The translations under genes were made by a program, and so were the position numbers. A stretch of DNA of 64,000 nt, from the NCBI RefSeq assembly GCF_010119205.1, contig NZ_WRXM01000001.1, forward strand, positions 620,001 through 684,000. Direction: 5' to 3'. This document shows, one piece after another, positions 1-64,000 of this stretch (within the stretch, counting starts at the first letter, position 1; every line of letters begins with the position of its first letter). This stretch comes from Haloarcula limicola (GTDB lineage Archaea > Halobacteriota > Halobacteria > Halobacteriales > Haloarculaceae). Below the pieces are notes generated by a model. The model did not search any database and was not told where the DNA came from. It saw only the letters and a program-made list of their open reading frames with translations.

Positions 1-2
1 AG

Positions 3-95
3 CTGACGGATTCCGGGCTCGAAAGCCACGTTCGCATCGTCGCGCTCAACACCCGCGAAGACGGCAACCAGATCGTCGAACGGATCGAGCTCTAG
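3..95 (+). CDS. C-terminal fragment of an unidentified protein
   Basis: An open frame enters from the left edge and ends at a TAG at 93-95. The visible 30 residues end in NQIVERIEL. The tail alternates hydrophobic and charged residues as in a small alpha/beta domain, but it is too short to assign a family. The gene lies on the same strand as the next one, 57 bases upstream of it. No function is proposed. Confidence 0.6.
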   Translation: MTDSGLESHVRIVALNTREDGNQIVERIEL

Positions 96-152
96 TCGGT
101 CGGATCTGTGGGCGACACAACCGTTTTGTAGCACCGAAACCAACCCCTGCGT

Positions 153-548
153 ATGAGTCTCACACCCATAGACAAGCAGCGGGGTGGCCCGCCCGGCACC
201 GCCGGCGAGGAGGGTGACGACTCCTCTCTCGTCGGCCGGGCGTGGGCGCGGACCCGGTCGGTCGTCGGTCACCTCTCCGATCGGATTCGCGAGTGGTTCG
301 ACCGCGACCGCCGGGGTCGCTCACAGACGACCGCGCGCTCCGACGATGAGCCCGCTCCAACGGAGTGTCCGCCCATCGCCGACCTCCCGGAACGGGACCG
401 CCCGTTCACGTACCCCGCGCGGGGCCACGCGGACGCCAATCGAGCCGACCTCGTCAGCGTCGAGAGCGGCGAGGAGTTGACCATCTCGCTTCCCGACAAT
501 CCGGACGCGACGATAACGTCGGACGTCTGGGAATCCGTCGAACCCTGA
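153..548 (+). CDS. Hypothetical haloarchaeal protein, 131 aa
   Basis: Soluble, hydrophilic protein with no membrane segment or signal peptide. Residues 25-58 form an amphipathic, Arg/Asp-rich helix (SLVGRAWARTRSVVGHLSDR onward). The C-terminal half (from about residue 78, PERDRPFTYPARGHADANRA) looks like the conserved part and ends in an acidic segment. The ATG follows a short leader downstream of the preceding gene. I do not recognise a characterised family. The gene is convergent with the Nudix-like gene, with only 39 bases between their ends. Confidence 0.75.
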   Translation: MSLTPIDKQRGGPPGTAGEEGDDSSLVGRAWARTRSVVGHLSDRIREWFDRDRRGRSQTTARSDDEPAPTECPPIADLPERDRPFTYPARGHADANRADLVSVESGEELTISLPDNPDATITSDVWESVEP

Positions 549-587
549 GCTCGGGTACGCTCTCGATTTCTCTCTCGATTCTCGCGT

Positions 588-1121
588 TCACTCGAAGAAC
601 AGGTCGGTGCCCGGAACCGCTTCGGCACCATCGGGTAGTTCCGTGAACCACCCGACTTCCGCCGCCGCGTCCGCCGCGTCGACGCCGTCGGCCGGTAACT
701 TGCCGCCACCGTCTTCGTTCGCCGGCGACGCGCCGAAGACGACGAAATTGCGGGTCGCCGTTCGGTCGCCGCCCGCACTCTGGGCTTCGTAGCGCCAGAC
801 GCCGACTACACCGTCGAGTTCCACGTCGAGACCGACGTTGTTCTCGACCCACTGCCGAGCGGCCTCGGCGTAGTCCTCGCCGGGCGCGACGGCGCTACTG
901 GGGATCTTCCACCTGCAATCGTCGGTGACTCGCATCACGAGCACCTCGCGGTCGTCGTTCGTCACGCCGACAGGGGCCATATCGTCTAGCTCGTCGAGCC
1001 GGTCGAGGACCGCCTCGTCGACGACGTCGCTCTCCTCGTGAAACGGCACGTCGCCGCGCAGCGGTTCGGGGTCGGTGAGATGATCGGGTACTGAAGGGTA
1101 GTCTGTGGGTGCTGTTGTCAT
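588..1121 (-). CDS. Nudix-fold hydrolase-like protein with a degenerate Nudix box
   Basis: 177 aa. The segment APVGVTNDDREVLVMRV followed by WKIPSSAVAPGEDYAEAARQ and then WVENNVGLDV reproduces the order of a Nudix fold: first strand, the G-x5-E part, then the helix of the Nudix box. The canonical REUXEEXGU motif is altered to RQWVENNVG, so one metal-binding Glu is Asn and the spacing to Gly is off by one. Established knowledge: Nudix enzymes cleave nucleoside diphosphates linked to other groups and need these glutamates. Activity is therefore doubtful, and a binding or altered-substrate role is possible. The N-terminal 45 residues are an acidic extension. ATG at 1119-1121 on the complement. 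Confidence 0.75.
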   Translation of the reverse strand: MTTAPTDYPSVPDHLTDPEPLRGDVPFHEESDVVDEAVLDRLDELDDMAPVGVTNDDREVLVMRVTDDCRWKIPSSAVAPGEDYAEAARQWVENNVGLDVELDGVVGVWRYEAQSAGGDRTATRNFVVFGASPANEDGGGKLPADGVDAADAAAEVGWFTELPDGAEAVPGTDLFFE

Positions 1122-1400
1122 CGGAATGTCAGTGTCGCGGTCACCGCGGGGCGCGGTGGCTGATCGGCGAGTCGGTCTCTTGCCGTCGTGTGCGAACGAG
1201 GTAGCACGTCCCGATTCTCGGGCGTGCGCTCGCTACTGCTATCGAGAGGAGAAAGTGATAGAAGAAACTAACGATTTCATTCCGCGGTATATTTTCACGT
1301 AAATATTCGGAGACCGAGATTATAAATCTTTCCCAGAACGGCGTCTCCATCTCTCTGGTCCAGATTCAGTCGAAAAGCGCCGGATGGCGTAGCCGTTTCG
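1122..1400. other. Intergenic region, partly AT-rich, no gene seen
   Basis: Between the Nudix-like start and the repeats that trail tRNA-Gly. Bases 1250-1330 are clearly AT-rich against the GC-rich background (runs such as TATATTTTCACG and ATTATAAATC). They could hold promoter elements for the leftward Nudix gene or a terminator zone for the tRNA transcript. I see no credible coding sequence on either strand. Confidence 0.5.
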
Positions 1401-1557
1401 TGCGGCGGCCGAGAGGGGCAAACGCGAAGCGTTTGCGAGCGCCGATGGACGGAGTCCATCGGAATTTGAACCCGATGGCGAGACTCGCTTCGCTCGTCTC
1501 GCGTGATTCAAATCCCCCTATACAGCAGTTGCTGCTCGCGGACTGCTCGCAGCAAAA
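1401..1557 (-). repeat. Palindromic unit trailing tRNA-Gly, with T-arm and acceptor copies
   Basis: Read in the tRNA direction (descending coordinates): a hairpin with TTGCTGC/GCAGCAA arms at 1529-1535 and 1549-1555, two bases after the tRNA end; an inverted T-loop-like box GGATTTGAATC at about 1505-1515; a hairpin GCGAGAC/GTCTCGC at 1478-1502; a direct T-arm copy CGGGTTCAAATTCC at about 1461-1474; a 9-bp hairpin at 1442-1462 (CCGATGGAC, loop gga); and an 8-bp hairpin at 1418-1436. At 1401-1410 there is a 10-base copy of the tRNA 3' end (TGCGGCGGCC on the plus strand). The same order of elements follows tRNA-Leu near 31.6 kb. Confidence 0.75.
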
Positions 1558-1628
1558 TGCGGCGGCCGGGATTTGAACCCGGGCCATGAGCTTGGAAGGC
1601 TCAGGTCCTACCACTAGACCACCGCCGC
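1558..1628 (-). tRNA. tRNA-Gly (anticodon UCC)
   Basis: A 71-base cloverleaf on the complement. The acceptor is GCGGCGG paired with CCGCCGC, with discriminator A. The D-arm contains TCTAGTGGTAGGA, the anticodon loop is CTTCCAA giving UCC, and the T-arm is CCGGGTTCAAATCCCGG. CCA is not encoded and there is no intron. A Trm9-like methyltransferase gene lies 124 bases upstream on the same strand. Yeast Trm9 modifies U34 of this very tRNA species. Confidence 0.97.
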
Positions 1629-1752
1629 GCGTTCGCTTTGCTCACGCGCGCCGAGGCTCGCAAATCCATAGGATTTGCTCACCACCGCCGCTCCTTTCGG
1701 TGCGGTGTCTTCCGACGCCGAGCGAACGTACTCGGTCATAGACGGAAGGTGA
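1629..1752 (-). promoter_or_regulatory. Spacer between methyltransferase and tRNA-Gly with small palindromes
   Basis: Contains the inverted repeat GCAAATCC/GGATTTGC around 1663-1681 and a GCGTGAGCAAAGCGAACGCG-type palindrome around 1627-1645 (reverse strand). The palindromes resemble in style those downstream of the tRNA. No clear TATA box is visible, so the tRNA may be read through from the methyltransferase gene; this is an inference. Confidence 0.35.
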
Positions 1753-2409
1753 TTAAGGCACTTTCCCTTCGGAGCCGACGACGGCGTAGCAGTTGCCGCT
1801 CGAAATTTCGAGCGAGTGAAGGGCGAGCCCGCTGGCTTCGATATCGCGTTCGAACTCCGCGGGCGCGTAGATGTGATAGAAGCGCGGGACCGTCTCGCCG
1901 CCGGGGAGCGTCCAGTCGACGGTGGTGTCGAAGCCCTCCTCGGCGTCCGCGTCGGCGTCGAAGCGGTCGTGGGCGGTGCTCCACGCGCTGACGAGGGCGC
2001 GGCCGTCGGGCGCGAGGACGCGGGCGAGCTCATCGAGGCTGGCGCGGCGGTCGGCGGCCGACGGGAGGTGATGGAGCGTCGCGACGTAGACGGCGAGGTC
2101 GACGGTCCCGTCCCGGAGCGGGAGCGTCGCCGCGTCGCCCTGGACGAGCGAGACGCGCGGGCCGACGCGGGCGCGGGCCTCGGAGAGCAGCGCGCGACTC
2201 GCGTCGAGGGCGATCACGCGGTCGGCGACGCCGGCCAGCAGTTCGGCGTGGCGGCCGTTGCCACAGCCGAGATCGAGCGCGGTCTCGGCGGACGCGGCGT
2301 CGGCGACGAACGACTCGACCTCGGGCCAGGCGTACTCCCGCGTCTTCGAGAAGTGGTCGCCGATGCGCTCGTAGGTCCGACGGACGCCGGCCCGGGAGCG
2401 GTCTTCCAT
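1753..2409 (-). CDS. Trm9-like tRNA wobble-uridine carboxymethyl methyltransferase
   Basis: 218 aa class I SAM methyltransferase. Residues 10-30 carry the Trm9/ALKBH8 signature (YERIGDHFSKTREYAWPEVE). The SAM-binding motif LDLGCGNGR is at about 44-52, followed by ALDAS and QGDAATLPL. The catalytic-domain segments VATLHHLPS and ALVSAWS and the C-terminal RFYHIYAPAEFERDIEASGL also match the Trm9 layout. Known role of the family: methylation of 5-carboxymethyl-uridine at tRNA position 34 to mcm5U. Haloarchaea carry Elp3-like enzymes that could supply the cm5U substrate (general knowledge; none is in this window). Located directly upstream of tRNA-Gly(UCC). An unrelated small-molecule methyltransferase is a less likely alternative. 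Confidence 0.85.
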   Translation of the reverse strand: MEDRSRAGVRRTYERIGDHFSKTREYAWPEVESFVADAASAETALDLGCGNGRHAELLAGVADRVIALDASRALLSEARARVGPRVSLVQGDAATLPLRDGTVDLAVYVATLHHLPSAADRRASLDELARVLAPDGRALVSAWSTAHDRFDADADAEEGFDTTVDWTLPGGETVPRFYHIYAPAEFERDIEASGLALHSLEISSGNCYAVVGSEGKVP

Positions 2410-2634
2410 ACGAGCAGGCAGGGCGAACGGCGGCTTACGGGTTGCGACTGCGAGGCGGCCTCTCAGGTCGAGAGAGACGGTGTAGAGACTCCCTTCCGCC
2501 GTCGGGTTCCGAGCGGTCGGCCTCCGAGGCGGATTCAGAGAGCGCCTGATGCGACGGTATGCGCCGTCTTCGACGGTCGGCGCAGCGAAACCTGTCCATA
2601 CTAATCCCCGTTTGGCTCGACGGTCCGGACGACT

Positions 2635-3645
2635 ATGGGCGAGAGAGAGCTCTCACGGCGGGCCGTCCTCAAGTACGGAGCCGTCGCGGGGGGACTGACA
2701 GCGGCCGGCGGTGCGCTGGGTAACGCGGCGGTCTCCGACGACGAGGAAGCGCTCGACCGGCCGGCGGACGAAGCGGCCCTCGCACAGACGAACGAGTCGA
2801 CCACCGAGATCCAGTCGGGTTGCGACGCGACTATCGACGCGAGCGGCGGCGGCGACTACGAGGCGATTCAGGCCGCCGTCGACGCCGCCGAGACCGGTGA
2901 CACGCTCTGTGTCGCGCCGGGTACCTACGCGGGGACGGTCACCCTCTCGGTCGAGGGCGTGACGCTCGCCCCGACCGAACAGGGAGCCGCGACCATCAGC
3001 GGCGGCGACGCGGCGACCGGCCCGGTGCTCGACGTGACTGCCGACGGCGTCACGGTGGAGGGCTTCGAGATCACGAGTCCGGACGGCGCGCGCGGCGTCC
3101 GCGTGGCCGACGGGCTCGCCGACGTCACGCTCCGCAACAACCGCGTGACGGAGATCGGTCCGGTCGCCGAGGTCGAGACGGTCGGCGTCCTGCTGGATGG
3201 CGACGTCGAGTCGGTGACGATCGTAGACAACGATGTCACGGGCCTTGCGGCCGAGGGCGCGGGCGCGACCGCACAGGGACTCGCCGTCCGCGGCGGGACG
3301 AGCGACGTGGTCGTCCGGGGCAACGTCTTCGAGGGGATCACCGCGACCGAGTCCGTCGGCGCGGCGATCGCGGTCGACCGGGGGGCCGACGGCCTCGCCG
3401 TCGAGACGAACGACCTGCTGACCGTCGTCGGCGTCGAGAACGCGGACGACGCGACGGTCGCGGCGTCCTGTAACTACTGGGGAATGCGCGACGGCCCGCG
3501 ACAGGTCGGGACGAACCGCGCCGCGGACAAGGGGCCGATGGCAGACGAGCGAAGCGCGGCCATCGGCGACGTCGAGTTCCGGCCGTGGCTCGTCCAGTCG
3601 ATTCAGACCGCGAGCGGCGCGGAGTCCTGTTTCGGCGGGCGGTAG
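2635..3645 (+). CDS. Tat-exported right-handed beta-helix protein
   Basis: 336 aa. The N-terminus has a twin-arginine signal (LSRRAVLKYG, then a hydrophobic Ala/Gly stretch), so the folded protein is exported by Tat. From about residue 65 (DYEAIQAAVDAAETGDTLCV) it has a pectate-lyase-like start, followed by repeating beta-helix coils (VTLAP, VTVEGFEI, VTLRNNRV, VTIVDNDV, VVVRGNVF). Near the C-terminus is SCNYWGMRDGP, a motif shared with the second beta-helix protein at 14.7 kb. No catalytic residues of polysaccharide lyases can be named. Probably a surface or carbohydrate-binding protein. Transcribed alone. Confidence 0.85.
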   Translation: MGERELSRRAVLKYGAVAGGLTAAGGALGNAAVSDDEEALDRPADEAALAQTNESTTEIQSGCDATIDASGGGDYEAIQAAVDAAETGDTLCVAPGTYAGTVTLSVEGVTLAPTEQGAATISGGDAATGPVLDVTADGVTVEGFEITSPDGARGVRVADGLADVTLRNNRVTEIGPVAEVETVGVLLDGDVESVTIVDNDVTGLAAEGAGATAQGLAVRGGTSDVVVRGNVFEGITATESVGAAIAVDRGADGLAVETNDLLTVVGVENADDATVAASCNYWGMRDGPRQVGTNRAADKGPMADERSAAIGDVEFRPWLVQSIQTASGAESCFGGR

Positions 3646-3699
3646 CGGGCTCGAAAGCGAGAATAGCGTCGGCGGCCGCGAGAACGCGCGAGCGAGTCG

Positions 3700-4743
3700 T
3701 TACGCGTCGTCGCCGTACGTCTCAGGGTAGGCCTCGGCCAGGAGTTCGGGCCGCTCGTTCAGGCGCGTCCGCACCGGGTCGATGACCTCGGAGACGGCGC
3801 TCGCCACGGCGGGCTTCAGATCGGCGGGGTGGAGTTCGCCGCTGAGGAAGTCCTCCTCGACGGCGTCGTAGCTCTCGTAGACGAGATCCCCGCCGTACTC
3901 CTCGGGCCGGGAGACGACGAACGACTCGCCGCCGGCTTCCAGAACCGGGAAGACGAGGTGGTTCAGGTACTCCAGCACGCCGTTGTCTTCGAGCTCGCCG
4001 GCCGGGCAGTAGGCCTGTCCGATCTTCTCCTCGACTTCCTCGTCGCTGTCGGTGAGGTTCACCTTCGAGGCGGCGTCGGAGGCGCTCATCTTCCCGCCGG
4101 AGAGGCCCGAGAGCAGCGGCGCGAAGACGCAGACCGGGGATTCGCCGCCGTGGTCGGGCAGAATCTCGCGAGAGAGCATGTAGATGCCCCGCTGGTCGAC
4201 CCCGCCGTAGGCGATGTCGGCGTCTAGGGCCTTCACGTCCAGCGTCTGCATCAGCGGGTAGATGAGGCCGCCGAGGTTCGGGCTCTCGGACTCGCGGACG
4301 ACTTCGCTCGCGGCGCGCTGTGAGCGCGCGATGGTCGTCTCCGCGGCCATGCGGTACATCTCTAAGGTGTACTCTTCGTCGAGTTGGAAGTCGGTCCCGC
4401 GAACGAACTCGACGTCGTCGGGGTCCGCGCCGGCGGCATCGATCATCCCCTCGATGGCCGTCTCGTAGTACGTAGAGCGAGCGTCCAGCAGGTCGAACGG
4501 GCTCTTGTTGTCGTCCAGATGGGCGTGGAGGTCGGCGATGAGCACCGTCACCTCGACGCCGGCTCGCAGGAAGTCCGCGAGCTTTCGCATCGTCGTGAAG
4601 TGGCCGATGTGCATCTCGCCGGTGGGCGCGTAGCCGATGTACGCCGTCGGGTCGCCAGCCTCGAACAACTCCGCTAACTCCTCCTCCGTGACGACCTCCT
4701 GGGTGTGCCTGCTCACGAGGTCGATTCGCTCGGCCGTATCCAT
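3700..4743 (-). CDS. tyrS: Tyrosyl-tRNA synthetase
   Basis: 347 aa class I aminoacyl-tRNA synthetase that charges tRNA-Tyr in the cytosol. The HIGH-type signature is PTGEMHIGHF (about residues 42-51) and the KMSKS-type loop is LSGGKMSAS (about 215-223). TAYIGYAPTGE, VTVLIADLHAHLDD and AYGGVDQRGIYML are typical of archaeal TyrRS, and the length matches that family. The start is the ATG whose complement is 4741-4743, giving MDTAERIDLVS; the frame is open far upstream but lacks family similarity there. It follows the DUF4013-like membrane gene by 80 bases on the same strand. Confidence 0.96.
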   Translation of the reverse strand: MDTAERIDLVSRHTQEVVTEEELAELFEAGDPTAYIGYAPTGEMHIGHFTTMRKLADFLRAGVEVTVLIADLHAHLDDNKSPFDLLDARSTYYETAIEGMIDAAGADPDDVEFVRGTDFQLDEEYTLEMYRMAAETTIARSQRAASEVVRESESPNLGGLIYPLMQTLDVKALDADIAYGGVDQRGIYMLSREILPDHGGESPVCVFAPLLSGLSGGKMSASDAASKVNLTDSDEEVEEKIGQAYCPAGELEDNGVLEYLNHLVFPVLEAGGESFVVSRPEEYGGDLVYESYDAVEEDFLSGELHPADLKPAVASAVSEVIDPVRTRLNERPELLAEAYPETYGDDA

Positions 4744-4823
4744 ACCTCGGCTCCCCGCTCCGGCGAGTAAAACGTTCCTGTGTCGGGCCGCGGTCGACTC
4801 GGCTCGCTCGGCCTCGCTCGCGG

Positions 4824-5456
4824 TCAGGCCATCGGGTCCTGTCCGTCGCCGATCGCCCCGGCGTAGCCGCGCGCGAACAGGTGATAGCCGACGACCTGGC
4901 CGTAGAAGGCGAACGCCGCCCCGACGAGGATGAGGACGAAGACGCCGCCGAGACCGGCGATGACGAACAGCGCGACGTACGCCTCGACGATGGCGACGAC
5001 GTAGATGGGCTGGCGGGCGGTCTCGGCGATCGCCCGGGCGTCGAACGCCGCGGCGAGACGGTCGGTCGTCGCCAGCCGAGCGAGCGCCGCGGGGAGCGCC
5101 ACGGCGGCGACGGCACCGACGAAGCCGGCGACTGCCAACAGGGGCGTCCCCAACTGCGGATACCCCACCGTCGGCGCGAGCACGGCTCCGAGCAGCAGCA
5201 TCACCGGGACGAAGACGTAGGCGACCTGCACCGTGATCGAGCGCGCGCCGTCGAGGAAGAGGTCGCCCCAGTCCGAGAACTTCGGCGGGTTCGGTCGCCC
5301 CTCGGCCGTCGAGCGGACGACCCGGAGCAGATACCCCTGGACCGGGATGAGCGGGACGAACAGCACGACGCCGGCCAGCGTCAGCAGGCTCCCGGTGATC
5401 ACCGTCCAGAGCCACCCCGGTCCCCGCTGTGGATAGGAGAGCGCGTCACGCAGCAT
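4824..5456 (-). CDS. DUF4013-type integral membrane protein
   Basis: 210 aa. It opens with MLRDALSYPQRGPGWLWTV, typical of DUF4013 proteins, followed by about five or six hydrophobic segments (around 20-45, 75-100, 105-130, 155-185 and 185-200). FKFSDW-type text appears as PKFSDWGDLFLDGARS in the first loop. The function of the family is unknown. The start at 5454-5456 (complement) is chosen because the family begins here; a longer frame to 5528 would add a charged, unrelated leader. Divergent from asd, with about 118 bases between the starts. Confidence 0.8.
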   Translation of the reverse strand: MLRDALSYPQRGPGWLWTVITGSLLTLAGVVLFVPLIPVQGYLLRVVRSTAEGRPNPPKFSDWGDLFLDGARSITVQVAYVFVPVMLLLGAVLAPTVGYPQLGTPLLAVAGFVGAVAAVALPAALARLATTDRLAAAFDARAIAETARQPIYVVAIVEAYVALFVIAGLGGVFVLILVGAAFAFYGQVVGYHLFARGYAGAIGDGQDPMA

Positions 5457-5574
5457 TGCCCGGAACTGCCCCGGCGCGGCACTTATAGCTCGACGGTCCG
5501 TTACTGTCGCCGGTCTGCCACACAGCACCGAGACCCAAACTGTTTTGCGTCACCGAAGCAGACGGAGCACCACA

Positions 5575-6612
5575 ATGTCTGTACGCGTAGGCGTCCTCGG
5601 AGCCACCGGGGCTGTCGGACAGCGACTCATCCAACTCATCGACCCGCACCCGGAGTTCGAACTCGCCGCGATGACCGCGAGCGAGTCGAGCGCCGGTAAG
5701 ACCTACAGAGAGGCCGCCAAGTGGCGCGTCGACGCCCCCATCCCGGACGGCGTCGCGGAGATGGAAGTCGGCGCGACGACGCCCGATGACGTCCCCGACG
5801 ACGTGGACCTCATCTTCTCCTCGCTCCCGTCGGGCGTCGGCGCGGAGGTCGAACCCGACTTCTGTCGAGCGGGCTACGTCGTCTCCTCGAACTCCTCGAA
5901 CGGCCGGATGGACGAGGACGTGCCGCTGGTCGTCCCCGAGGTCAACGCCGACCACGTCGACCTCCTCGAAGTCCAGCGGGACGGACGCGGCTGGGACGGC
6001 GCGCTGCTGAAGAACCCCAACTGCTCGACCATCACGATGGTCCCGCCGCTGGCCGCCCTCGACGGCGCGTTCGACCTGACGGACGTGCGCGTCTCGACGC
6101 TGCAGGCCGTCTCCGGCGCGGGCTACGACGGCGTCACGTCGATGGAGATCATCGACAACGCCATCCCGCACATCGGCGGCGAGGAGCAGAAGATGGAGAG
6201 CGAGTCCCGGAAGCTGCTCGGTTCCTTCGACGGCGCGGAGGTCGAGCTCCACGGGATGGACGTCGCCGCCTCCTGTAACCGCATCGCCACGCTCGACGGC
6301 CACCTCGAGAACGTCTGGGCCGATACCGAGGAGGAGGTGACCGTCGAGGCGGCCGAGGACGCGATGGCCGAGGTCACCGGCATCGACCTGCCGTCCTCGC
6401 CCGAACAGCTCATCAAGGTGTTCGAGGAGCCCGACCGCCCGCAGCCGCGGCTCGACCGGAACGTCGAGGACGGCATGGGCGTCGGCGTCGGCGGGTTCCG
6501 CGAGACGACCGACGGCGTCCAGTTCAACTGCCTCGCGCACAACACGATGCGCGGCGCGGCCGGCGCGAGCGTCCTCAACGGCGAACTGCTCAACCAGCGC
6601 GGCTACCTCTGA
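5575..6612 (+). CDS. asd: Aspartate-semialdehyde dehydrogenase
   Basis: 345 aa. Reduces aspartyl-phosphate to aspartate semialdehyde with NADPH, the branch point to Thr, Met and Lys. The N-terminal Rossmann motif is GVLGATGAVGQRLIQL. The catalytic cysteine lies in LLKNPNCSTITM (about residue 150), and GAGYDGVTSMEIIDN and ELHGMDVAASCNRI are substrate-domain signatures of the archaeal/fungal-type enzyme. The ATG at 5575 is preferred over the upstream in-frame 5545 because it puts the Rossmann strand at residue 3. Monocistronic, divergent from the DUF4013 gene. Confidence 0.96.
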   Translation: MSVRVGVLGATGAVGQRLIQLIDPHPEFELAAMTASESSAGKTYREAAKWRVDAPIPDGVAEMEVGATTPDDVPDDVDLIFSSLPSGVGAEVEPDFCRAGYVVSSNSSNGRMDEDVPLVVPEVNADHVDLLEVQRDGRGWDGALLKNPNCSTITMVPPLAALDGAFDLTDVRVSTLQAVSGAGYDGVTSMEIIDNAIPHIGGEEQKMESESRKLLGSFDGAEVELHGMDVAASCNRIATLDGHLENVWADTEEEVTVEAAEDAMAEVTGIDLPSSPEQLIKVFEEPDRPQPRLDRNVEDGMGVGVGGFRETTDGVQFNCLAHNTMRGAAGASVLNGELLNQRGYL

Positions 6613-6696
6613 GACAGCCAGCCGGCGTCACAGCGTCGCTCTTTCCACTGACCGGACCACGAAGCTTTTGTCCCGCTCAGACGACGACTACCGTAT

Positions 6697-7077
6697 ATGG
6701 TCTCCCGCGATACGATAGCGCAGTTCGGTGCCGTCGCCGTGGCGATGGCGCTGGCCGCGCTCTCCGCACAGTTCGGCGACCTGAACGCCGCTCCGTCCCT
6801 CCTGCTGGCGGCCGCCACGTACCTCGTTCTGTTCGCCGGGTCGCACGTCTACCTCGCGCTGCGCGGTGACGGCGAGGCGGTTCCCGTCGCCGCTCGCTGG
6901 CGGTTCGTCGGCCTCGTCCTCGGTGCCGTCGCGGCGTTCGTCGCCGCCGTCCGATACGGCGGCGTCGAGGTGGCCGGGGTTCGCCTCGAAACGCTCCTCG
7001 CGGCGGTGGTCGGCGTCTCTGTCCTCGGTTACTGGGGCTACGAGATTCGGGACGGCTATCGCACGGCGAGGTCCTGA
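6697..7077 (+). CDS. Small four-helix membrane protein
   Basis: 126 aa with four hydrophobic segments at about 8-27, 31-53, 68-90 and 95-117, separated by short loops. There are no conserved polar residues inside the helices that would suggest transport. Unrecognised haloarchaeal membrane protein. It ends at TGA 7075-7077, directly abutting the stop of the convergent dehydrogenase gene at 7078. Confidence 0.75.
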   Translation: MVSRDTIAQFGAVAVAMALAALSAQFGDLNAAPSLLLAAATYLVLFAGSHVYLALRGDGEAVPVAARWRFVGLVLGAVAAFVAAVRYGGVEVAGVRLETLLAAVVGVSVLGYWGYEIRDGYRTARS

Positions 7078-8031
7078 TTACGGCTCGATCTGATTCCTCA
7101 GACCGCTCCACTCGCCGTTCTCGACACCGCGGCGGACGTTCTCGGCGACGATGTCTGCCAGTCGCTCGTAGTACTTCGGCGTGTGTCCGGCGTTGTGCGG
7201 CGTCACGAGGACGTTCTCGAAGTCCCAGAGCGGGTGGTCGTTCGGCAGCGGCTCCGGGTCGGTCACGTCGAGCGCGGCCGCGCCGAGGCGGTTCCGCCGG
7301 AGAGCGGCGACCAGCGCGTCCGTCTCGACGACGGGGCCGCGGGCGACGTTGACGAGGACGGCTTCGGGGTGCATCGTCTCGAAGACGTCGGCGTCGAACA
7401 GCCCGCGAGTCACGTCCGTGAGCGGGCACGCGACCGCGACGTACCGCGCGTCGGCGACTGCCTCGTGTATCTCGTCGTAGCCGTACACCTCGTCGGTCGG
7501 CCCGCCCTTCTCCGGGGAGTGACGGACGCCGACGGTCTCCACGTCGAAGCCGTGGAGTCGGTCCACGATGGCCTCGCCGATCGCGCCCATGCCGACGACG
7601 CAGACGCGACTGCCCCCGAACTCCGACGCCCGAAAGGAGTGCCAGGCGTGCGCTTCCTGTCGCCGCCTGGCCGTGAAGAACTCCCGGGTGAACGAGAGCC
7701 ACGCGCCGAGGACGTACTCCGCGATGTTCGGGCCGTGGACGCCCGACGCCGTCGTCACCGCGACGCCGCGGTCGGCCAGCTCGGAGAGCGGGAGGTGGTC
7801 GTACCCGGCGCTGCTGGCGGCGAACAGCCGGAGGGAGTCGGCGCTGTCCAAGAGTTCGGTCGAGATCGAACCGCCCGCGATCACCGTCGCGTCGGTGACG
7901 TGTTCTCGCTCCAGTGCGGGCGTCCGAGCGAGGACCACCTCGTGACCGGGAAGCCGTTCGCGGAGCTCGGTCGCGTACTGGTCGGCGGGCATCCCGTGAA
8001 CGCTGTAGTTCCGGACGAGGACTTTCGCCAT
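7078..8031 (-). CDS. D-2-hydroxyacid dehydrogenase
   Basis: 317 aa, NAD(P)-dependent oxidoreductase of the phosphoglycerate/glyoxylate-hydroxypyruvate reductase superfamily. The nucleotide-binding glycine motif VVGMGAIGEAIVDRL lies at about 146-160. Family signatures follow: VACPLTDVTRGLFD, LVNVARGPVVETDALVAAL (catalytic Arg in ARG), the Glu of ALDVTDPEPLP and the catalytic His in VTPHNAGHTPKYYERL. The substrate cannot be told from sequence. The gene reads away from the response regulator across a 157-base divergent promoter region. Confidence 0.9.
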   Translation of the reverse strand: MAKVLVRNYSVHGMPADQYATELRERLPGHEVVLARTPALEREHVTDATVIAGGSISTELLDSADSLRLFAASSAGYDHLPLSELADRGVAVTTASGVHGPNIAEYVLGAWLSFTREFFTARRRQEAHAWHSFRASEFGGSRVCVVGMGAIGEAIVDRLHGFDVETVGVRHSPEKGGPTDEVYGYDEIHEAVADARYVAVACPLTDVTRGLFDADVFETMHPEAVLVNVARGPVVETDALVAALRRNRLGAAALDVTDPEPLPNDHPLWDFENVLVTPHNAGHTPKYYERLADIVAENVRRGVENGEWSGLRNQIEP

Positions 8032-8122
8032 ATCACCGCTGGCCGCGGGAACGGGAAAACGGTAGCGGCGACGTCGGCGTGAAGTCTCGAAAATCGCGCT
8101 AACGTGCCGAAAACGGGCGATT

Positions 8123-8140
8123 TGAACGGTCCTGAACGGT
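8123..8140 (+). promoter_or_regulatory. Direct repeat TGAACGGT x2 upstream of response regulator
   Basis: TGAACGGT occurs at 8123-8130 and again at 8133-8140, exactly one helical turn apart, and the second copy overlaps a GTTCGAA box that recurs at 8163-8169. A TATA-like TATACTATA lies at about 8153-8161, 28-36 bases before the ATG at 8189. The geometry suits a regulator binding just upstream of the basal promoter. Confidence 0.4.
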
Positions 8141-8188
8141 TCGAAGGGAGTGTATACTATATGTTCGAACTTCCCGTCACCAGTAGTA

Positions 8189-8773
8189 ATGGTCGAGACA
8201 GTCGGAACGGTGTTGGTGGTCGACGACGAAGCGGACTGTCGGACGCTCTACCGAATCTGGTTGCGGGAGGCGTTCGACGTGGTGACGGCCGCCGACGGCG
8301 TCGAGGCGCTCGATCGGTTCGACGAGACCGTAGACGTCGTGATCCTGGATCGGGAGATGTCCCGGAAAGACGGAGTCGAAGTGGCGACCGAACTCGCCGC
8401 GCGCGACGCCGACGCCTTCGTCGCCATGATAAGCGGTATCGAGCCGGGAACGGAACTCCTGGAGATCCCGGTTGACGAGTATCTACAGAAACCGGTCGGC
8501 CGGGAGGACGTGCTCGGTCTCCTCGACCGGGCGACGACACTCGGCGAGTACGGGGACCGCTTCCGCCGGTTCTGCTCGCTCGCCGCCCGGATCGCGACCG
8601 TCGAGCAGCACGTCCACCAGACCGAACTCGACGGGGACGCGACGTACCGCGACGCTGTCGCCCGCCTCGAACGGGAGCGACGGACGGTCGAAGCCGCTTC
8701 GCTCTCCGGCGACGCGGTCGACGAACTGCCACCGAGTACCAGAGACTCCCCCACCGCGCAGGAATCGCTCTAA
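8189..8773 (+). CDS. Response regulator with HalX domain
   Basis: 194 aa. The receiver domain spans about residues 5-115: acidic pocket VVDDEADCRT, phosphoacceptor Asp in VVILDREMSRKDG, Ser in MISG and Lys in YLQKPVG. Residues 125-185 form the HalX domain (LGEYGDRFRRFCSLAARIAT, then a coiled-coil stretch), a haloarchaeal C-terminal module of unknown role. There is no DNA-binding domain, so output is probably by protein contact. The ATG at 8189 is preferred to 8150 because it places the receiver at the normal position and fits the TATA spacing. No partner kinase is adjacent. Confidence 0.9.
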   Translation: MVETVGTVLVVDDEADCRTLYRIWLREAFDVVTAADGVEALDRFDETVDVVILDREMSRKDGVEVATELAARDADAFVAMISGIEPGTELLEIPVDEYLQKPVGREDVLGLLDRATTLGEYGDRFRRFCSLAARIATVEQHVHQTELDGDATYRDAVARLERERRTVEAASLSGDAVDELPPSTRDSPTAQESL

Positions 8774-8827
8774 CGCGACCGAGCGAGACAAACAGGTTTT
8801 AGCCGTCGGGGTGGCACCGTAGCGCGT

Positions 8828-10186
8828 ATGGAACGCGTAGACGTGGCGATCGTCGGCGGCGGCCCCGCGGGGTCGTCGGCCGCCGAGGCCGCCGCCTCCC
8901 GCGGTGCTGACGCAGTCGTCCTGGAAAAGGGGGTTCCCCGGGCCGACCGCGCGGGCACCGGCCCGGATTCGACGGACGCTGCCGGACTGCTCGACTATTG
9001 GCTCGACATCATGGAGTTCGACTTCGAGGAGTTCCCCGACGACGTGGTCCTCAGCGAACTCGACGGCGCGAAGTTCTACGGTCCCGACAGCGAACTCGCG
9101 CTGACGGAGACGGGGATCGACGCGAGCTACGACGGCTTCGGCTTCACGATGCACCGCGCGAAGTTCGACGACTGGCTCCGCGAGCGGGCCGAAGACGCCG
9201 GCGCCGACTACCGGGTGGGCGTCAGCGTCACCGGCGTCGAGACCGGTCTCGCGGGGACGCCGCGACACACCGTTCGGTTGGCCGACGGCGAAGACGTCCA
9301 GACCGACCACCTGATTCTGGCCGACGGTCCACAGCGGACCGTCACCGGCGGCGTGCTCGACCAGTTCCTCCCCGCCGGGCGGAAGCTGAGCGACAGGATG
9401 CCCTCGACGGAGGCCAACCACATCGCCTATCAGGAACACCGCCGGATGCCCGAGGAGCTGTTCGACCCCGATTTCATCGAGTTCTGGTGGGGTATCATGC
9501 CCGGCCACACGGCCTATCCCTGGATCTTTCCGAACGACGCGCCGGTCGCCCGCATCGGCCTGACCATGCCCATCGGGCTGGACATCGCCGATTACGACAA
9601 GCGCGAGTGGGCGCTGCTGCGCGACGACGACGAGGGGATACCGCGCGGTCGCGAGTACGTCGAGCGATTGCTCGAACGCCAGTTCCCCGACTACGAACTG
9701 GAGGACTTCCCGCTCGTCACGGACCGCGGGAAATCCGGCGGCACCGAGACCTACCCGATCTCCTCGACGCGCCCCATCGAATCGCCGGTCCGGGCGGGTA
9801 TCGCCGTCACCGGCGGCGCGATGGGCGCGACGTCCGCCTTTCACGAGGGCGGCGACCACGTCGCCGTCCGGACCGGGCGGATCGCCGGCCGCCTCGCCGC
9901 CGCGGACCGCCTCGAACGCTACAACGACGAGTGGCAGGCCGCCATCGGCGACGAGGTCCTGCGCAACGTCACGTTCGCCGACTTGGTTCGAGACTGGGGG
10001 CCGACCGACTGGGACCGCGCGTTCACGACTGCGAAGGACCTCATGGACGCCCGCGGCATCAAGGCCGACGCCGCGCTCAGAGGCGGCCTCCACGGCCTCG
10101 ATCTGGTCGCCCGCTACAAGTGGGGGAAGTTCAGCAACCGCAAGGCCCGCTACGTCCAGTTGCGCGAGGACGACTACGCCGTCTGA
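8828..10186 (+). CDS. Geranylgeranyl-reductase-family FAD oxidoreductase
   Basis: 452 aa flavoprotein. The N-terminal dinucleotide motif is VAIVGGGPAGSSAAEAAASR, and the second FAD contact is about residue 320 (GIAVTGGAMGATSAFHEGGD). GHTAYPWIFP at about 227-236 is a variant of the PxxYxWxFP substrate-pocket motif of geranylgeranyl reductases. The family saturates isoprenoid double bonds in archaeal membrane lipids or quinone side chains. It is longer and more divergent than the second homologue at 57.1 kb, so its substrate may differ (for example menaquinone tails). Preceded by a TATA-poor 54-base gap after the response regulator. Confidence 0.82.
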   Translation: MERVDVAIVGGGPAGSSAAEAAASRGADAVVLEKGVPRADRAGTGPDSTDAAGLLDYWLDIMEFDFEEFPDDVVLSELDGAKFYGPDSELALTETGIDASYDGFGFTMHRAKFDDWLRERAEDAGADYRVGVSVTGVETGLAGTPRHTVRLADGEDVQTDHLILADGPQRTVTGGVLDQFLPAGRKLSDRMPSTEANHIAYQEHRRMPEELFDPDFIEFWWGIMPGHTAYPWIFPNDAPVARIGLTMPIGLDIADYDKREWALLRDDDEGIPRGREYVERLLERQFPDYELEDFPLVTDRGKSGGTETYPISSTRPIESPVRAGIAVTGGAMGATSAFHEGGDHVAVRTGRIAGRLAAADRLERYNDEWQAAIGDEVLRNVTFADLVRDWGPTDWDRAFTTAKDLMDARGIKADAALRGGLHGLDLVARYKWGKFSNRKARYVQLREDDYAV

Positions 10187-10318
10187 ACGCCACCCTTAGA
10201 TACGAGCGCCGACTAGCGCCGCTGCGTGCCTTCAATCCCCGGCCGAGGCCCGTCACCGGGACGATGACAGTCCGGAGAACCCGGGCGCGCGACATCCGGC
10301 GGCTCACGTCGCCCGACT
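10187..10318. other. GC-rich intergenic stretch before the hairpin array
   Basis: No credible reading frame. Contains short inverted GC-rich pieces (for example CCGTCACCGGGACG) and an ATGATGA-like ACGATGACAG at about 10260, but none of these assemble into a recognisable RNA. I looked for RNase P RNA and SRP RNA signatures here and did not find them. Confidence 0.4.
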
Positions 10319-10505
10319 GGCGGTCGTAAACCGCCTCGGCAATCGTCGTCCTGACGGACGACCTTCGAGCCGGCGTCAGCCGGCTCGGCAGTTGGCGGCG
10401 ACTGCGTCGCCGCCCGCCTCAGCGGTTTACACCGCTTCGGCACCTGTCGTCCTGACGGACGACCGCCCGGCACGAGGGTTTGCCGGCCGACGTGGCACAC
10501 GGCCG
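10319..10505. repeat. Array of seven consecutive small hairpins, A-B-C-D-A'-B'-E
   Basis: Between two convergent genes. A: GGCGGT/ACCGCC at 10319-10335. B: GTCGTCC-tgac-GGACGAC at 10345-10362. C: 9-bp stem with loop gtca at 10366-10387. D: 9-bp stem with loop tgc at 10394-10414. A': AGCGGT-ttac-ACCGCT at 10421-10436. B': an exact copy of B at 10446-10463. E: CCGGCA/TGCCGG at 10467-10486, with CGGCC/GGCCG continuing to 10505. A and A' differ by a base-pair-preserving G-C to A-T change. The array could be a structured RNA, a terminator cluster or a palindromic repeat. Confidence 0.7.
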
Positions 10506-10673
10506 AGGATGACGCCGGTCGTTAGTGTTCCGGGCGCACATTTCGGATACGCTCCCAGACACATCTCTCACTGAGACAGACGTTCCGGTACTCGACTCCC
10601 TTCTCGCTGTGTTCTTCAGAGAACAGTCGGTGATAGCGATCCCGAGAGGCTAGGTCCCGAGAGTAGAAAGCGC
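10506..10673. other. Intergenic region downstream of the metal ATPase
   Basis: The minus strand stays open for about 50 codons (ending in WERIRNVRPEH before a stop at 10522) but has no start codon of its own and no recognisable family. It may be a gene remnant or chance. Otherwise I see no feature. Confidence 0.3.
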
Positions 10674-12854
10674 TCACCCGCGAAAGCCGAGCAACCGAAG
10701 GCCGTTCAGCGAGACGAGGACCGTCGAGCCCTCGTGGCCGACCACTGCGAGCGGAAGCGGGAGCCCTCGGAGGAGTATCGCGCCCACCATGAGTGCGATC
10801 GCGCCGAACGCGATGGTGAGATTGATGACGAGCGTTCGACGGGTCTTCCGGCCGAGGCCGAGCACGTAGGGGATCTTGCTGAGGTCGTCGCCCATCAGCA
10901 CCACGTCGGCCGTGTCGAGCGCGACGTCGGTCCCCGCGCCGCCCATCGCGATGCCGAGGGTCGCCGTGGCGAGCGCCGGCGCGTCGTTGACGCCGTCGCC
11001 GACCATCGCCACGTTCTCGTGTCGCTCGGTCAGCGCTTCGATAGTCGCCACCTTCTCCTCGGGCAGCAACTCCGCCTGGACTTCGTCGATGCCGACCTCG
11101 TCGGCGATCCGCCGCGCGACGCGCTCGTTGTCGCCCGTCAGCATGACGATGTGCTGCACGCCGAGCGAGCGGAGGTCGTCGATCATCTCGGCGGCGTCGG
11201 GGCGAACGGTGTCGGTGAAGGCGAGCCACCCCAAGACGCTGACTTCGCCCTCACTCTCTCGCGCGACGAGGACGCTCGTCTTTCCCTCCGCCTCTAACGT
11301 TTCGAGCCGGTCGAGGCCCGATTCGAGACCGTCGATCGCCGCGTCGCCGAGAACGGTTTCGAAGTAACTGCGATTGCCGATATGGATTGTGCTGCCGTCG
11401 ACGTCTGCTCTGACTCCCTTCCCGGCGACTGACTGGAACCGCTCCGCGTCGGCGACGGCGAGTGACCGGGCTTCCGCCGACCGCACGGTCGCACGAGCGA
11501 GGTGGTGTTCCGAGCGGGCCTGCACTGCGGCCGCGATGGAGAGGAGTCCGTCCTCGGTCAGCGTGCCGTCCGCCGCCCCGTCACGGACGAACACGTCGGT
11601 CAACTGCGTGTCGCCCCGCGTGAGCGTCCCGGTCTTGTCGAACGCGACCGCGTCGATGCGTGCCGCGGTCTCGACGTGTTCGCCGCCCTTGAACAGAACG
11701 CCCTGCCGGCCGCCGGACGCGATCGCCGAGAGGACCGCCGCCGGCGTCGAGATGATGACCGCACACGGCGAGGCGGCGACCATGAGCGTCATCGCCCGAT
11801 AGAACGTCCCCGTGAACTCGCTCCCGAGCGCGACCGGAATCGCGATCGCCGCGATCGTGAGCGCGAACACGCCGAGGACGTACGGTTGCTCCAGTCGGTC
11901 GATGAGCCGCTGCGTCGGGGCCTTCTCGCTCTGAGCGCGTTCGACCATGTGGATGAGGCGGCTGATCGCCGACTCGTGGGCCTGCCGCGTGACTTCGATT
12001 TCGAGGCTCCCGCTCTCGTTGATCGTCCCGCCGAACACCTCGTCGCCGGGTTCCTTCGGCACGGGGACGGACTCGCCGGTGAGCGAGGCCTGATCGACCG
12101 TCCCCTCGCCGGACGTGACGACGCCGTCGAGCGGAATTCGGTCGCCTGGTCGGACGACGAACACGTCGCCGATGGCGACCTCGTCGATGGGGACGGTGAC
12201 TTCCGTACCGTCGCGCAGGACCTGTGCCTCGTCCGGTCGCATCTCGACGAGGGACTTGATCGCCCGGCGCGAACGCCCGATAGCGTAGTGTTGGAGCGTG
12301 TTCGACAGCGAGAATAGGAAGAGGAGCATCGCTCCCTCGAAGGGGGCCCCGATCGAGAGCGCGCCGAGCGCGGCGACGATCATCAACAGGTCGATATCGA
12401 CCGCGCGGTGGCGGAGCGTCTGGATAGCTCCCACGAGCCCGTACCACCCGCCGAAGACGTACGCGACGCCGTAGCCGGCCCAAACGAGGAGAGACGGCCC
12501 GTCGAGCCATCCCATCGCCAGGCCGGTCACCATGCCGACCAGCGTCAGACCGACGAACGACGCCTCGCGTCTGAGTTCCGAGCGAGAGGTCGTCTCGTCG
12601 GGTGCCGGGTCGGGCTCGTCCTGGATGGAGACGTCACGGTCGCGGACCGCCTGTCTGAGCGTTTCCTCGGAGGTGACGCTCCCGTCGTAGGTGAGCCGAA
12701 CGCTCCCCGTTCGGAACGAGACGTCGACGTCGTGAACCCCGGGCGTCTCTCGGAGGTGTCGTTCGAGCGCTCGCGCCCCCGCTTCCCCGCGACCGCCTCG
12801 CCGTTCGATCCGGACAGTACACGTCGATAGCGGGGGTGATTCGGTAACTGTCAC
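10674..12854 (-). CDS. P1B-4-type heavy-metal translocating P-type ATPase
   Basis: 726 aa membrane pump. An HMA-like N-terminal domain (residues 8-60) lacks the usual CxxC metal site. Then come transmembrane helices, the actuator TGES loop (SLTGESVPVPKE), the ion-pathway motif ASPCAVIIS, the phosphorylation site AFDKTGTLTRGD, the HP-type N-domain segment SEHHLARATV, the hinge MVGDGVNDAPALA and a C-terminal VGHEGSTVLVSLNGLRLLGF. SPC with HEGST is the signature of subgroup P1B-4, whose members export Co, Fe(II), Ni or Zn. It begins with GTG at 12852-12854 (complement); the nearby ATG at 12867 is out of frame. A UspA gene lies 110 bases upstream on the same strand. Confidence 0.92.
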   Translation of the reverse strand: MTVTESPPLSTCTVRIERRGGRGEAGARALERHLRETPGVHDVDVSFRTGSVRLTYDGSVTSEETLRQAVRDRDVSIQDEPDPAPDETTSRSELRREASFVGLTLVGMVTGLAMGWLDGPSLLVWAGYGVAYVFGGWYGLVGAIQTLRHRAVDIDLLMIVAALGALSIGAPFEGAMLLFLFSLSNTLQHYAIGRSRRAIKSLVEMRPDEAQVLRDGTEVTVPIDEVAIGDVFVVRPGDRIPLDGVVTSGEGTVDQASLTGESVPVPKEPGDEVFGGTINESGSLEIEVTRQAHESAISRLIHMVERAQSEKAPTQRLIDRLEQPYVLGVFALTIAAIAIPVALGSEFTGTFYRAMTLMVAASPCAVIISTPAAVLSAIASGGRQGVLFKGGEHVETAARIDAVAFDKTGTLTRGDTQLTDVFVRDGAADGTLTEDGLLSIAAAVQARSEHHLARATVRSAEARSLAVADAERFQSVAGKGVRADVDGSTIHIGNRSYFETVLGDAAIDGLESGLDRLETLEAEGKTSVLVARESEGEVSVLGWLAFTDTVRPDAAEMIDDLRSLGVQHIVMLTGDNERVARRIADEVGIDEVQAELLPEEKVATIEALTERHENVAMVGDGVNDAPALATATLGIAMGGAGTDVALDTADVVLMGDDLSKIPYVLGLGRKTRRTLVINLTIAFGAIALMVGAILLRGLPLPLAVVGHEGSTVLVSLNGLRLLGFRG

Positions 12855-12964
12855 GCGGTTTCTCCATACGAAGCGTGTCGCTTTTGCACTGTCGATACGT
12901 CCCTACGTCCTCGTCTGCCGCGTGCGGGCGGTTTCTCGACCCTCGTCATTCTGGTCCGAACGAC

Positions 12965-13393
12965 TCAACTGACGATCGTCACCGGGATCCGCGCTCGGCG
13001 GGTGACAGTCTCGGCAACGCTCCCGAGGAGCGCGCGGTCGATTCCCGATCGGCCGTGGCTGCCCATGACAATCTGGTCGACGTCGCGGTCGTCAGCGCAT
13101 TCGAGGATCGCTCGCGCCGGCTTTCCGACTTCCGTGACGGTATCGATTCCGGTATTGCGTTCCGCCGCGAGGGCCGCGGCCGCCTCGTGGGTTCTGGTCG
13201 CTTCCTCTTTCGCGTTCTCGTACCAGTCCTCGGCGACCGGTAAGCCGCCGGCCTCCACGTCGATGACGGAGTCGATGGGATTGATGACGTAGATCGAGGT
13301 GATGGACGCGTCCGGGAACGTCTCGATAGCGTACGTGAGCGCGCGCTCTGAGAGCGGGGAGCCGTCGAAGGCGACGAGCACGTTAGCAGGCAT
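12965..13393 (-). CDS. Universal stress protein, UspA family
   Basis: 142 aa. Begins NVLVAFDGSPLSERALTYAI and ends with the ATP-binding signature GSHGRSGIDRALLGSVAE, which fits the G-x2-G-x9-G-S pattern of ATP-binding Usp proteins, followed by RRARIPVTIV. The family forms nucleotide-binding dimers that modulate stress responses. The start at 13391-13393 (complement) gives the standard beta strand at residue 3; the longer frame to 13429 adds an unrelated Arg-rich leader. Upstream of and co-directional with the metal ATPase. Confidence 0.9.
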   Translation of the reverse strand: MPANVLVAFDGSPLSERALTYAIETFPDASITSIYVINPIDSVIDVEAGGLPVAEDWYENAKEEATRTHEAAAALAAERNTGIDTVTEVGKPARAILECADDRDVDQIVMGSHGRSGIDRALLGSVAETVTRRARIPVTIVS

Positions 13394-13542
13394 TGGAAAT
13401 CTCTTCGCGGTGAGTCGAGATGAACGCACTGCTCCACAACTGGCGGACGATGGGTTAGCCGGAGAGAGAGGGTCAGAGGGGCAGACTGCGGAACAACGCC
13501 CGTCCGTACGAGAAACGCCGCGTCACAGCAGCGTCCCGACCG

Positions 13543-14466
13543 TCACTCGGCGCGGCCGTCGGCCCGCTTCGAAGGGAGCACGCGAAGCACGCCGTCGGCC
13601 GCGAGACGGTCGGTAGTGACGAACAGAACGTCGTCGCCGCCGGTGACTGAGGCGGCGTCGTCGAGCACCTCGTTCCAGTGGTTGAGGATGACATCGGGGA
13701 TCGGGAGCTCGCGGGCGTCTGCCCCGATCTCGCTGCTGGCGACGTAGTGGACCTCGTCCTGCCCCTCGATGGCGTCGTAGTCCTGCGAGACGAGTACGGC
13801 GTCGTCACCCGAGCGGATCCCCCAGAACGCCTCGGCCGAGTGCGCCAGAAAGCCCCGGTCGAAGGCCCGCTGTGGTGCCGGCACCTCTCGGCTTTGTCCG
13901 TCGAAGGCCGCCTCACCGAGGCGGTCGACGTCCTCCGCCTCGCTGTCGTCGGCGGTAGCGCCCTCCTCGGTCGTCGCCGTTCCGTCGTTCGTTCCGCTCT
14001 CGGGCTCGGACTCGGGTTCGGCGTCCGATTCCACGCTCTCGACGTCCGGGGAGGTATCGACGGCGTCCGCGACCGCCTCGTCGGTAGCGCCGTCTCCCTC
14101 ACCGACGCCGCCGGCCTCGTCGGCGACCGCCTCGACGTCCGGGCCGGTGTCGGCCACGTCGGCCTCCTCGACTGATAGTTCCTCGCCGCGGTGGCGGAAC
14201 CGCCGCCGGGCGAGCGTGAGCGCGACGAACCCGGCACCGACGACGAGCCCGACGAGCCCGCGCCCGCGCTCGCCGTCGCGGAGCGCTCTGAGGCCGCCGA
14301 GTAGACCCGTCCCGCCGATGGCCGCGGTCACCGCGTCCGATTCGACGCCGCGCCGGAGATACGGCGCGGCCTTCGAGAGATACTCCCGACCGCTTTTCGC
14401 CGCGGTCCGCGCGGAGTCGACGCTCGACTCCGGCTCCGACTGCGCGCTGGTATCGGTCTGAGTCAC
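13543..14466 (-). CDS. Haloarchaeal membrane-anchored protein with acidic linker
   Basis: About 307 aa. Residues 20-50 are an amphipathic helix, residues 50-85 contain two hydrophobic segments (AVTAAIGGTGLLGGLRAL and GLVGLVVGAGFVALTLARRR), and residues 95-195 are a low-complexity Glu/Asp/Ala/Thr linker. The C-terminal 100 residues form a compact globular domain (RGFLAHSAEAFWGIRSGDDA to VLFVTTDRLAADGVLRVLPS). I do not recognise the family. The start is taken as GTG at 14464-14466 (VTQTDTSAQ) because the longer frame would need a TTG. Divergent from the second beta-helix gene. Confidence 0.7.
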   Translation of the reverse strand: MTQTDTSAQSEPESSVDSARTAAKSGREYLSKAAPYLRRGVESDAVTAAIGGTGLLGGLRALRDGERGRGLVGLVVGAGFVALTLARRRFRHRGEELSVEEADVADTGPDVEAVADEAGGVGEGDGATDEAVADAVDTSPDVESVESDAEPESEPESGTNDGTATTEEGATADDSEAEDVDRLGEAAFDGQSREVPAPQRAFDRGFLAHSAEAFWGIRSGDDAVLVSQDYDAIEGQDEVHYVASSEIGADARELPIPDVILNHWNEVLDDAASVTGGDDVLFVTTDRLAADGVLRVLPSKRADGRAE

Positions 14467-14715
14467 GTCGGGCCGTTCGGTCCCGACGCACAAACCTCCA
14501 TTGCCGGCTATCTCGTCGTCCGAGCTGTGACCGCCTCGGCGGCGCTCTCCCGAACGCTGCCGGTTCAGCGCTCTCCGGAGGCGTCGGAAACGCTCGCGTC
14601 GCCCGCGTCTGACCCCCGTGAGTTCCCGCTCGAACGTATCTACCCCATCGTGTCGCTTTCATATAACGTCCATTCGCGAATATCTTATTTCAGCCGGGGT
14701 GGCGACGTGTGGGTC

Positions 14716-15822
14716 ATGGGAAAGAGACCGGCTCGCAGTTCAGGCGACGACGCTGTCACCGAATCCCGACGGCGGTTCCTCAAAACCGCAGGGGCGGCGG
14801 GGGCGCTCCTCGCAGTCGGCAGCGGACAGGGCGTCGCGAGTACCGACCCGTCACCGGAAGGGGCGACGCGTGAGGCCGTCGGGGGAGACGGAACCGGCGG
14901 AGGATCGACCGGCGGCGACGCCGCTCGTTCGCTCACCAGCCACGAGATATCGTCCTGTACGACCATCACGTCGCCGGGGACGTACGAGGTCGTCGGCGAC
15001 ATCGCCTCGACGGGGAGCGGCGTCTGCATCGACGTGCAGGCCGACGACGTGACGATTCGGGGCAACGGCTACACGCTCAGCGGCGACGGGAGCGGGACCG
15101 GCGTGGGTGCGAATCTGGGCGCGACGAGCGGCGGCCCCATCCCCATCCGCGAGAACGTCGAGGTCGAGGACCTCACCGTGACCGGCTTCGAGACGGCGAT
15201 CGGCTACGAGGAGGTCACCGGCGGCCGGGTCGAGGGCGTCACGGCCCGCGAGAACGGAACCGGCGTCTCGCTCCGATACGGCGTCACGGACGTGGCCGTC
15301 CGAGACTCGATGCTCGCCGACTCCGGCATCGGGTTCCGGACCGTCGGCAGCCCGAACGTCTACGGCGGCCCGGAGAACAACACGTTCGAGTACAACGACG
15401 TGGAGTCCAACGACCGGGGTATCTGGCTGGGACTCATCACGATCGACCACGAGCTGTCCTGCAATCGAATCGTCGGCAACCGCGGCGGCGTCCTCCACAG
15501 CGGCGGTGAGACGCGGGGGCACGTCTACGACGGGAACGTCATCTGTAGCAACAGCGAGTACGGGCTCCGCAACGTGGACAACCCGCCCGAGGACGGCATC
15601 CCGGCCTTCGAGGACGTGGTCGAGGCGACGGGCAACTACTGGGGCGCGTCGGACGGGCCGTCGAGCATCGGCGACCCGGCGACGCCGTACGAGGACCCCG
15701 TGACCGGCGCTCTCGCCGACGGCGGCGGCGACGGCGTCAGCGAGTCCCTCGACGCCGGGGTCTCGAACGTTCACTTCGACCCGTTCGAGACGTCTTCGCT
15801 CCCGAGTGCCGGGCGACGGTGA
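14716..15822 (+). CDS. Second Tat-exported right-handed beta-helix protein
   Basis: 368 aa. The twin-arginine signal is ESRRRFLKTAGAAGALLAV (residues 16-34), followed by a Gly/Thr-rich linker and a beta-helix from about residue 80 (TSPGTYEVVGDIAS, VTIRGNGYTLSG, VEVEDLTVTGFE, VAVRDSMLAD, NTFEYNDVES). GNYWGASDGPSSIG near residue 314 repeats the NYWG-x2-DGP signature of the protein at 2.6 kb. This is a NosD/periplasmic copper-binding-like fold in outline, but no copper ligands stand out. The ATG at 14716 was chosen because it places the Tat motif 15 residues in. Confidence 0.85.
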   Translation: MGKRPARSSGDDAVTESRRRFLKTAGAAGALLAVGSGQGVASTDPSPEGATREAVGGDGTGGGSTGGDAARSLTSHEISSCTTITSPGTYEVVGDIASTGSGVCIDVQADDVTIRGNGYTLSGDGSGTGVGANLGATSGGPIPIRENVEVEDLTVTGFETAIGYEEVTGGRVEGVTARENGTGVSLRYGVTDVAVRDSMLADSGIGFRTVGSPNVYGGPENNTFEYNDVESNDRGIWLGLITIDHELSCNRIVGNRGGVLHSGGETRGHVYDGNVICSNSEYGLRNVDNPPEDGIPAFEDVVEATGNYWGASDGPSSIGDPATPYEDPVTGALADGGGDGVSESLDAGVSNVHFDPFETSSLPSAGRR

Positions 15823-15839
15823 GTCGCGAGTAGCCGCGG

Positions 15840-17189
15840 CTACGTCGGTTTCAGCACCCGCCACGCGATCTCGGGTCGCAGGAGCGACGTCGGCGGCACC
15901 TCCATCATGATGACGCGATAGAGCGCGTCGCGGAGCACGCCGTCGGTGTGGGCCTTGCGAGTCAGACGGGAGAGGTATCGGTTGAAGAGATCTGAACCTC
16001 GGGGCTTCTGCCCGTCGGTCGCAGAGAACTGGAAGTCGGCCCCGACCGCCAGCAGCCACGCGTCGTCGACAACGCTCTCGGCCCGGTCGAAGAACCGGGG
16101 CGCGAGGTCGGTTCGGCCGCCCGCGGCGAGGGTGTGATGGAGGACGAGCGCTTCGAGCGCCGCCACGGACATCCCCTGCCCGTAGATCGGGTTGAAACTC
16201 GCGATGGCGTCGCCGAGCACGAGCAGTCCCCCGGGGAACCGGTCGAGCGCCTCGTAGCGGTGGCGGCGGTTCGACGGGAACGGGTACTGCGCCACCTCGT
16301 CGGCGGCGGTCGGGTGCGCTTCGAGGAGGTCCCGGATCTCGGGCGTCGGCAGGTCCGCGGCGAACTCCCGGACGCCCGCCGCGTCCGCCGGCGGGTTGTC
16401 GCCGTGCATCCCGTGGAGCGTCACCAGCCAGCGGTCCCCCTCGACCGGTAGCGCCACGCCGCCGCGGGTGTGGGGCGGCGAGGCCGGCGCGAAGACGGCG
16501 CGGCGGTCGTCGGGCGGCCGTCGGACGTCGACGGTGCTGTAGCGGACGTCCACCTCGACTTCCTCGACCGGTGGTCTCCCGTAACCGTGTTCGTCCAACC
16601 ACGTCGGGGTTCGGCTCGTCCGGCCCGTGGCATCGACCACCAGATCGGCGGGGATCGTCGTCTCCTCGTCTTTCGAGTCCCGAGCCCGTATCCCGGTCAC
16701 GGCGGTCGCGTCGCTCTCCGTGAGGTACTCGACGCACTGACACTCGGAGCGCAGGGTCACGCCGTCGAACTCGACGAGCCGCCGCCGGGCGACGTACTCG
16801 ATGAGCGGCCGCGTCGCGATGTACTGCGGGATCCGTTCGGGACCGTCCGCGAGGAAATCGCCCTCGTCGTAGAACTTGACGTCGCTGGCACCGTCTATCA
16901 GCACGCCGCCCGCCGAGAGCAGGTCCTCGCAGTAGCCGGGAAAGAGGTCTTCGATCGTCGCGCGGCCGGCCTCCAACAGCGCGTGGGGATGTCTCGACTG
17001 CGGCACCCCCTTCCGCGGGGTCGAGTCCTCGGAGAGCGAGTCGCGTTCGACGACGGTGACTCGCTCGAACCCGTCGGAGAGCACGCGAGCGGCGAGGAGG
17101 CCGGCCACGCTCGCGCCGACGACGACGGCGCGGTCGCCGACGGTGGCGACGCGCTCGCGCTCGTATCGCGGAACGCTGGCCAGCGTCAT
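15840..17189 (-). CDS. FAD-dependent monooxygenase-like flavoprotein
   Basis: 449 aa. FAD motif AVVVGASVAGLLAARVL followed by VVERD at about 45, then a GxxxxR-region KGVPQSRHPHALLEAGR typical of the para-hydroxybenzoate-hydroxylase/epoxidase fold. LVVDATGRTSRTPTWL and LLVLGDAIASFNPIYGQGMS (about 325-345, the GD FAD-phosphate motif) complete the fold. A PxPYxxAxxRRxY-type motif appears as YPFPSNRRHRYEALDRFPGG. The substrate is unknown; hydroxylation or epoxidation of an aromatic or isoprenoid compound is plausible. Convergent with the beta-helix gene, separated by 17 bases. Confidence 0.8.
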   Translation of the reverse strand: MTLASVPRYERERVATVGDRAVVVGASVAGLLAARVLSDGFERVTVVERDSLSEDSTPRKGVPQSRHPHALLEAGRATIEDLFPGYCEDLLSAGGVLIDGASDVKFYDEGDFLADGPERIPQYIATRPLIEYVARRRLVEFDGVTLRSECQCVEYLTESDATAVTGIRARDSKDEETTIPADLVVDATGRTSRTPTWLDEHGYGRPPVEEVEVDVRYSTVDVRRPPDDRRAVFAPASPPHTRGGVALPVEGDRWLVTLHGMHGDNPPADAAGVREFAADLPTPEIRDLLEAHPTAADEVAQYPFPSNRRHRYEALDRFPGGLLVLGDAIASFNPIYGQGMSVAALEALVLHHTLAAGGRTDLAPRFFDRAESVVDDAWLLAVGADFQFSATDGQKPRGSDLFNRYLSRLTRKAHTDGVLRDALYRVIMMEVPPTSLLRPEIAWRVLKPT

Positions 17190-17437
17190 CGTATTCGGGC
17201 CGCGTGTCCGCCTCGTTTGCCGTCGCTGTTCGGCTCGGCGACCGCGTCGTCGGTGGGTGATCCGTCCATCGTGTCTCTTCGTCCGCTACTCGTCTCTGCG
17301 GCGTCGCGTCGGGTCGTCGACGCGACCGCGGCGAACGCGCACTGACCGACGAGTCGGTTATTGCGATTCCAGTACCGAGCGAATAAATATCCTCCGCGTC
17401 GGCAGTCGAAGGCGAGCGCCGTCCGACGAAACTGGCG

Positions 17438-18763
17438 TCAGTCAGCCATGTGCGCGTGTTCGCCCTCTCCGCTCCCCGCCGACTCCGAGGCGTGGAGCCA
17501 GTAGAGGAACAGGAACAGCCCGGTGGCGAGGACGTTCAGCACCATCTTGTAGTTCATCTCGATCTTTATCTCGGCGATCTGGACCGAGGACGGGTCGGGG
17601 ATGAACCCCATCCCGAGGAACACGAAGTGGATGATGATTCCCGTCAGGACGGCGGCGACGAATATCATCCCCGAGAGCAGCGCCGCGAACTTCGTCCCGT
17701 AGTAGTCCCGGTAGGCGTCCATGATGGGCGGGACGATGAGGTCCGCGTAGATGTAGCTCAGGACGCTTCCGAAGGGCAGGCCGTTCGAGAACAGGACCGC
17801 GCCGAACGGGACGTTCCCGACCGAGCAGACGAACGTGGCGACCCCGATGAGCGCGCCGACGACGGCGGTCCAGAAGACGTACACCGGCAGGCCGAACGTC
17901 GCGCCGGAGAACACCGTCGTCCACACCTGCTCGGGGATGAACCCGGCGATGAGACCGGCGAAGACGAACCCGATGGCGATCTCGTCCCAGAGCATCCCCC
18001 ACTCCTTCCACTGCTTGTCCGCGAGCGCCTTCCACCCCGACATCGAGGTGGCCTGCTCGCGGATGGTCGTGTTGGCCTCCTCGGGGTCGAAGCTCTCCTT
18101 ACACGACTCCGAGCAGAAGTAGTAGGTCTCGCCGTCGTGTTCGATGGAGTGGTCGGCGTCGTCGGGGTTCACTTCCATCCCGCAGACCGGGTCCTGCACC
18201 GTCCGCTCGCCGTCGTCGCGGACGTTCTCCCGCGCCTGTTCGACGACGTCGTCGGGGACGAGATAGGTGAAGGCGAAGGCCATCATCCCGATGAGGATGA
18301 ACCCGCCGACGATGTCGGCGAGCAGGAACTGCCAGCCGAGCAGGATCCAGATGACCGCGCCGATCTCGATGACGAGGTTCGTCGACGCGAACATGAACGC
18401 GCCGATGGTCGCCGCCGCGGAGCCGCCCTTCTTGAAGAGGTTCTTCGCCGTGGCGATGGCGCTGTAGGAACACGACGAGGAGACGAACCCGAACAGCGAC
18501 CCGTAGCCGATCTCGCGGAGGCCGTGGCCCTCTAACAGGTCCGAGACCTTCTCGTCGGAGGTCCACGCCTCGACGCCGCCGGCGATGGCGAACCCGACGA
18601 CCAGCGCCCACCACGTGATCCACGCCATCGCGGCGGTGGTCGTGAGGAACTCGCGCGTGCTCTCGACGAAGAACGTCGAGAGCGGTTGCGAGGTGGTGAA
18701 TACGCCGACCGCGACCGTCGCCAGTGCGATGACCGCCAAGACCGCGTATTCTTTCTTCTCCAT
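17438..18763 (-). CDS. Predicted permease with an inserted YHS metal-binding domain
   Basis: 441 aa. Two membrane halves (about residues 5-160 and 245-425), each with several hydrophobic helices, flank a cytosolic YHS/TRASH-type segment at about 190-225 (DPVCGMEVNPDDADHSIEHD, then YYFCSESCKESFD). The first half holds GFVSSSCSYSAIATAKNLF and the second ATFVCSVGNVPFGAVL, typical of the DUF318/YraQ-ArsP-like permease superfamily with conserved cysteines. The C-terminal tail is GEGEHAHMAD. Probable substrate: a metal, metalloid or thiol compound; the YHS domain suggests a soft metal. The copper-protein candidate gene follows divergently 385 bases away. Confidence 0.82.
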   Translation of the reverse strand: MEKKEYAVLAVIALATVAVGVFTTSQPLSTFFVESTREFLTTTAAMAWITWWALVVGFAIAGGVEAWTSDEKVSDLLEGHGLREIGYGSLFGFVSSSCSYSAIATAKNLFKKGGSAAATIGAFMFASTNLVIEIGAVIWILLGWQFLLADIVGGFILIGMMAFAFTYLVPDDVVEQARENVRDDGERTVQDPVCGMEVNPDDADHSIEHDGETYYFCSESCKESFDPEEANTTIREQATSMSGWKALADKQWKEWGMLWDEIAIGFVFAGLIAGFIPEQVWTTVFSGATFGLPVYVFWTAVVGALIGVATFVCSVGNVPFGAVLFSNGLPFGSVLSYIYADLIVPPIMDAYRDYYGTKFAALLSGMIFVAAVLTGIIIHFVFLGMGFIPDPSSVQIAEIKIEMNYKMVLNVLATGLFLFLYWLHASESAGSGEGEHAHMAD

Positions 18764-19148
18764 GGACGGGGATACGCCGCCCAGTTTTAACGCGATTTCG
18801 CCTAGCGAACCAAAGCGCCTCTCGATCCGCCGATCGTTCCGGTGTCACGGGCCGGAACGGCCGCCGACTGCGGGGGCTCAGCCGGTCGGCTAGCCGGTTT
18901 GGTGTGGCGATTCGTCCAGCGACGCGACCTTGGCTTCCAAAGTCGGCTACGAAATAGCGAGCGAAGCCCCGAGGCCGTCGCTCCGCTCGGACGGCCGCGA
19001 CCACCTGCTCAAGGCGCGGGAAGCACTCGGAAGGGAGCTGGTTCGAACGGTACCACGGACCGTACGCTTCGGGTAACCATTGCCGAAAAACGGGGTTCGG
19101 AACGTTAGCGGAAAGACACGAAAACCCCCCGGCCGAACTATCCCGTGC
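18764..19148. other. Divergent intergenic region, 385 bases
   Basis: Holds promoters of the permease (leftward) and the Cys-rich protein (rightward). A GC hairpin GGCCGTC/GACGGCC lies at 18973-18996 with a GCTCCGCTCG loop. A plus-strand frame stays open from upstream of 18930 to a TAA at 19074-19076 but has no convincing start or family. Otherwise nothing is recognised. Confidence 0.4.
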
Positions 19149-19499
19149 ATGTCCCTGTCAGAGACCGTTTCCGAGATCGATCGGCTGAGCGAGGAACAGC
19201 GCGAGTGTATCGAACTCTGTACGCGGGCCGCGGAGGTCTGTGAGTGGTGTGCCGACGAGTGCCTCGGCAGCGAGGACATGGAGGAGTGCGCCCGGCTCTG
19301 TCGCGACGTCGCCGACATCGCGTCGCTGCACGCCCGATTTATGGCTCGGGACTCGCAGTTCAGTTCCCACCTCGCCGAAGCGTGTGCGGACGCCTGCGAG
19401 GCCTGCGCGGAGGAGTGCGAACAGCACGACCACGACCACTGCCGGGCCTGCGCGGAGATCCTGCCGGAGTGCGCCGAGAGCTGCCGGAACATGACCTGA
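19149..19499 (+). CDS. Cys-rich four-helix protein, Csp/DUF326-like copper binder
   Basis: 116 aa with 14 cysteines in helical CxxxC and CxxC spacing (ECIELCTRAAEVCEWCADEC, then ECARLCRD, ACADACEACAEECEQHDHDH, CRACAEILPECAESC). This is the pattern of the four-helix-bundle copper-storage (Csp) and DUF326 proteins, whose cysteines line the bundle interior and bind Cu(I). There is no Tat or Sec signal, so it is cytosolic, as in the Csp3 type. The ATG at 19149 is chosen over 19080 because the helices begin there. It neighbours the YHS-containing permease. Confidence 0.88.
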   Translation: MSLSETVSEIDRLSEEQRECIELCTRAAEVCEWCADECLGSEDMEECARLCRDVADIASLHARFMARDSQFSSHLAEACADACEACAEECEQHDHDHCRACAEILPECAESCRNMT

Positions 19500-19585
19500 A
19501 CGCTCCCGGGAGTCCGGGGTATCGAACCCAGTCGCTCACGGTCCAGTCACCCCACTTTTTGCCGACGCGCCGCCTCGCCCGTCGT

Positions 19586-19909
19586 ATGACAGAGGACGCC
19601 GACCCGGAAGCGAACCTACGAGAGTGGAAGGAGGCGATGCGGGCCGAACACGACGACGCCATCGAGAACCCCGCGCCCGACGAGCGACACCGGATCGAGG
19701 GCGTGGCGCAGGTCAGCTATCGCGTCTACTTCGAGTACGACGAGGAGCGCGACGCGCTCTCGCGCACGCGGCGCGAGCAGGTCGATGACCTCTCGGACCC
19801 CGAGTTGCTCTCCTGTGCCTGTGGCGTCCGCGGGATGACGCCCGAGGAGGCCAGACGCCACGTCCGCGCGGCCCGCGAGGCTCGCGACGCGAACGGCGAC
19901 GCGGAGTGA
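19586..19909 (+). CDS. Hypothetical protein with CACG motif, 107 aa
   Basis: Acidic, helical protein. The middle segment (about 35-55, VAQVSYRVYFEYDEERDALS) looks like a beta pair, and residues 72-82 contain SCACGVRGMTPEEARRHV with two cysteines that could bind metal or form a disulfide. No family is recognised. The ATG at 19586 gives a start of MTEDADPEANLREWKEAMRA. Convergent with the LLM oxidoreductase gene at a distance of 10 bases. Confidence 0.72.
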   Translation: MTEDADPEANLREWKEAMRAEHDDAIENPAPDERHRIEGVAQVSYRVYFEYDEERDALSRTRREQVDDLSDPELLSCACGVRGMTPEEARRHVRAAREARDANGDAE

Positions 19910-19919
19910 CGCCGCCGTC

Positions 19920-20834
19920 TCAGAGCCGCTCGAACACGCTCTCGGCCAGCGCCGTGAGTTCGCGCTCCGGGTCCTCGCTCGGCGTCGAGACCACGACGTG
20001 ATCGACGCCCATCGCGTCGAGCGTCCGGAAGTACTCGACGAACCACTCGCTGCCGGCCCGATACCCCTGGTGGACCGGTTCCGGGTCCGCGGTCGGATCG
20101 TCGGCGAGGACCGTCCGGACGACCATCGCGTAGGGCTTCTCGCCCGCGGCCCCGCGCCACTCGTCGAGGTACGATTCGAGCGTGTCCTCGGGGAGGTGAT
20201 AGAACAGCCAGCCGTCGCCGTTGTCGGCGATCCACTCGACGGACTGGCGGGCGTTCCCGGTCGGTAACAGCGGTATCGTCTCGGCGGTCGGCTTCGGCAC
20301 GAGGTCGAGATCGCCGTCGAGGCGGCCCCACCGACCCTCGGCCTCGGGGAACCCTTCGCGCCAGACCGTTCGCAGGAGGTCGACCGACTCGCGGAACAGC
20401 GCGCCGCGGTCGTCGGCCTCGACGTCGAAGGCCGGATACTCCGGGTCGCGGTCGCCGGTGGCGACGCCCAGCACGAGGCGACCGTCGGAGAGGCGGTCCA
20501 CGGACGCGGCCGACTTGGCGACGTGGAGCGGGTGTCTGAGCGGCAGGACGACGCTCGCGGTCCCCAGCGCGATCTCGTCGGTATTGGCGGCGGCGGCCGT
20601 GAGCCACGTCCACGGGTCGAACGTCTGGCCGGCGTCGCCGAACCGGGGCCAGTACAGCGGCACGTCTCTGGCCCAGAGCGCGTCGAAACCGAGCTCCTCG
20701 GCGTGGCCGGCGAGACGCAGTTCCGTCTCGTGGTCGGGTCGCGATTCGCTCGCGTCTGTCAGCGGGAAGCCGACGCCGACGGTGAGGTCGTCGGTGCCGA
20801 AGACGCGCTCGTAACCGGCGTTCGCGTGGTCCAT
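19920..20834 (-). CDS. LLM-class flavin-dependent oxidoreductase
   Basis: 304 aa TIM-barrel protein of the luciferase-like monooxygenase superfamily. Typical blocks are LGFDALWARDVPL, IALGTASVVLPLRHPLHVAK, SDGRLVLGVATGDRDPEYPA and a C-terminal GVDHVVVSTPSEDPERELTA. Members use FMN or F420; haloarchaea make F420, so an F420-dependent reductase is possible. The substrate is unknown. The start is ATG 20832-20834 (complement); a GTG one codon upstream is also possible. Its start lies 7 bases after the stop of the upstream CPBP protease gene, so the two are probably co-transcribed. Confidence 0.87.
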   Translation of the reverse strand: MDHANAGYERVFGTDDLTVGVGFPLTDASESRPDHETELRLAGHAEELGFDALWARDVPLYWPRFGDAGQTFDPWTWLTAAAANTDEIALGTASVVLPLRHPLHVAKSAASVDRLSDGRLVLGVATGDRDPEYPAFDVEADDRGALFRESVDLLRTVWREGFPEAEGRWGRLDGDLDLVPKPTAETIPLLPTGNARQSVEWIADNGDGWLFYHLPEDTLESYLDEWRGAAGEKPYAMVVRTVLADDPTADPEPVHQGYRAGSEWFVEYFRTLDAMGVDHVVVSTPSEDPERELTALAESVFERL

Positions 20835-20841
20835 CACGGTC

Positions 20842-21696
20842 TCAGAGCGAGGCGGCCAGCAGCGCCTGCTGGGCCGCTTCGAACTGGTCGCTGTACGCTA
20901 CTGTGACGTACAGTAGCGTGAACAGCGTCGCGTTGTAGACCCCGTGAATTAACGACGGGACGACGATGTTGTCGGTGTACTCGTAGCTGATTCCGAAGAC
21001 CAGCGCCGGGACGAGGAGGATGCCGAGCGCCACGAAGTTCCCGCTCGCCGACCCGCCGGTGAGCGCGAACCAGTGGAGACCGGCGAAGATGGCGCTCGGG
21101 ATGAGGATGCCCGGGACCGGGCTGAACACCTCGCGAACGCGCCCCTGCACGACGCCCCGGAACAGCAGTTCCTCGCTCGGACCGATGACGAGGACCGACG
21201 CCGGTATCAGCAACAGGAGCAACTCCGGGTTCTCCATCCCTATCTGGGCGGCCTGATTCGTCCCCGTCTCTAACTCCGTCCCGGTGAGCCGCTGTGCGAG
21301 CGTGATGAGGACCGAGCCCAGGATGGCACCGCCGAGCGCGACGCAGTACCCGACGCCGACGGTGATCGCGTCACGCAGGTCGGGAACCTCGGCGGGGATG
21401 TCGAACACCGACGACTCCGCGACGATGCCGAGTTTCGACCGGACCCACGGAGCGACGGCCGGGCGGGCTTTCACGTAACTGAACGCGACGCCCGCACAGC
21501 CCACGCCCTGGATGAACAGCAGACTGAGGACGATGTTCAGCGACGGCGTGAGTTCGAGACCGACGAGCGTGAGCGCGATGACGGCGGGGATCATCAGGCC
21601 GAAGCCCAACAGCAGGCCGCCGGCCCCGAGAAGGAGGGCGGACAACAGCGCCACGGCCGATTGGAGGAGCGGGCGGTTGCTAGACGCAGTGGACAT
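20842..21696 (-). CDS. CPBP-family intramembrane metalloprotease
   Basis: 284 aa integral membrane protein with about eight hydrophobic segments. The CPBP (Abi/CAAX-protease-like) motifs are present in order: GPSEELLFRGVVQGRVRE with the EE and R, AIFAGLHWFAL with a catalytic-type His, and PSLIHGVYNATL with the second His. Such proteases process prenylated or bacteriocin-type peptides or act in signalling; the haloarchaeal substrate is unknown. ATG at 21694-21696 (complement). Overlaps in orientation with the LLM gene downstream, forming a likely two-gene unit. Confidence 0.9.
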   Translation of the reverse strand: MSTASSNRPLLQSAVALLSALLLGAGGLLLGFGLMIPAVIALTLVGLELTPSLNIVLSLLFIQGVGCAGVAFSYVKARPAVAPWVRSKLGIVAESSVFDIPAEVPDLRDAITVGVGYCVALGGAILGSVLITLAQRLTGTELETGTNQAAQIGMENPELLLLLIPASVLVIGPSEELLFRGVVQGRVREVFSPVPGILIPSAIFAGLHWFALTGGSASGNFVALGILLVPALVFGISYEYTDNIVVPSLIHGVYNATLFTLLYVTVAYSDQFEAAQQALLAASL

Positions 21697-21740
21697 ACGC
21701 CGCTCTAGCGGCGTCACGGTGAAAACAGTTCGCTCGTCGG

Positions 21741-22280
21741 TCAGGGCGCGCGCTCGCCGGCCTCGATCGAGACGTCCAGCCAGTTGGTCTCGGGCGGGAG
21801 CGGACAGTCGAAGGTGTCGCTGTAGGCGCAGAACGGCGAGTACGCGAGGTTGAAGTCGAGTACGAGGGTCTCGCCGTCCGCGAGGTCGCCGCTCACTTCC
21901 AGTTCCATGTAGCGGCCGCCGTCGTAGCTCTGCTGGCCGGTCGTCTTATCGCGGAACGGGACGAACAGCGTCCCCGACTCGTCGCCCGCCTGCCGGTAGC
22001 CGGCCAGTTCGTACGCCTCGCCGCCGAGTTCGAAGGAGAGCGTCGCGAGGTGGAGATACCGGACGGTGCGGCCCTCGGTCGTCTCCATCTCGACCGGGTC
22101 CGGCTCCTCGTGGCGCGAAACCGTCGCCTCGACGCGGTAGGTCCCGTCGGGGTCGAAGTACTCCAGCCCGTCGAAGGCGTCGCGCTCCTCGGGCGGGATC
22201 GGCGACTGCTGGTGCTCGGCGAAGAAGTCGTCTTTCTCGGCCCGCTTCCGTCGAAGCCGCTCGGCCCAGTCGTCGGTCAT
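21741..22280 (-). CDS. DUF1684 protein
   Basis: 179 aa soluble beta-rich protein. DUF1684 hallmarks: the opening ERLRRKRAEKDDFFAEHQQS with PIPPEERDAFDGLEYFDPD, the middle LFVPFRDKTTGQQSYDGGRY, and LVLDFNLAYSPFCAYSDTFD then CPLPPETNWLDVSIEAGE. FxDxTxGxxSYxxGRY and NPYC-like YSPFCAYS are the conserved parts of the family. Its biochemical function is unknown. Upstream of the CPBP gene on the same strand by 44 bases. Confidence 0.88.
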   Translation of the reverse strand: MTDDWAERLRRKRAEKDDFFAEHQQSPIPPEERDAFDGLEYFDPDGTYRVEATVSRHEEPDPVEMETTEGRTVRYLHLATLSFELGGEAYELAGYRQAGDESGTLFVPFRDKTTGQQSYDGGRYMELEVSGDLADGETLVLDFNLAYSPFCAYSDTFDCPLPPETNWLDVSIEAGERAP

Positions 22281-22328
22281 ACGTCGGGTAGCGGGCCGCC
22301 GCGTTTGAGTCCGGCGACTCGACCGCGG

Positions 22329-24221
22329 CTAACAGCGTATCTCGAAGCGCGCGCCGCCCGCCTCGCTCTCGGCGACACGGATCTCCCAGCCGTGGGCCTC
22401 GATTATCTGGTGGACGATCGCGAGGCCGAACCCGGTGCCGCTCGTCGAGAGGGTGTAGCCGAAGTCGAAGACGTCCTCCCGTTCGTCCTCGGGGATGCCG
22501 GGGCCGTCGTCCTCGACGTACACGCCGGAGCCGTCGTCCAAGTCGCCGACGCGGACGCTGGGGGCCTCGCCGGCGTGAGTGAGCGCGTCGTCCAGCAGGT
22601 TCTCGACCACCCGACGGAGGCGCTCCCTGTCGGCCTCGACCGCGCGCTCGGTCGTCACCGTGAGGTCGGCGTCGCCGGTCTGCAGCGCCTCCCAGCACCC
22701 CGTGGCGAGCGAGCGAATCGACACCGTCTCCGTCGCGTCGACCGCCTCCCCGTCGCGGGCCCACGTCAGCACGTCGTCGATGAGCCGCGACATCCGGTCG
22801 TGGGCCGCCGCGACGCGTTCGAGGTGGTCCTCCTCGTCGTGGCCCTCGACGGCGAGTTCGAGGTGGACGGCCGCCAGGTCCAGCGGCGTCCGCAGGTCGT
22901 GGCTGACGATCGACGCGAACTCGTCTAAGCGCTCGTTCTGCCGAGCCAGCGCCCGTTCTCGCTCGCGGAGGGTCTGTTCGCGTTCGACCTGCTGCAGCGC
23001 CGACTGGACGGTCGCGGCGAGGACGCTCCCCAGCGAGACGTCGGCGTCGTCGAAGGCGTCCACGTCCGTCGAGGAGAGGAGCAGGACGCCGCGATCGCCC
23101 AGCGGCAGCACCATCTCCGAGCGGAGGGGCGTCTCCGGGTTGAGGACGTCCGGATCGTCCCGAACGTCGGCGCAGACGCTCACCTCGCCGCGCTCGTAGG
23201 CGCTCCACGCGATGCTCCCACCGCCTTCGGTGAACGTCGGCACGTCGCCGAGGAGGGTCTCGGTGGCCTCCGTCGTCGCCGCCGGGACCAGTCCCCCCGC
23301 GGTCTCGTCGTAGAGGTGTATCGCGTTGAGGTCGTGGCCGAGGATGTCGCGGGCCGCCGCGAGTCCGAGGTCGAGCACCGCGTCGCTGGACTCGGCGGCC
23401 ATCAGCCGACGGGCGGTCTCGTGCAGTTCGGTCAGGCAGCGGTCGTAGTCCATCCGCTCGGTGATGTCGGTGTAGATGCCGTACCTGAGCGAGTCGCCGT
23501 CGGCTCGCTCGACGCGGACGTTCCGGAATAGGAAGTCGCGCCACTCGCCGTCGGCGGTCTGCCGACGCACCTCTCGACAGACGTCCGCGCCGTCGACGAG
23601 AGCGGTCTCGAGCGAAGTCGCCACCGTGTCCCGCTCGGTCGAGGAAAGCAACTCGGTGACCGACGTCCCGGCGGCGGTCTCGCCGTCGTATCCGAAGACG
23701 CGTTCGAAGGCGTCGTTGACCCGCCGGACCCGCGAATCGCCGTCATCGACGTCGAAGACGACGGCCGGATCCGGGAAATCGTCGAACAGCGCTCGGGCGC
23801 ACCCGTCGGCGTCGTCGCCGGACCGCCGTCTGCTGCGGCTACCGGTCGCGCTTCGGATACGCGCCGCCAGCGCGTCGTACTGGTCCTGCCCTCCCTTCCG
23901 GAGATAGCCCGAGACGCCCGCGTTCAGCGCCTCCGCCGCGACCCGTTCGCTACCCTGCTCGACGAAGAGGACGAACGGGAAGTCCGGACGGTCGAACTGC
24001 GGGGCGAGCCGATCGTACAGCTCCAGTCCGTCGATTCGGGGGAGCTCGTATTCGCTCACGACGCAGTCGTACGTCGCCGGGTCGAACCGGTCGAGCGCGT
24101 CCGTCGGCGAGTTACTGCTGCTGACGCGGAACTCGCCGTCCCGTTCGAGCTCTCTCGCCGCGCTGTCGGTGACGGCTTCGTCGTCGTCGACGTGGAGGAC
24201 GCGGATGTCACCGGCGGCCAT
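22329..24221 (-). CDS. Hybrid sensor histidine kinase: receiver-PAS-GAF-HisKA-HATPase
   Basis: 630 aa, soluble. Receiver domain at residues 5-120 (VLHVDDDEAVTD), but the phosphoacceptor position reads VVSEYELP, with Glu where the family has Asp, and the usual Lys region reads FVEQGSE with Gln. A PAS domain spans about 145-270 (VFDVDDGDSRVRRVNDAFER, RYGIYTDITERM), a GAF domain about 280-420 and the HisKA helix about 430-490 with phospho-His in IVSHDLRTPLD. The HATPase has N-box ENLLDDALTHAG, G1 DDGPGIPE and G2 GTGFGLAIVHQ. The signal is unknown; all-cytosolic sensing is inferred from the lack of membrane helices. Confidence 0.93.
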   Translation of the reverse strand: MAAGDIRVLHVDDDEAVTDSAARELERDGEFRVSSSNSPTDALDRFDPATYDCVVSEYELPRIDGLELYDRLAPQFDRPDFPFVLFVEQGSERVAAEALNAGVSGYLRKGGQDQYDALAARIRSATGSRSRRRSGDDADGCARALFDDFPDPAVVFDVDDGDSRVRRVNDAFERVFGYDGETAAGTSVTELLSSTERDTVATSLETALVDGADVCREVRRQTADGEWRDFLFRNVRVERADGDSLRYGIYTDITERMDYDRCLTELHETARRLMAAESSDAVLDLGLAAARDILGHDLNAIHLYDETAGGLVPAATTEATETLLGDVPTFTEGGGSIAWSAYERGEVSVCADVRDDPDVLNPETPLRSEMVLPLGDRGVLLLSSTDVDAFDDADVSLGSVLAATVQSALQQVEREQTLRERERALARQNERLDEFASIVSHDLRTPLDLAAVHLELAVEGHDEEDHLERVAAAHDRMSRLIDDVLTWARDGEAVDATETVSIRSLATGCWEALQTGDADLTVTTERAVEADRERLRRVVENLLDDALTHAGEAPSVRVGDLDDGSGVYVEDDGPGIPEDEREDVFDFGYTLSTSGTGFGLAIVHQIIEAHGWEIRVAESEAGGARFEIRC

Positions 24222-24317
24222 TGGTCACGCTACTCCGACCAGCCACTTGAACGCGAGGGGGCGATTATCAAAATCCATATGCGACCTCTGTGCGGCAGCG
24301 GGCCGATACTCGGCCGC

Positions 24318-26294
24318 TCAGTCTCCGGCGTTGTATTCGTCGCCGTAAATCGAGCGTAGCTTCGCCTCGAACTCGCCCCTGATGTTGCGTCGCTTCTTCT
24401 TCATCGACGGGGTCAACAGGTCGTTCTCGGCCGTCCACTCGGCGGGCACCAGTTCGAACTGCTTGATCCGCTCTATCTTCTCGAGTTCCTCGTTCGTCTC
24501 GTCGATGGCCGACTGTATCCACGCCCGCACGCGGTCGTCCTCGCACTTCGCGTAGTCGTCCTCGGGGAGGTCGACGCCCTCGGCGTCTGCCCACCGTTCG
24601 AGTTCCTCGAAGTTCGGGACCACCAGCGCGGCGACGAACTTCTGGTCGTCGCCGACGACCATTATCTGCTCGACGCGGTCGCTCGTCGAGAACATGTCCT
24701 CGATGGGCTGTGGCGCGACGTTCTTCCCGGTCGAGAGGACGAGCAGTTCCTTCAGGCGGTCGTGATAGACCAGGAAGTCGTCGGGGGTCTGCTCGACGAT
24801 ATCCCCGGTTCGGAACCAGCGCGCCCCGCCGATCTCGGTGAACGCCCGCTGGGTCGCGCCGGGTTCCTCCCAGTAGCCGGTGGTCACGTTCGGCCCGTCG
24901 ACGAGCAGTTCGCCGAGCGGACCGGTCACGTCCTCGAACTCCGAGGCGTCGACGACGCTCTCGTCGATGCGCACGTCCACGTCTGCGACGGGCATCCCGA
25001 GCGTGCCCGGGCGGATGTCCTCGGGCGGGTTGACCGAGATGACCGGGGCCGTCTCGGTGAGTCCGTATCCCTCGACGATGGTCAGTCCCATCCCGAGGAA
25101 CGTCTCGCAGAGGGACTTCGAGAGGCTGCCGCCGCCGCTGACCATGAATTCGATCTCGCCGCCGAGCCTCTCCTTCACCGTCGAGTAGACGAGTCGGTCG
25201 GCCAGCCCGCGCTTGGCGTTCAACACGGGACCCGGGTCCTCGGTGCGGGCGTACTCGCGGGCGACGTCCATCGCCCACTCGAAGATGCGCTGTTTGACCG
25301 GTGACTCGCTGGCCTGCTCGCGCATGTTGCCGAAGATGCGCTCGTACACCCGCGGGACGCTCGCGCCGGTGTTCGGCCGAATCTTCTGGATGTCGTCGGC
25401 GAGCGTATCGGGGTGTTCGACGTAGCCGACGGCCGCCCCGGAGCCGTACATGAAGAAGTGACCGGCCAGTCGCTCGAAGACGTGTGCGAGCGGGAGGAAC
25501 GCGATCGAGGTCGTCTCGGACGTGACCGCCGGCAGGTCCGGGTGCTTGTCCGCCCGCGGCGCGAGGCGCTTTCGCGTCTGGTTGACGTTCGCCCGGAAGT
25601 TGCGGTGGGTCAACTGGACGCCCTTGGGTTGGCCGGTCGTCCCCGAGGTGTAGATGAGACTCGCGAGGTCGTCCGGGTCGCGCTCGTCGAGCCACGAGCG
25701 GTAGGCGTCCTCCTCGAAGGCCGCCTCGCCGCGCTCGTACACGTCGGCGAGCGAGTAGACGTCATCCCGGTCGACGTCACACTCGTCCATCACGACGAGG
25801 AAGGAGAGCGAGAGATCGTCCTCGACCGACAGCACGCGCTCTAAGAGTTCCGCGTTCTCGACGACGACGGCCTCCGCGCCGGGGTCAGAGAGCAGGTACT
25901 GCACCTGCTTCGGCGAGGACTCGGTGTACACCGTCGTCACGACGCCGCCGGCCGACAGCAGCGCGAAGTCCGACAGCGCCCACTCCATGCGCGTGTTCGA
26001 GAACAGGCCGACGCGCGTGTCCGGTTCGACGCCGAGTTCGCGGAACCCCGCGGCGAGGTGTTTGACGAGCTCGTGCATCCGCCCGTAGGTGATGCTCGCG
26101 TACTCGCCCGGCGGCGCGGCGGACAGAATCTCGTCGGTCAGCGACCGGTCGTAGACGCCGCCCTTATACAGCTGGGCGTCGCTCTCGGCGTTCCGCTCGG
26201 CGCTCGCCGCGAACAGCTCCCCCAGCGTGTCGTCGCCGATCACCTCGTCGGTGTAGGCCGCCTCCGCCTCGCGCCAGCTCGGTGTCCCTGCCAT
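24318..26294 (-). CDS. Long-chain acyl-CoA synthetase (AMP-forming)
   Basis: 658 aa ANL-superfamily enzyme that activates fatty acids through an acyl-adenylate. ATP-binding P-loop LIYTSGTTGQPKGVQLTHRN (about 218-237), then FLPLAHVFERL, VSGGGSLSKSL, GYGLTETAPVISVN (about 390-403) and ARWFRTGDIVEQTPDDFLVY with the hinge Asp. The C-terminal catalytic-Lys region is TPSMKKKRRNIRGEFEAKLR. The start is ATG 26292-26294 (complement); an upstream in-frame start at 26327 adds only a promoter-overlapping leader. Role: fatty-acid uptake or beta-oxidation, or use of lipid-derived acids. Confidence 0.93.
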   Translation of the reverse strand: MAGTPSWREAEAAYTDEVIGDDTLGELFAASAERNAESDAQLYKGGVYDRSLTDEILSAAPPGEYASITYGRMHELVKHLAAGFRELGVEPDTRVGLFSNTRMEWALSDFALLSAGGVVTTVYTESSPKQVQYLLSDPGAEAVVVENAELLERVLSVEDDLSLSFLVVMDECDVDRDDVYSLADVYERGEAAFEEDAYRSWLDERDPDDLASLIYTSGTTGQPKGVQLTHRNFRANVNQTRKRLAPRADKHPDLPAVTSETTSIAFLPLAHVFERLAGHFFMYGSGAAVGYVEHPDTLADDIQKIRPNTGASVPRVYERIFGNMREQASESPVKQRIFEWAMDVAREYARTEDPGPVLNAKRGLADRLVYSTVKERLGGEIEFMVSGGGSLSKSLCETFLGMGLTIVEGYGLTETAPVISVNPPEDIRPGTLGMPVADVDVRIDESVVDASEFEDVTGPLGELLVDGPNVTTGYWEEPGATQRAFTEIGGARWFRTGDIVEQTPDDFLVYHDRLKELLVLSTGKNVAPQPIEDMFSTSDRVEQIMVVGDDQKFVAALVVPNFEELERWADAEGVDLPEDDYAKCEDDRVRAWIQSAIDETNEELEKIERIKQFELVPAEWTAENDLLTPSMKKKRRNIRGEFEAKLRSIYGDEYNAGD

Positions 26295-26396
26295 GGCATC
26301 CGCTTTTGCCGGCGAGGGCAAATACATAAGGGATGTTCATACTCGGCCCGTTTCGAAAAGTTTTCTCAGAGCGCGGCCGCGTCGGCCGCGTCTCGC

Positions 26397-26804
26397 TCAT
26401 TCGATGTCGATGCTGTTGCCCTCGTCGGACTCTTCCTCGACGGTGAACCGGACTTCGAGCACGCCGTTGCGGTAGGTCGCACTGGCGTCCTCGGCGTCGA
26501 CGTGCGTCGGGAGGTCGATCGTCTCGGAGACGGTCCGCCGGCGGTAGGTGGACCCCTCGCCGACCTCGTGCTCGCCGCTGAGGTGGAGTCGGTCGTCGCG
26601 GAGCTTCAGCGATAGCTCGTCGCGTTCGAACCCCGGAAGGTCCGCGAGCACCACGAAGCCGTCGTCTGTCTCCTCGATGGAGATTCCGGCGTCCCAGCCG
26701 CTGGCGTCTTCGAGAGCCGGACCGCTCGCGCCGCCGAACATCTCTCGGCGCATCTGGTCGAACAGTCGGTCCATGCCGTCGAAGGGGTATCGTTGTCCTC
26801 TCAT
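26397..26804 (-). CDS. Small heat shock protein Hsp20
   Basis: 135 aa alpha-crystallin-domain chaperone. Opens MRGQRYPFDGMDRLFDQMRR; the crystallin domain (about 45-130) includes EETDDGFVVLADLPGFERDE, LHLSGEHE and the conserved GVLEVRFTV. The short C-terminal tail ends GNSIDIE, an IxI-like assembly motif. It prevents aggregation of unfolded proteins as an oligomer. The start ATG at 26802-26804 follows a TATA-like box centred near 26834, 26-33 bases upstream, implying a leaderless transcript. A long upstream open frame on the same strand is a shadow of Nop5. Confidence 0.93.
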   Translation of the reverse strand: MRGQRYPFDGMDRLFDQMRREMFGGASGPALEDASGWDAGISIEETDDGFVVLADLPGFERDELSLKLRDDRLHLSGEHEVGEGSTYRRRTVSETIDLPTHVDAEDASATYRNGVLEVRFTVEEESDEGNSIDIE

Positions 26805-26814
26805 AACAATCACA

Positions 26815-26845
26815 CATACGCATTGGTAGGATATAAACGCGTATG
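26815..26845 (-). promoter_or_regulatory. hsp20 promoter with inverted repeat around the TATA box
   Basis: CATACGC at 26815-26821 and GCGTATG at 26839-26845 are perfect inverted 7-base arms flanking a TATA-like TTTATATCC (reverse strand, about 26829-26837). The arms are 17 bases apart. Position over the basal promoter suggests a repressor operator, consistent with heat-shock control, but the protein is not identified. Confidence 0.5.
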
Positions 26846-26939
26846 GATACGTGATAGCAATCGATAAGCTACGGAATCTATTCGACAGGACGAACGGAGA
26901 AGGATGACACCTATACCCGTCTGCCCACTCATCCCCAAT

Positions 26940-27785
26940 ATGACCGAAGACACGGGGGCCTGGTTCGCGGGGCTCGATCCCGAGGACGCGGCGGGTGCGG
27001 CCGACCGCATCGAGAGCGGGCGCGCCGACGAGCCGGCCGACTGGCCCCAGCAGGCCGTCGAGAGCGGCTTCGCCGCCGACGAAGCGGAGTACTACGAGCG
27101 GTTGCAGAGGGCGACGATAACGGCGACGGAAGCCGCCGTCCACGAGCGCGAGACGGCCGGCGATCAGCAACTCGTCCACGCGGTTCGGGCGATGGCCGAC
27201 TGCGAGCGCACTGCTAACGAACTGGCCGAACGGGTCGCCGAGTGGGGCGGCAGTCGCTACGGCGAGAGCGGGAGCGGCGTCGAGTACGCCCGCGAGATAG
27301 CCGAGCGAGCGTCGGAGAACCGCGGCGACGAGGCGCTCCGGTCGCTGGCCGAGCGGACCGTCTCGCTCTCCGAGGAGGCCGACGAGCTGCGGGCGTTCAT
27401 CGAACGGACCGCCCCCGCCGCCGCACCGAACCTCTCGGCGCTGGCCGGGCCGGTGCTGGCCGCGCGGCTGATCTCGCTGGCCGGCGGTCTCGAACCGCTC
27501 GCCAAGCAACCCAGCGGCACCGTTCAGGTGCTGGGCGCTGAAGACGCGCTGTTCGCCCATCTCAAGGGGAACGCCCCCTCGCCGAAGCACGGCATCATCT
27601 TCACCCACAAGTACGTCAGCGGGACCCGCCGCGAGGAACGCGGGTCCGCCGCCAGAGCGCTCGCGGGGAAGTTGAGCATCGCCGCGCGGGTGGACCACTA
27701 CAGCGGCGAGCGAAAGCCCGAACTCGACGCGGAACTGGACGAGCGCATCGAGCGCATCCGTTCGCGCGGGGGTGACGCGGAATGA
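26940..27785 (+). CDS. Nop5/Nop56-family C/D box sRNP core protein
   Basis: 281 aa. Scaffold of the C/D-box sRNP that guides 2'-O-methylation of rRNA and tRNA. A coiled-coil helical region covers about 50-150. The NOP domain lies about 160-270, with AAPNLSALAGPVLAARLISL, AGGLEPLAKQPSGTVQVLGA, SPKHGIIFTHKYVSGT and the RNA-binding RGSAARALAGKLSIAARVD-like helix. Short relative to eukaryotic homologues and with a reduced N-terminal domain, as in haloarchaea. The ATG at 26940 is preferred over 26904. It overlaps the fibrillarin start by four bases (ATGA). Confidence 0.95.
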   Translation: MTEDTGAWFAGLDPEDAAGAADRIESGRADEPADWPQQAVESGFAADEAEYYERLQRATITATEAAVHERETAGDQQLVHAVRAMADCERTANELAERVAEWGGSRYGESGSGVEYAREIAERASENRGDEALRSLAERTVSLSEEADELRAFIERTAPAAAPNLSALAGPVLAARLISLAGGLEPLAKQPSGTVQVLGAEDALFAHLKGNAPSPKHGIIFTHKYVSGTRREERGSAARALAGKLSIAARVDHYSGERKPELDAELDERIERIRSRGGDAE

Positions 27786-28414
27786 GCCTCCCCGACGGCG
27801 TCGAACGGCACGAGTTCGACGGGACGACGAGCGTCGCCACGCGGGGCCATCCGGAGTACGGCGAGCGCACCGACGGCGAGTGGCGGCGTTGGGACCCCCA
27901 CCGCTCGAAGCTCGGCGCGATGCTCGAACTGGGGATGGACACCGGGCTCTCCGGCGGCGAGACGACGCTGTATCTGGGTGCGGCGGCCGGAACGACGGTG
28001 AGTCACGTCGCCGACTTCGGCGGGCCGACCTACGCCGTCGAGTTCGCGCCGCGGCCCGCGCGGGACCTGGTCGGCGTCGCCGAGCGCCGGTCGAACCTCT
28101 TCCCGCTCTTGAAGGACGCCCGCAAACCCGAGACGTACGCCCACGTCGTCGAGCCGGTCGACGTGCTCGTTCAGGACGTGGCGACGCGCGGACAGGGCCG
28201 CGTGGCGAGGTTGAACCGGCGGTTCCTCGGCGACGACGGCCGGCTGCTTGCGGCCATCAAGGCCCGGAGCGAGGACGTGACCGCCGACCCAGAGAGCGTC
28301 TTCGACGAGGTGCTGGACGACATCGGATCGGAATACGAGGTGCTCGAAACCGAACGGCTGTCGCCCTATCACGACGACCACCTCGGCGTCGTCGCCCGCC
28401 CGCGCCCCGAGTGA
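27782..28414 (+). CDS. flpA: Fibrillarin-like rRNA/tRNA 2'-O-methyltransferase
   Basis: 210 aa catalytic subunit of the C/D-box sRNP; transfers methyl from SAM to ribose 2'-OH. SAM motifs: LYLGAAAGTTVSHVADFGG (about 60-78, the GxxxGTTVSHVxD signature), TYAVEFAPRPARDL, then VDVLVQDVATRGQ and LLAAIKARSEDVT with the catalytic Lys. Length and motifs match archaeal fibrillarin. Translationally coupled to Nop5 by the ATGA overlap. The third core protein, L7Ae, is not in the window. Confidence 0.96.
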   Translation: MSLPDGVERHEFDGTTSVATRGHPEYGERTDGEWRRWDPHRSKLGAMLELGMDTGLSGGETTLYLGAAAGTTVSHVADFGGPTYAVEFAPRPARDLVGVAERRSNLFPLLKDARKPETYAHVVEPVDVLVQDVATRGQGRVARLNRRFLGDDGRLLAAIKARSEDVTADPESVFDEVLDDIGSEYEVLETERLSPYHDDHLGVVARPRPE

Positions 28415-28486
28415 GGCGGTCCCGAGACAGGCGGCCCTCGGGGGCGGACGGAAGGCTTTAACGGGTCGCTTCCGATTCCCAAGTCG

Positions 28487-29569
28487 ATGGACAAGACGGG
28501 GTCTCCAGAGAGCTTCACCCGGATGGGTACGCTCGGTATCGAGGAGGAGTTCTACGTCGTCGACGAGTTCGGCCGCCCCACGTCCGGGACGGACGAACTG
28601 GTCTACGAGACCGACCCGCCGGAGATTCTGGAAGAGCGACTCGACCACGAACTGTTCAAGTGCGTCATCGAGACGCAGACGCCGCTCATCGAGGAGCCGG
28701 GCGAGGCGCGCGACCAGCTGCTCGCGGTGCGTGAAGCGCTGGCCGACCACGCCGAGCGCAACGGCTTTCAGATCGCCGCGGCCGGGCTCCACCCGCTGGC
28801 GAAGTGGCGCGAACTCGAACACGCCGAGAAGCCGCGCTACCGGGCGCAACTGGACCGCATCCAGTACCCGCAGCACCGCAACACGACCGCGGGCCTGCAC
28901 GTCCACGTCGGTGTCGACGACCCCGATAAAGCCGTCTGGATCGCCAACGAACTCCGCTGGCACGTTCCCGTGATGTTGGCGCTGTCGGCGAACTCGCCGT
29001 ACTGGAACGGCTTCGACACCGGCCTGCAGTCGGCCCGAGCGAAGATCTTCGAGGCGCTCCCGAACACCGGGATGCCGACCAGATTCACGGACTACGAGGC
29101 GTTCCAGCGCTACGAGTCCCGGATGGTCGAGAGCGGGAGCATCGACGACCGGGGCGAACTCTGGTTCGACGTGCGCCCACACTCCGGGCACGGCACCGTC
29201 GAGGTGCGCGCTCCCGACGGACAGGCCGACCCCGACCGAGTGATGGCTTTCGTCGAGTACGTCCACGCGCTCGTCGAGGACTACGCCGCGCGCTACGAGG
29301 ACGGCGAGCCGGGGACCGACGTCCGCCGAGAACTCTTAGACGAGAACAAGTGGCGTGCGATTCGTCACGGTCAGTCGGCCGAACTGCTCGCCAAGGATTC
29401 GCTGGAGACGCGACCGCTCGCGGAGATCGTCGAACGGGAGGGCGAGCGGCTCGACGTCAGCGGCCTTCGGACGCTGTTCGACGGCGAGAGCGGTGCGACG
29501 CGCCAGCGGCGGATTCGACGCGAGGAGGGTGTCCAGTCGCTGTGCGAGTCGCTCTTACTCGAATACTGA
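28487..29569 (+). CDS. gshA: Glutamate-cysteine ligase, haloarchaeal GshA type
   Basis: 360 aa. Makes gamma-glutamylcysteine, the main low-molecular-weight thiol of haloarchaea (established for Halobacterium/Haloferax). The family opening [16 protein letters not shown] (about 16-31) holds the metal-binding glutamates. [40 protein letters not shown] and [20 protein letters not shown] are characteristic of the YbdK-like GCS2 family. It ends at TGA 29567-29569. A hairpin at 29596-29616 may end the transcript. Start at ATG 28487, about 12 bases after a CTTTAA-type box. Confidence 0.95.
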
Positions 29570-30031
29570 CTGGCAAAGGGGCTGCCGAAGAGCGACCGAT
29601 ACCGAAGCGGTATCGGGGCGAAAGGCTCTGGCTGCCACCACACGGTGTCCCCACACCTGTTCGTACCCCACTGCGAACGCGTCGGTCGCGCTTGGTCCAC
29701 CACTGGACGACGTCCCCGTACCCCACTACGGACGGACGCCGGTCGCCACATCACCGTCGGAACCGGTGAGAGTGGCGCGCCGTGGACGGAGAAAACTATT
29801 GAGTACAATAGTAAAATACTATAGGGTCACTCTCATGCACGATAGTCGGAACACATTTCAGGTATCTTTTAAGTTTGTATCGGACAGGTCTACAGTTTCG
29901 AAAATCGTTTCTGCTCGCGACGGCTGAAACGTTCGAATATACGCAGTCATCACTCGACTTCGCCGCCGGGTCGAAGGGGTGGAGCCAAGGTTTTTATCCG
30001 GCACTCGCTTTCGTCCCCACAGAGACGACGC
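29570..30031. other. 462-base intergenic region with hairpin and AT-rich island
   Basis: 29596-29616 carries an 8-bp stem CCGATACC/GGTATCGG, loop gaagc, a plausible gshA terminator structure. 29787-29830 is strikingly AT-rich and contains ACTATTG-agta-CAATAGT at 29795-29812 followed by ATACTATAG. 29840-29930 remains AT-rich. A 30-codon frame from ATG 29835 is not convincing. The promoter of the following regulator gene lies at the right end (about 29990-30000, TTTTTATCC-like). Confidence 0.5.
29596..29616 (+). terminator. Hairpin downstream of gshA
   Basis: CCGATACC and GGTATCGG form a perfect 8-bp stem with a 5-base loop, 27 bases after the gshA stop. No T-run follows, so a terminator role is tentative. 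Confidence 0.4.
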
Positions 30032-30532
30032 ATGTCTAGTGACGACACACCCGACGACGGAGAGGAGACCGGAGACGTGCGCGGGCGCATCGAGCAGGAG
30101 GCCGACCGCGCCGTTTCACAGTTCGACGAGGGCATCGTGGACTTGCTGGCGTGGGTACTCGATACCGACACTCGCGCGCGCATCTACGTCAGTCTCCGGC
30201 AGAACCCCGAGAGCACGAGCGACGAGATCTCCGCGGCCACCGGTCTCTATCCGAGCACCGTCCGCGAGGCGCTGGCCGAACTCCACGACGAGGGGACAGT
30301 AACCCGGAAGAAACGCGAGAGCGACGGCGCGGGCAACAACCCCTACGAGTACAGCGCGATTCCGCCGAGCGAACTCGTCAACAACATCGTCGAGGACGTC
30401 CAGGCCGAGCTGAACACGGTGTTCAATCTCGACGACCATCTGGACGAGAACAACGATTCGGTGTCGGACAGCGAACCGGTCACCATCTCCGTCGACGACG
30501 CGGACGACGAGGACGAGAGAGAGGACGAGTAG
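30032..30532 (+). CDS. Winged-helix transcriptional regulator (ArsR/TrmB-like)
   Basis: 166 aa. An acidic N-terminus (1-35) is followed by a winged helix at about 40-110: AWVLDTDTRARIYVSLRQNP, helix-turn-helix SDEISAATGLYPSTVREALA and wing ELHDEGTVTRKKRES. The C-terminal 45 residues are an acidic, disordered tail (DNDSV to DEDEREDE). No ligand domain is visible. Probably dimeric; the target is unknown. A TTTTTATCC box lies at about 29990-29998, compatible with a short leader before ATG 30032. Transcribed before coaD with a 115-base gap. Confidence 0.87.
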   Translation: MSSDDTPDDGEETGDVRGRIEQEADRAVSQFDEGIVDLLAWVLDTDTRARIYVSLRQNPESTSDEISAATGLYPSTVREALAELHDEGTVTRKKRESDGAGNNPYEYSAIPPSELVNNIVEDVQAELNTVFNLDDHLDENNDSVSDSEPVTISVDDADDEDEREDE

Positions 30533-30647
30533 TCCGCTGGAACTGAGAGCGAGAGATCACCGAGACCGGGAGACGATTCCGTGTGACGCTCTCTCGGGGG
30601 TTCACGAAGACGACACCACTAAATCAGACCCCGCCGTTGCCGGGAAC

Positions 30648-31136
30648 ATGAAGGTCGCGCTGGGTGGAACGTTCGATCCCATTCACGACGGGCACCGCGC
30701 GCTGTTCGAGCGCGCGTTCGAACTCGGTGACGTAACTGTCGGACTCACCAGTGACGACCTCGCGCCGAAGACGCGCCACGACGAGCGACACGTCCGCTCG
30801 TTCGAGGACCGGCGAGACAACCTCGCGGCCGAACTGTCGGCGTTCGCCGACGGGGGCGACCGGGACTGGCAGATCCGCGAGCTCACGGAACCGACCGGCA
30901 TCGCTACCGAGGCCCAGTTCGACGTGCTCGTCGTCTCGCCGGAGACCGAGACCGGCGGCAAGCGGATCAACGAGATCCGCCGCGAGCGCGGCCACGACCC
31001 GCTGGAGATCGCGGTCGTCCCCCACGTCTACGCCGACGACGGCGACATCATCTCGTCGACCCGCATCGTCAACGGCGAGATCGACGAACACGGCAACCTC
31101 ACTCCCGAGCGCGAGGGGCGCGGCCAGCCCTCCTGA
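30648..31136 (+). CDS. coaD: Archaeal phosphopantetheine adenylyltransferase
   Basis: 162 aa nucleotidyltransferase that converts 4'-phosphopantetheine and ATP to dephospho-CoA in CoA synthesis. GGTFDPIHDGHRALFERAFE (residues 6-25) holds the T/HxGH nucleotide-binding motif; VGLTSDDLAPKTRHDERHV and IISSTRIVNGEID (the ISSTxI motif) complete the archaeal PPAT pattern. The length fits archaeal CoaD-type enzymes, which differ from bacterial CoaD. The stop at 31136 abuts the stop of the convergent TFB-like gene at 31137. Confidence 0.92.
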   Translation: MKVALGGTFDPIHDGHRALFERAFELGDVTVGLTSDDLAPKTRHDERHVRSFEDRRDNLAAELSAFADGGDRDWQIRELTEPTGIATEAQFDVLVVSPETETGGKRINEIRRERGHDPLEIAVVPHVYADDGDIISSTRIVNGEIDEHGNLTPEREGRGQPS

Positions 31137-31445
31137 TCACCAGTCCGGCGCTTCCAGCCCGACGCTCTCGATGAGTTCTTTCCATCGCTTCTGAATGGAC
31201 AGCCGAGAGACGTCCGCCGCGTCGGCGACGGCGGTCTGTGAGCGTTCCTCGCCGGCGACCAGCGCTCCGACGTAGAGACTGGCCGCCATCGACGCCCGCT
31301 TCGAGCGCTCCTCGTCGGGCAGCGTCGAGAGAAACAGGTCCACCGCGTGCGAACGCGCCTGCGTCCCGAGATCGAGCGTCTCGGCGGTCGCCTCGATCTC
31401 CGAGAGCCACTCGTCCTGTTCGACCCGGTCGCTGGCGCGATACAT
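31137..31445 (-). CDS. Single-cyclin-repeat TFB-like protein
   Basis: 102 aa. The C-terminal 55 residues (RSKRASMAASLYVGALVAGE, ERSQTAVADAADVSRLSIQK, RWKELIESVGL) closely resemble the end of the second cyclin repeat of archaeal transcription factor B, including its helix-turn-helix that reads BRE. The N-terminal zinc ribbon, B-finger and first cyclin repeat are absent; the first 45 residues form three helices. It could be a DNA-binding regulator that competes with or assists TFB. Start ATG at 31443-31445 (complement). Confidence 0.8.
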   Translation of the reverse strand: MYRASDRVEQDEWLSEIEATAETLDLGTQARSHAVDLFLSTLPDEERSKRASMAASLYVGALVAGEERSQTAVADAADVSRLSIQKRWKELIESVGLEAPDW

Positions 31446-31529
31446 GCACCTCGGTTGGCGACCGACCCACCTAAAGCTCTCGCCCCGGAACGAAGGCTTC
31501 TTGATGGCTACGCGGAAACGGTGGACTGC

Positions 31530-31613
31530 GCGCGGGTTGCCGAGCCAGGAAAAGGCGTAGCGCTTAGGACGCTATCCCGTAGGGGTCCGCCGGTTCAAAT
31601 CCGGTCCCGCGCA
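31530..31613 (+). tRNA. tRNA-Leu (anticodon UAG)
   Basis: 84-base class II tRNA. Acceptor GCGCGGG paired with CCCGCGC, discriminator A, D-arm with GAGCCAGG, anticodon loop CTTAGGA giving UAG, an extended variable arm (ATCCCGTAGGGGT) and T-arm GCCGGTTCAAATCCGG. CCA is not encoded and there is no intron. It is followed immediately by the palindromic units described separately. Confidence 0.97.
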
Positions 31614-31734
31614 TTTTGTGGCGAACGATTCGTGAGCCACAAATTCGTGTGAGGATTTGAATCCTGCAAGGAACGCGCAGCGAACGACGTGAGCGAGCAT
31701 TTCTTGCTCCGGTTCAAATCCGGTCCCGCGCATT
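31614..31734 (+). repeat. Trailing unit 1: hairpin, inverted T-loop, palindrome, tRNA-Leu 3' copy
   Basis: Starts with hairpin TTTGTGGC/GCCACAAA (loop GAACGATTCGTGA). Then AGGATTTGAATCCTGCAAG, a GC palindrome containing GCGAACGACGTGAGCGAG, and CTTGCTCCGGTTCAAATCC. The last 26 bases (31709-31734) are identical to the end of tRNA-Leu plus the two following bases (31589-31614). GATTTGAA...TGCAAG and CTTGC...GGTTCAAATC are mutually inverted, so the second half can fold into one large hairpin. Confidence 0.85.
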
Positions 31735-31857
31735 GCTGCTGCGAGCAACACCGCGAGCAGCAGCAATCGTGACGAACGGATTCTGAACCCCGCAAGTCGC
31801 AGCGGCCGAAGGGAGTGAGGCCGACCGTCTTGCTCCGGTCCAAATCGTCCCTGCACA
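31735..31857 (+). repeat. Trailing unit 2: diverged tandem copy of unit 1
   Basis: Begins with hairpin TTGCTGCTGC/GCAGCAGCAA whose loop GAGCAACACCGCGA resembles the loop after tRNA-Gly. It continues with GGATTCTGAACCCCGCAAG, a GGCC palindrome (GGCCGAAGGGAGTGAGGCC) and CTTGCTCCGGTCCAAATCG at about 31829-31847, a decayed copy of the T-arm sequence. Same element order and nearly the same length as unit 1, so it is a tandem duplicate that has drifted. Confidence 0.75.
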
Positions 31858-31964
31858 CGTCAATTCCCCTTTCGTCGTACTCTTCTTGCCGGTCCAGCGA
31901 TCCGTGTCGCCACTCGACGCAGAAAGCGACGGAACCAGCTGATAGAATAACTCACCCAATGGAT

Positions 31965-31978
31965 TTGGCCGGCCTAAA
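31965..31978 (+). promoter_or_regulatory. Upstream DtxR-type palindrome
   Basis: TTGGCCGGCCTAAA is a near copy of the box at 32001 (one mismatch in the left arm: TTTGGC in place of TTAGGC). It lies just upstream of the TATA box. Spacing centre-to-centre to the second box is 36 bases. Confidence 0.5.
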
Positions 31979-32000
31979 ACTCGAAAGCTATATAAGACGA

Positions 32001-32014
32001 TTAGGCAAGCCTAA
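32001..32014 (+). promoter_or_regulatory. DtxR/IdeR-type iron box TTAGGCAAGCCTAA
   Basis: A perfect palindrome with a 2-base centre, matching the TTAGG-N4-CCTAA core recognised by DtxR/IdeR/SirR metalloregulators. It sits between TATA box and start codon, so a bound repressor would block initiation. Predicted effect: repression when Fe(II) is plentiful. Confidence 0.75.
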
Positions 32015-32018
32015 AAGT

Positions 32019-33251
32019 ATGGAACGCGATTCCGATACGACGAGCGAACGGACGCGGCGAGAATATCTGAGATACGGTGGGGCAGTCGTCGCCGGCGGCC
32101 TGCTCGCCGGTTGTTCGAGCGACTCGGACGGCGGATCGGCGGCAGATGAAACGGGAACGGGCGACGGATCGGCGTCGGCCGAAACGGCCTCGGATGCGGA
32201 TACGACCGACGGCGGTTCGTACTCCGTGACGATGTCGCCGGTCGGGACAGTCGCGTTCGAGTCGCCGCCGGAGACGGTGTTCACGCGGCTCACTCACCAC
32301 GCGGACATGGCGTTCGCGCTCGGCCGCGGCGACGGCATCACCGCCATGCACGCGCCGGACTACTACGACGGGCTGTGGAACCAGTACGTCGAACGGCTCC
32401 CGGGCGTCTCCCTCGACTGGACGGGGCTGTACTCGTCGTGGAAGCCCTCGAAGGAGCAGTTGTACGCGCTCGACAGCGACGTCCATCTCGCCGACCCCGC
32501 GTGGATCACGCAACTCGATAAGTGGAGTCAGTCGGACATAGAGGAGATCGCCGAGAACGTCTCGCCGTGGTTCGGGAACTCCCTCAGCGACATCCACCGG
32601 GAGCCGACCGGCGAGTGGGCCGCGGACTACGAGTACTACGGCCTGTGGGAGCAGTTCGAACTCGTCGCCGAGGCGTTCCGCGAGCGGGCGCGCTACGAGG
32701 AACTCGCCGCGGTAAACGAGCGGTTGCGGTCGACGATCGAAGCCGACCTCCCGCCCGAGTCCGAGCGACCGACCGCGGTCATGATCGCCGCCGCCGACAT
32801 CGAGGAGATATACACCTATACGATGAACACGCCGGGGTTCCTGACGGCGCACACCCGCCCGCTCGGCCCCCACGACGCCTTCGAGGGGAGCGTCGAGAGC
32901 AACTCCGTGATCGACTTCGAGACGCTCCTGGAGGCCGACCCTGACGTCATCCTCCACCTCGGGGGAATGGAACCGGAGACGGACATGGCCGAACGCCGAG
33001 CGGCGTTCGAAGAGGACCCGGTCACGTCGGAGATCGCCGCTGTGAAGAACGGCCGCGTCTACGCGCAAGGCGCTCGGTATCAGGGGCCGATTCTCAACCT
33101 GTTCCAGCTCGAGATGACCGCAAAGCAGCTGTATCCCGACGTCTTCGGCGAGTGGCCGACCTACGAGGAGGGGCCGTATCCGGAGATTCCGACCGAGGAG
33201 CAGCTATTCGACCGGCAGCGAGTTTCGGACGCCATCCGCGGGAACGTCTGA
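32019..33251 (+). CDS. Iron-siderophore ABC transporter substrate-binding lipoprotein
   Basis: 410 aa. The N-terminus has RREYLRYGGAVVAGGLLAGC, a Tat-type signal with lipobox LLAGC, so it is exported folded and lipid-anchored. A Ser/Asp/Gly/Thr-rich linker (about 35-65) precedes a periplasmic-binding-protein fold of the Fe(III)-hydroxamate/BtuF type (SPPETVFTRLTHHADMAFAL, LLEADPDVILHLGGMEPETD, AAVKNGRVYAQGARY). Ligand: probably ferric siderophore. Permease and ATPase genes are not adjacent. ATG 32019 is chosen because it directly follows the operator and gives the signal peptide. Confidence 0.92.
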   Translation: MERDSDTTSERTRREYLRYGGAVVAGGLLAGCSSDSDGGSAADETGTGDGSASAETASDADTTDGGSYSVTMSPVGTVAFESPPETVFTRLTHHADMAFALGRGDGITAMHAPDYYDGLWNQYVERLPGVSLDWTGLYSSWKPSKEQLYALDSDVHLADPAWITQLDKWSQSDIEEIAENVSPWFGNSLSDIHREPTGEWAADYEYYGLWEQFELVAEAFRERARYEELAAVNERLRSTIEADLPPESERPTAVMIAAADIEEIYTYTMNTPGFLTAHTRPLGPHDAFEGSVESNSVIDFETLLEADPDVILHLGGMEPETDMAERRAAFEEDPVTSEIAAVKNGRVYAQGARYQGPILNLFQLEMTAKQLYPDVFGEWPTYEEGPYPEIPTEEQLFDRQRVSDAIRGNV

Positions 33252-33347
33252 GGTGACGGCGGTCGAATCCGGAACGGACGCAGCCGACGCCGAGGAATTG
33301 ACTGTCGCTCGTGGCCGATGGGGAACGGAGAACTCTCTTCGGACGTC

Positions 33348-33509
33348 TCAGCGGTCGCCCATGCGGAGCAGCTGGAGCGTCTCGCGGATGAGGTAGTCTT
33401 TCTTGGCCGAGTCTTCGGCTTCGAGCGCCTCCGTCAGTCGCTCGCGGGCGTTCTGCTGTGCGATGCTCTTCGCGGTGACGTCGCCGGTGGGTGGTCTTGC
33501 CGATGTCAT
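33348..33509 (-). CDS. Hypothetical small protein, 53 aa
   Basis: Begins MTSARPPTGDVTAKSIAQQN and continues with a single predicted helix (ARERLTEALEAEDSAKKDYL IRETLQLL read without the space) ending MGDR. Helical, mixed charge, no cysteines. It resembles small haloarchaeal regulatory or adaptor proteins, but no family is recognised. An upstream start at 33539 would add ten residues (MRRCPSEVSD). Confidence 0.6.
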   Translation of the reverse strand: MTSARPPTGDVTAKSIAQQNARERLTEALEAEDSAKKDYLIRETLQLLRMGDR

Positions 33510-33811
33510 GTCAGATACCTCGGACGGGCAGCGGCGCACTGCCCCTGTGATGCGCTCGTATGTGGACTAGACGAACGGGACTTCCTTCACCGCTCGGCCT
33601 GTATATTCCGGCTTTCGGCTTCTCGGCCTCGCATCGTCGAAACGGAGCGCACAGTACCCGCGGTTCTCTGATACCGATTGACAGCAGCTACCTAAGACGA
33701 TTGTGACGGACCGTTCGAACAGATCGGCGGCGGGAGAGGCGCGGGACGAGCGGAAACCCGAGGACGGGAACGCCATCGCTCGGCGGTCGCGCTGCCGAGA
33801 GGAGGCGGGTG
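33510..33811. other. 302-base intergenic region, nothing identified
   Basis: Frames open on both strands lack starts and codon bias. A possible promoter for the small leftward gene lies near its start. AT-rich short stretch CTAAGACGATTGTGAC at about 33693. No repeats of note. Confidence 0.4.
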
Positions 33812-34036
33812 CTACTTGTGTGTGAACAACACGACGTTGCCGTCGTGGGTGGTCGTACACAGGTCCATCTCGAAGTCGAGGTTCAGCGAAGTTAGCTCCT
33901 GCTTGCAGACGACCATGTCGTCGAAGGGCTTCTCGCAGGCCGGACAGGCGACGGCGGTCGTGTTCTGGTACGATTTGATGGCGTCGTTGTCCTCGCGCGG
34001 CGTCAGCGACGAGACGAGGTCGTCGAAGTCCTCCAT
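33812..34036 (-). CDS. Small zinc-ribbon-like haloarchaeal protein, 74 aa
   Basis: MEDFDDLVSSLTPREDNDAI opens the protein; residues 31-45 contain ACPACEKPFDDMVVCK with CxxC and a third Cys, and a fourth Cys lies in DLCTTTHDGNVVLFTHK. This fits a four-Cys zinc ribbon. Conserved-looking, compact and free of low complexity, so likely a real gene. Function unknown; possibly nucleic-acid or protein binding. Confidence 0.8.
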   Translation of the reverse strand: MEDFDDLVSSLTPREDNDAIKSYQNTTAVACPACEKPFDDMVVCKQELTSLNLDFEMDLCTTTHDGNVVLFTHK

Positions 34037-34190
34037 ACCCGGACTGACGGGCGGGATCGCTTAAATCATGTGCCCAGCGCGGGATTCCGACGAGAAGCGA
34101 CGGGGGTCGGGACCAGCGACGGCGACCAGCGCGAACTCCCGATCGCTCACACCGGTGTGTTAAAGTGCGCTTGCAGTATCGCAAACCAGT

Positions 34191-35219
34191 ATGGAACACA
34201 CGGGCGACGGGAGCCGGTTCGTCCTCGTCGCGGGGACGACGGAGACGGCACAGCGAGACGGTATCAGCGCCGCCGGAGCCGATCCCGAACTGATGGTCGA
34301 GACGCCCGCGGCGGACGCCGAACTGCTTGCGTACGGGCGGCCGGTGCGAACGGAGCACGTCCCGGTCAGTCCCAGCGGCTGTCCGACGCCCGCGCTGGTC
34401 ACGCGCGCGGTGCGAGAGCTACTGGGCTTCGAAGCGACCGTCGTCGACGGCGGGCTGGCGAAACCGACCGCCGCGCCGACGGTGACCGTCGGTGCCGGTG
34501 TCGGTCGCGACATCGCGGAACAGGACCCGGTGCCGACCGCTCACGGCGCGTTCGAGGCCGCGCGGCAGTTCGGCCGAGCGCTCCCGGCCGACGAACTGTG
34601 GCTGGCGGAGTCGATCCCCGGCGGGACGACGACGGCGCTGGGCGTACTGCGCGCGCTGGGCGAGGACGCGATGGTCTCCTCGTCGCTCCCGGCGAACCCG
34701 ACCGAACAGAAGCGGGCGGTGGTCGAAGCGGCACTCGAAGCGAGTTCGCTCGCACCGGGCGACGCCGCCGCCGAACCCAAACGGGCTGTCCGACGAATGG
34801 GCGATCCGGTGTTGGCGACGCTCGCGGGGCTCGCTGCGGGAGCGGTCGAGACGGATACGCCCGTGACGCTCGCCGGCGGGACGCAGCAACTCGCCGTCGC
34901 GGCGCTGGTTCGCCACGGCGGTTACGAGGGGCGACTGGGGCTGGCGACGACCGCGTACGTCGCCGACGACGAGACGGCGGACCTCCGAGCGAGCGCGGAG
35001 TCGCTCTCGCTCGACCTGACCGTAACCGACCCCGGATTCGACGAGAGCGATCACGTCGCGATGGAGCGCTTCGTCGCCGGTGAGGCGAAAGAGGGCGTCG
35101 GCATGGGCGGGGCGCTGGCGTTGGCCGACCGAGCGGGCATCGCGATGGCCGAGGTCCGCGAGCGGTTTGCCGCGGTGTACGACGACCTGCTCGACGGAGC
35201 GGTCGGTGAGTCGCCGTGA
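34191..35219 (+). CDS. CobT-like nicotinate-nucleotide phosphoribosyltransferase family protein
   Basis: 342 aa, archaeal UPF0284/CobT-like family. Hallmarks: [20 protein letters not shown] at the N-terminus, [36 protein letters not shown] at about 138-157 (the GGTT loop), [16 protein letters not shown] and the C-terminal [17 protein letters not shown]. The family is related to CobT, which makes alpha-ribazole phosphate for the lower ligand of cobamides. It overlaps the CbiA start by four bases (GTGA), so the two are co-translated. Confidence 0.87.
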
Positions 35220-36511
35220 AGGGCGTCGTCCTCGCGGGGACGGCCTCCGGCGTCGGCAAGACCGTGGCGACGCTGGCCGCGCTGACCGCCCTCGACGCGG
35301 CGGGCTACGACCCGCAACCGGCGAAGGCCGGCCCGGACTTCATCGACCCGAGCCACCACGAGGCAGTCGTCGGAAAGCCGTCGCGCTCGCTGGATCCGTG
35401 GCTGGCCGGCGAGGAGGGAATGCGACGAACGTACTGGCGCGGCGAGGGCGATATCTGCGTCGTCGAGGGGATGATGGGCCTCTACGACGGGTCGGCGGCC
35501 TCGACGGCCAGCGTCGCCGAAGCGCTCGACCTACCGGTGGTGCTGGTCGTCGACGCGAGCGCCGGGATGGAGAGCGTCGGCGCGACGGCGCTCGGGTTTC
35601 GCGCGTACGCCGACCGAATCGGGCGGGACGTGGACGTGGTCGGCGTCCTCGCTCAGCGCGCCCACGGCGGGCGACACGCCGAGGGCATCCGCGAGGCGCT
35701 CCCCGAGGAACTGACGTACTTCGGCCGGATACCGCCGACCGACGATCTCGAAATTCCGGAGCGGCATCTCGGCCTCCACATGGGCGAGGAGTCGCCCGTC
35801 GACGGGGAGGCGCTTACGGAAGCGGCGGAACACGTCGACGCCGAGAGACTGGCAGACGCGGCGCGCGACCCGCCGACGGCGTCGCCGTCCTCGTCGGAAC
35901 CGACCGGAAACCGAATCGCGGTCGCCCGCGACGCCGCCTTCTGCTTCGTCTATCCGAGCACCGTCGAACGCTTCCGCGAACTGGGCGAGGTGACGACGTT
36001 CTCGCCGCTGGCCGGCGATCCGCTGCCCGACGCTGACGCCGTCTACCTGCCCGGCGGCTATCCGGAACTGCACGCCGCGGAACTGGCGGAGTCGCCGACG
36101 CTCGACGAGATCGGGGAGCGGGCGGCGGAGGGACTCCCCACCTACGGCGAGTGCGGCGGGCTGATGGCGCTCTCGGAGTCGCTCTCGACTACCGAGGGAG
36201 AGACCTACGAGATGGCGGGCGTGTTGCCCGCGTCCGTCGAGATGCGCGAGCGCTATCAGGCGCTCGATCACGTCGAACTGACCGCGAGGCGGACGACGCC
36301 GGTCGCCGAAGGGGGGACGACTCGCCGCGGCCACGAGTTCCACTACTCCGCGGCCGCCGTGGAGTCGGACGCGAGGTTCGCCTTCGACGTCGAACGCGGG
36401 ACCGGCATCGACGGCGACCGCGACGGCCTCACGGAGTACGCCACCGTCGGGACGTACTGTCACGCCCACGCGGCGAGCGGCGCCTTCGACCGACTGCTGA
36501 CCGGGCGCTGA
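35216..36511 (+). CDS. cbiA: Cobyrinic acid a,c-diamide synthase
   Basis: 431 aa, ATP-dependent glutamine amidotransferase amidating the a and c side chains of cobyrinate. The N-terminal P-loop is [18 protein letters not shown], then [12 protein letters not shown] and [15 protein letters not shown] (Walker-B-like). The C-terminal triad-type GATase-1 domain starts about 235, with [11 protein letters not shown], nucleophile Cys in [10 protein letters not shown] and His in RRGHEFHYS. Start is GTG 35216, overlapping the CobT-like stop TGA. Together with the upstream gene it marks cobalamin synthesis; the rest of the pathway must lie elsewhere. Confidence 0.94.
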
Positions 36512-36589
36512 GCGACCGCCGACCGCGGGCCGGCCAGCGGCCGACCGAGTGCTCGGCGGCTCGAACCGTCTGACAGGAGACGGACGGAC

Positions 36590-36623
36590 GGCAGACCGCC
36601 CATAAACTTTTTTCCTGTCTGCC
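36590..36623 (+). promoter_or_regulatory. Inverted repeat over the dacZ promoter
   Basis: GGCAGAC at 36590-36596 and GTCTGCC at 36617-36623, 20 bases apart, enclose CATAAACTTTTTT, the likely TATA element; an outer pair GACAGGA (36572-36578)/TCCTGTC (36613-36619) overlaps it. Could be an operator or an RNA hairpin; ATG of dacZ is at 36639. Confidence 0.4.
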
Positions 36624-36638
36624 ATCGTGATACGTACA

Positions 36639-37448
36639 ATGAACGAGTTGCGCGACCTGCTCGCCGACGTGGTCGCAGACGCCGACGCCGTCTCGCTGTT
36701 CTCCCCGAACGCCGCCGCCTTCGAGCGGTTCGAGGACGCGGATATCCCAGTCGTCGTCGTCGGCCCGGAGAACGCCGTGGACGCGGAGAACTTCGTCGAA
36801 CTACCGATCGACTTCATCGACCTCGAAGGCAGGGTCCGCTTCGGTATCGAGGGGGCGCTCGAAAAGGAATTCTTCGAGGAAGGCGACGAAGTCGTCTGCG
36901 TGACAGACTTCTTGGGCGGGGTCGGAAACACCGTCGCCCGCATCGAGACCAGCGACTTCTCGCCGTCGGGCGTCTACGATCTGTTCGTCAACTCCCGGGC
37001 CGAGCCCGGCGTCGTCCGCGACGTCTTCGAGGTGGCCATCGAACTCGGGAAGAAGGGACAGAAGGGCAAGCCCGTCGGCGCGCTGTTCGTCGTCGGCGAC
37101 GCCGGCAAGGTCATGAACAAGTCCCGACCGCTCTCGTACAACCCCTTCGAGAAGTCCCACGTCCACGTCGGCGACCCGATCGTCAACGTGATGCTGAAGG
37201 AGTTCTCGCGGCTCGACGGCGCGTTCGTCATCTCCGACGCCGGGAAGATCGTCTCGGCGTACCGCTACCTCGAACCCTCCGCCGAAGGGGTGGACATCCC
37301 GAAGGGGCTGGGCGCGCGACACATGGCCGGTGGGGCCATCTCTCGGGACACGAACGCGACCGCGATCGTCCTCTCGGAGAGCGACGGGCTCGTACGGGCG
37401 TTCAAGGGCGGGGAAATCGTCCTCGAGATCGACCCCGAGGAATACTGA
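36639..37448 (+). CDS. dacZ: Diadenylate cyclase DacZ (c-di-AMP synthase)
   Basis: 269 aa. Condenses two ATP into c-di-AMP; in Haloferax volcanii DacZ is the essential cyclase and c-di-AMP is linked to osmotic control. The DisA_N/DAC domain occupies about 120-265: KPVGALFVVGDAGKVMNKSR, HVHVGDPIVNVMLKEFSRLD with DGA in RLDGAFVISDAG, and GLGARHMAGGAISRDTNATA holding the RHxxA motif. The N-terminal 100 residues are the archaeal-specific domain. ATG 36639 is preferred over 36627. MscS-like gene follows after 2 bases. Confidence 0.94.
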   Translation: MNELRDLLADVVADADAVSLFSPNAAAFERFEDADIPVVVVGPENAVDAENFVELPIDFIDLEGRVRFGIEGALEKEFFEEGDEVVCVTDFLGGVGNTVARIETSDFSPSGVYDLFVNSRAEPGVVRDVFEVAIELGKKGQKGKPVGALFVVGDAGKVMNKSRPLSYNPFEKSHVHVGDPIVNVMLKEFSRLDGAFVISDAGKIVSAYRYLEPSAEGVDIPKGLGARHMAGGAISRDTNATAIVLSESDGLVRAFKGGEIVLEIDPEEY

Positions 37449-37450
37449 CG

Positions 37451-38245
37451 ATGCAACTTGGATTCGACTGGCCGGACGTCATCCGGACGCTGTTCTCGCC
37501 GGAGAACGCCGTGTTGCTCTCGATCATCGTCCTCTTCGTCGGCCTGGTGCTCGGCGTGCTGGTCTGGCGGGCCTCGCGGCAGTTCATGCGGGAACTGGGC
37601 GTTCCAGAGGCCGTCGAGGGCACCCCCTTCGAGCGGACCGCTCGGGGTCTGGGCACGTCCACGGTCGGTATCGTCTCGAACCTCACGGCGCTGTTCGTCT
37701 ACATCGTCACCGTCACGGTGGCGCTGAACATCGCCCAACTGGGCAATCCGGAGGCGTACTGGACGCAGTTCACCGAGTTCCTCCCGGACCTCTTCATCGC
37801 CGCCTTCGCGCTCATCATCGGCCTCATCGCCGGCGACAAGGCGCGGCTCGTCGTCTCGGAGCGCCTCCGAAGCGTGAAGCTCCCCGAGGCGACGCTCGTG
37901 CCGGAACTCGTCAAGTACAGCATCTTCTATCTGGCCGTCCTCATCGCGCTCGGTCAGCTGGGCGTCGATACGATGGCGCTGCTCATCCTGCTGGCGGCGT
38001 ACTCCTTCGGACTCGTCTTCATCACCGGGCTGGCGCTGAAAGACCTCTTGGCCGCGAGCGCCGCCGGACTCTACCTCCTGCTGTCGGAACCGTACAGCAT
38101 CGGCGACGAGGTCGTCATCGGCGACCGGCAGGGAATAGTTCAGGAAGTCGATATGTTCGTCACGCACGTCGAGAGCGAGGGAAAAGAGCACATCATCCCC
38201 AATCAGTTGGTCATCCGGTCGGGGATCGTCCGCGTCCGGAACTAA
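37451..38245 (+). CDS. MscS-family mechanosensitive ion channel protein
   Basis: 264 aa. Five hydrophobic segments (about 18-42, 74-97, 110-130, 150-168, 172-205), the last forming the pore-lining helix with Gly/Ala repeats (LALKDLLAASAAGLYLLLSE). The beta-domain follows: SIGDEVVIGDRQGIVQEVDM and HIIPNQLVIRSGIVRV, including the conserved IPN. The C-terminal alpha/beta domain is truncated. Role: release of solutes under hypo-osmotic stress. Co-transcribed with dacZ (2-base spacing). Confidence 0.92.
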   Translation: MQLGFDWPDVIRTLFSPENAVLLSIIVLFVGLVLGVLVWRASRQFMRELGVPEAVEGTPFERTARGLGTSTVGIVSNLTALFVYIVTVTVALNIAQLGNPEAYWTQFTEFLPDLFIAAFALIIGLIAGDKARLVVSERLRSVKLPEATLVPELVKYSIFYLAVLIALGQLGVDTMALLILLAAYSFGLVFITGLALKDLLAASAAGLYLLLSEPYSIGDEVVIGDRQGIVQEVDMFVTHVESEGKEHIIPNQLVIRSGIVRVRN

Positions 38246-38254
38246 CTGTCGGCG

Positions 38255-38767
38255 CTAACTGTCGGCGTCGTCGCCCCGTTCTATCGGCTCCGCCGGGACG
38301 CCGGCGACGGTCGTCCCCGGCGGGACGTCGTCCGCGACGAGGGAGTTCGCGGCCACCTGCGCGTCCGCTCCGACCGTCACGCCCGGGAGGACGACCGCGC
38401 CCGCGCCGATCATCGCTCGCTCGCCGACGACGACCTCGCCGGTCCGGTACTCCGTCTGTAGGAACTCGTGACAGAGCAGCGTCGCGTCGTAGCCGACGAT
38501 GGCGTCGTCTCTGACGGTGATGAGTTCCGGCCAGAAGACGTCGGGCGTCGATTCGAGGCCCCACGCGACGCCGGTGCCGACGGTGACGCCGAGGCGGCGC
38601 AACAGCCGGTTCTTGAGCCGCAGGCTCGGCGAGACGCGACAGACGAGGATGACGGCGTAGTTGAGCATCACGCGCAGCGGGTGTTTCGCGTCGGGCCACG
38701 AGAACAGGGAGTTGCGCGGACCGGGGGTCGGATGACGGTCGAGGTCGTCGTGTCGTTGGCCGCTCAC
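38255..38767 (-). CDS. Left-handed beta-helix acyltransferase (hexapeptide repeat)
   Basis: 170 aa. Begins HDDLDRHPTPGPRNSLFSWP, a typical haloarchaeal opening, then a hydrophobic segment (LNYAVILVCRVSP) and hexapeptide coils of the LbH fold (VGTGVAW, ITVRDDAIVGYDATL, VVVGERAMIGAGAVVLPGV, TVGADAQVAANSLVADDVPP, GTTVAGVPAEPIERG). The family O-acetylates sugars or other small molecules. The start is taken as GTG 38765-38767 (VSGQRHDD); the longer frame needs a TTG. Convergent with the MscS gene, nine bases apart. Confidence 0.85.
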   Translation of the reverse strand: MSGQRHDDLDRHPTPGPRNSLFSWPDAKHPLRVMLNYAVILVCRVSPSLRLKNRLLRRLGVTVGTGVAWGLESTPDVFWPELITVRDDAIVGYDATLLCHEFLQTEYRTGEVVVGERAMIGAGAVVLPGVTVGADAQVAANSLVADDVPPGTTVAGVPAEPIERGDDADS

Positions 38768-38875
38768 GGGAACCGATAGCGGGCCGGAGGTAATCAAACC
38801 ACTCGGACCTGCGGTGTCAGCGGTGCCGCCGTCCGTGTCTCGAAAGCGGTGCGACCGCAGCCGTCGGCAAGCGAC

Positions 38876-39079
38876 TCAGTCGCGCTGGAACGCCGCTTTG
38901 CAGTCCTCGTCACAGAAGAGGTAGACGGTGACGCCGTCCGCGACCGTCGCCACCGTCGGCGTCCGCTCTCCGGGGTCGAGTTCGCCGTCGCACTCAGCAC
39001 AGACCGTTACGACATCGCCGTCCCCCGTTTCACTGAGCGATCTATCGGCGATCGTATCGTCCACGTGCGGGGCCATCAT
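38876..39079 (-). CDS. Small zinc-binding TRASH/YHS-like protein
   Basis: About 67 aa from MMAPHVDDTIADRSLSE. CAECDGEL and LFCDEDCKAAFQRD supply a CxxC plus C-x3-C metal site typical of treble-clef or TRASH-like domains. Function unknown; metal sensing or protein contact is possible. The frame is open to a GTG at 39253, but that extension is Arg/Gly-rich and unlike the acidic core. An AT-rich promoter-like stretch at about 39270-39300 leaves the longer start possible. Confidence 0.65.
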   Translation of the reverse strand: MMAPHVDDTIADRSLSETGDGDVVTVCAECDGELDPGERTPTVATVADGVTVYLFCDEDCKAAFQRD

Positions 39080-39417
39080 ATCCTCCAGCGCGTGCCGTCG
39101 CGGCCGTCGGTACGCTCCGACCGCCGCGGTCCGTTCGCCGCGGATGCCACCACGAGGGTCCCCACCCGCCGACTGCGAGTGCGACTGGCGGCCCGTAGCC
39201 CTCTCCCCACCATCCGAGTCTGCGTCCGTTCGCTCATGCACTGATCCCGCCACCTACTGGTATCTCTTCTATCACGATATCGCTGGTCCGTATACTCGTA
39301 CGCTTAGCGGAGGCGACCTCCGAATACTGATGCGCACCCGGCAGGTGAGTCACGCGGCGAAGAACCCGGCTCGTCCGACCACTCGGACGAAACCGCCGCT
39401 CGGGCGACGCCGCCGAA
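39080..39417. other. 338-base intergenic region
   Basis: Between two leftward genes. Contains CGGAGG-cga-CCTCCG at 39308-39322 and an AT-rich stretch at 39270-39300 (CTATCACGATATCG, CGTATACTCG) suitable as promoter for the zinc protein. No other gene recognised. Confidence 0.4.
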
Positions 39418-41970
39418 TTACTGTTCCGACCCGACCGTCGGCTGGTCACCGAAGACGATGTCGAAGAGCTTTCGCTCCCCCTTCCGGATGTGGCGGCTCA
39501 CCGTCGGTTGAGAGATGCCGAGAATCTCCGCGACGTCGCTGCCGGAGCTGTCCCGCGGGAAGTTGAAGAACCCGGCGTGATAGGCGGTCCGCAACACCTC
39601 CTCTTCGCGGTCGGTCAGCTGCTCCAGATAGACGGCCTCGAACTCCTCTTCGGTGAGGACCGGCCGGTCGAGCTCCCGTCTGGCGGTCAGCTCCGCGTCG
39701 TACTGACTCAGGAACATCTCCAAGAACGCCTTGATGTCGCCCGAACTCGGGAGTTCGACCAGCAACTCCGCGCCGTCCGGCGTCGAGGAGAGTGCGGTCG
39801 GGTGCGCGCCGGCCCCGAGTAACGTCGCAAGGAAACTCGTCTCGGTGAGCGTCGCTTCGTAGAAACACCCGTCCTCGCGCTCCGCGATCAGCCGGACGTC
39901 CTTGATCTCCGTCGAGCGGTCGGCGAACGTCCGGATGGCGTCGGGACTGCTGCCGTCGATGGTGAAAAAGGCCCGCAGCGTCCCATCGGCCTGATCGACC
40001 AGCGCCTCGAACTCGAACTGACTGCCGGTCTCTCGCGTGAACTCGACCGCCGCGATGTCGGGGTCAGTCACTCGGAACTCCAGTTCGACGGCCGTCTCGC
40101 TCACGAGCATCTTCTTCCGTTCGAGGGCGTTGATCGCGTAGCCGATCATCCGCCCCAACTCCGCCAGCACGGTCTCCTCTAACTCGTCGAAGATCTCGGG
40201 GGTCTCCGCGTACAGGTTCAAGACGCCGTAGAGGATCTCGTCGTGGACGAGCGGCACCGAGATACTCGCGCGATAGCCGCGCTGGAGCGCGGCTTGCCGC
40301 CACGGTTCGAATGGCGGGTCGCTGTGGAGGTTGTTCTGGACCTGGGGTTCGTGCGTCTTGACGGCCCGTCCCGTCGGCCCCCTCGCCGACGACGATTCGT
40401 CGGTCGTGATCTCGATCTCCTCGAGATATCCCTGTTCGACGCCGGCGGACGTCCGGGGGACGACCCGCCCGCCGATCGTCTCCTGTTCACCGACCCACGC
40501 GAAGCGGTAGGACTCGGCGTTCGCCAGTTTCGTACACACCGTCTGCTCGATCTCCTCGCGGGTGGTCGCCTCGGTCAGCACCTGCGTGATCTCGCGGATC
40601 ACCGAGTTGAGGCGGTTGACTCGGTCTAACGTCTCCGTGCGCGCTTCGAGTTCCGCGGTCCGCTCCCGCAGTTGCTCCTCGCGCTCGACCCGGTCGAGGG
40701 CCGCCTGGACGTTCGCCACGAACAGCGTCACGAGCGTGATCTCGTGCTGGGAGAACGTCCTCGGCTCCGTCGCGCCGCTCACGAACACGCCGTAGCTCCC
40801 GATGGGAAAGAGGACGACGCTCTGTAAGGGCGTCTCCGACGCGGAGAGGTCCGACGCCGCCGAGACATCCGGGATCACCCGCCGCTCCTGTTCGAGGTAG
40901 ACCTCCCAGGGGAGGTCGCGCTCCGGGGCGAACAGGTCCGTCTCGTCGGTGAGCGCGTCGGCGGCGATTGTTCGGGCCATCGGCTGGAGCGTCCCCGTCT
41001 GTTCGTCGTAGTACGCGATCATGGAGATCGGCAGACCGAGCGTGTCCTGTGCGGTCCGAACCGCGATGTTACAGGCCTCTTCGACCGTCTCGGCCGTCGA
41101 GAGGGCCTGTGCCCCCTCGTTCAGCTGCCGCAGCCGCTGCTCCCGCCGTTTCTGCTCGCTGATGTCCCGAACGATACCGGTGAAGAACCGCTCGCCCTCG
41201 TGAGTGATCTCGCTGAACGAGATACTGAGAGCCACCTCGGTGCCGTCGCTGTGCTGGCCCGGCAGCTCGACGTTGTCCCAGTCGAGTTTGCGCTCGCCGG
41301 TGTCGAGATACCGCTGGAAGCCCGCGTCGTGCTGCGAAGCGAGGCGGTCGCTCATCAGGACGGTCAGCGGTTCGCCGAGCAGTTCCGACGGCGTGTAGCC
41401 CAGGATCTCCTCCATCGCGGGGTTCACGAAGCGAATCGTGCTGTCGGTATCGATGGTGATGATGCCGTCGTTGGTAATCCGAGCGACCGCTTCGAGCAGC
41501 CCTGTCGGGTTCTGTAGGTCCGACTCTGGCGAGGGCTCTCCGTCGGCCGCGGGGTCGAGCCCGGTCCCCCGCGCCGAGGAGCGGGCCGGTTCGAGACGGG
41601 CGCGGAGCCGGTGGGCCAGCGTCGACTCGTCGGCCGGGTCGACGGAGAGGGGGACGACTTCGTCGATCCCGACCGCCGACGCCTCTCGAAGCAGATCGGT
41701 CGTGACGTCGTCCGCGAGCAGTATCGTCTGCAGGTCGGGGGCCGTCTCGGCGGCAGCGGCGAGAAACGAGAGCCCGTCCGTCGTCCGGAGGTCTTCGCGG
41801 GCGAGGAGAACGTCGTACTCGTCGGTTTCGAGCAACTCGGCGGCGTCGTCGGCGGTCTCTGCCACGTCGACGTTCGCCGCCGACAGTACTTCCCGCAGCG
41901 CCTCGACGTGGACCGACGATTCCGCCGGGTCGCCGTCGACGAGCAAGATGTGGATTGGAGATGGCGACAT
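39418..41970 (-). CDS. Bat-type regulator: pseudo-receiver, PAS, GAF, GAF, bacterio-opsin-activator HTH
   Basis: 850 aa. Residues 5-120 look like a receiver (ILLVDGDPAESSVHVEALRE), but the phosphoacceptor position in DVLLAREDLRTTDG has no Asp. A PAS domain at about 155-280 (GIITIDTDSTIRFVNPAMEE, ERFFTGIVRDISEQKRREQ) is followed by two GAF domains (about 290-420 and 455-600) and the Bat/HTH_10 output: ELEFRVTDPDIAAVEF onward, then C-terminal QLTDREEEVLRTAYHAGFFN with helix-turn-helix VAEILGISQPTVSRHIRKGE. Such proteins sense redox, light or small ligands and activate transcription; the target is unknown. Confidence 0.93.
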   Translation of the reverse strand: MSPSPIHILLVDGDPAESSVHVEALREVLSAANVDVAETADDAAELLETDEYDVLLAREDLRTTDGLSFLAAAAETAPDLQTILLADDVTTDLLREASAVGIDEVVPLSVDPADESTLAHRLRARLEPARSSARGTGLDPAADGEPSPESDLQNPTGLLEAVARITNDGIITIDTDSTIRFVNPAMEEILGYTPSELLGEPLTVLMSDRLASQHDAGFQRYLDTGERKLDWDNVELPGQHSDGTEVALSISFSEITHEGERFFTGIVRDISEQKRREQRLRQLNEGAQALSTAETVEEACNIAVRTAQDTLGLPISMIAYYDEQTGTLQPMARTIAADALTDETDLFAPERDLPWEVYLEQERRVIPDVSAASDLSASETPLQSVVLFPIGSYGVFVSGATEPRTFSQHEITLVTLFVANVQAALDRVEREEQLRERTAELEARTETLDRVNRLNSVIREITQVLTEATTREEIEQTVCTKLANAESYRFAWVGEQETIGGRVVPRTSAGVEQGYLEEIEITTDESSSARGPTGRAVKTHEPQVQNNLHSDPPFEPWRQAALQRGYRASISVPLVHDEILYGVLNLYAETPEIFDELEETVLAELGRMIGYAINALERKKMLVSETAVELEFRVTDPDIAAVEFTRETGSQFEFEALVDQADGTLRAFFTIDGSSPDAIRTFADRSTEIKDVRLIAEREDGCFYEATLTETSFLATLLGAGAHPTALSSTPDGAELLVELPSSGDIKAFLEMFLSQYDAELTARRELDRPVLTEEEFEAVYLEQLTDREEEVLRTAYHAGFFNFPRDSSGSDVAEILGISQPTVSRHIRKGERKLFDIVFGDQPTVGSEQ

Positions 41971-42089
41971 AGTATCTCGACTAGTGTGACACTCGATACC
42001 ACTACATTAGGAATTCTCCCTCAAAAATCAGGGGGACAGAGGTTATCTATCTTATATTTAGAACGGGTGAGAGAACCCTCGGGCCGTCG

Positions 42090-43382
42090 TCAGTCGCCGC
42101 GGATCTCGTCCATGTGGTCGATCCGCTGTTGGACGAGGTCGGGTTTGCCGATGTCGTGGCGCACCCGCAGGCCCTCGGTTCCGGCCCGTTCGAGAGCGTC
42201 TTCGGCGATCTCCTCGGCCTCGGTGATGCTGTCGGCGACGCCGACGACGGCGTAGGAACGGGAGGTCGTCGTGTAGATGCCGTCCGCTCGCTGGTCGACG
42301 CTGGCGTAGTACAGAATCGCTTCGCCGGCGTTGTCCTCGTCGATAGTGACTTTCGCCCCGGACTCGGGGTCGGTCGGGTAGCCGTCGGGGACGGCGTACT
42401 TACAGACGGTGGCCTTCGGCCGGAAGGACAGCTGCGGGAGCGACCCGTCGTCGCGGGCGGCCGTCAGCACGTCGAGGAAGTCCGTGTTCAACACCGGCAG
42501 CGTGTTCATCGCCTCGGGGTCGCCGAAGCGGGCGTTGAACTCCACGACGCGCGGGCCGGTCTCGGTCAGCATGAACTGGCCGTAGAGGACGCCCTTGTAG
42601 CCGGAGAGCGCCTCGACGGTCGCCTTGAGCACGTCGACGGCGTCGCCGTAGTCCTCCTCGGTCATGAACGGCAGTTCGAGGGTCGAATCGGAGTAACTGC
42701 CCATCCCGCCGGTGTTCGGCCCCTCGTCGCCCTCGTAGGCGCGCTTGTGGTCCTGCACCGCCGGCGTCACGCGGAGGTCGCCGTCGGCGACGAACGCCTG
42801 CACCGTGAACTCCTCGCCGACGAGGCGCTCCTCGAGCACCACGCGGTCGTAGTCCGAATCCCGGAGGTACTCCTTGGCCTCCTCGGCGGTGCACTGGTCA
42901 CCGATGACGCGGACGCCCTTGCCGCCGGTGAGACCCGCGGGCTTGACCGCGAGGTCACCGTCGTACTCGTCGATGTAGTCGCAGGCGGCCTCCATGTCCT
43001 CGAACGTCTCGAAGTCCGGACAGCCGGGGATGTCGTGTTCGCGCATGAACCGGCGCTGGAACGCCTTGTCCGTCTCGATGCGGGCCTCCTGTTCCTGCGG
43101 TCCGAAGGCGTAGATGCCCTCGTCGTCCAGCGCGTCGGCGACGCCCGCCGCGAGCGGTGCCTCGGGACCGACGACAGCCAGCGTCGCCTCCACCTCGCGG
43201 GCGTAGGTCGTGACGGCCTTCGGGTTGGTGGTATCGAGCGTCTCGAAGCCTTCCGCCAGCGCGGCGATGCCCGGGTTCTTGTTCCCGGCACAGGCGTACA
43301 GGTCCGCGTCGGAGTCGGCGAGCGCGCGAGCGACGGCGTGTTCCCGGCCGCCGCCGCCCACCAGCAGCACAGTCTCGGTCAT
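42090..43382 (-). CDS. purD: Phosphoribosylamine-glycine ligase
   Basis: 430 aa ATP-grasp enzyme that joins glycine to phosphoribosylamine in purine synthesis. VLLVGGGGREHAVARALADS begins the N-domain, then VGPEAPLAAGVADAL, KPAGLTGGKGVRVIGD in the ATP-grasp domain (about 148-163), the GARS signature FNARFGDPEAMNTLPVL near 290, and a C-terminal GYPTDPESGAKVTI. ATG at 43380-43382 (complement) puts the strand at residue 4; the longer frame to 43439 adds an unrelated basic leader. Divergent from the DUF255 gene (89 bases between starts). Confidence 0.96.
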   Translation of the reverse strand: MTETVLLVGGGGREHAVARALADSDADLYACAGNKNPGIAALAEGFETLDTTNPKAVTTYAREVEATLAVVGPEAPLAAGVADALDDEGIYAFGPQEQEARIETDKAFQRRFMREHDIPGCPDFETFEDMEAACDYIDEYDGDLAVKPAGLTGGKGVRVIGDQCTAEEAKEYLRDSDYDRVVLEERLVGEEFTVQAFVADGDLRVTPAVQDHKRAYEGDEGPNTGGMGSYSDSTLELPFMTEEDYGDAVDVLKATVEALSGYKGVLYGQFMLTETGPRVVEFNARFGDPEAMNTLPVLNTDFLDVLTAARDDGSLPQLSFRPKATVCKYAVPDGYPTDPESGAKVTIDEDNAGEAILYYASVDQRADGIYTTTSRSYAVVGVADSITEAEEIAEDALERAGTEGLRVRHDIGKPDLVQQRIDHMDEIRGD

Positions 43383-43471
43383 ACCCGAACGCCGGATGGG
43401 CGTCACCGTAAGTATTGCTCTCTCGCGTTGCGGACGCACTCCTTTTCCCGCCGGCCGACCGAGTGGCGAGT

Positions 43472-45664
43472 ATGAGCGACAGCGCGGATCCGACGGCTCG
43501 AAACCGTCTCGACGAGGAGGAGAGTCCGTATCTCCGCCAGCACGCCGACAACCCGGTGAACTGGCAGCCGTGGGACGAGCAAGCCCTCGACGCCGCGAAG
43601 GAGCGCGACGTGCCCATCTTCCTCTCGATCGGCTACGCGGCCTGTCACTGGTGTCACGTCATGGAGGAGGAGAGCTTCCAGGACGAGGCCATCGCGGAGA
43701 CGCTGAACGAGAACTTCGTCCCCGTGAAGGTGGACCGAGAGGAGCGCCCGGACGTGGATTCGGTCTATATGAGCATCTGTCAGCAGGTCACCGGTCGCGG
43801 CGGGTGGCCGCTGTCGGCGTGGCTCACGCCCGAAGGCAAGCCGTTCTACGTCGGGACGTACTTCCCGCCCGAGGAGAAGCGCGGAACCCCCGGCTTCCAC
43901 GACCTACTGCGCGACCTCTCGAACTCGTGGGCCGACCCCGACCAGCGCGGGGAGATGGAGAACCGCGCCGAGCAGTGGACCGACGCCATCGAGAGCGACT
44001 TGGAGGCGACGAGCGGACAACCCGGTGACCCCGACAAGAATATTATCGGGACGGCGGCCACCGTCGCCCACCGCGGCGCGGACCGGGACAACGGTGGGTG
44101 GGGGTCGGGCGGCCCGAAGTTCCCACAGACCGGGCGCATCCACGCGCTCTTGCGCGCCTCGGCGGACGGCGAATCGCCGTCTGACTCGGGGCTGTCGGGC
44201 GGCGACCAGCCCAGCTCGGACGACGGCGGTGACGACTACCTCGCCGTCGTCGAGGAGACGCTGAACGCGATGGCCGATCGGGGCCTCTACGACCACGTCG
44301 GCGGCGGCTTCCACCGCTACTCGACGGACCCCCAGTGGGGCGTGCCGCACTTCGAGAAGATGCTGTACGACAACGCCGAGATCCCGCGGGCCTTCCTCGC
44401 CGGGTATCAGGCTCTCGGCAACGAACGGTACGCCTCGGTCGTCCGGGAGACGTTCGAGTTCGTCCAGCGCGAACTCCAGCACGAGGACGGCGGGTTCTTC
44501 AGCACGCTCGATGCGGTGAGTCGGCCTCCCAGCGATCCCGACGGGGAGACCGAGGAAGGCGCGTTCTACGTCTGGACGCCCGAACAGGTCCGTGACGCCG
44601 TCTCCGACGAGGCCGCCGCCGAGATATTCTGCGAGTACTACGGCGTCACCGACCGCGGCAACTTCGAGGGACAGACGGTGCTGGGCGTGCGGAAACCGCT
44701 GCACGCCATCGCCGAGGAGCGCGACCTGACGGAAGAGGAGGCGACCGAGAAGCTCCGGCGGGCGTTAGACGAGGCGTTCGCCGCCCGCGAGGAGCGGCCG
44801 CGACCGGCCCGCGACGAGAAGATCCTGGCCGGCTGGAACGGGCTGATGATCTCGACGCTGGCCGAGGGCGCGATCGTCCTCGACGACGAGTACGCCGACG
44901 TGGCGACCGACGCGCTCGATTTCGTCCGCGAGCACCTCTGGGACGCCGACGCGAGGCGGCTCTCGCGCCGCTACAAGGACGGCGACGTGGCCATCGACGG
45001 CTACCTCGAGGACTACGCGTTCCTCGCTCGCGGCGCGCTGAACCTCTTCGAGGCGACGGGCGACGTGGCCCACCTCGACTTCGCGATGGACCTCGCCGAC
45101 GCGATCACCGAGGCGTTCTGGGACGACGAGGCGGAGACACTCTACTTCACGCCGACCAGCGGCGAGTCCCTCGTCGCCCGCCCGCAGGAGCTCACCGACC
45201 AGTCGACGCCGTCGAGCACCGGCGTCGCCGTCTCCCTGCTGCTCTCGCTGTCGCACTTCCGGGACGACGACCGCCTCGGCGACGTGGCGGAGAAGGTCGT
45301 CCGCACGCACGCCGACCGCGTCTCCTCGAACCCGCTCCAACACGCGTCGCTGACGCTCGCGACCGACGAGTACGAACGGGGCTCGCTCGAACTCACGCTG
45401 GTCTGTGACCCGAGCGACCCGCCCGCGGAGTGGACCGAGACGCTCGCATCGACGTACGTACCGCGTCGCCTCCTCGCGTGGCGACCCGCCGACGCCGAGT
45501 CGCTCGACGCGTGGCTGGGGGCGCTCGAACTGGACGACGAACCGCCCATCTGGGCCGGCCGCGACGCCGCCGACGGCGACCCGACGGTGTACGCGTGTCG
45601 GAACTTCGCCTGTTCACCGCCGAAACACGACCTCGGCGAGGCGCTCCGGTGGGGTCAAAAGTAG
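43472..45664 (+). CDS. DUF255/YyaL-type thioredoxin-domain protein
   Basis: 730 aa cytosolic protein. The N-terminal thioredoxin-like domain (about 10-180) contains SPYLRQHADNPVNWQPWDEQ, CHWCHVMEEESF with a CxxC and FVPVKVDREERPDVDSVYMS. Residues 200-700 form an (alpha/alpha)6 barrel similar to N-acylglucosamine epimerases (GGGFHRYSTDPQWGVPHFEK, MLYDNAE). The family is widely conserved from bacteria to mammals (spermatogenesis-associated protein 20) with no settled function. ATG 43472 is chosen at the family start. Its stop is two bases from the convergent thioredoxin gene. Confidence 0.93.
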   Translation: MSDSADPTARNRLDEEESPYLRQHADNPVNWQPWDEQALDAAKERDVPIFLSIGYAACHWCHVMEEESFQDEAIAETLNENFVPVKVDREERPDVDSVYMSICQQVTGRGGWPLSAWLTPEGKPFYVGTYFPPEEKRGTPGFHDLLRDLSNSWADPDQRGEMENRAEQWTDAIESDLEATSGQPGDPDKNIIGTAATVAHRGADRDNGGWGSGGPKFPQTGRIHALLRASADGESPSDSGLSGGDQPSSDDGGDDYLAVVEETLNAMADRGLYDHVGGGFHRYSTDPQWGVPHFEKMLYDNAEIPRAFLAGYQALGNERYASVVRETFEFVQRELQHEDGGFFSTLDAVSRPPSDPDGETEEGAFYVWTPEQVRDAVSDEAAAEIFCEYYGVTDRGNFEGQTVLGVRKPLHAIAEERDLTEEEATEKLRRALDEAFAAREERPRPARDEKILAGWNGLMISTLAEGAIVLDDEYADVATDALDFVREHLWDADARRLSRRYKDGDVAIDGYLEDYAFLARGALNLFEATGDVAHLDFAMDLADAITEAFWDDEAETLYFTPTSGESLVARPQELTDQSTPSSTGVAVSLLLSLSHFRDDDRLGDVAEKVVRTHADRVSSNPLQHASLTLATDEYERGSLELTLVCDPSDPPAEWTETLASTYVPRRLLAWRPADAESLDAWLGALELDDEPPIWAGRDAADGDPTVYACRNFACSPPKHDLGEALRWGQK

Positions 45665-45666
45665 CG

Positions 45667-46071
45667 CTACTCCTCTATCTCGTCGGTCTCTTCGAACTGG
45701 TCGGCGAGGTGAACCGCGATGGGGACCGGTTCCTCCTCGACGAATCGGGCGATCTCCTCGCCGTCGTGCTCGACGATGACGGTCGGAATCAACTCGATGC
45801 CGTACTCCTCGACTCTCGGCCCGGTCTTCGACCCGTCGTCTTCCTTCTCGACGGGGTAGTGGTGAATCCGCTCCTCGGGGACGTCCGCCGCGTCCAGCGC
45901 CGCCCCGAAGTCCGGGAGCTGCGCCCGGCAGTCCTTACACCAGTCGCCGCCCCAGATCAGGTAGTCGAACTCCTCCCTGTGCTTGCGAAGCGCGTCTACG
46001 GTGTCGTCGTAGGCGTCTTCGACCCAGACCGGATTCGGTTCGAGTGTCTCGAGTGTCCCGCTCTCGCTCAT
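45667..46071 (-). CDS. Thioredoxin-family protein (WCKDC)
   Basis: 134 aa. The active site is IWGGDWCKDCRAQLPDFGAAL (WCKDC, CxxC), and the family cis-proline region is IELIPTVIVEHDGEEIARFV. No signal peptide or lipobox, so cytosolic. The acidic variant of the active site differs from the standard WCGPC and resembles TlpA/thioredoxin-like haloarchaeal reductases. Downstream partner of the DUF488 gene, with nine bases between them, so probably one transcript. Confidence 0.9.
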   Translation of the reverse strand: MSESGTLETLEPNPVWVEDAYDDTVDALRKHREEFDYLIWGGDWCKDCRAQLPDFGAALDAADVPEERIHHYPVEKEDDGSKTGPRVEEYGIELIPTVIVEHDGEEIARFVEEEPVPIAVHLADQFEETDEIEE

Positions 46072-46080
46072 GACGGAGAA

Positions 46081-46548
46081 TTACGTCGGCGAGTGGCTTG
46101 AATCTCCCGACTCCCGAACGTCGCCGATGCGAGAGCGCAGTCGGTCGCGGAGGATGGTGCGATGACACCGCTTGTCGTTCCCCTCGAAGCAGACGAGAGC
46201 GACGGATTCCCCGTCGAGAACCCGCTCAACGAGGGATTCGAGCGCGCTCTGTGCGGCCTCGCTCCCGTCGAGATGCGCCCGGTATCGGTCGGCGAAATCC
46301 GTCTCGTTCCAGGCCGCGTTGTGTGCGCCCTCGTCGCACAGACCTTGCATCTTCAAGTCCTCGGTGCGCTGTTTGGTCTCGGCGAGGAGGTCGCTCGGCG
46401 GGCCGAGCTCGGGGACGTTCTCGTCGACCGCCGCGTGGAACCAGCCCGTCGGCTCGCGGACGACGCCGACCAGCGTCTCCTCGCCCGAGAGGTCGGCCAG
46501 ACCGTGCTGAACGGCCGCGACGTAGGTCTCGCTGACGCTCGCGCTCAT
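46081..46548 (-). CDS. DUF488 family protein
   Basis: 155 aa. The C-terminal segment VALVCFEGNDKRCHRTILRD carries the DUF488 Cys-x5-CHR signature, in which the second Cys precedes His-Arg. The first part is more divergent (LVGVVREPTGWFHAAVDENV, LGPPSDLLAETKQRTEDLKM). The family may act on nucleic acids or be regulated by redox; function is unproven. First gene of a two-gene unit with thioredoxin; divergent from cysteine synthase. Confidence 0.87.
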   Translation of the reverse strand: MSASVSETYVAAVQHGLADLSGEETLVGVVREPTGWFHAAVDENVPELGPPSDLLAETKQRTEDLKMQGLCDEGAHNAAWNETDFADRYRAHLDGSEAAQSALESLVERVLDGESVALVCFEGNDKRCHRTILRDRLRSRIGDVRESGDSSHSPT

Positions 46549-46656
46549 ACCCGAATGGAGGCACAGCCAGCGGAAAAGCCTGCCGGGACCCCCGATTCCC
46601 AGCGAGGATTCGTGACTCCACTAGGCGTTTAAGCGGTGACGGCGTATCCCGCGTCA

Positions 46657-47580
<924 letters not shown>

Positions 47581-47623
47581 GATCCGTTCTGTCGACGGCT
47601 CGTCCGACTGACGACTCGTCGAT

Positions 47624-48385
47624 CTACTCCAGCGGTCGCGCGTCGTCCTTGAACGCCTCGTAGCGGGCCTTCGCCCACTCGTTCATCGCGTCGGTGTCGT
47701 TGTTGACGACGCCGCGGACGCCGTCGTCGGTGTGGACGATGAGACCGCTCACCGTCTCGTCGGCCTTCTCTGCGACCCAGACGATGTACGGAATCTCCCG
47801 GTCCGTGACGTGAATATCGAGGTTGGCGGCCCCGGCGAACTGCTCGAAGGCGTCGGGGTACTCCGCCGAGAACACGTCCATCGCTTCCTCGGTCAACACC
47901 AGCTCCGTCTCGTCACCGTCTTCGACGAGTTCGCCGATCTCCTCGATGTAGTGCGGGAGGACCGCCGGCCCGGTCCCGTAGAGCGCCGTCGCGCCGTCCC
48001 CGAGGTCGGTCGCCGATCGGAGGGGTGCCTGCGGTGCCGCCATCGACGACTCGACGATCTCTGCGCCGTCGAGTATCTCCGGGTTCACCTCGACGTCCGA
48101 CGGCAGTTCCGCGAGCACCGGCTGTGCGCGAGAGAGGGAATCGAGACGAGAGAGGAACCGCTCGTAGGCGGCCAGCGCCTCGCTGCCCGCGAAGGTCGTC
48201 ACGTATCGGCTTCCTCTCCGCTCGACGAACGAATGTTCGGTGAGCGAGTCGATCGCCCGGTCGACCGTCGAGCGCGAAGTGTCGAGTTCCTCGACGAGTT
48301 CCGGTTTCGAGAGCGGCGTCGAGAGCGCGGCGAGAACGTCACGTCGCTTCGCGACCACGTCGGCGGTGTCCGGAACTGAGACCAT
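47624..48385 (-). CDS. FilR1-like winged-helix transcriptional regulator (DUF1724-type)
   Basis: 253 aa. An N-terminal winged helix (about 12-75: RRDVLAALSTPLSKPELVEE, LDTSRSTVDRAIDSLTEHSF, VERRGSRYVTTFAGSE) is followed by a C-terminal ligand-sensing-like domain (about 120-245: GDGATALYGTGPAVLPHYIE, TELVLTEEAMDVFSAEYPDA, VHTDDGVRGVVNNDTDAMNE). This matches haloarchaeal regulators with the methanogenesis-regulator FilR1/DUF1724 middle domain. Possible self-binding site upstream at 48402-48428. Confidence 0.88.
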   Translation of the reverse strand: MVSVPDTADVVAKRRDVLAALSTPLSKPELVEELDTSRSTVDRAIDSLTEHSFVERRGSRYVTTFAGSEALAAYERFLSRLDSLSRAQPVLAELPSDVEVNPEILDGAEIVESSMAAPQAPLRSATDLGDGATALYGTGPAVLPHYIEEIGELVEDGDETELVLTEEAMDVFSAEYPDAFEQFAGAANLDIHVTDREIPYIVWVAEKADETVSGLIVHTDDGVRGVVNNDTDAMNEWAKARYEAFKDDARPLE

Positions 48386-48614
48386 AGCGAATGATATGTC
48401 TGAACATTGAAAAACGTTCTTTTAGAACCGACACACCGGAGCCGGACGTTCACGCTCCGGGAATTTTCCCGGGAGATTGGTATATGTGGGATGAACACGC
48501 TGGTGTAGGTGTGGGCTCGCCACTGCCCGGTGGTGAGTGTCCACCGGAGTGTCCATTCGGTCGCGACGACCGTGCCTCTGACAACGGGGGCACTCCCCAT
48601 GCCTTTCGCGTCTC
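48386..48614. promoter_or_regulatory. Regulator promoter with GAAC/GTTC palindromes and a 9-bp hairpin
   Basis: GAAC at 48402-48405 and GTTC at 48416-48419 (N10 spacing), and the perfect GTTCT-ttt-AGAAC at 48416-48428, lie 17-43 bases before the leftward ATG at 48385. A 9-bp inverted repeat CTCCGGGAA/TTCCCGGGAG spans 48455-48475. Remaining bases to 48614 show no gene. Confidence 0.5.
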
Positions 48615-49148
48615 CTACGCGCCGAACTCGGCTTCCGTGACCCGAACGACCAGCGTCTCGTCGACCTCCCGGAGGTCGTACTCCGGAATCACGTCGCCGG
48701 TTCGGGTGAGCAACATCGGCTCGACCAGCCGCGGCGGCCGTTCCTGTGCCGGCGGTGCCGTCTCGTCGTCTCCTCCGCCAGCGTCACTCTCGGTAGCGTC
48801 TCGGTCCGTCTCCGCTTCGACGACGCCGTACACCTTGAGGAACCGGCCCGTCTCGTCGGGCGAGACCTCGTCGTCCCGGACCGCCGCCGCCAACTCCCGG
48901 GAGAGCCACTCCGTCTCGCTGATGGAGGGTTCCCTGATCAGCGCGGCGTCGACGAAGCGGACGAGATACCAGTTCAGGTCGTTGAGCAGGGCGACGGCCG
49001 CCCCGAGGCTCACCGTCTCGAGCCGGAGCGCGTTCTCGAACGGTTCCCGCAGGTCGTACGTCGCCAGCGCGTTCCGCGCGGTCTCGCGGGAGAGCAGTTC
49101 GTACCGGAGGTTCACGTCTTCGCTCCCGACGAGACAGACCTGCGTCAT
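48615..49148 (-). CDS. Haloarchaeal protein of unknown function, 177 aa
   Basis: Opens MTQVCLVGSEDVNLRYELLS with RETARNALATYDLREPFENA, a pattern I associate with a conserved haloarchaeal family (DUF5804-like; the number is from memory and unverified). An acidic linker around 125-145 precedes a final beta-rich segment (VEPMLLTRTGDVIPEYDLRE VDETLVVRVTEAEF read without the space). No catalytic motif. Shares the strand with ThiI, 27 bases downstream of it. Confidence 0.75.
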   Translation of the reverse strand: MTQVCLVGSEDVNLRYELLSRETARNALATYDLREPFENALRLETVSLGAAVALLNDLNWYLVRFVDAALIREPSISETEWLSRELAAAVRDDEVSPDETGRFLKVYGVVEAETDRDATESDAGGGDDETAPPAQERPPRLVEPMLLTRTGDVIPEYDLREVDETLVVRVTEAEFGA

Positions 49149-49175
49149 GGCTCATCCGTCAGCCGCCCCGGAGAT

Positions 49176-50363
49176 TTAGCTTTCGATAGCGACGACCTCG
49201 CGCTCGCTGGCACGGTCGCGAGCGCGCTCGAACAGGTCCTCGGGTTCGGCCGCCCGGAGCGCCGACAGCGACGCGTCCGTCTCCGGGAGTTCGGGCGCGA
49301 CGCGGTTACACCCGGCGTCGATGGTCGAGTCCTCGAACGTCCCGATGTCCCGCGCGAGCTCGGTTATCTCCGTCTTGTCGAGCGCGAGGTTCGGGCGGTG
49401 GACCGGCAGCGTCGCGACGGCGTCCGTGACCGCGAGGTTCGCCGCGGTCTGACTGGACTTCTGGCCGACGGCCTCGCCCGTGACGACGCCGACACAGCCC
49501 TCGTCCTCGGCGACGGCTTCGGCGGCGGCGAGCATGAATCGGCGCAGCGAGAGCATCCGAAGGTCGCCCATCTCCTCGGCCAGCGCGGCGACGACCGGCC
49601 CGGCGTCGACGACGTGGGCGTCCATCGGCTCCGTGGGGGCGTACGCGGCGAGCGTCTCGACGGTCGCCAGCGCCCGAGCTCGGTGGTCCGGGCCGCCGTA
49701 GTCGCCGAGATCGACGTACACCGGGACCACCGGACAGCCCCGCCGCATCAGTTTCCACGCAGCGACCGGCGAGTCGATGCCGCCGCTGAGGAGCGCGACG
49801 ACCGGGCGCTGGGTGCCCAGCGGCATCCCGGCGGGTCCCGCCCGCTTCTCCAAGAAGACGTACGCCTCCTCGGCGCGGCACTCGACGAACAGGCGGAACT
49901 CCGGGTCCTCTAGGTCCACCGTCGGTTCGCGGCCCAGCGATTCGATGGCTCCCCACACCGCCGAACCGCCCTCCGACTCGATGTCGGTGCTGGCGAAGGG
50001 GTGGGCGTCCGCCGGGCCGGCCCGCCGCGCGTCGACGGCGAAGGACCCCCCGTCGTAGTGGGCTTCGGTGGCCGCCGACAGCGCGTCTCCGATGGCGTCG
50101 AGCGTCGGATCCACGACCGCGGCCGGCGACGCCGAGACGACGCCGAAGGTGTCCGCCGCCGCGTCCGTGACGCCCTCGGGGTCGTCCGTGTGGACGAACA
50201 GCCGATTCCGCCGCTGTTCGACGGTCCCGTCGAGGCCGCGGGCGTCGAGCATCGCCCGGAGGTTCTCCGCCAGTCTGGTCTCCATCTTCCGGCGGACCTG
50301 CTCGCTCTTGACGCCCACCTCGCCGTGGCGAACGAGGACGACGTCGGCGTCGGGCGGGTGCAT
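49176..50363 (-). CDS. thiI: tRNA sulfurtransferase ThiI (4-thiouridine synthase)
   Basis: 395 aa. Transfers sulfur to U8 of tRNA and contributes to thiamine synthesis. NFLD at 1-70 (VRHGEVGVKSEQVRRKMETR), THUMP domain at about 75-165, and the PP-loop adenylation domain with VALLSGGIDSPVAAWKLMRR at about 187-206, then DEGCVGVVTGEAVGQKSSQT. The C-terminal rhodanese domain of E. coli ThiI is absent, as usual in archaea. ATG at 50361-50363 (complement). Confidence 0.93.
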   Translation of the reverse strand: MHPPDADVVLVRHGEVGVKSEQVRRKMETRLAENLRAMLDARGLDGTVEQRRNRLFVHTDDPEGVTDAAADTFGVVSASPAAVVDPTLDAIGDALSAATEAHYDGGSFAVDARRAGPADAHPFASTDIESEGGSAVWGAIESLGREPTVDLEDPEFRLFVECRAEEAYVFLEKRAGPAGMPLGTQRPVVALLSGGIDSPVAAWKLMRRGCPVVPVYVDLGDYGGPDHRARALATVETLAAYAPTEPMDAHVVDAGPVVAALAEEMGDLRMLSLRRFMLAAAEAVAEDEGCVGVVTGEAVGQKSSQTAANLAVTDAVATLPVHRPNLALDKTEITELARDIGTFEDSTIDAGCNRVAPELPETDASLSALRAAEPEDLFERARDRASEREVVAIES

Positions 50364-50565
50364 ACCGCTCCTTGCCGAATGGCGGATAAATGGGTGTCGT
50401 TCGGGGAGCCTCGACGCCGGTCCGAATACACCCGACAGTCCCGTCGAAATTCTCTGTCACGGAGTACGTTCACCCTCGGCGGTCAGTACAGCACTCTCAC
50501 AGGTCGCCCCGTTCGGAAACCACGGGAGCGTGAAATCGCGTAGCGAAGCCACATTTTAACCCCCC
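50364..50565. promoter_or_regulatory. Divergent promoter region between ThiI and the hypothetical gene
   Basis: 202 bases with an AT-richer patch near the right end (ACATTTTAAC at about 50551), a TATA-like candidate for the rightward gene. No gene or repeat seen. Confidence 0.4.
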
Positions 50566-51003
50566 ATGCGGACGACAGCGCTAGAAGTGAACCAACGGAC
50601 CGTCACAGTACGGGGTGAGTCGGTAGAGCAGTTATCGGCGGCGCTGTACGACGAACTGCGCCGAACCGACGAGGAACAGAACGGGAGTACGATGCAGCTG
50701 GGCGGGTCGCTGTACGGCGGTTCGAGTCAGGACGACGACGCGGCTATACAGCGGTACGAAGGCGATGGGTTCGACGTCATCGTGGTCGAGCGGTACTATC
50801 TCCGGACGAACTCGGACCTACAGACGACGATTATCGTCGAGCGAGAGGCCGCGGAGCGGGCGTCCGTGACTATCGTCGCCGGTGGCGGCGCAACTGGGCT
50901 GGGGCCGCTGAGCTGGGGTTTGGGCTCGGAATCGGCCGATACCGAAGCCGTCGTCTCCGTCCTTACGGACGTGTGTGACCGGCTGGGACTGCTGATCGAG
51001 TGA
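50566..51003 (+). CDS. Hypothetical soluble protein, 145 aa
   Basis: Beta-rich start (TALEVNQRTVTVRGESVEQL) and a hydrophobic strand DVIVVERYYLRTNSDLQTTI, ending in a Gly-rich loop and helix (TIVAGGGATGLGPLSWGLGS). It resembles small actin-like or ABC-fold-free proteins without catalytic motif. The Gly-rich loop could be a nucleotide or membrane contact. No family assigned. Preceded by a TTTTAAC element 14-9 bases before the ATG. Confidence 0.72.
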   Translation: MRTTALEVNQRTVTVRGESVEQLSAALYDELRRTDEEQNGSTMQLGGSLYGGSSQDDDAAIQRYEGDGFDVIVVERYYLRTNSDLQTTIIVEREAAERASVTIVAGGGATGLGPLSWGLGSESADTEAVVSVLTDVCDRLGLLIE

Positions 51004-51115
51004 GCAGCCGCGGCATCTCCAGCGCCGTACCCGACCTACGCTCTCGGCTCACGTCTCTGTGAGCGTTTGCTCCTCTCTGAGGGTTTCACGGGACGCTACT
51101 CCTGACTGACGACGG

Positions 51116-51613
51116 CTACTCCGCCGCCCGGTCGCCTCGCTCCTCGCCCGGCGGGTCCGGCCGCGTGGCGGAGACGACGTTCTGGATGTAGCGCATCCCC
51201 GAAGCGATCGCCATCACGCTGTCCATCAGGGCCTGCTGTGTCGTCTCCTCGGAGTAGAGCCGATGCTCCATCTGTATCAGTTCGGCGTCCCGGAGTTCGC
51301 AGGCGTCGTCGTTCTCGTCGAGGAACGTGTAGAATCCCGGCGTCGTCGCGAGTATCGGTCCGATCCGGTCCAGTAGCTGTCCCCGCGCCTCCTCGTCCGC
51401 TAAGAGCTCTCTGGACCGGTCGGTGTCGAACGCGTTGCGTCCCACGACCCGGAGCGGCCCCTGTTCGTATTCCTTTATCAGGTGAATCGGGAGCCGGGAG
51501 AGCGTCACCTGAAGGTTGAACGCCGTCTCCGCCTCGTCCTCGGCCGTCACGCTCTGGACCGCGGTGTCGTCGAGCCACCACTGTACCTGCTCCGTGGTAA
51601 CGTGTGTGGTCAT
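51116..51613 (-). CDS. Hypothetical helical protein, 165 aa
   Basis: Starts MTTHVTTEQVQWWLDDTAVQ and runs through an alternating strand/helix pattern (AFNLQVTLSRLPIHLIKEYE, IGPILATTPGFYTFLDENDD, LMDSVMAIASGMRYIQNVVS) reminiscent of small YbjN- or chaperone-like folds. No catalytic motif. ATG 51611-51613 (complement) chosen because the upstream frame is GC-rich noise. Convergent with the 50.6 kb gene. Confidence 0.7.
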   Translation of the reverse strand: MTTHVTTEQVQWWLDDTAVQSVTAEDEAETAFNLQVTLSRLPIHLIKEYEQGPLRVVGRNAFDTDRSRELLADEEARGQLLDRIGPILATTPGFYTFLDENDDACELRDAELIQMEHRLYSEETTQQALMDSVMAIASGMRYIQNVVSATRPDPPGEERGDRAAE

Positions 51614-51939
51614 AATCGGCGCTTCGAGACGAGCCCGAAAAAGCCGTCTGCCTGCAAGAGTTGCCGGCGAAGCGGTGAGTCGACTGAGGATGATCGGAAA
51701 GCCGGAGCCGCCTTCGCAAGCGAGACGGGGCTCGCTTCGAGTTCGAGAACGCGACCGAGGGTCGGCGCGTAGCCGAATAACCGAGCGCATCTGCCCGCCG
51801 TTGCTGCGGAGAGCTGCGGTGCGGTAGCGGAAACCGATACCGTACCGAACTCGCGGCGATGCCGCGAGTTCGGCCTTTTTCATGAACGTTTTTGCGGTGA
51901 GCGGTGAGCGCAGAGCGCTCACCCGAACCGCAAAAAGGT
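51614..51939. other. Intergenic region with strong palindromes
   Basis: Holds a 13-bp hairpin followed by a T-run (51845-51880) and a large compound palindrome (51883-51942). An additional GCGAG/CTCGC element lies at 51721-51737. No gene recognised. Confidence 0.5.
51845..51880 (+). terminator. 13-bp hairpin with T-run
   Basis: CCGAACTCGCGGC-gat-GCCGCGAGTTCGG (51845-51873) followed by CCTTTTT. This is the strongest intrinsic-terminator-like structure in the window on the plus strand; the nearest upstream plus-strand gene ends at 51003, with a minus-strand gene between, so it may instead act on an antisense or unannotated transcript. Confidence 0.6.
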
Positions 51940-51942
51940 TCA
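51883..51942 (-). terminator. Compound palindrome at the end of the FAD reductase gene
   Basis: TGAACgTTTTTGCGGT and ACCGCAAAAAgGTTCA are inverted arms with one mismatch, enclosing GGTGAGCGC-aga-GCGCTCACC (51903-51923). The right arm overlaps the minus-strand stop codon (51940-51942). Read leftward it ends the FAD reductase transcript with T-run context on both strands. Confidence 0.6.
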
Positions 51943-52575
51943 GCCGAAGTTCTCGACCTTCGCCTCGTCGCTGTCGACGCCGGCGGCCTCCAGCGCGGCC
52001 ATCGCGTCGTCTAAGAAGTCCGCGAAGCCGTAGACGAACACCTGCCCGCCGCCGTCGGTCGCCTCGGCGACGGCGTCGGTCAGGTCGGCGTCCTCGTCGA
52101 GTACGGTGACGAACACGCCGTCCGCTTCGAGGGCGTCCAGTCGCTCCTCGTGGATGGGGTCGTCATCGCGATAGACGAGGGCGGCCTCGTTACCCTCCTG
52201 AAGCGCGCGCTCGGCGATGCCGATCGCGGGGCCGATTCCCGGGCCGCCGGCCAGAAGGACCGCTCGCGATTCGCCCTCGTAGTAGTCGGACCCGAACGGG
52301 CCGGAGACGCGGACCTCGTCGCCGGCTTCGAGGTCCGCGAGGTGGGGCGCGACGTCGCCGTCGGGGTCGATGCCGACGGTGATCTCGAACTCGTCGGCCA
52401 CGTCCGGCGAGGAGATCGTGTAGAAGCGCGACTCGTCCTCGCCGTCGACAGTGAGGGTGAGCTTGACGAACTGACCCGGTTGGGCGTCGAACTCGTCGGG
52501 CGTCTCGATGTCGATGGCGACGGAGTCCGGTCCCACCGATCGGACGGCGACGACGGAAAGTGAACGTTCGTCCAT
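51940..52575 (-). CDS. FAD-dependent ferredoxin-NAD(P) reductase-type oxidoreductase
   Basis: 211 aa. The FAD-binding barrel has QPGQFVKLTLTVDGEDESRF then YTISSP (the RxYS/T FAD motif reads RFYTIS). The NAD(P) domain begins about 105 with VLLAGGPGIGPAIGIAERAL and ends VFVYGFADFLDDAMAALEAA. No iron-sulfur cluster. Role: electron transfer between NAD(P)H and an unknown carrier. Start ATG 52573-52575 (complement). Divergent from the korAB operon, which also uses ferredoxin. Confidence 0.87.
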   Translation of the reverse strand: MDERSLSVVAVRSVGPDSVAIDIETPDEFDAQPGQFVKLTLTVDGEDESRFYTISSPDVADEFEITVGIDPDGDVAPHLADLEAGDEVRVSGPFGSDYYEGESRAVLLAGGPGIGPAIGIAERALQEGNEAALVYRDDDPIHEERLDALEADGVFVTVLDEDADLTDAVAEATDGGGQVFVYGFADFLDDAMAALEAAGVDSDEAKVENFG

Positions 52576-52716
52576 ATCGACCACGTCGGACGGCGCTGAC
52601 AAGGGAATTTCGATTGATTCTCCCGGCCGGTGAACATATTTATTCAGTTCCGAGTATCCCGCGCGCGGGCGCACACAGAAGCCTTTTCTTCCCCCACTTG
52701 CTACCTCTGCGATAGT
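52576..52716. promoter_or_regulatory. Divergent promoter, FAD reductase / korAB
   Basis: 141 bases. AT-rich CATATTTATTCAG at about 52637-52650 is the likely basal promoter region. A further T-rich segment (GCCTTTTCTTCCCCC) precedes the korA ATG at 52717. Confidence 0.45.
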
Positions 52717-54492
52717 ATGCCAGAGGACCTCAATTGGGCCATCGGTGGGGAAGCCGGCGATGGCATCGACTCTACCGGGAAGATCTTCGCGCAGGCGCTC
52801 TCCCGGGCGGGTCGACACGTTTTCACCTCCAAGGACTTCGCCTCCAGAATCCGGGGCGGCTACACCGCCTACAAGGTTCGAACGTCGGTCGACCGCGTCG
52901 AGAGCGTCGTCGACCGACTGGACATCCTCATCGCGCTGACCGAGCGCACCATTCACGAGAACGAGGACGAACTCCACGACGACTCCGTCGTCATCTACGA
53001 CGGCGAGCGCTCGACGATGCAGGACGTCGAGGTGCCCGGCGACGCCATCGCGCTGGAAGTGCCCCTGAAGCGGCTCGCCGAGGACGCCGGCGGGGCGATC
53101 ATGCTCAACGTCGTCGCGCTCGGCGCGGCGTGCGAGGTGACGAACTTCCCGATCGAGAACTTAGACGAGAGCCTCCAGAAGCGCTTCGGCGACAAGGGCG
53201 AGGCCATCGTCGAGAACAACAAGGAAGCCGCCCGGATGGGCCAGGAGTACGTCCAGGAGGAGTACGACCACGACTTCGGCTACGACGTCGAGACGACCGA
53301 CGAGGACTACGTCCTACTCAACGGCGACGAGGCCATCGGCATGGGCGCGATCGCCGCCGGCTGCCGGTTCTACGCCGGGTATCCCATCACACCAGCCACG
53401 GACGTGATGGAGTATCTGACGGGGCGAATCGACCAATTCGGGGGCAAGGTCGTCCAAGCGGAGGACGAGCTCTCGGCGATCAACATGGCGCTGGGCGCGG
53501 CTCGCGCGGGCGCTCGCTCGATGACCGCGACTTCGGGTCCGGGTATCGACCTGATGACCGAGACGTTCGGCCTCGTCGCCACCAGCGAGACGCCGCTGGT
53601 CATCTGTGACGTGATGCGCTCGGGTCCCTCGACGGGGATGCCGACCAAGCAGGAACAGGGCGACCTGAACATGACGCTGTACGGCGGCCACGGCGAGATC
53701 CCGCGCTTCGTCGTCGCGCCGACCACGATCTCGGAGTGCTTCTGGAAGACCGTCGAGGCGTTCAACTTGGCCGAGAAGTACCAGACGCCGGTGTTCCTGG
53801 TCTCGGACCTCGCGCTCGCGGTCACCGAGCAGACGTTCTCGCCCGATACCTTCGACATGGACGAGGTGGAGGTCGACCGCGGCAACGTCGTCGACGAGGA
53901 GGACATCGACGCGTACTTGGACGAACAGGGCCGCTTCCAGGCGCACTTCCCGGCCGCCGACGGCGTTTCGCCGCGGGCGTTCCCCGGCACCGCCGACGGC
54001 GCGCACATGACGACCGGGCTGGAACACGACGAGCTCGGCCGCCGGACCGAGGACACCGAGGTCCGCATCGAGCAGGTCGACAAGCGCCAGCGGAAGGTCG
54101 ACACCGCCCGCGAGCAGGAGGAGTTCGACTATCGCGAGTACGGCGACCCCGACGCCGACACGCTGATCATCTCGTGGGGGTCGAACGAGGGGGCGATGCG
54201 CGAGGGACTCTCCTTCCTCGAGGAGGAGGGCTACGACATCCGCTTCATCTCGGTCCCGTACATCTTCCCGCGCCCGGACCTGACCGAGGAGGTCGAGGCG
54301 GCCGAGGAGGTCATCGTCGTGGAGTGTAACGCCACCGGACAGTTCGCCGACGTCATCGAACACGACGTGCTCGAGCGCGTCGAGCGCGTCAACAAGTACA
54401 ACGGCGTGCGGTTCAAAGCGGACGAACTGGCGACGGAGATCAAGGAAGCGCTTGGCGACGACGCCAGCACACAGGAGGTCGAAGCAGAATGA
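52717..54492 (+). CDS. korA: 2-oxoacid:ferredoxin oxidoreductase, alpha subunit
   Basis: 591 aa fused gamma-alpha subunit that oxidatively decarboxylates 2-oxoacids (2-oxoglutarate or pyruvate) and reduces ferredoxin. The gamma part (1-190) begins NWAIGGEAGDGIDSTGKIFA; the alpha part has YAGYPITPATDVMEYLTG (the YPITP motif), GGKVVQAEDELSAINMALGA and the C-terminal TLIISWGSNEGAMREGLSFL. Haloarchaea use such enzymes in place of the NAD-linked dehydrogenase complexes. ATG 52717 is preferred. It overlaps korB by four bases (ATGA). Confidence 0.95.
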   Translation: MPEDLNWAIGGEAGDGIDSTGKIFAQALSRAGRHVFTSKDFASRIRGGYTAYKVRTSVDRVESVVDRLDILIALTERTIHENEDELHDDSVVIYDGERSTMQDVEVPGDAIALEVPLKRLAEDAGGAIMLNVVALGAACEVTNFPIENLDESLQKRFGDKGEAIVENNKEAARMGQEYVQEEYDHDFGYDVETTDEDYVLLNGDEAIGMGAIAAGCRFYAGYPITPATDVMEYLTGRIDQFGGKVVQAEDELSAINMALGAARAGARSMTATSGPGIDLMTETFGLVATSETPLVICDVMRSGPSTGMPTKQEQGDLNMTLYGGHGEIPRFVVAPTTISECFWKTVEAFNLAEKYQTPVFLVSDLALAVTEQTFSPDTFDMDEVEVDRGNVVDEEDIDAYLDEQGRFQAHFPAADGVSPRAFPGTADGAHMTTGLEHDELGRRTEDTEVRIEQVDKRQRKVDTAREQEEFDYREYGDPDADTLIISWGSNEGAMREGLSFLEEEGYDIRFISVPYIFPRPDLTEEVEAAEEVIVVECNATGQFADVIEHDVLERVERVNKYNGVRFKADELATEIKEALGDDASTQEVEAE

Positions 54493-55352
54493 GCTCAGAC
54501 ATCAGATTCACGGACTTCAAGTCCGACAAGCAACCGACGTGGTGTCCTGGCTGCGGTGACTTCGGGACGATGAACGGCATGATGAAAGCGCTGGCCGAGA
54601 CGGGCAACTCCCCCGACGACACGTTCGTCGTGGCGGGGATCGGCTGTTCCGGGAAGATCGGGACGTACATGCACAGCTACGCGCTGCACGGCGTCCACGG
54701 CCGCGCCCTGCCGGTCGGTATCGGCGTGAAGATGGCCAACCCGGACCTCGAAGTGATGGTCGCGGGCGGCGACGGCGACGGCTACTCCATCGGTGCGGGC
54801 CACTTCATCCACGCAGTGCGCCGGAACGTCGACATGACCTACGTCGTCATGGACAACCGCATCTACGGCCTGACGAAGGGGCAGGCCTCGCCGACCTCGC
54901 GCGAGGACTTCGAGACGTCGACTTCGCCGGACGGCCCGAACCAGCCGCCGGTCAACCCGAAGGCGCTGGCGCTGTCGGCCGGCGCGACGTTCATCGCGCA
55001 GTCCTTCTCCTCGAACTCCCAGCGCCACGCCGAGATCGTCCAGAAGGCCATCGAGCACGACGGCTTCGGCTTCGTCAACGTCTACTCGCCGTGCGTGACG
55101 TTCAACGACGTGGACACGTACGACTACTTCCGCGACACCATCGTGGACTTAGACGAGACGGACCACGACTCGACGGACCGCGACCAGGCCAAGGACAAGA
55201 TCATGGAGAGCGACAAGGAGTACATGGGCGTCCTCTACCAGGACGAGAGCTCGGTGGGCTTCGAGGAGCGCGAGGGCGTCGAGGGGTCGATGGCCGAGAT
55301 CCCCGACGGCGCGCCCGACGGCGCGACGGACCTCGTCCGCGAGTTCTACTGA
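54489..55352 (+). CDS. korB: 2-oxoacid:ferredoxin oxidoreductase, beta subunit
   Basis: 287 aa. Binds thiamine diphosphate and a [4Fe-4S] cluster. CPGCGDFGTMNGMMKALAET opens the chain with cluster cysteines, GIGCSGKIGTYMHSYALHGV gives a further Cys, and GGDGDGYSIGAGHFIHAVRR with MDNRIYGLTKGQASPTS forms the TPP-binding site (GDG...N). Further Cys in YSPCVTFNDVDTYDYF. Overlaps korA, so co-translated with it. Confidence 0.96.
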   Translation: MSSDIRFTDFKSDKQPTWCPGCGDFGTMNGMMKALAETGNSPDDTFVVAGIGCSGKIGTYMHSYALHGVHGRALPVGIGVKMANPDLEVMVAGGDGDGYSIGAGHFIHAVRRNVDMTYVVMDNRIYGLTKGQASPTSREDFETSTSPDGPNQPPVNPKALALSAGATFIAQSFSSNSQRHAEIVQKAIEHDGFGFVNVYSPCVTFNDVDTYDYFRDTIVDLDETDHDSTDRDQAKDKIMESDKEYMGVLYQDESSVGFEEREGVEGSMAEIPDGAPDGATDLVREFY

Positions 55353-55548
55353 GACCGCCGACGTAGCGTCGATCGAGACAGATTCGACGCGCGGTTTTTC
55401 CCCCGACGGCGACGGGTAGTTCCCAGGCACGTGCAAGCCTGTCGCTTAGACGGGTGGCCGGGATACGTACGGGTATGCGACTTGCCAATCCGCACCACCC
55501 AGTGGCGTCGTGGGCAGCGACCGATCCCGTCGTCACCGCCCGGACCGG
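55353..55548. other. Intergenic region after korB
   Basis: T-run GGTTTTTCCCCC at about 55393 is a plausible korAB transcript end. No other feature. Confidence 0.35.
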
Positions 55549-55800
55549 GTGACGAAGGTGTCCTTATCCGATCGTCCGAACGGGACCTGGCTCGACTTCG
55601 CGGTGAATCTCATCCCGCTGTGTATTCTCGTCGGACTCGTAGCGGTGTTCTTACCGGTCGTCCCCTGGGAGTTGAACCGCTGGCTCGTGTTCTGGGAGCG
55701 GTTCCTGGCGGTGTTCGCCGCCGTCCTGTTGCTGCTGGTGGTCGCCGTGGGAAGTCGGGTGTTCTTCGGTGGCGGCGACCCGTCCGCGAAAGAGCGTTGA
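55549..55800 (+). CDS. Small membrane protein with two hydrophobic segments
   Basis: About 83 aa from GTG 55549 (or 96 aa from GTG 55510). RPNGTWLDFAVNLIPLCILV begins a first helix (about 20-40) and WERFLAVFAAVLLLLVVAVG gives the second; a short C-terminus ends DPSAKER. It resembles a haloarchaeal DUF6684-type pattern (recalled, unverified). Role unknown. Both GTG starts are unproven. Confidence 0.65.
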   Translation: MTKVSLSDRPNGTWLDFAVNLIPLCILVGLVAVFLPVVPWELNRWLVFWERFLAVFAAVLLLLVVAVGSRVFFGGGDPSAKER

Positions 55801-55875
55801 CGGATACCGTCGGTGTGTTCGCAAGCACGCGATCCCGCATCGGTCGCGAGTTCGCCGGACCTCGTGCGATTCTCT

Positions 55876-57030
55876 TCAGTGGTGGCCGGGCAACACACTC
55901 GGGTCGCCCGAGCGGTAGATGTACTCGACGGCGATGCCGGTCAGCGGCGAGTCGGCGGCCGTGGCCGACTCCTTCGCGAGGTCGAGATACTGTTCGGTGA
56001 CGTCGACGACGCGGTTGTACGCCGCCTGGTCGTCGGGCGCGAGGAGGTACTCCGCGGTGACGGGCGTCAGCTGTCCCTCGGCGCGGTCGTCGGCGTAGTC
56101 GTCCACGTCGTCGAGCCACACCTGCGCGCCGATGATGGCCAGCACGATCGAGCGGGCGAACTCGTCGTCGATATCGAGCCCGGCGAGCCGGTAGAGATCG
56201 AGCATCCCGTCGTAGAGGACGCCGACGCGGGCGTACTGGGTCTTGCTGTACGGGAGCCCCTTCTCGGCGGCGGTGAAGGTGGCCGGTTCCTCCTCGTAGT
56301 CGGCGAACTTGTACTCCTCGCGGACGGCGTCGACGGCGCTCTCGTCGCCGTCCTCGGCCCGCGTCATCAGCTCGCGGAAGTGGTCGTCGCGCGCCTGATG
56401 GGCCTCGGAGTAGTCGACGGCCCACTGGTAGGCGTCGGCGACGACCGACGGCATCTCGTCTAAGAGACCGTCGAGGTGCGACTGCAGGGCGGCCTGTGCC
56501 GTCTCGGCGACGCGCCGGGGGTCGGCCGCGACGTCCGTCTCGAAGTCCTCGAACTCGTCGTCGTTGATGGCGTCGCGCATGTCGCCGTCGATCAGCGCCT
56601 CGATGGAGAGGCGGGTCATTTGCTCGGCGCGGACGACCCGCTCTCGGGGGGAGAGGTCCGGCACGTCGCCGCCGAGCGCCCCGGTCTCGACCGGTGGAAC
56701 GCCGGTGGCGATTCCCTCGGTCACCGGGTCCTCGGCGGCGTCCTTGCGGGCGTCCCGGTAGACGTACCCGAGCGTCAGCGTCGCCGGGAGGATCAGTTTG
56801 GTGTCGTAGCTAAACGACACCGGGCGGCCGAACTCGGCTTCGAGGGCGGCCTCGACGCGCTCGTAGACGTCCGCGACCATCCGGTCGGTCCGGTCGTCGA
56901 TCGTGGATTTGAGCGAGAGACTGCTGTAGTCGAAGACGCCGGTGTCGGCGTAGTAGCCGAGCACCGACCGGAGCGCCGTCGGGAGTCTGGGGCTATCAGC
57001 GAGTGCGCCTGCGCCTGTCTTGAGAACCAT
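55876..57030 (-). CDS. All-helical protein with DDxxD motif
   Basis: 384 aa without membrane segments. Mostly helical. The stretch LAIIGAQVWLDDVDDYADDR then AEGQLTPVTAEYLL (about 300-330) contains DDVDD followed by D-x3 and resembles the second Asp-rich motif of trans-prenyltransferases; the first DDxxD motif is not clear. Catalytic activity as a prenyltransferase is therefore unproven. Divergent (118 bases) from a digeranylgeranylglycerophospholipid reductase, so a lipid or isoprenoid role is suggested by context. ATG 57028-57030 (complement) chosen. Confidence 0.75.
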   Translation of the reverse strand: MVLKTGAGALADSPRLPTALRSVLGYYADTGVFDYSSLSLKSTIDDRTDRMVADVYERVEAALEAEFGRPVSFSYDTKLILPATLTLGYVYRDARKDAAEDPVTEGIATGVPPVETGALGGDVPDLSPRERVVRAEQMTRLSIEALIDGDMRDAINDDEFEDFETDVAADPRRVAETAQAALQSHLDGLLDEMPSVVADAYQWAVDYSEAHQARDDHFRELMTRAEDGDESAVDAVREEYKFADYEEEPATFTAAEKGLPYSKTQYARVGVLYDGMLDLYRLAGLDIDDEFARSIVLAIIGAQVWLDDVDDYADDRAEGQLTPVTAEYLLAPDDQAAYNRVVDVTEQYLDLAKESATAADSPLTGIAVEYIYRSGDPSVLPGHH

Positions 57031-57148
57031 CTGTGTCTCCCCGCGTGGCAACTGCTGTGACTGGCGGCTTCTTTACCCTTTCGAGAGGCGGTTCCGAGCG
57101 CGGGGCGGAGAAAGCAAGACTGATAACCGAGACGGGAAATCCACAACC

Positions 57149-58384
57149 ATGCGCGACCGCTTTGACGTGGTGATAGCCGGGGCTGGCCCAGCGGGCGGCC
57201 AGTGTGCCCGCGACCTGGCCGAGCGGAACTACGACGTGCTGGTGCTCGAGACGGAGTCGGAGTCGGAGTTCCCGCGTCAGAGCAACAAGTCCACCGCCGG
57301 GACGTTCCCCTCCGCGATGACCGCCTTCGCGATCCCGGACGACGTGGTGATGAACTACACGGACGACGTGGTCCTCGAATCGCCCAACAACCACTACGTC
57401 CGAGAACAGACCGGGGCGGTGCTGGAGTTCGCCGAGTTCAAGCGGTTCCTCGTCCGCGACAGCCGCGAGAAGGGCGCGACCTATCGCTTCGACTCGCGCG
57501 TCTCCGGGCCGATCGTGGAAGACGGCGAGGTCGTCGGCGTTCGCTACGACGGCGACGAGGAGGTGTACGCCGACATCGTCATCGACGCCACCGGTCCCGC
57601 CGCGCCGCTCGCGAAGGAACTCGGCGTGACCGGCCTCGAACGGGAACATCAGGCCATCGGCATCGAGTACGAGTTCGAGAACGTCGACGTGAACCACCCC
57701 GAGTACGCCGACCTGCGGGACTCGATGATGCTCAGACTCGACCACGACCTCGCGCCTGGCGGCTACTCGTGGATCTTCCACACCGGCGGCGACACGGCGA
57801 AGGTCGGCCTCTGTTACATCCAGAACGAGTCCCACAATCAGTACGCCAAGGAGGGGATGGGCATCGACGGCTACCTGGACTACTGGCTGGAGTCGGACCC
57901 GCGGTTCAAAGACGCCGAGCGAATCGAGGGCACGCAGGCTCACCGCGGGTCGGCCCACATCCAGCCGCCGAAGTCCATGAGCACGGACGGCTTCATGGCC
58001 ATCGGCGACACCGTCCCCTCGATCGACCCGCTCTGGGGCGAGGGCATCCACAAGGGCATGAAGTCCGCCCGCGCCGCCGCCGCGACGGTGGACGCGGCGC
58101 TCACCCCCGAGGAACCCCAGACCGACGCGCAGACGCTCGCGGTGTACGACCGCCTGTGGCACAGCGACGTCGCGCCGAAGCAGCGCGCTCGACTGATGAT
58201 GACCGAGATCCTGTATCTCGTCCCGAACGAGCGCTACGACCGGCTGATGGCCGACTTACAGGGGACGACAGAGGACACGCTCACGCAGATAAACAGCGGC
58301 GACCGGCGCGCGATCGCCGAACTCGCTCACCTCTCTGACATCCCGATGCTGGCGAAATACGCCCGCCGCCGCCTCCTCGAGTAG
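57149..58384 (+). CDS. Digeranylgeranylglycerophospholipid reductase
   Basis: 411 aa geranylgeranyl reductase. Saturates the isoprenoid chains of archaeal ether lipids. N-terminal FAD motif VVIAGAGPAGGQCARDLAER, PGGYSWIFHTGG at about 200 (a PxxYxWxF variant), and the flavin-contact GFMAIGDTVPSIDPLWGEGI near 285. The C-terminal helical part ends KYARRRLLE. ATG 57149. Paralogue of the flavoprotein at 8.8 kb, but closer to the canonical family. Confidence 0.9.
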   Translation: MRDRFDVVIAGAGPAGGQCARDLAERNYDVLVLETESESEFPRQSNKSTAGTFPSAMTAFAIPDDVVMNYTDDVVLESPNNHYVREQTGAVLEFAEFKRFLVRDSREKGATYRFDSRVSGPIVEDGEVVGVRYDGDEEVYADIVIDATGPAAPLAKELGVTGLEREHQAIGIEYEFENVDVNHPEYADLRDSMMLRLDHDLAPGGYSWIFHTGGDTAKVGLCYIQNESHNQYAKEGMGIDGYLDYWLESDPRFKDAERIEGTQAHRGSAHIQPPKSMSTDGFMAIGDTVPSIDPLWGEGIHKGMKSARAAAATVDAALTPEEPQTDAQTLAVYDRLWHSDVAPKQRARLMMTEILYLVPNERYDRLMADLQGTTEDTLTQINSGDRRAIAELAHLSDIPMLAKYARRRLLE

Positions 58385-58450
58385 CGCGGTCTGCCCGAGA
58401 GCGACGGCGGTGCGGCAAGTTTTTCTCCGGCCGGCCGGGACCCTCACACG

Positions 58451-59167
58451 ATGAGCGACAGCGTGGGCGTCCTCGGAGACGAGCCGGTCGCCGAGCGACT
58501 TCGAGAACGCGGCGTCTCCGTCGTGACGGGCGCTCCCGACGACGTTCCGGGGACCGACCGAATCGTCGCCGTCGGTCGGGCGGCGACGAGCGCCGCGGCC
58601 GCGGCCGACGCCGATCCGCTCGTGTTGCCGGTCGAAGCCGGCCGGGGCGTTCGGTCCGTCGCCCGCGACGAGGTCACGGACGCCGTCGCCGCTCTGAGCG
58701 ACGCCAGCGTCGAGCGCCACCCCGTCCTGTCGGTCTCCGCGGCGGGGTCGCCGGCGGGGACGGCCCTCTTCGACGTGACGCTCGTCGCCGCCGAGGCCGC
58801 CCGCATCTCGGAGTACACCGTCACGACGCCGACGGATGCCGTCGGGCAGTTCCGCGCCGACGGAGTCACGGTGGCGACGGCAGCCGGGTCGCCGGGATAC
58901 GCCCGCCGGATCGGCGGCCCGATCCTCGCCCCGACGGACACGGTCGGCGTCGCGGCACCCATCGCGCCGTTCGCGACCAACCCCGACCACTGGGTGCTCC
59001 CGCTCGCCGGCCTCTCGCTGTCGGTCGAACGGGACGAGGCGACCGTCGCGCTGTTCGTCGACGGCGACTCCGAGGGGACCGTCGCCTGCGAAGAATCGGT
59101 GAGCCTCTCCCGGGCCGGTACGCTTCGGGTCGCCGTCGTCCCGGAGAGTCGGTCACGGTTCGGCTGA
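58451..59167 (+). CDS. NAD-kinase-like protein lacking the catalytic GGDGT motif
   Basis: 238 aa. TPTDAVGQFRADGVTVATAA and GSPGYARRIGGPILAPTDTV align in layout with the C-terminal beta domain of NAD kinases (dGlivsTptGStAYslSaGGPil), but the N-terminal half has IVAVGRAATSAAAAADADPL where a GGDGT nucleotide loop would be expected. It is probably a non-canonical or inactive homologue. It follows the lipid reductase by 66 bases on the same strand. Confidence 0.7.
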   Translation: MSDSVGVLGDEPVAERLRERGVSVVTGAPDDVPGTDRIVAVGRAATSAAAAADADPLVLPVEAGRGVRSVARDEVTDAVAALSDASVERHPVLSVSAAGSPAGTALFDVTLVAAEAARISEYTVTTPTDAVGQFRADGVTVATAAGSPGYARRIGGPILAPTDTVGVAAPIAPFATNPDHWVLPLAGLSLSVERDEATVALFVDGDSEGTVACEESVSLSRAGTLRVAVVPESRSRFG

Positions 59168-59237
59168 GGTGGTGCAACTCCGCTACGGGTCGCGAAAATT
59201 GGAAAGACACTAATGGGTGTCGGACACAGTTCCGCGT

Positions 59238-59699
59238 ATGCAGCCATCCGCACCCCTCTTCGGGCCACTGGACGCCGTCATGGGAAGTACCGGCCCCGGC
59301 GGGGCGCTCGTCATCGAGTACGTCCTGCTCGTGCTGGTGCTGGCCAACTTCGCGACGCGTCTGTTGGCTCACCGGCGCTACACCTCCGAGTACGACGACG
59401 AGGGCGCCGAAGGCATCGACCGCTACCCGATACACGAAGCCAGTAACGTCCTGCTGGTGCTGACGTCGTTCTACTACACGACGATTTCCCAGCACGGCGG
59501 GATCGTCATGTCGATGCTCGTCCTCGGGCTCGTCATCACCGACTTCTTCGAGTTCGAGTCCCGACTCGTCGAAGCGCGTAGAGATCTCCGCCTCGAGCGA
59601 CCGAAAGGCGCGATAGTCGCCGCGCTCGTCCTCTTCATGTACGCCGCCTACCAGAGCGTGTTCTGGGTCATCAAGGGCCCCTGGTCGGCGATTATCTGA
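59238..59699 (+). CDS. Haloarchaeal membrane protein, 153 aa
   Basis: About four hydrophobic segments (GGALVIEYVLLVLVLANFAT, NVLLVLTSFYYTTIS, GIVMSMLVLGLVITDFFEF, GAIVAALVLFMYAAYQSVFW). A conserved-looking loop RRYTSEYDDEGAEGIDRYPI and H/E positions lie between helices. Faces the two small membrane genes at 59.8-60.4 kb. Function unknown. ATG 59238. Confidence 0.78.
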   Translation: MQPSAPLFGPLDAVMGSTGPGGALVIEYVLLVLVLANFATRLLAHRRYTSEYDDEGAEGIDRYPIHEASNVLLVLTSFYYTTISQHGGIVMSMLVLGLVITDFFEFESRLVEARRDLRLERPKGAIVAALVLFMYAAYQSVFWVIKGPWSAII

Positions 59700-59820
59700 A
59701 ACGCCTCGCTCGCCGTTTTCGCCGCTCCGTTCGTCCGAAGCGTCGTCGCTGCTATCGGCTGTAGTCGCCGAGCGATAGCTACCGCTCGCAGTCGCGAACG
59801 CAGAGGGGGAGAAAGACCGC

Positions 59821-60090
59821 TCAGGCCGACCGGTCGTTCATGTAGGAGCGCGCGTTGCTGACGAGCGGTAGCAGAACCCAGAAGGTCAGCGCGCCGATGA
59901 CGGCGAACCAGAAGAAGGCGTCCATCAGGCCGAGCGCGATGGTGTCGAACACCGTGGGCTCCTCGATGGTCACTTCACCGATCAGTTGCGCGCCTTCGAA
60001 GCTCGGCGTCCGGTACCAGCCAGCGATAGTCATCCAGCCGAGACCGCCGACCATGAGGCAACCGAACCCCTTGATGAACTCGTCAGCCAT
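59821..60090 (-). CDS. Small two-helix membrane protein, 89 aa
   Basis: MADEFIKGFGCLMVGGLGWM TIAGWYRTPSFEG (read as one) gives the first helix and IALGLMDAFFWFAVIGALTF WVLLPLVS the second, with an acidic loop between. Overlaps the gene at 60083 by eight bases, so translational coupling is likely. No function recognised. Confidence 0.78.
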   Translation of the reverse strand: MADEFIKGFGCLMVGGLGWMTIAGWYRTPSFEGAQLIGEVTIEEPTVFDTIALGLMDAFFWFAVIGALTFWVLLPLVSNARSYMNDRSA

Positions 60091-60403
60091 TATCGGATGG
60101 TTCGTCAGCGTCGTCTTTAGACTTTCCCATCTCCGCGGTGCGGAAGCGCGTCGAGAAGGCGTACACCACGGTGCCCGCGAGGATGAGTCCGATGCCGCCG
60201 ATGGCGACCGGCACGTCGATCTCCGAGGCCGGTGCCGAGGCCCGGTCGGTCGCCACGTCGACGAGGACGAACCCGCCGACGACGCAGGCGACGGCGATGA
60301 GCGTCGAGAACACCGTCACGGTCTTGTAGACGCGCAGCGGGACGACCACGTCGCGGCGGTCCTCGCCGCCGTCGGTGGTCGCGCCCGACTGGTCTTCGGT
60401 CAT
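60083..60403 (-). CDS. Small two-helix membrane protein, 106 aa
   Basis: Cytosolic acidic N-terminus (DQSGATTDGGEDRRDVVVPL), helix VYKTVTVFSTLIAVACVVGG FVLVDVA and helix IGGIGLILAGTVVYAFSTRF (segments given in order). C-terminus acidic with DDADEPSD. Upstream partner of the 59.8 kb gene. Confidence 0.78.
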   Translation of the reverse strand: MTEDQSGATTDGGEDRRDVVVPLRVYKTVTVFSTLIAVACVVGGFVLVDVATDRASAPASEIDVPVAIGGIGLILAGTVVYAFSTRFRTAEMGKSKDDADEPSDNG

Positions 60404-60521
60404 CGTCGCTCGGTAGGGGCGCGAGCTACTTTACTGCGGCGAGAGACGCGGACGGCGTCTCGCGCCGAGAGCTGTCTCTCCCGAGCGGAACCGGTCTCCG
60501 CCGAAGCGAGCCTCGATACCG

Positions 60522-60704
60522 CTACTCCTCGTCGGCCGCGCTCCGCAGCCGCTCGATCGCGGGCTCTAACCGGCGTACCACCGCGTCGGCGTCCGTGTAG
60601 CCCCGGTCGTACTCCTCGTAGGCCGTATCGGCTTCCGAGAGGAACGTCTCCACCGCGTCCGAGAGTGCCTCGGAATCAGCGTCGGCATCGTCGGTATCGG
60701 TCAT
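60522..60704 (-). CDS. Small helical protein, 60 aa
   Basis: MTDTDDADADSEALSDAVET begins a single long helix pair (FLSEADTAYEEYDRGYTDADAVVRRLEPAIER, in two parts under 20). Very acidic. It resembles exonuclease VII small-subunit-like or coiled-coil bundles in outline only. An extended start at 60743 would add thirteen residues, mostly basic. Confidence 0.6.
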   Translation of the reverse strand: MTDTDDADADSEALSDAVETFLSEADTAYEEYDRGYTDADAVVRRLEPAIERLRSAADEE

Positions 60705-60768
60705 ACGCAGTACTCGGCCGCCGGCCCGGAAAAGCTTCCTCATACGGCCGCTCGGCCGCCGCTGGGTC

Positions 60769-61539
60769 TCACTGAGTTACGTCGTAGTCCACGCTCGCGT
60801 CCCGCAGCGCGTCGGTGACGCGGCCGACGGTGTCCTGCGTGGCGACGACGACGGCGTCGAGTCCCCGCGCGGCGGCGTCGGCGGCCACCTCCCCCGCCGC
60901 GAAGTACGTCGTCGGTTCGACGCCGGCGTCCCGGAGCGCGACGACCGCCTCGACGCCCGCGGCGGTGACGATAGACGCCCCCTCGCAGGCGGCCGCGATG
61001 TCCGCCGTCTCCTCGACGGGTCCCGAGCGCACGGGCGGCACCTGAACGACGCTGACGTGACCGGGGTCGAGTGCGATGACGCCCTCGAATCCGGTGACGC
61101 CGACGACCGCCCCCGCCTCGGCGCTGGTTGTCGCCACGCCCGTCGCGCCGCCGCTGTCGCCGGGCGCGGCGCGGAGCAGTCCCTCGGCGACCGAGAGCGA
61201 GACGGTCTGGCCCTCCTCGACGTCGGCCTCGGCGATGGCGGCGTCCTCCTGGACGCTTCCCAGCACGTCGTCGGTGACGTGGTCGACGAACCGGCGCACG
61301 TCGGAGGCGGACTGGAACACCCAGTCGACGCCCTCCTTCGTGACGCGGTAGCGCGAGCGTCCCTCCTTCTCGACGAGCCCCTCCTCGACCAGTTCGCGGA
61401 TGTACTCGCTGACGGCCTGACTCGTCACGCCGACGGCCTCGGCGATCTCGCCCTGACTGACCGCCGGCTGGCGCTCCGCGATCTCGACGAGGATGCGAAA
61501 CCGCGTCGCAGCACGCTTGTTCTCGAGGACGTCGACCAT
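60769..61539 (-). CDS. MarR/Lrp-like winged-helix regulator with C-terminal ligand-like domain
   Basis: 256 aa. N-terminal winged helix (about 5-65): RFRILVEIAERQPAVSQGEI, AEAVGVTSQAVSEYIRELVE and EGLVEKEGRSRYRVTKEGVD. Residues 115-255 form a Rossmann-like or DUF domain (GVTGFEGVIALDPGHVSVVQ, ASIVTAAGVEAVVALRDAGV, ARGLDAVVVATQDTVGRVTD). This type of haloarchaeal regulator is conserved but undescribed. ATG at 61537-61539 (complement). Confidence 0.85.
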   Translation of the reverse strand: MVDVLENKRAATRFRILVEIAERQPAVSQGEIAEAVGVTSQAVSEYIRELVEEGLVEKEGRSRYRVTKEGVDWVFQSASDVRRFVDHVTDDVLGSVQEDAAIAEADVEEGQTVSLSVAEGLLRAAPGDSGGATGVATTSAEAGAVVGVTGFEGVIALDPGHVSVVQVPPVRSGPVEETADIAAACEGASIVTAAGVEAVVALRDAGVEPTTYFAAGEVAADAAARGLDAVVVATQDTVGRVTDALRDASVDYDVTQ

Positions 61540-61624
61540 ACGGGTCCCTCGGGAGCCCCCCGATAAAAATACCACCGTCCGAGGTGCGTCACGGCTTTGT
61601 GCCCGCGGGGCCGACCCGGAGGCG

Positions 61625-62305
61625 ATGACGCTCCCCTACGACGACCGCGCGCTGGTGCTCGACGACGTCCTCGTCGTCGCGGACCTCCACGTCGGCCGCG
61701 GCACCGGTGGGGACCTCGCGTTTCCGGTCGGGTCGAACGCCGACCTGGTCGAGCGGTTCCGGTCGCTGACCGAGCGTCACGACCCGCGCGAGGTCGTCGT
61801 CGCCGGTGACCTGCTCCACTCCTTCCAGACCGTTCCGCGAACCGTCGAGGACACCGTCTCGGGACTCCGCGCCGCCTGCCGCGAGACGGGTGCGCGCCTC
61901 ATCGTCACGCCGGGTAACCACGACACGATGCTCGATTCGGTGTGGGACGGTCCGACCGAACGCGAGTACCGTCTCGGCGACACCGTCGTCTGTCACGGCC
62001 ACGAGACGCCCGACAGCGAGGCCGAGCGGTACGTCGTCGGCCACGACCACCCGACCATCGAGATCGAGGGTCAGCGCCGGCCCTGCTATCTCGTCGGCCC
62101 CGGTCAGTACGGCGACAGCGAGGTGCTGATGCTCCCGTCGTTCAACAAACTCAACGCGGGCGTCGTCGTCAACCGGATGTCCGCGGCGGATTTCCAGTCG
62201 CCGCTCGTCACCGACGCCGACCGCCTCGAACCGGTCGTCTGGGACGAGAGCCGACGGGAGACGCTGTCGTTCCCGGCGCTCGGGGAGTTCCGGCGGATGC
62301 TGTAA
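61625..62305 (+). CDS. Metallophosphoesterase
   Basis: 226 aa calcineurin-like phosphoesterase (DNA-repair-like, Mre11/SbcD superfamily fold). Metal ligands: VVADLHVGRGTGG (DxH), VVAGDLLHSFQTV (GDxx), VTPGNHDTMLDSV (GNHD) and VVCHGHETPDSEAERYVVGH then DHPTI (H...GH). Substrate unknown; similar haloarchaeal proteins act on phosphodiesters. ATG 61625 is chosen. Start region faces the MarR-like gene divergently (85 bases). Confidence 0.9.
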   Translation: MTLPYDDRALVLDDVLVVADLHVGRGTGGDLAFPVGSNADLVERFRSLTERHDPREVVVAGDLLHSFQTVPRTVEDTVSGLRAACRETGARLIVTPGNHDTMLDSVWDGPTEREYRLGDTVVCHGHETPDSEAERYVVGHDHPTIEIEGQRRPCYLVGPGQYGDSEVLMLPSFNKLNAGVVVNRMSAADFQSPLVTDADRLEPVVWDESRRETLSFPALGEFRRML

Positions 62306-62411
62306 TCGACGGCGTAGACGGCCGGGAGACGCCCTTCGAAGCGAAGCGGTGACGGGCGCAACCGCGGCGGAGAGCGGTAGGTATTTGAGCTATCGCGGTG
62401 GAAACGCCGAT

Positions 62412-62570
62412 ATGGTTCAGACAGGTGCCGCGCTCGCGCTTATCGCGATCACGCTACTGGCGGGAACCGCGCTCTACTTCGCGACGATCAAGTACGTCTC
62501 CGAGGTCCTCCACGAGGACGTGGAGCACGACGACGAGGGAAACGCGAGTAGCGGCGGCCGGACCGCCTAG
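62412..62570 (+). CDS. Small one-helix membrane protein, 52 aa
   Basis: MVQTGAALALIAITLLAGTA (first 20 residues) is a membrane helix, followed by LYFATIKYVSEVLHEDVEHD and an acidic tail. Likely a haloarchaeal regulatory or assembly small protein. Short, so confidence is moderate. Confidence 0.65.
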   Translation: MVQTGAALALIAITLLAGTALYFATIKYVSEVLHEDVEHDDEGNASSGGRTA

Positions 62571-62585
62571 GCCGTCGCTCTCTTT

Positions 62586-63845
62586 CTATCCGAGCAACTC
62601 GGCGGCGATCTTCCCGCTCTCTAACGCCCCCTGTATCGAGGACCAGCGGGTGTAATCGCCGGCCAGCGCAACCGGTCCCGCCGGCGCGTCGGGGTCGGGG
62701 AGCCGCCGTCGGAACCCCGGCGGTTGCGCGAACTGCGAGAACGGCACGCGGTCGGTCCGCAGGAGTTCGAGGTCGTCGAATCCCGCCGCCGGGTACCACG
62801 ACCCGAGGGCCTCACCGACGGCGGCCGCGAGCGTCTCGTCGTCGTCCTCGGGTTCGCCGAGGAACGTCGCGCTGTACAGTTCCATCCCCTCGGGGGCGTA
62901 CTCGGAAGCGACGGCCGACATCGGCGCGACGGTGTTGGGCCGCTCGTTCGCGGCGTTGAGAACGATCCGTTTCCCCGTGCTTGGGGCCTTGCTCGTCGGC
63001 AGCGAGAAGTACTGCGTGACACAGCCGAGCCCGTCGGTGGGCACCGCGTCGACGCCGGTGAGTTCGACGGCAGTCTTCGGGTCCGTGGCGACGACCGCGC
63101 CGTCCGCCGCTATCGTCTCCGTTCCGGCCTCGACCGTCACTTCCTCGCCTCCCGACTCGCTCTGGATCTCGGTGACCGCCCGGCCCGTCTCGACGGTCGC
63201 GCCCGCCGCGACGGCCGCGTCGGCCAGCTGCTCGGGCATCGCCTGCATCCCGTCGGCAGGGACGAATATCTCGCCCTCGCTCAGCATCTTGTAGGTGTAC
63301 TCGAAGATCGCGCTGTCGGTGCCGAGCGCGCGGTCGAGCGTGATGCCGCCGTAGAAGGGCGCGGCGAAGCGCCTGATGAATCGCTGTGAGAACCCCTCCG
63401 ATTCGAGGAACGCCGAGATGGTCGAGCCGCCGCCGTCGAGAATCGACTCGGGGTCGCGCTTTGCGAGTTCTCGCTGGAGCGCGAACAGCCGGAGTTTGTC
63501 GCCCGTCCGCACGTCCCGGTTGAACAGCGTCTGCGGGGCCGCCGTCGGGTTCCGGAGCGGGTCCGACAGCACCGACCGGTGGTGCGGGCGGGCGATCGTC
63601 GCGCCGGGCGCGAACGGTCGCGGCGAGAGCGCCTCTACGTCCAGTTCGCGTTGCACCGCGGGATAGGCCGAGAAGAGGACCTGAAACCCGCGGTCGAACG
63701 TGTAGCCGTCCTCGCGCGCGGTGCGGACCCGACCGCCCACCTCGTCTCGCGCTTCGAAGACCGTCACGTCCTCCCCCGATTCGGCGAGGTGACGGGCCGC
63801 GACCAGTCCGGCGAGTCCCGCGCCGGCGACGACGACGTCTGTCAT
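62586..63845 (-). CDS. Phytoene-desaturase/protoporphyrinogen-oxidase-like amine oxidase
   Basis: 419 aa FAD flavoprotein. Rossmann motif VVVAGAGLAGLVAARHLAES then DVTVFEARDEVGGRVRTARE (the FAD GG motif typical of the amine-oxidase superfamily). Further blocks: SAFLESEGFSQRFIRRFAAP, FVPADGMQAMPEQLADAAVA and the C-terminal flavin contact PVALAGDYTRWSSIQGALES. Similar proteins desaturate carotenoids or act in heme synthesis; substrate undetermined. ATG at 63843-63845 (complement). Confidence 0.87.
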   Translation of the reverse strand: MTDVVVAGAGLAGLVAARHLAESGEDVTVFEARDEVGGRVRTAREDGYTFDRGFQVLFSAYPAVQRELDVEALSPRPFAPGATIARPHHRSVLSDPLRNPTAAPQTLFNRDVRTGDKLRLFALQRELAKRDPESILDGGGSTISAFLESEGFSQRFIRRFAAPFYGGITLDRALGTDSAIFEYTYKMLSEGEIFVPADGMQAMPEQLADAAVAAGATVETGRAVTEIQSESGGEEVTVEAGTETIAADGAVVATDPKTAVELTGVDAVPTDGLGCVTQYFSLPTSKAPSTGKRIVLNAANERPNTVAPMSAVASEYAPEGMELYSATFLGEPEDDDETLAAAVGEALGSWYPAAGFDDLELLRTDRVPFSQFAQPPGFRRRLPDPDAPAGPVALAGDYTRWSSIQGALESGKIAAELLG

Positions 63846-63928
63846 GGGCGTGGCTTCGGGCGCGTCCGCAAAGAGGGTGCTGGACCGCGACCGAGTGACA
63901 CTTGTCGATGCCGTCGAGAGTGGTTGGT
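63846..63928. promoter_or_regulatory. Divergent promoter region at window end
   Basis: 83 bases between the amine oxidase and the gene cut by the edge. No clear element beyond short AT-richer triplets. Confidence 0.3.
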
Positions 63929-64000
63929 ATGCAGACGCAATCGGCGTTTCGCGGCCTCGTGTGTACGGCGTGTGAGGAAGCGGCCGACCCGGACGAGGAA
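63929..64000 (+). CDS. N-terminal fragment, possible threonine-synthase-like zinc-ribbon start
   Basis: 24 codons to the window edge: MQTQSAFRGLVCTACEEAAD then PDEE. The CxxC resembles the start of haloarchaeal threonine synthase-like PLP enzymes, which carry an N-terminal zinc ribbon, but the remainder is outside the window. Identity is tentative. Confidence 0.4.
   Translation, partial: MQTQSAFRGLVCTACEEAADPDEE

Follow-up and report, generated by a model that had tools for sequence, protein, structure and literature searches.

Hairpin-bearing units with copies of the tRNA 3′ end lie behind tRNA genes in Haloarcula limicola and other haloarchaea

Two tandem repeat units follow the tRNA-Leu(TAG) gene of Haloarcula limicola in the window, by which we mean the whole stretch of 64,000 nucleotides that was analysed, and a further unit with its parts in the same order lies behind the tRNA-Gly(TCC) gene (Table 1). 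Each unit is about 105-125 bp long and is built in the order h1 - I - h2 - D, where h1 and h2 are hairpins and I and D are, respectively, inverted and direct copies of the tRNA T-arm and 3′ end. An earlier note, made from the sequence alone, had described this order as hairpin, inverted T-loop box, GC palindrome and direct box, which is true of both tRNA-Leu units. It had also reported a 26-nt stretch that recurs identically; the repeat (CCGGTTCAAATCCGGTCCCGCGCATT) is indeed without mismatch, but its first copy had been placed at 31589-31614, one base off from its actual position at 31590-31615, with the second copy at 31709-31734. The decayed third copy that the note suspected exists as well and closes unit 2. 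Finally, the note had found no integrase or transposase at the locus, and a Pfam scan of the eight neighbouring ORFs bears this out: no integrase or transposase domain is among their matches (Nop, fibrillarin, GCS2, periplasmic binding protein, CobB/CobQ and DacZ), and two of the eight are without a match.

Table 1. Features of the tRNA-Gly(TCC) and tRNA-Leu(TAG) loci, in positions of the window.
Feature	Position	Strand	Sequence or remark	Evidence
tRNA-Gly(TCC) unit	1451-1557	-	order as in the tRNA-Leu units	model R1 match at 1451-1526 (-)
tRNA-Gly(TCC)	1558-1628	-		
tRNA-Leu(TAG)	31530-31613	+		ARAGORN and Rfam RF00005
Last 22 nt of tRNA-Leu(TAG)	31592-31613	+	GGTTCAAATCCGGTCCCGCGCA; original of the D copies	
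Unit 1, hairpin h1	31614-31643	+	TTTTGTGGCGAACGATTCGTGAGCCACAAA; GA/GA 2x2 mismatch within	RNA fold
Unit 1, inverted T-loop box I	31653-31663	+	GGATTTGAATC	fold pairing with D; model R1
Unit 1, hairpin module h2	31664-31710	+	CTGCAAGGAACGCGCAGCGAACGACGTGAGCGAGCATTTCTTGCTCC	compensatory changes in alignment A1
Unit 1, direct copy D of tRNA 3′ end	31711-31732	+	22/22 identical	
Unit 2, hairpin h1	31733-31766	+	TTGCTGCTGCGAGCAACACCGCGAGCAGCAGCAA	RNA fold z -3.8
Unit 2, inverted T-loop box	31778-31789	+	GGATTCTGAACC; one base inserted	model R1
Unit 2, hairpin module h2	31790-31836	+	CCGCAAGTCGCAGCGGCCGAAGGGAGTGAGGCCGACCGTCTTGCTCC	model R1, 60.3 bits
Unit 2, terminal tRNA 3′-end copy	31837-31857	+	GGTCCAAATCGTCCCTGCACA; decayed	model R1

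The fold predicted for unit 1 consists of h1 followed by a rod, in which I pairs with D, h2 lies inside and GA/GA 2x2 mismatches form internal loops. None of 200 dinucleotide shuffles was as stable, either for the whole unit (z -3.7) or for h1 alone (z -4.5). The I-h2-D hairpin of unit 2 does no better than its shuffles (RNA fold z -0.3), which fits the decay of that unit. A covariance model of the units, R1, matches unit 1 at 31642-31732 with 88.3 bits and unit 2 at 31768-31857 with the lower score entered in Table 1. In alignment A1, comprising 25 tRNA-Leu units with a 47-nt h2, the 22 proposed pairs form in 95.8% of cells (83.6% when shuffled, 22-48% when slid) and doubly changed cells stand at 71 versus 21, counts that lean towards structure since A1 was selected by equal length and the structure was read from A1 itself. 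Compensatory changes can also be seen directly, with C-G and G-C alternating at one base-stem pair and A-U, G-C and C-G at the next. GA/GA is the main 2x2 mismatch in both h1 and h2, and the pairs that flank it vary.

The R1 model was trained on 18 units from several tRNAs and genomes. Several of the training sequences come from the H. limicola genome itself and the model includes T-arm sequence; among the other genomes searched, none but G027, from another family, supplied most of the training units. In the H. limicola genome, where the best 150 first-look candidates were scored, R1 gave 22 matches at E<0.001, and the coordinates of all 22 place them at a tRNA 3′ end, on the strand of that tRNA. 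In G012 and G022, which are two further species of the genus, 42 of 45 matches have a same-strand tRNA upstream, and in three other genomes (G056, G086 and G064) 16 of 20 immediately follow a called tRNA. Of the four exceptions, three are located behind tRNA-end copies: L388 is an array of such copies, and L390 and L396 follow partial tRNA ends that are themselves preceded by coding sequence. The fourth is L377. R1 matches were found in 21 of the 22 sampled genomes of the host order, with 10-28 matches per genome in many of them, and in none of the 97 sampled genomes of the phylum outside that order. A simpler scan for two tRNA-Leu 3′ ends spaced 70-100 nt apart, run on a collection with one genome per species, returned 118 contigs, every one from Halobacteria (36 genera and 8 named families); the anchor of this pattern is itself of haloarchaeal type, and thus the scan alone is no proof of absence elsewhere. 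In the searches made, then, the family is confined to haloarchaea. The earlier note had proposed such a model search, and had allowed that the hits might be limited to one species with no conservation of structure. Instead, many haloarchaeal genera have matches, placed at tRNA 3′ ends, and the structure is conserved, as seen in A1.

The units do not belong to a known RNA family, a candidate rejected on the lack of a match: among the 4227 Rfam families searched, the only matches were to tRNA and a sub-threshold chance match to SAM-SAH, with none to rtT (RF00391). Literature searches by topic and by literal sequence, with most subscription journals outside their scope, returned no description of the units. 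It seems that a widespread repeat family accompanying haloarchaeal tRNAs went undescribed.

Copies of the tRNA 3′ end are common behind tRNA genes in these genomes, and in H. limicola about half of the tRNA genes are trailed by one to three of the hairpin units. Taking as a copy at least 14 of 18 nt matching within 400 nt downstream, 24 of the 43 tRNA genes of H. limicola are followed by a copy of their own 3′ end, against 4% for mismatched tRNA/trailer pairs. The corresponding counts are 13 of 30 tRNAs in G027 and 5 of 30 in G037, against 2-3% for mismatched pairs. The copy is local: the last 13 nt of D have an identity of 0.93 to the local tRNA and 0.50 to other tRNAs, and D starts at a fixed position in the T-stem. 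The I box resembles the local tRNA only slightly more than it does other tRNAs. None of the D copies carries an added CCA, and copying from mature tRNA by reverse transcription was dropped on this ground.

Several variants of this arrangement were noted in passing. Type B units, found behind Ala, Arg and Gly tRNAs (downstream of L009, L016 and L017; L320, L321 and L331 in G027; L345 and L367 in G037), have their hairpin on the opposite strand, an inverted copy of the acceptor, and a direct copy that begins in the T-loop (AATCCC...). Some tRNA genes (Gly, Trp) have similar hairpins on their upstream side, with duplicates of the tRNA 5′ end (e.g. GGCGGTGGT) around them, as at 1629-1690 (-) of the window and in the upstream flanks of L009 and L033; these are the mirror image of the 3′ units. 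In the trailers of one H. limicola tRNA-Leu (L041, G000:C1:157068-157151) and of a tRNA-Phe in G027 (L337), the copies start in the anticodon arm and hairpins are inserted just before the T-arm, giving defective tRNA copies split by hairpins. At L280 (G000:C1:242000-242300), a tRNA-like 3′ end with a unit is absent from the Rfam tRNA list, and is probably a tRNA missed by the Rfam model.

From the perspective of the hairpin modules, a different picture emerges. BLAST of the tRNA-Leu trailer against its own genome finds matches beside other tRNAs, and modules similar to the h2 of unit 2 are among those found behind other tRNAs of H. limicola. The h2 of unit 1 is 98% like that of a unit behind tRNA-Leu and 96% like that of a unit behind tRNA-Gly(GCC) of G012, and the h1 module of unit 2 recurs at the same tRNA-Leu in L054, L059 and L061. 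Of 59 units examined in three species of the genus, 51 have their nearest h2 relative behind another tRNA; across species, h2 identity is 0.68 at the same tRNA and 0.61 at different tRNAs. Since h2 is common to different tRNAs while D is local, h2 modules appear to pass between tRNA loci, although part of the likeness could have arisen by convergence, the hairpin being short and constrained. Orthologous tRNA-Leu loci hold from 0 to 3 units, the h1 and h2 modules and their order differ among them, and whole units are present in some related species and missing in others, whose arrays resemble deletion variants of one longer array. Neighbouring units in an array hold different h1 and h2 modules, and hence slippage or tandem duplication was rejected as the source of the arrays.

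We favor the interpretation that the units form a host-resident family of REP-like palindromic modules in haloarchaea, mobile and anchored at tRNA 3′ ends, and judge the chance that this is correct to be about even. A different account makes the units a passive product of replication, in which stalling at hairpins and template switching would copy the neighbouring gene end, direct and inverted, with tRNA ends favored because the T-arm is itself a dyad. The alternation D-h1-I-h2-D is the expectation for snap-back copying, L089 contains a perfect 22-nt inverted copy, chimeric h2 modules exist in which arms of two types are joined at the GCGAAGC tip, and rare similar duplications are found at the ends of protein genes (L283, L292). 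However, template switching would be expected to remove mismatches from the stems, and the GA/GA mismatches are still there; moreover, h1 and h2 are recurring modules common to several tRNAs rather than local copies, and the fixed start of D in the T-stem is not what passive copying would predict. On balance we consider the replication account decidedly unlikely.

The protein-gene cases deserve a description of their own. At L283 (G000:C1:588700-589300), the last 59 nt of a protein gene, stop codon included, are duplicated about 90 nt downstream, and between the copies lie a GA hairpin and a probable inverted box, which is the unit architecture at a non-tRNA gene. L281 and L292 resemble it. 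Judging by the duplications at these few protein-gene 3′ ends, the process seems not to be limited wholly to tRNAs. Elsewhere in the H. limicola genome (L274, L275, L284, L287, L288, L290 and L291), long arrays of CGAACGAAGTGAG-like GA hairpins directly follow stop codons, mostly in sense orientation and some with GTAG beside the stem.

The orientation of the hairpins and the character of their pairing bear on whether the units act as RNA. Downstream of tRNAs, GA hairpins number 43 sense to 4 antisense in H. limicola, 27 to 10 in G027 and 6 to 6 in G037, and few are found upstream; GA/GA hairpins in 400 kb of genome show no strong excess (255 versus about 166 expected). The sense strand gives the better fold in 111 of 139 units. 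A clear box is present in 138 tRNA-Leu units, and in 106 of these I supplies the Watson-Crick partner of T-loop base 57 of D. Wobble pairs outnumber A-C oppositions in I:D by 87 to 16, an excess that hints at selection at the RNA level and counts against the mobile-module interpretation, but h2 stems are without such bias (12 of each). The main rival is a structured trailer RNA with a cellular role, in which the transcript past the tRNA would fold into h1 and the I-h2-D rod and would end transcription, guide or protect 3′ processing, or yield a stable small RNA, with the I box serving to stop D from competing with the true T-arm. The sense bias downstream of tRNAs, the better sense-strand folds, the stability of unit 1, the compensatory changes in A1 and the tolerance of G-U in I:D are all consistent with such a role, and hairpins upstream of termination sites have been reported in Haloferax volcanii (PMC7237163). 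A role of this kind sits poorly with the facts that about half of the tRNAs are without a unit, that unit number differs between close relatives, and that the end units are decayed. It is likewise at odds with the type B units on the other strand, the lack of wobble bias in h2 stems, and the existence of chimeric h2 with mismatched arms. We regard the trailer RNA as an unlikely explanation. Mobile modules and a functional trailer RNA can nevertheless both hold, provided that modules, once captured, are retained for the structure they form as RNA.

The earlier note had offered three readings, namely a palindromic repeat that uses tRNA ends, stacked attachment-site scars and a processed trailer RNA. 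The first has been strengthened by the haloarchaeal range, the structure and the shared modules, whereas the second is now largely disfavored. It would have the units be scars of lost integrase elements once inserted in tRNA 3′ ends, and tRNA-targeting elements in other genomes bear on this. Archaeal integrases do target tRNA 3′ ends (PMC8371274), and a direct copy of the tRNA 3′ end at the far side, as seen in the exact 26-nt repeat, is what an attachment site would leave. Moreover, in G015 (C1:726800-734800, L085) a 5.7-kb element lies between two convergent tRNA-Leu genes and encodes an integrase-like ORF (364 aa) with strong similarity to the Phage_integrase protein of L082. The 22-24 nt of its distal core are those of D, so that integrases may have had a role, and no unit follows that core. 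This element is related to the 7-kb element of G024 (L082), which carries the Phage_integrase-domain protein and has a unit-like remnant hairpin past its distal end. In G001, two tRNA-Leu copies stand on either side of a 49-kb interval; units lie past the distal one, and the near end has none. In G001, L390 and L396, and probably in G024, an element thus separates the units from the tRNA (or from its end copy), which makes the units resident host sequence. Furthermore, the near ends of the elements lack h1, I and h2, and the size and structure of the units are constant. The units, at about 120 bp, contain no integrase, with none in the eight neighbouring ORFs either, and the unit interior was not found in intact mobile elements (phage, plasmid and viral contigs). 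Integrases use the same tRNA site, but the units do not look like integrase scars, an origin that we consider highly improbable.

An origin from viruses or plasmids was also rejected. Phage records gave no unit match, the sole plasmid match adjoins a tRNA-Gly and is therefore a tRNA-Gly trailer, and a 17-mer hairpin scan of viral contigs returned 67 scattered matches with no convincing unit among them; the 67 viral contigs gave no full, strong match.

How mobile modules might come to lie at tRNA 3′ ends can be sketched from these comparisons. New units would arrive as whole cassettes by a process that acts at, or copies, the T-arm and 3′ end, and arrival at this position would leave the tRNA gene intact. 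Loss of units would come about when 22-nt D copies recombine with each other. The folding strand, mostly the sense strand of the tRNA, would be recognized as a single-stranded hairpin, as mobilized DNA, as an RNA trailer, or as both. The most plausible agents are template switching that takes place at hairpins, or a putative recombinase, supplied in trans, whose target would be the T-arm dyad. Also against mobile modules are the difficulty that ordinary integrases would have with minicircles as small as about 120 bp, and the type B units, whose hairpin is on the opposite strand. A more elaborate version, very unlikely in our estimate, is a dedicated hairpin-cassette system, in which modules of 30-50 nt would move single-stranded between tRNA T-arms by means of a specific recombinase, giving arrays like those of a minimal integron that perhaps serve as landing pads or decoys and shape virus integration. 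In any case, this repeat family stands behind about half of the tRNA genes in its genome, extends across a class of archaea and copies the end of each host tRNA. It bears on tRNA annotation, on how att sites and genomic islands are interpreted, and on haloarchaeal models of termination and of 3′ processing of pre-tRNA. It also lets one test, in a natural setting, how small palindromes reach many different target genes and adapt to them.

Among known systems, several share individual traits with the units. The PATEs of Haloquadratum walsbyi are palindrome-associated elements related to IS605-type transposons, and like the units they are palindromic non-autonomous repeats in a haloarchaeon; a link to tRNAs was not seen in the description consulted (PMC3119063). 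Integron attC arrays offer an analogy, in that exchangeable segments lie between imperfect palindromes that could form single-stranded hairpins, but the units have no gene cassettes, no integron integrase was seen with them, and their boundaries are tRNA sequence. Elements that integrate into tRNA genes through tyrosine integrases, and the attR fragments they leave, share the direct 3′-end copy, the intact gene and, in G015, the 22-24-nt core; unlike them, the units are about 120 bp long, have no genes, contain regular internal hairpins, array different modules and lie outside integrated elements.

Nearest to the units are these integrated elements, the tyrT repeats of E. coli described below, and the REP/BIME sequences with their TnpA-REP (RAYT) transposases. 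The last resemble the units in being short, imperfect, non-coding palindromes with conserved mismatches, arranged in composite arrays and presumed to be non-autonomous. REPs are extragenic imperfect palindromes of 20-40 bp that occur in many copies, and the h1 and h2 hairpins are of this kind. In contrast to REPs, the units are bound to tRNA 3′ ends, carry copies of their target, and are without the GTAG/CGTC tag: at the base of the stem, GTAG occurs in 0 of 25 and CGTC in 1 of 25 tRNA trailers of H. limicola, and in 1 of 93 and 0 of 93 tRNA-Leu units, respectively. A parallel in the relation to a tRNA is found in the 178-bp tyrT repeats of E. coli (rtT RNA, Rfam RF00391), where tandem repeats behind a tRNA gene each contain a copy of about 19 bp of its 3′ end. 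Those repeats belong to one E. coli operon, whereas the haloarchaeal units accompany tens of tRNA genes per genome throughout a class, and add to the tRNA 3′-end copy both exchangeable hairpin modules and an inverted T-loop box.
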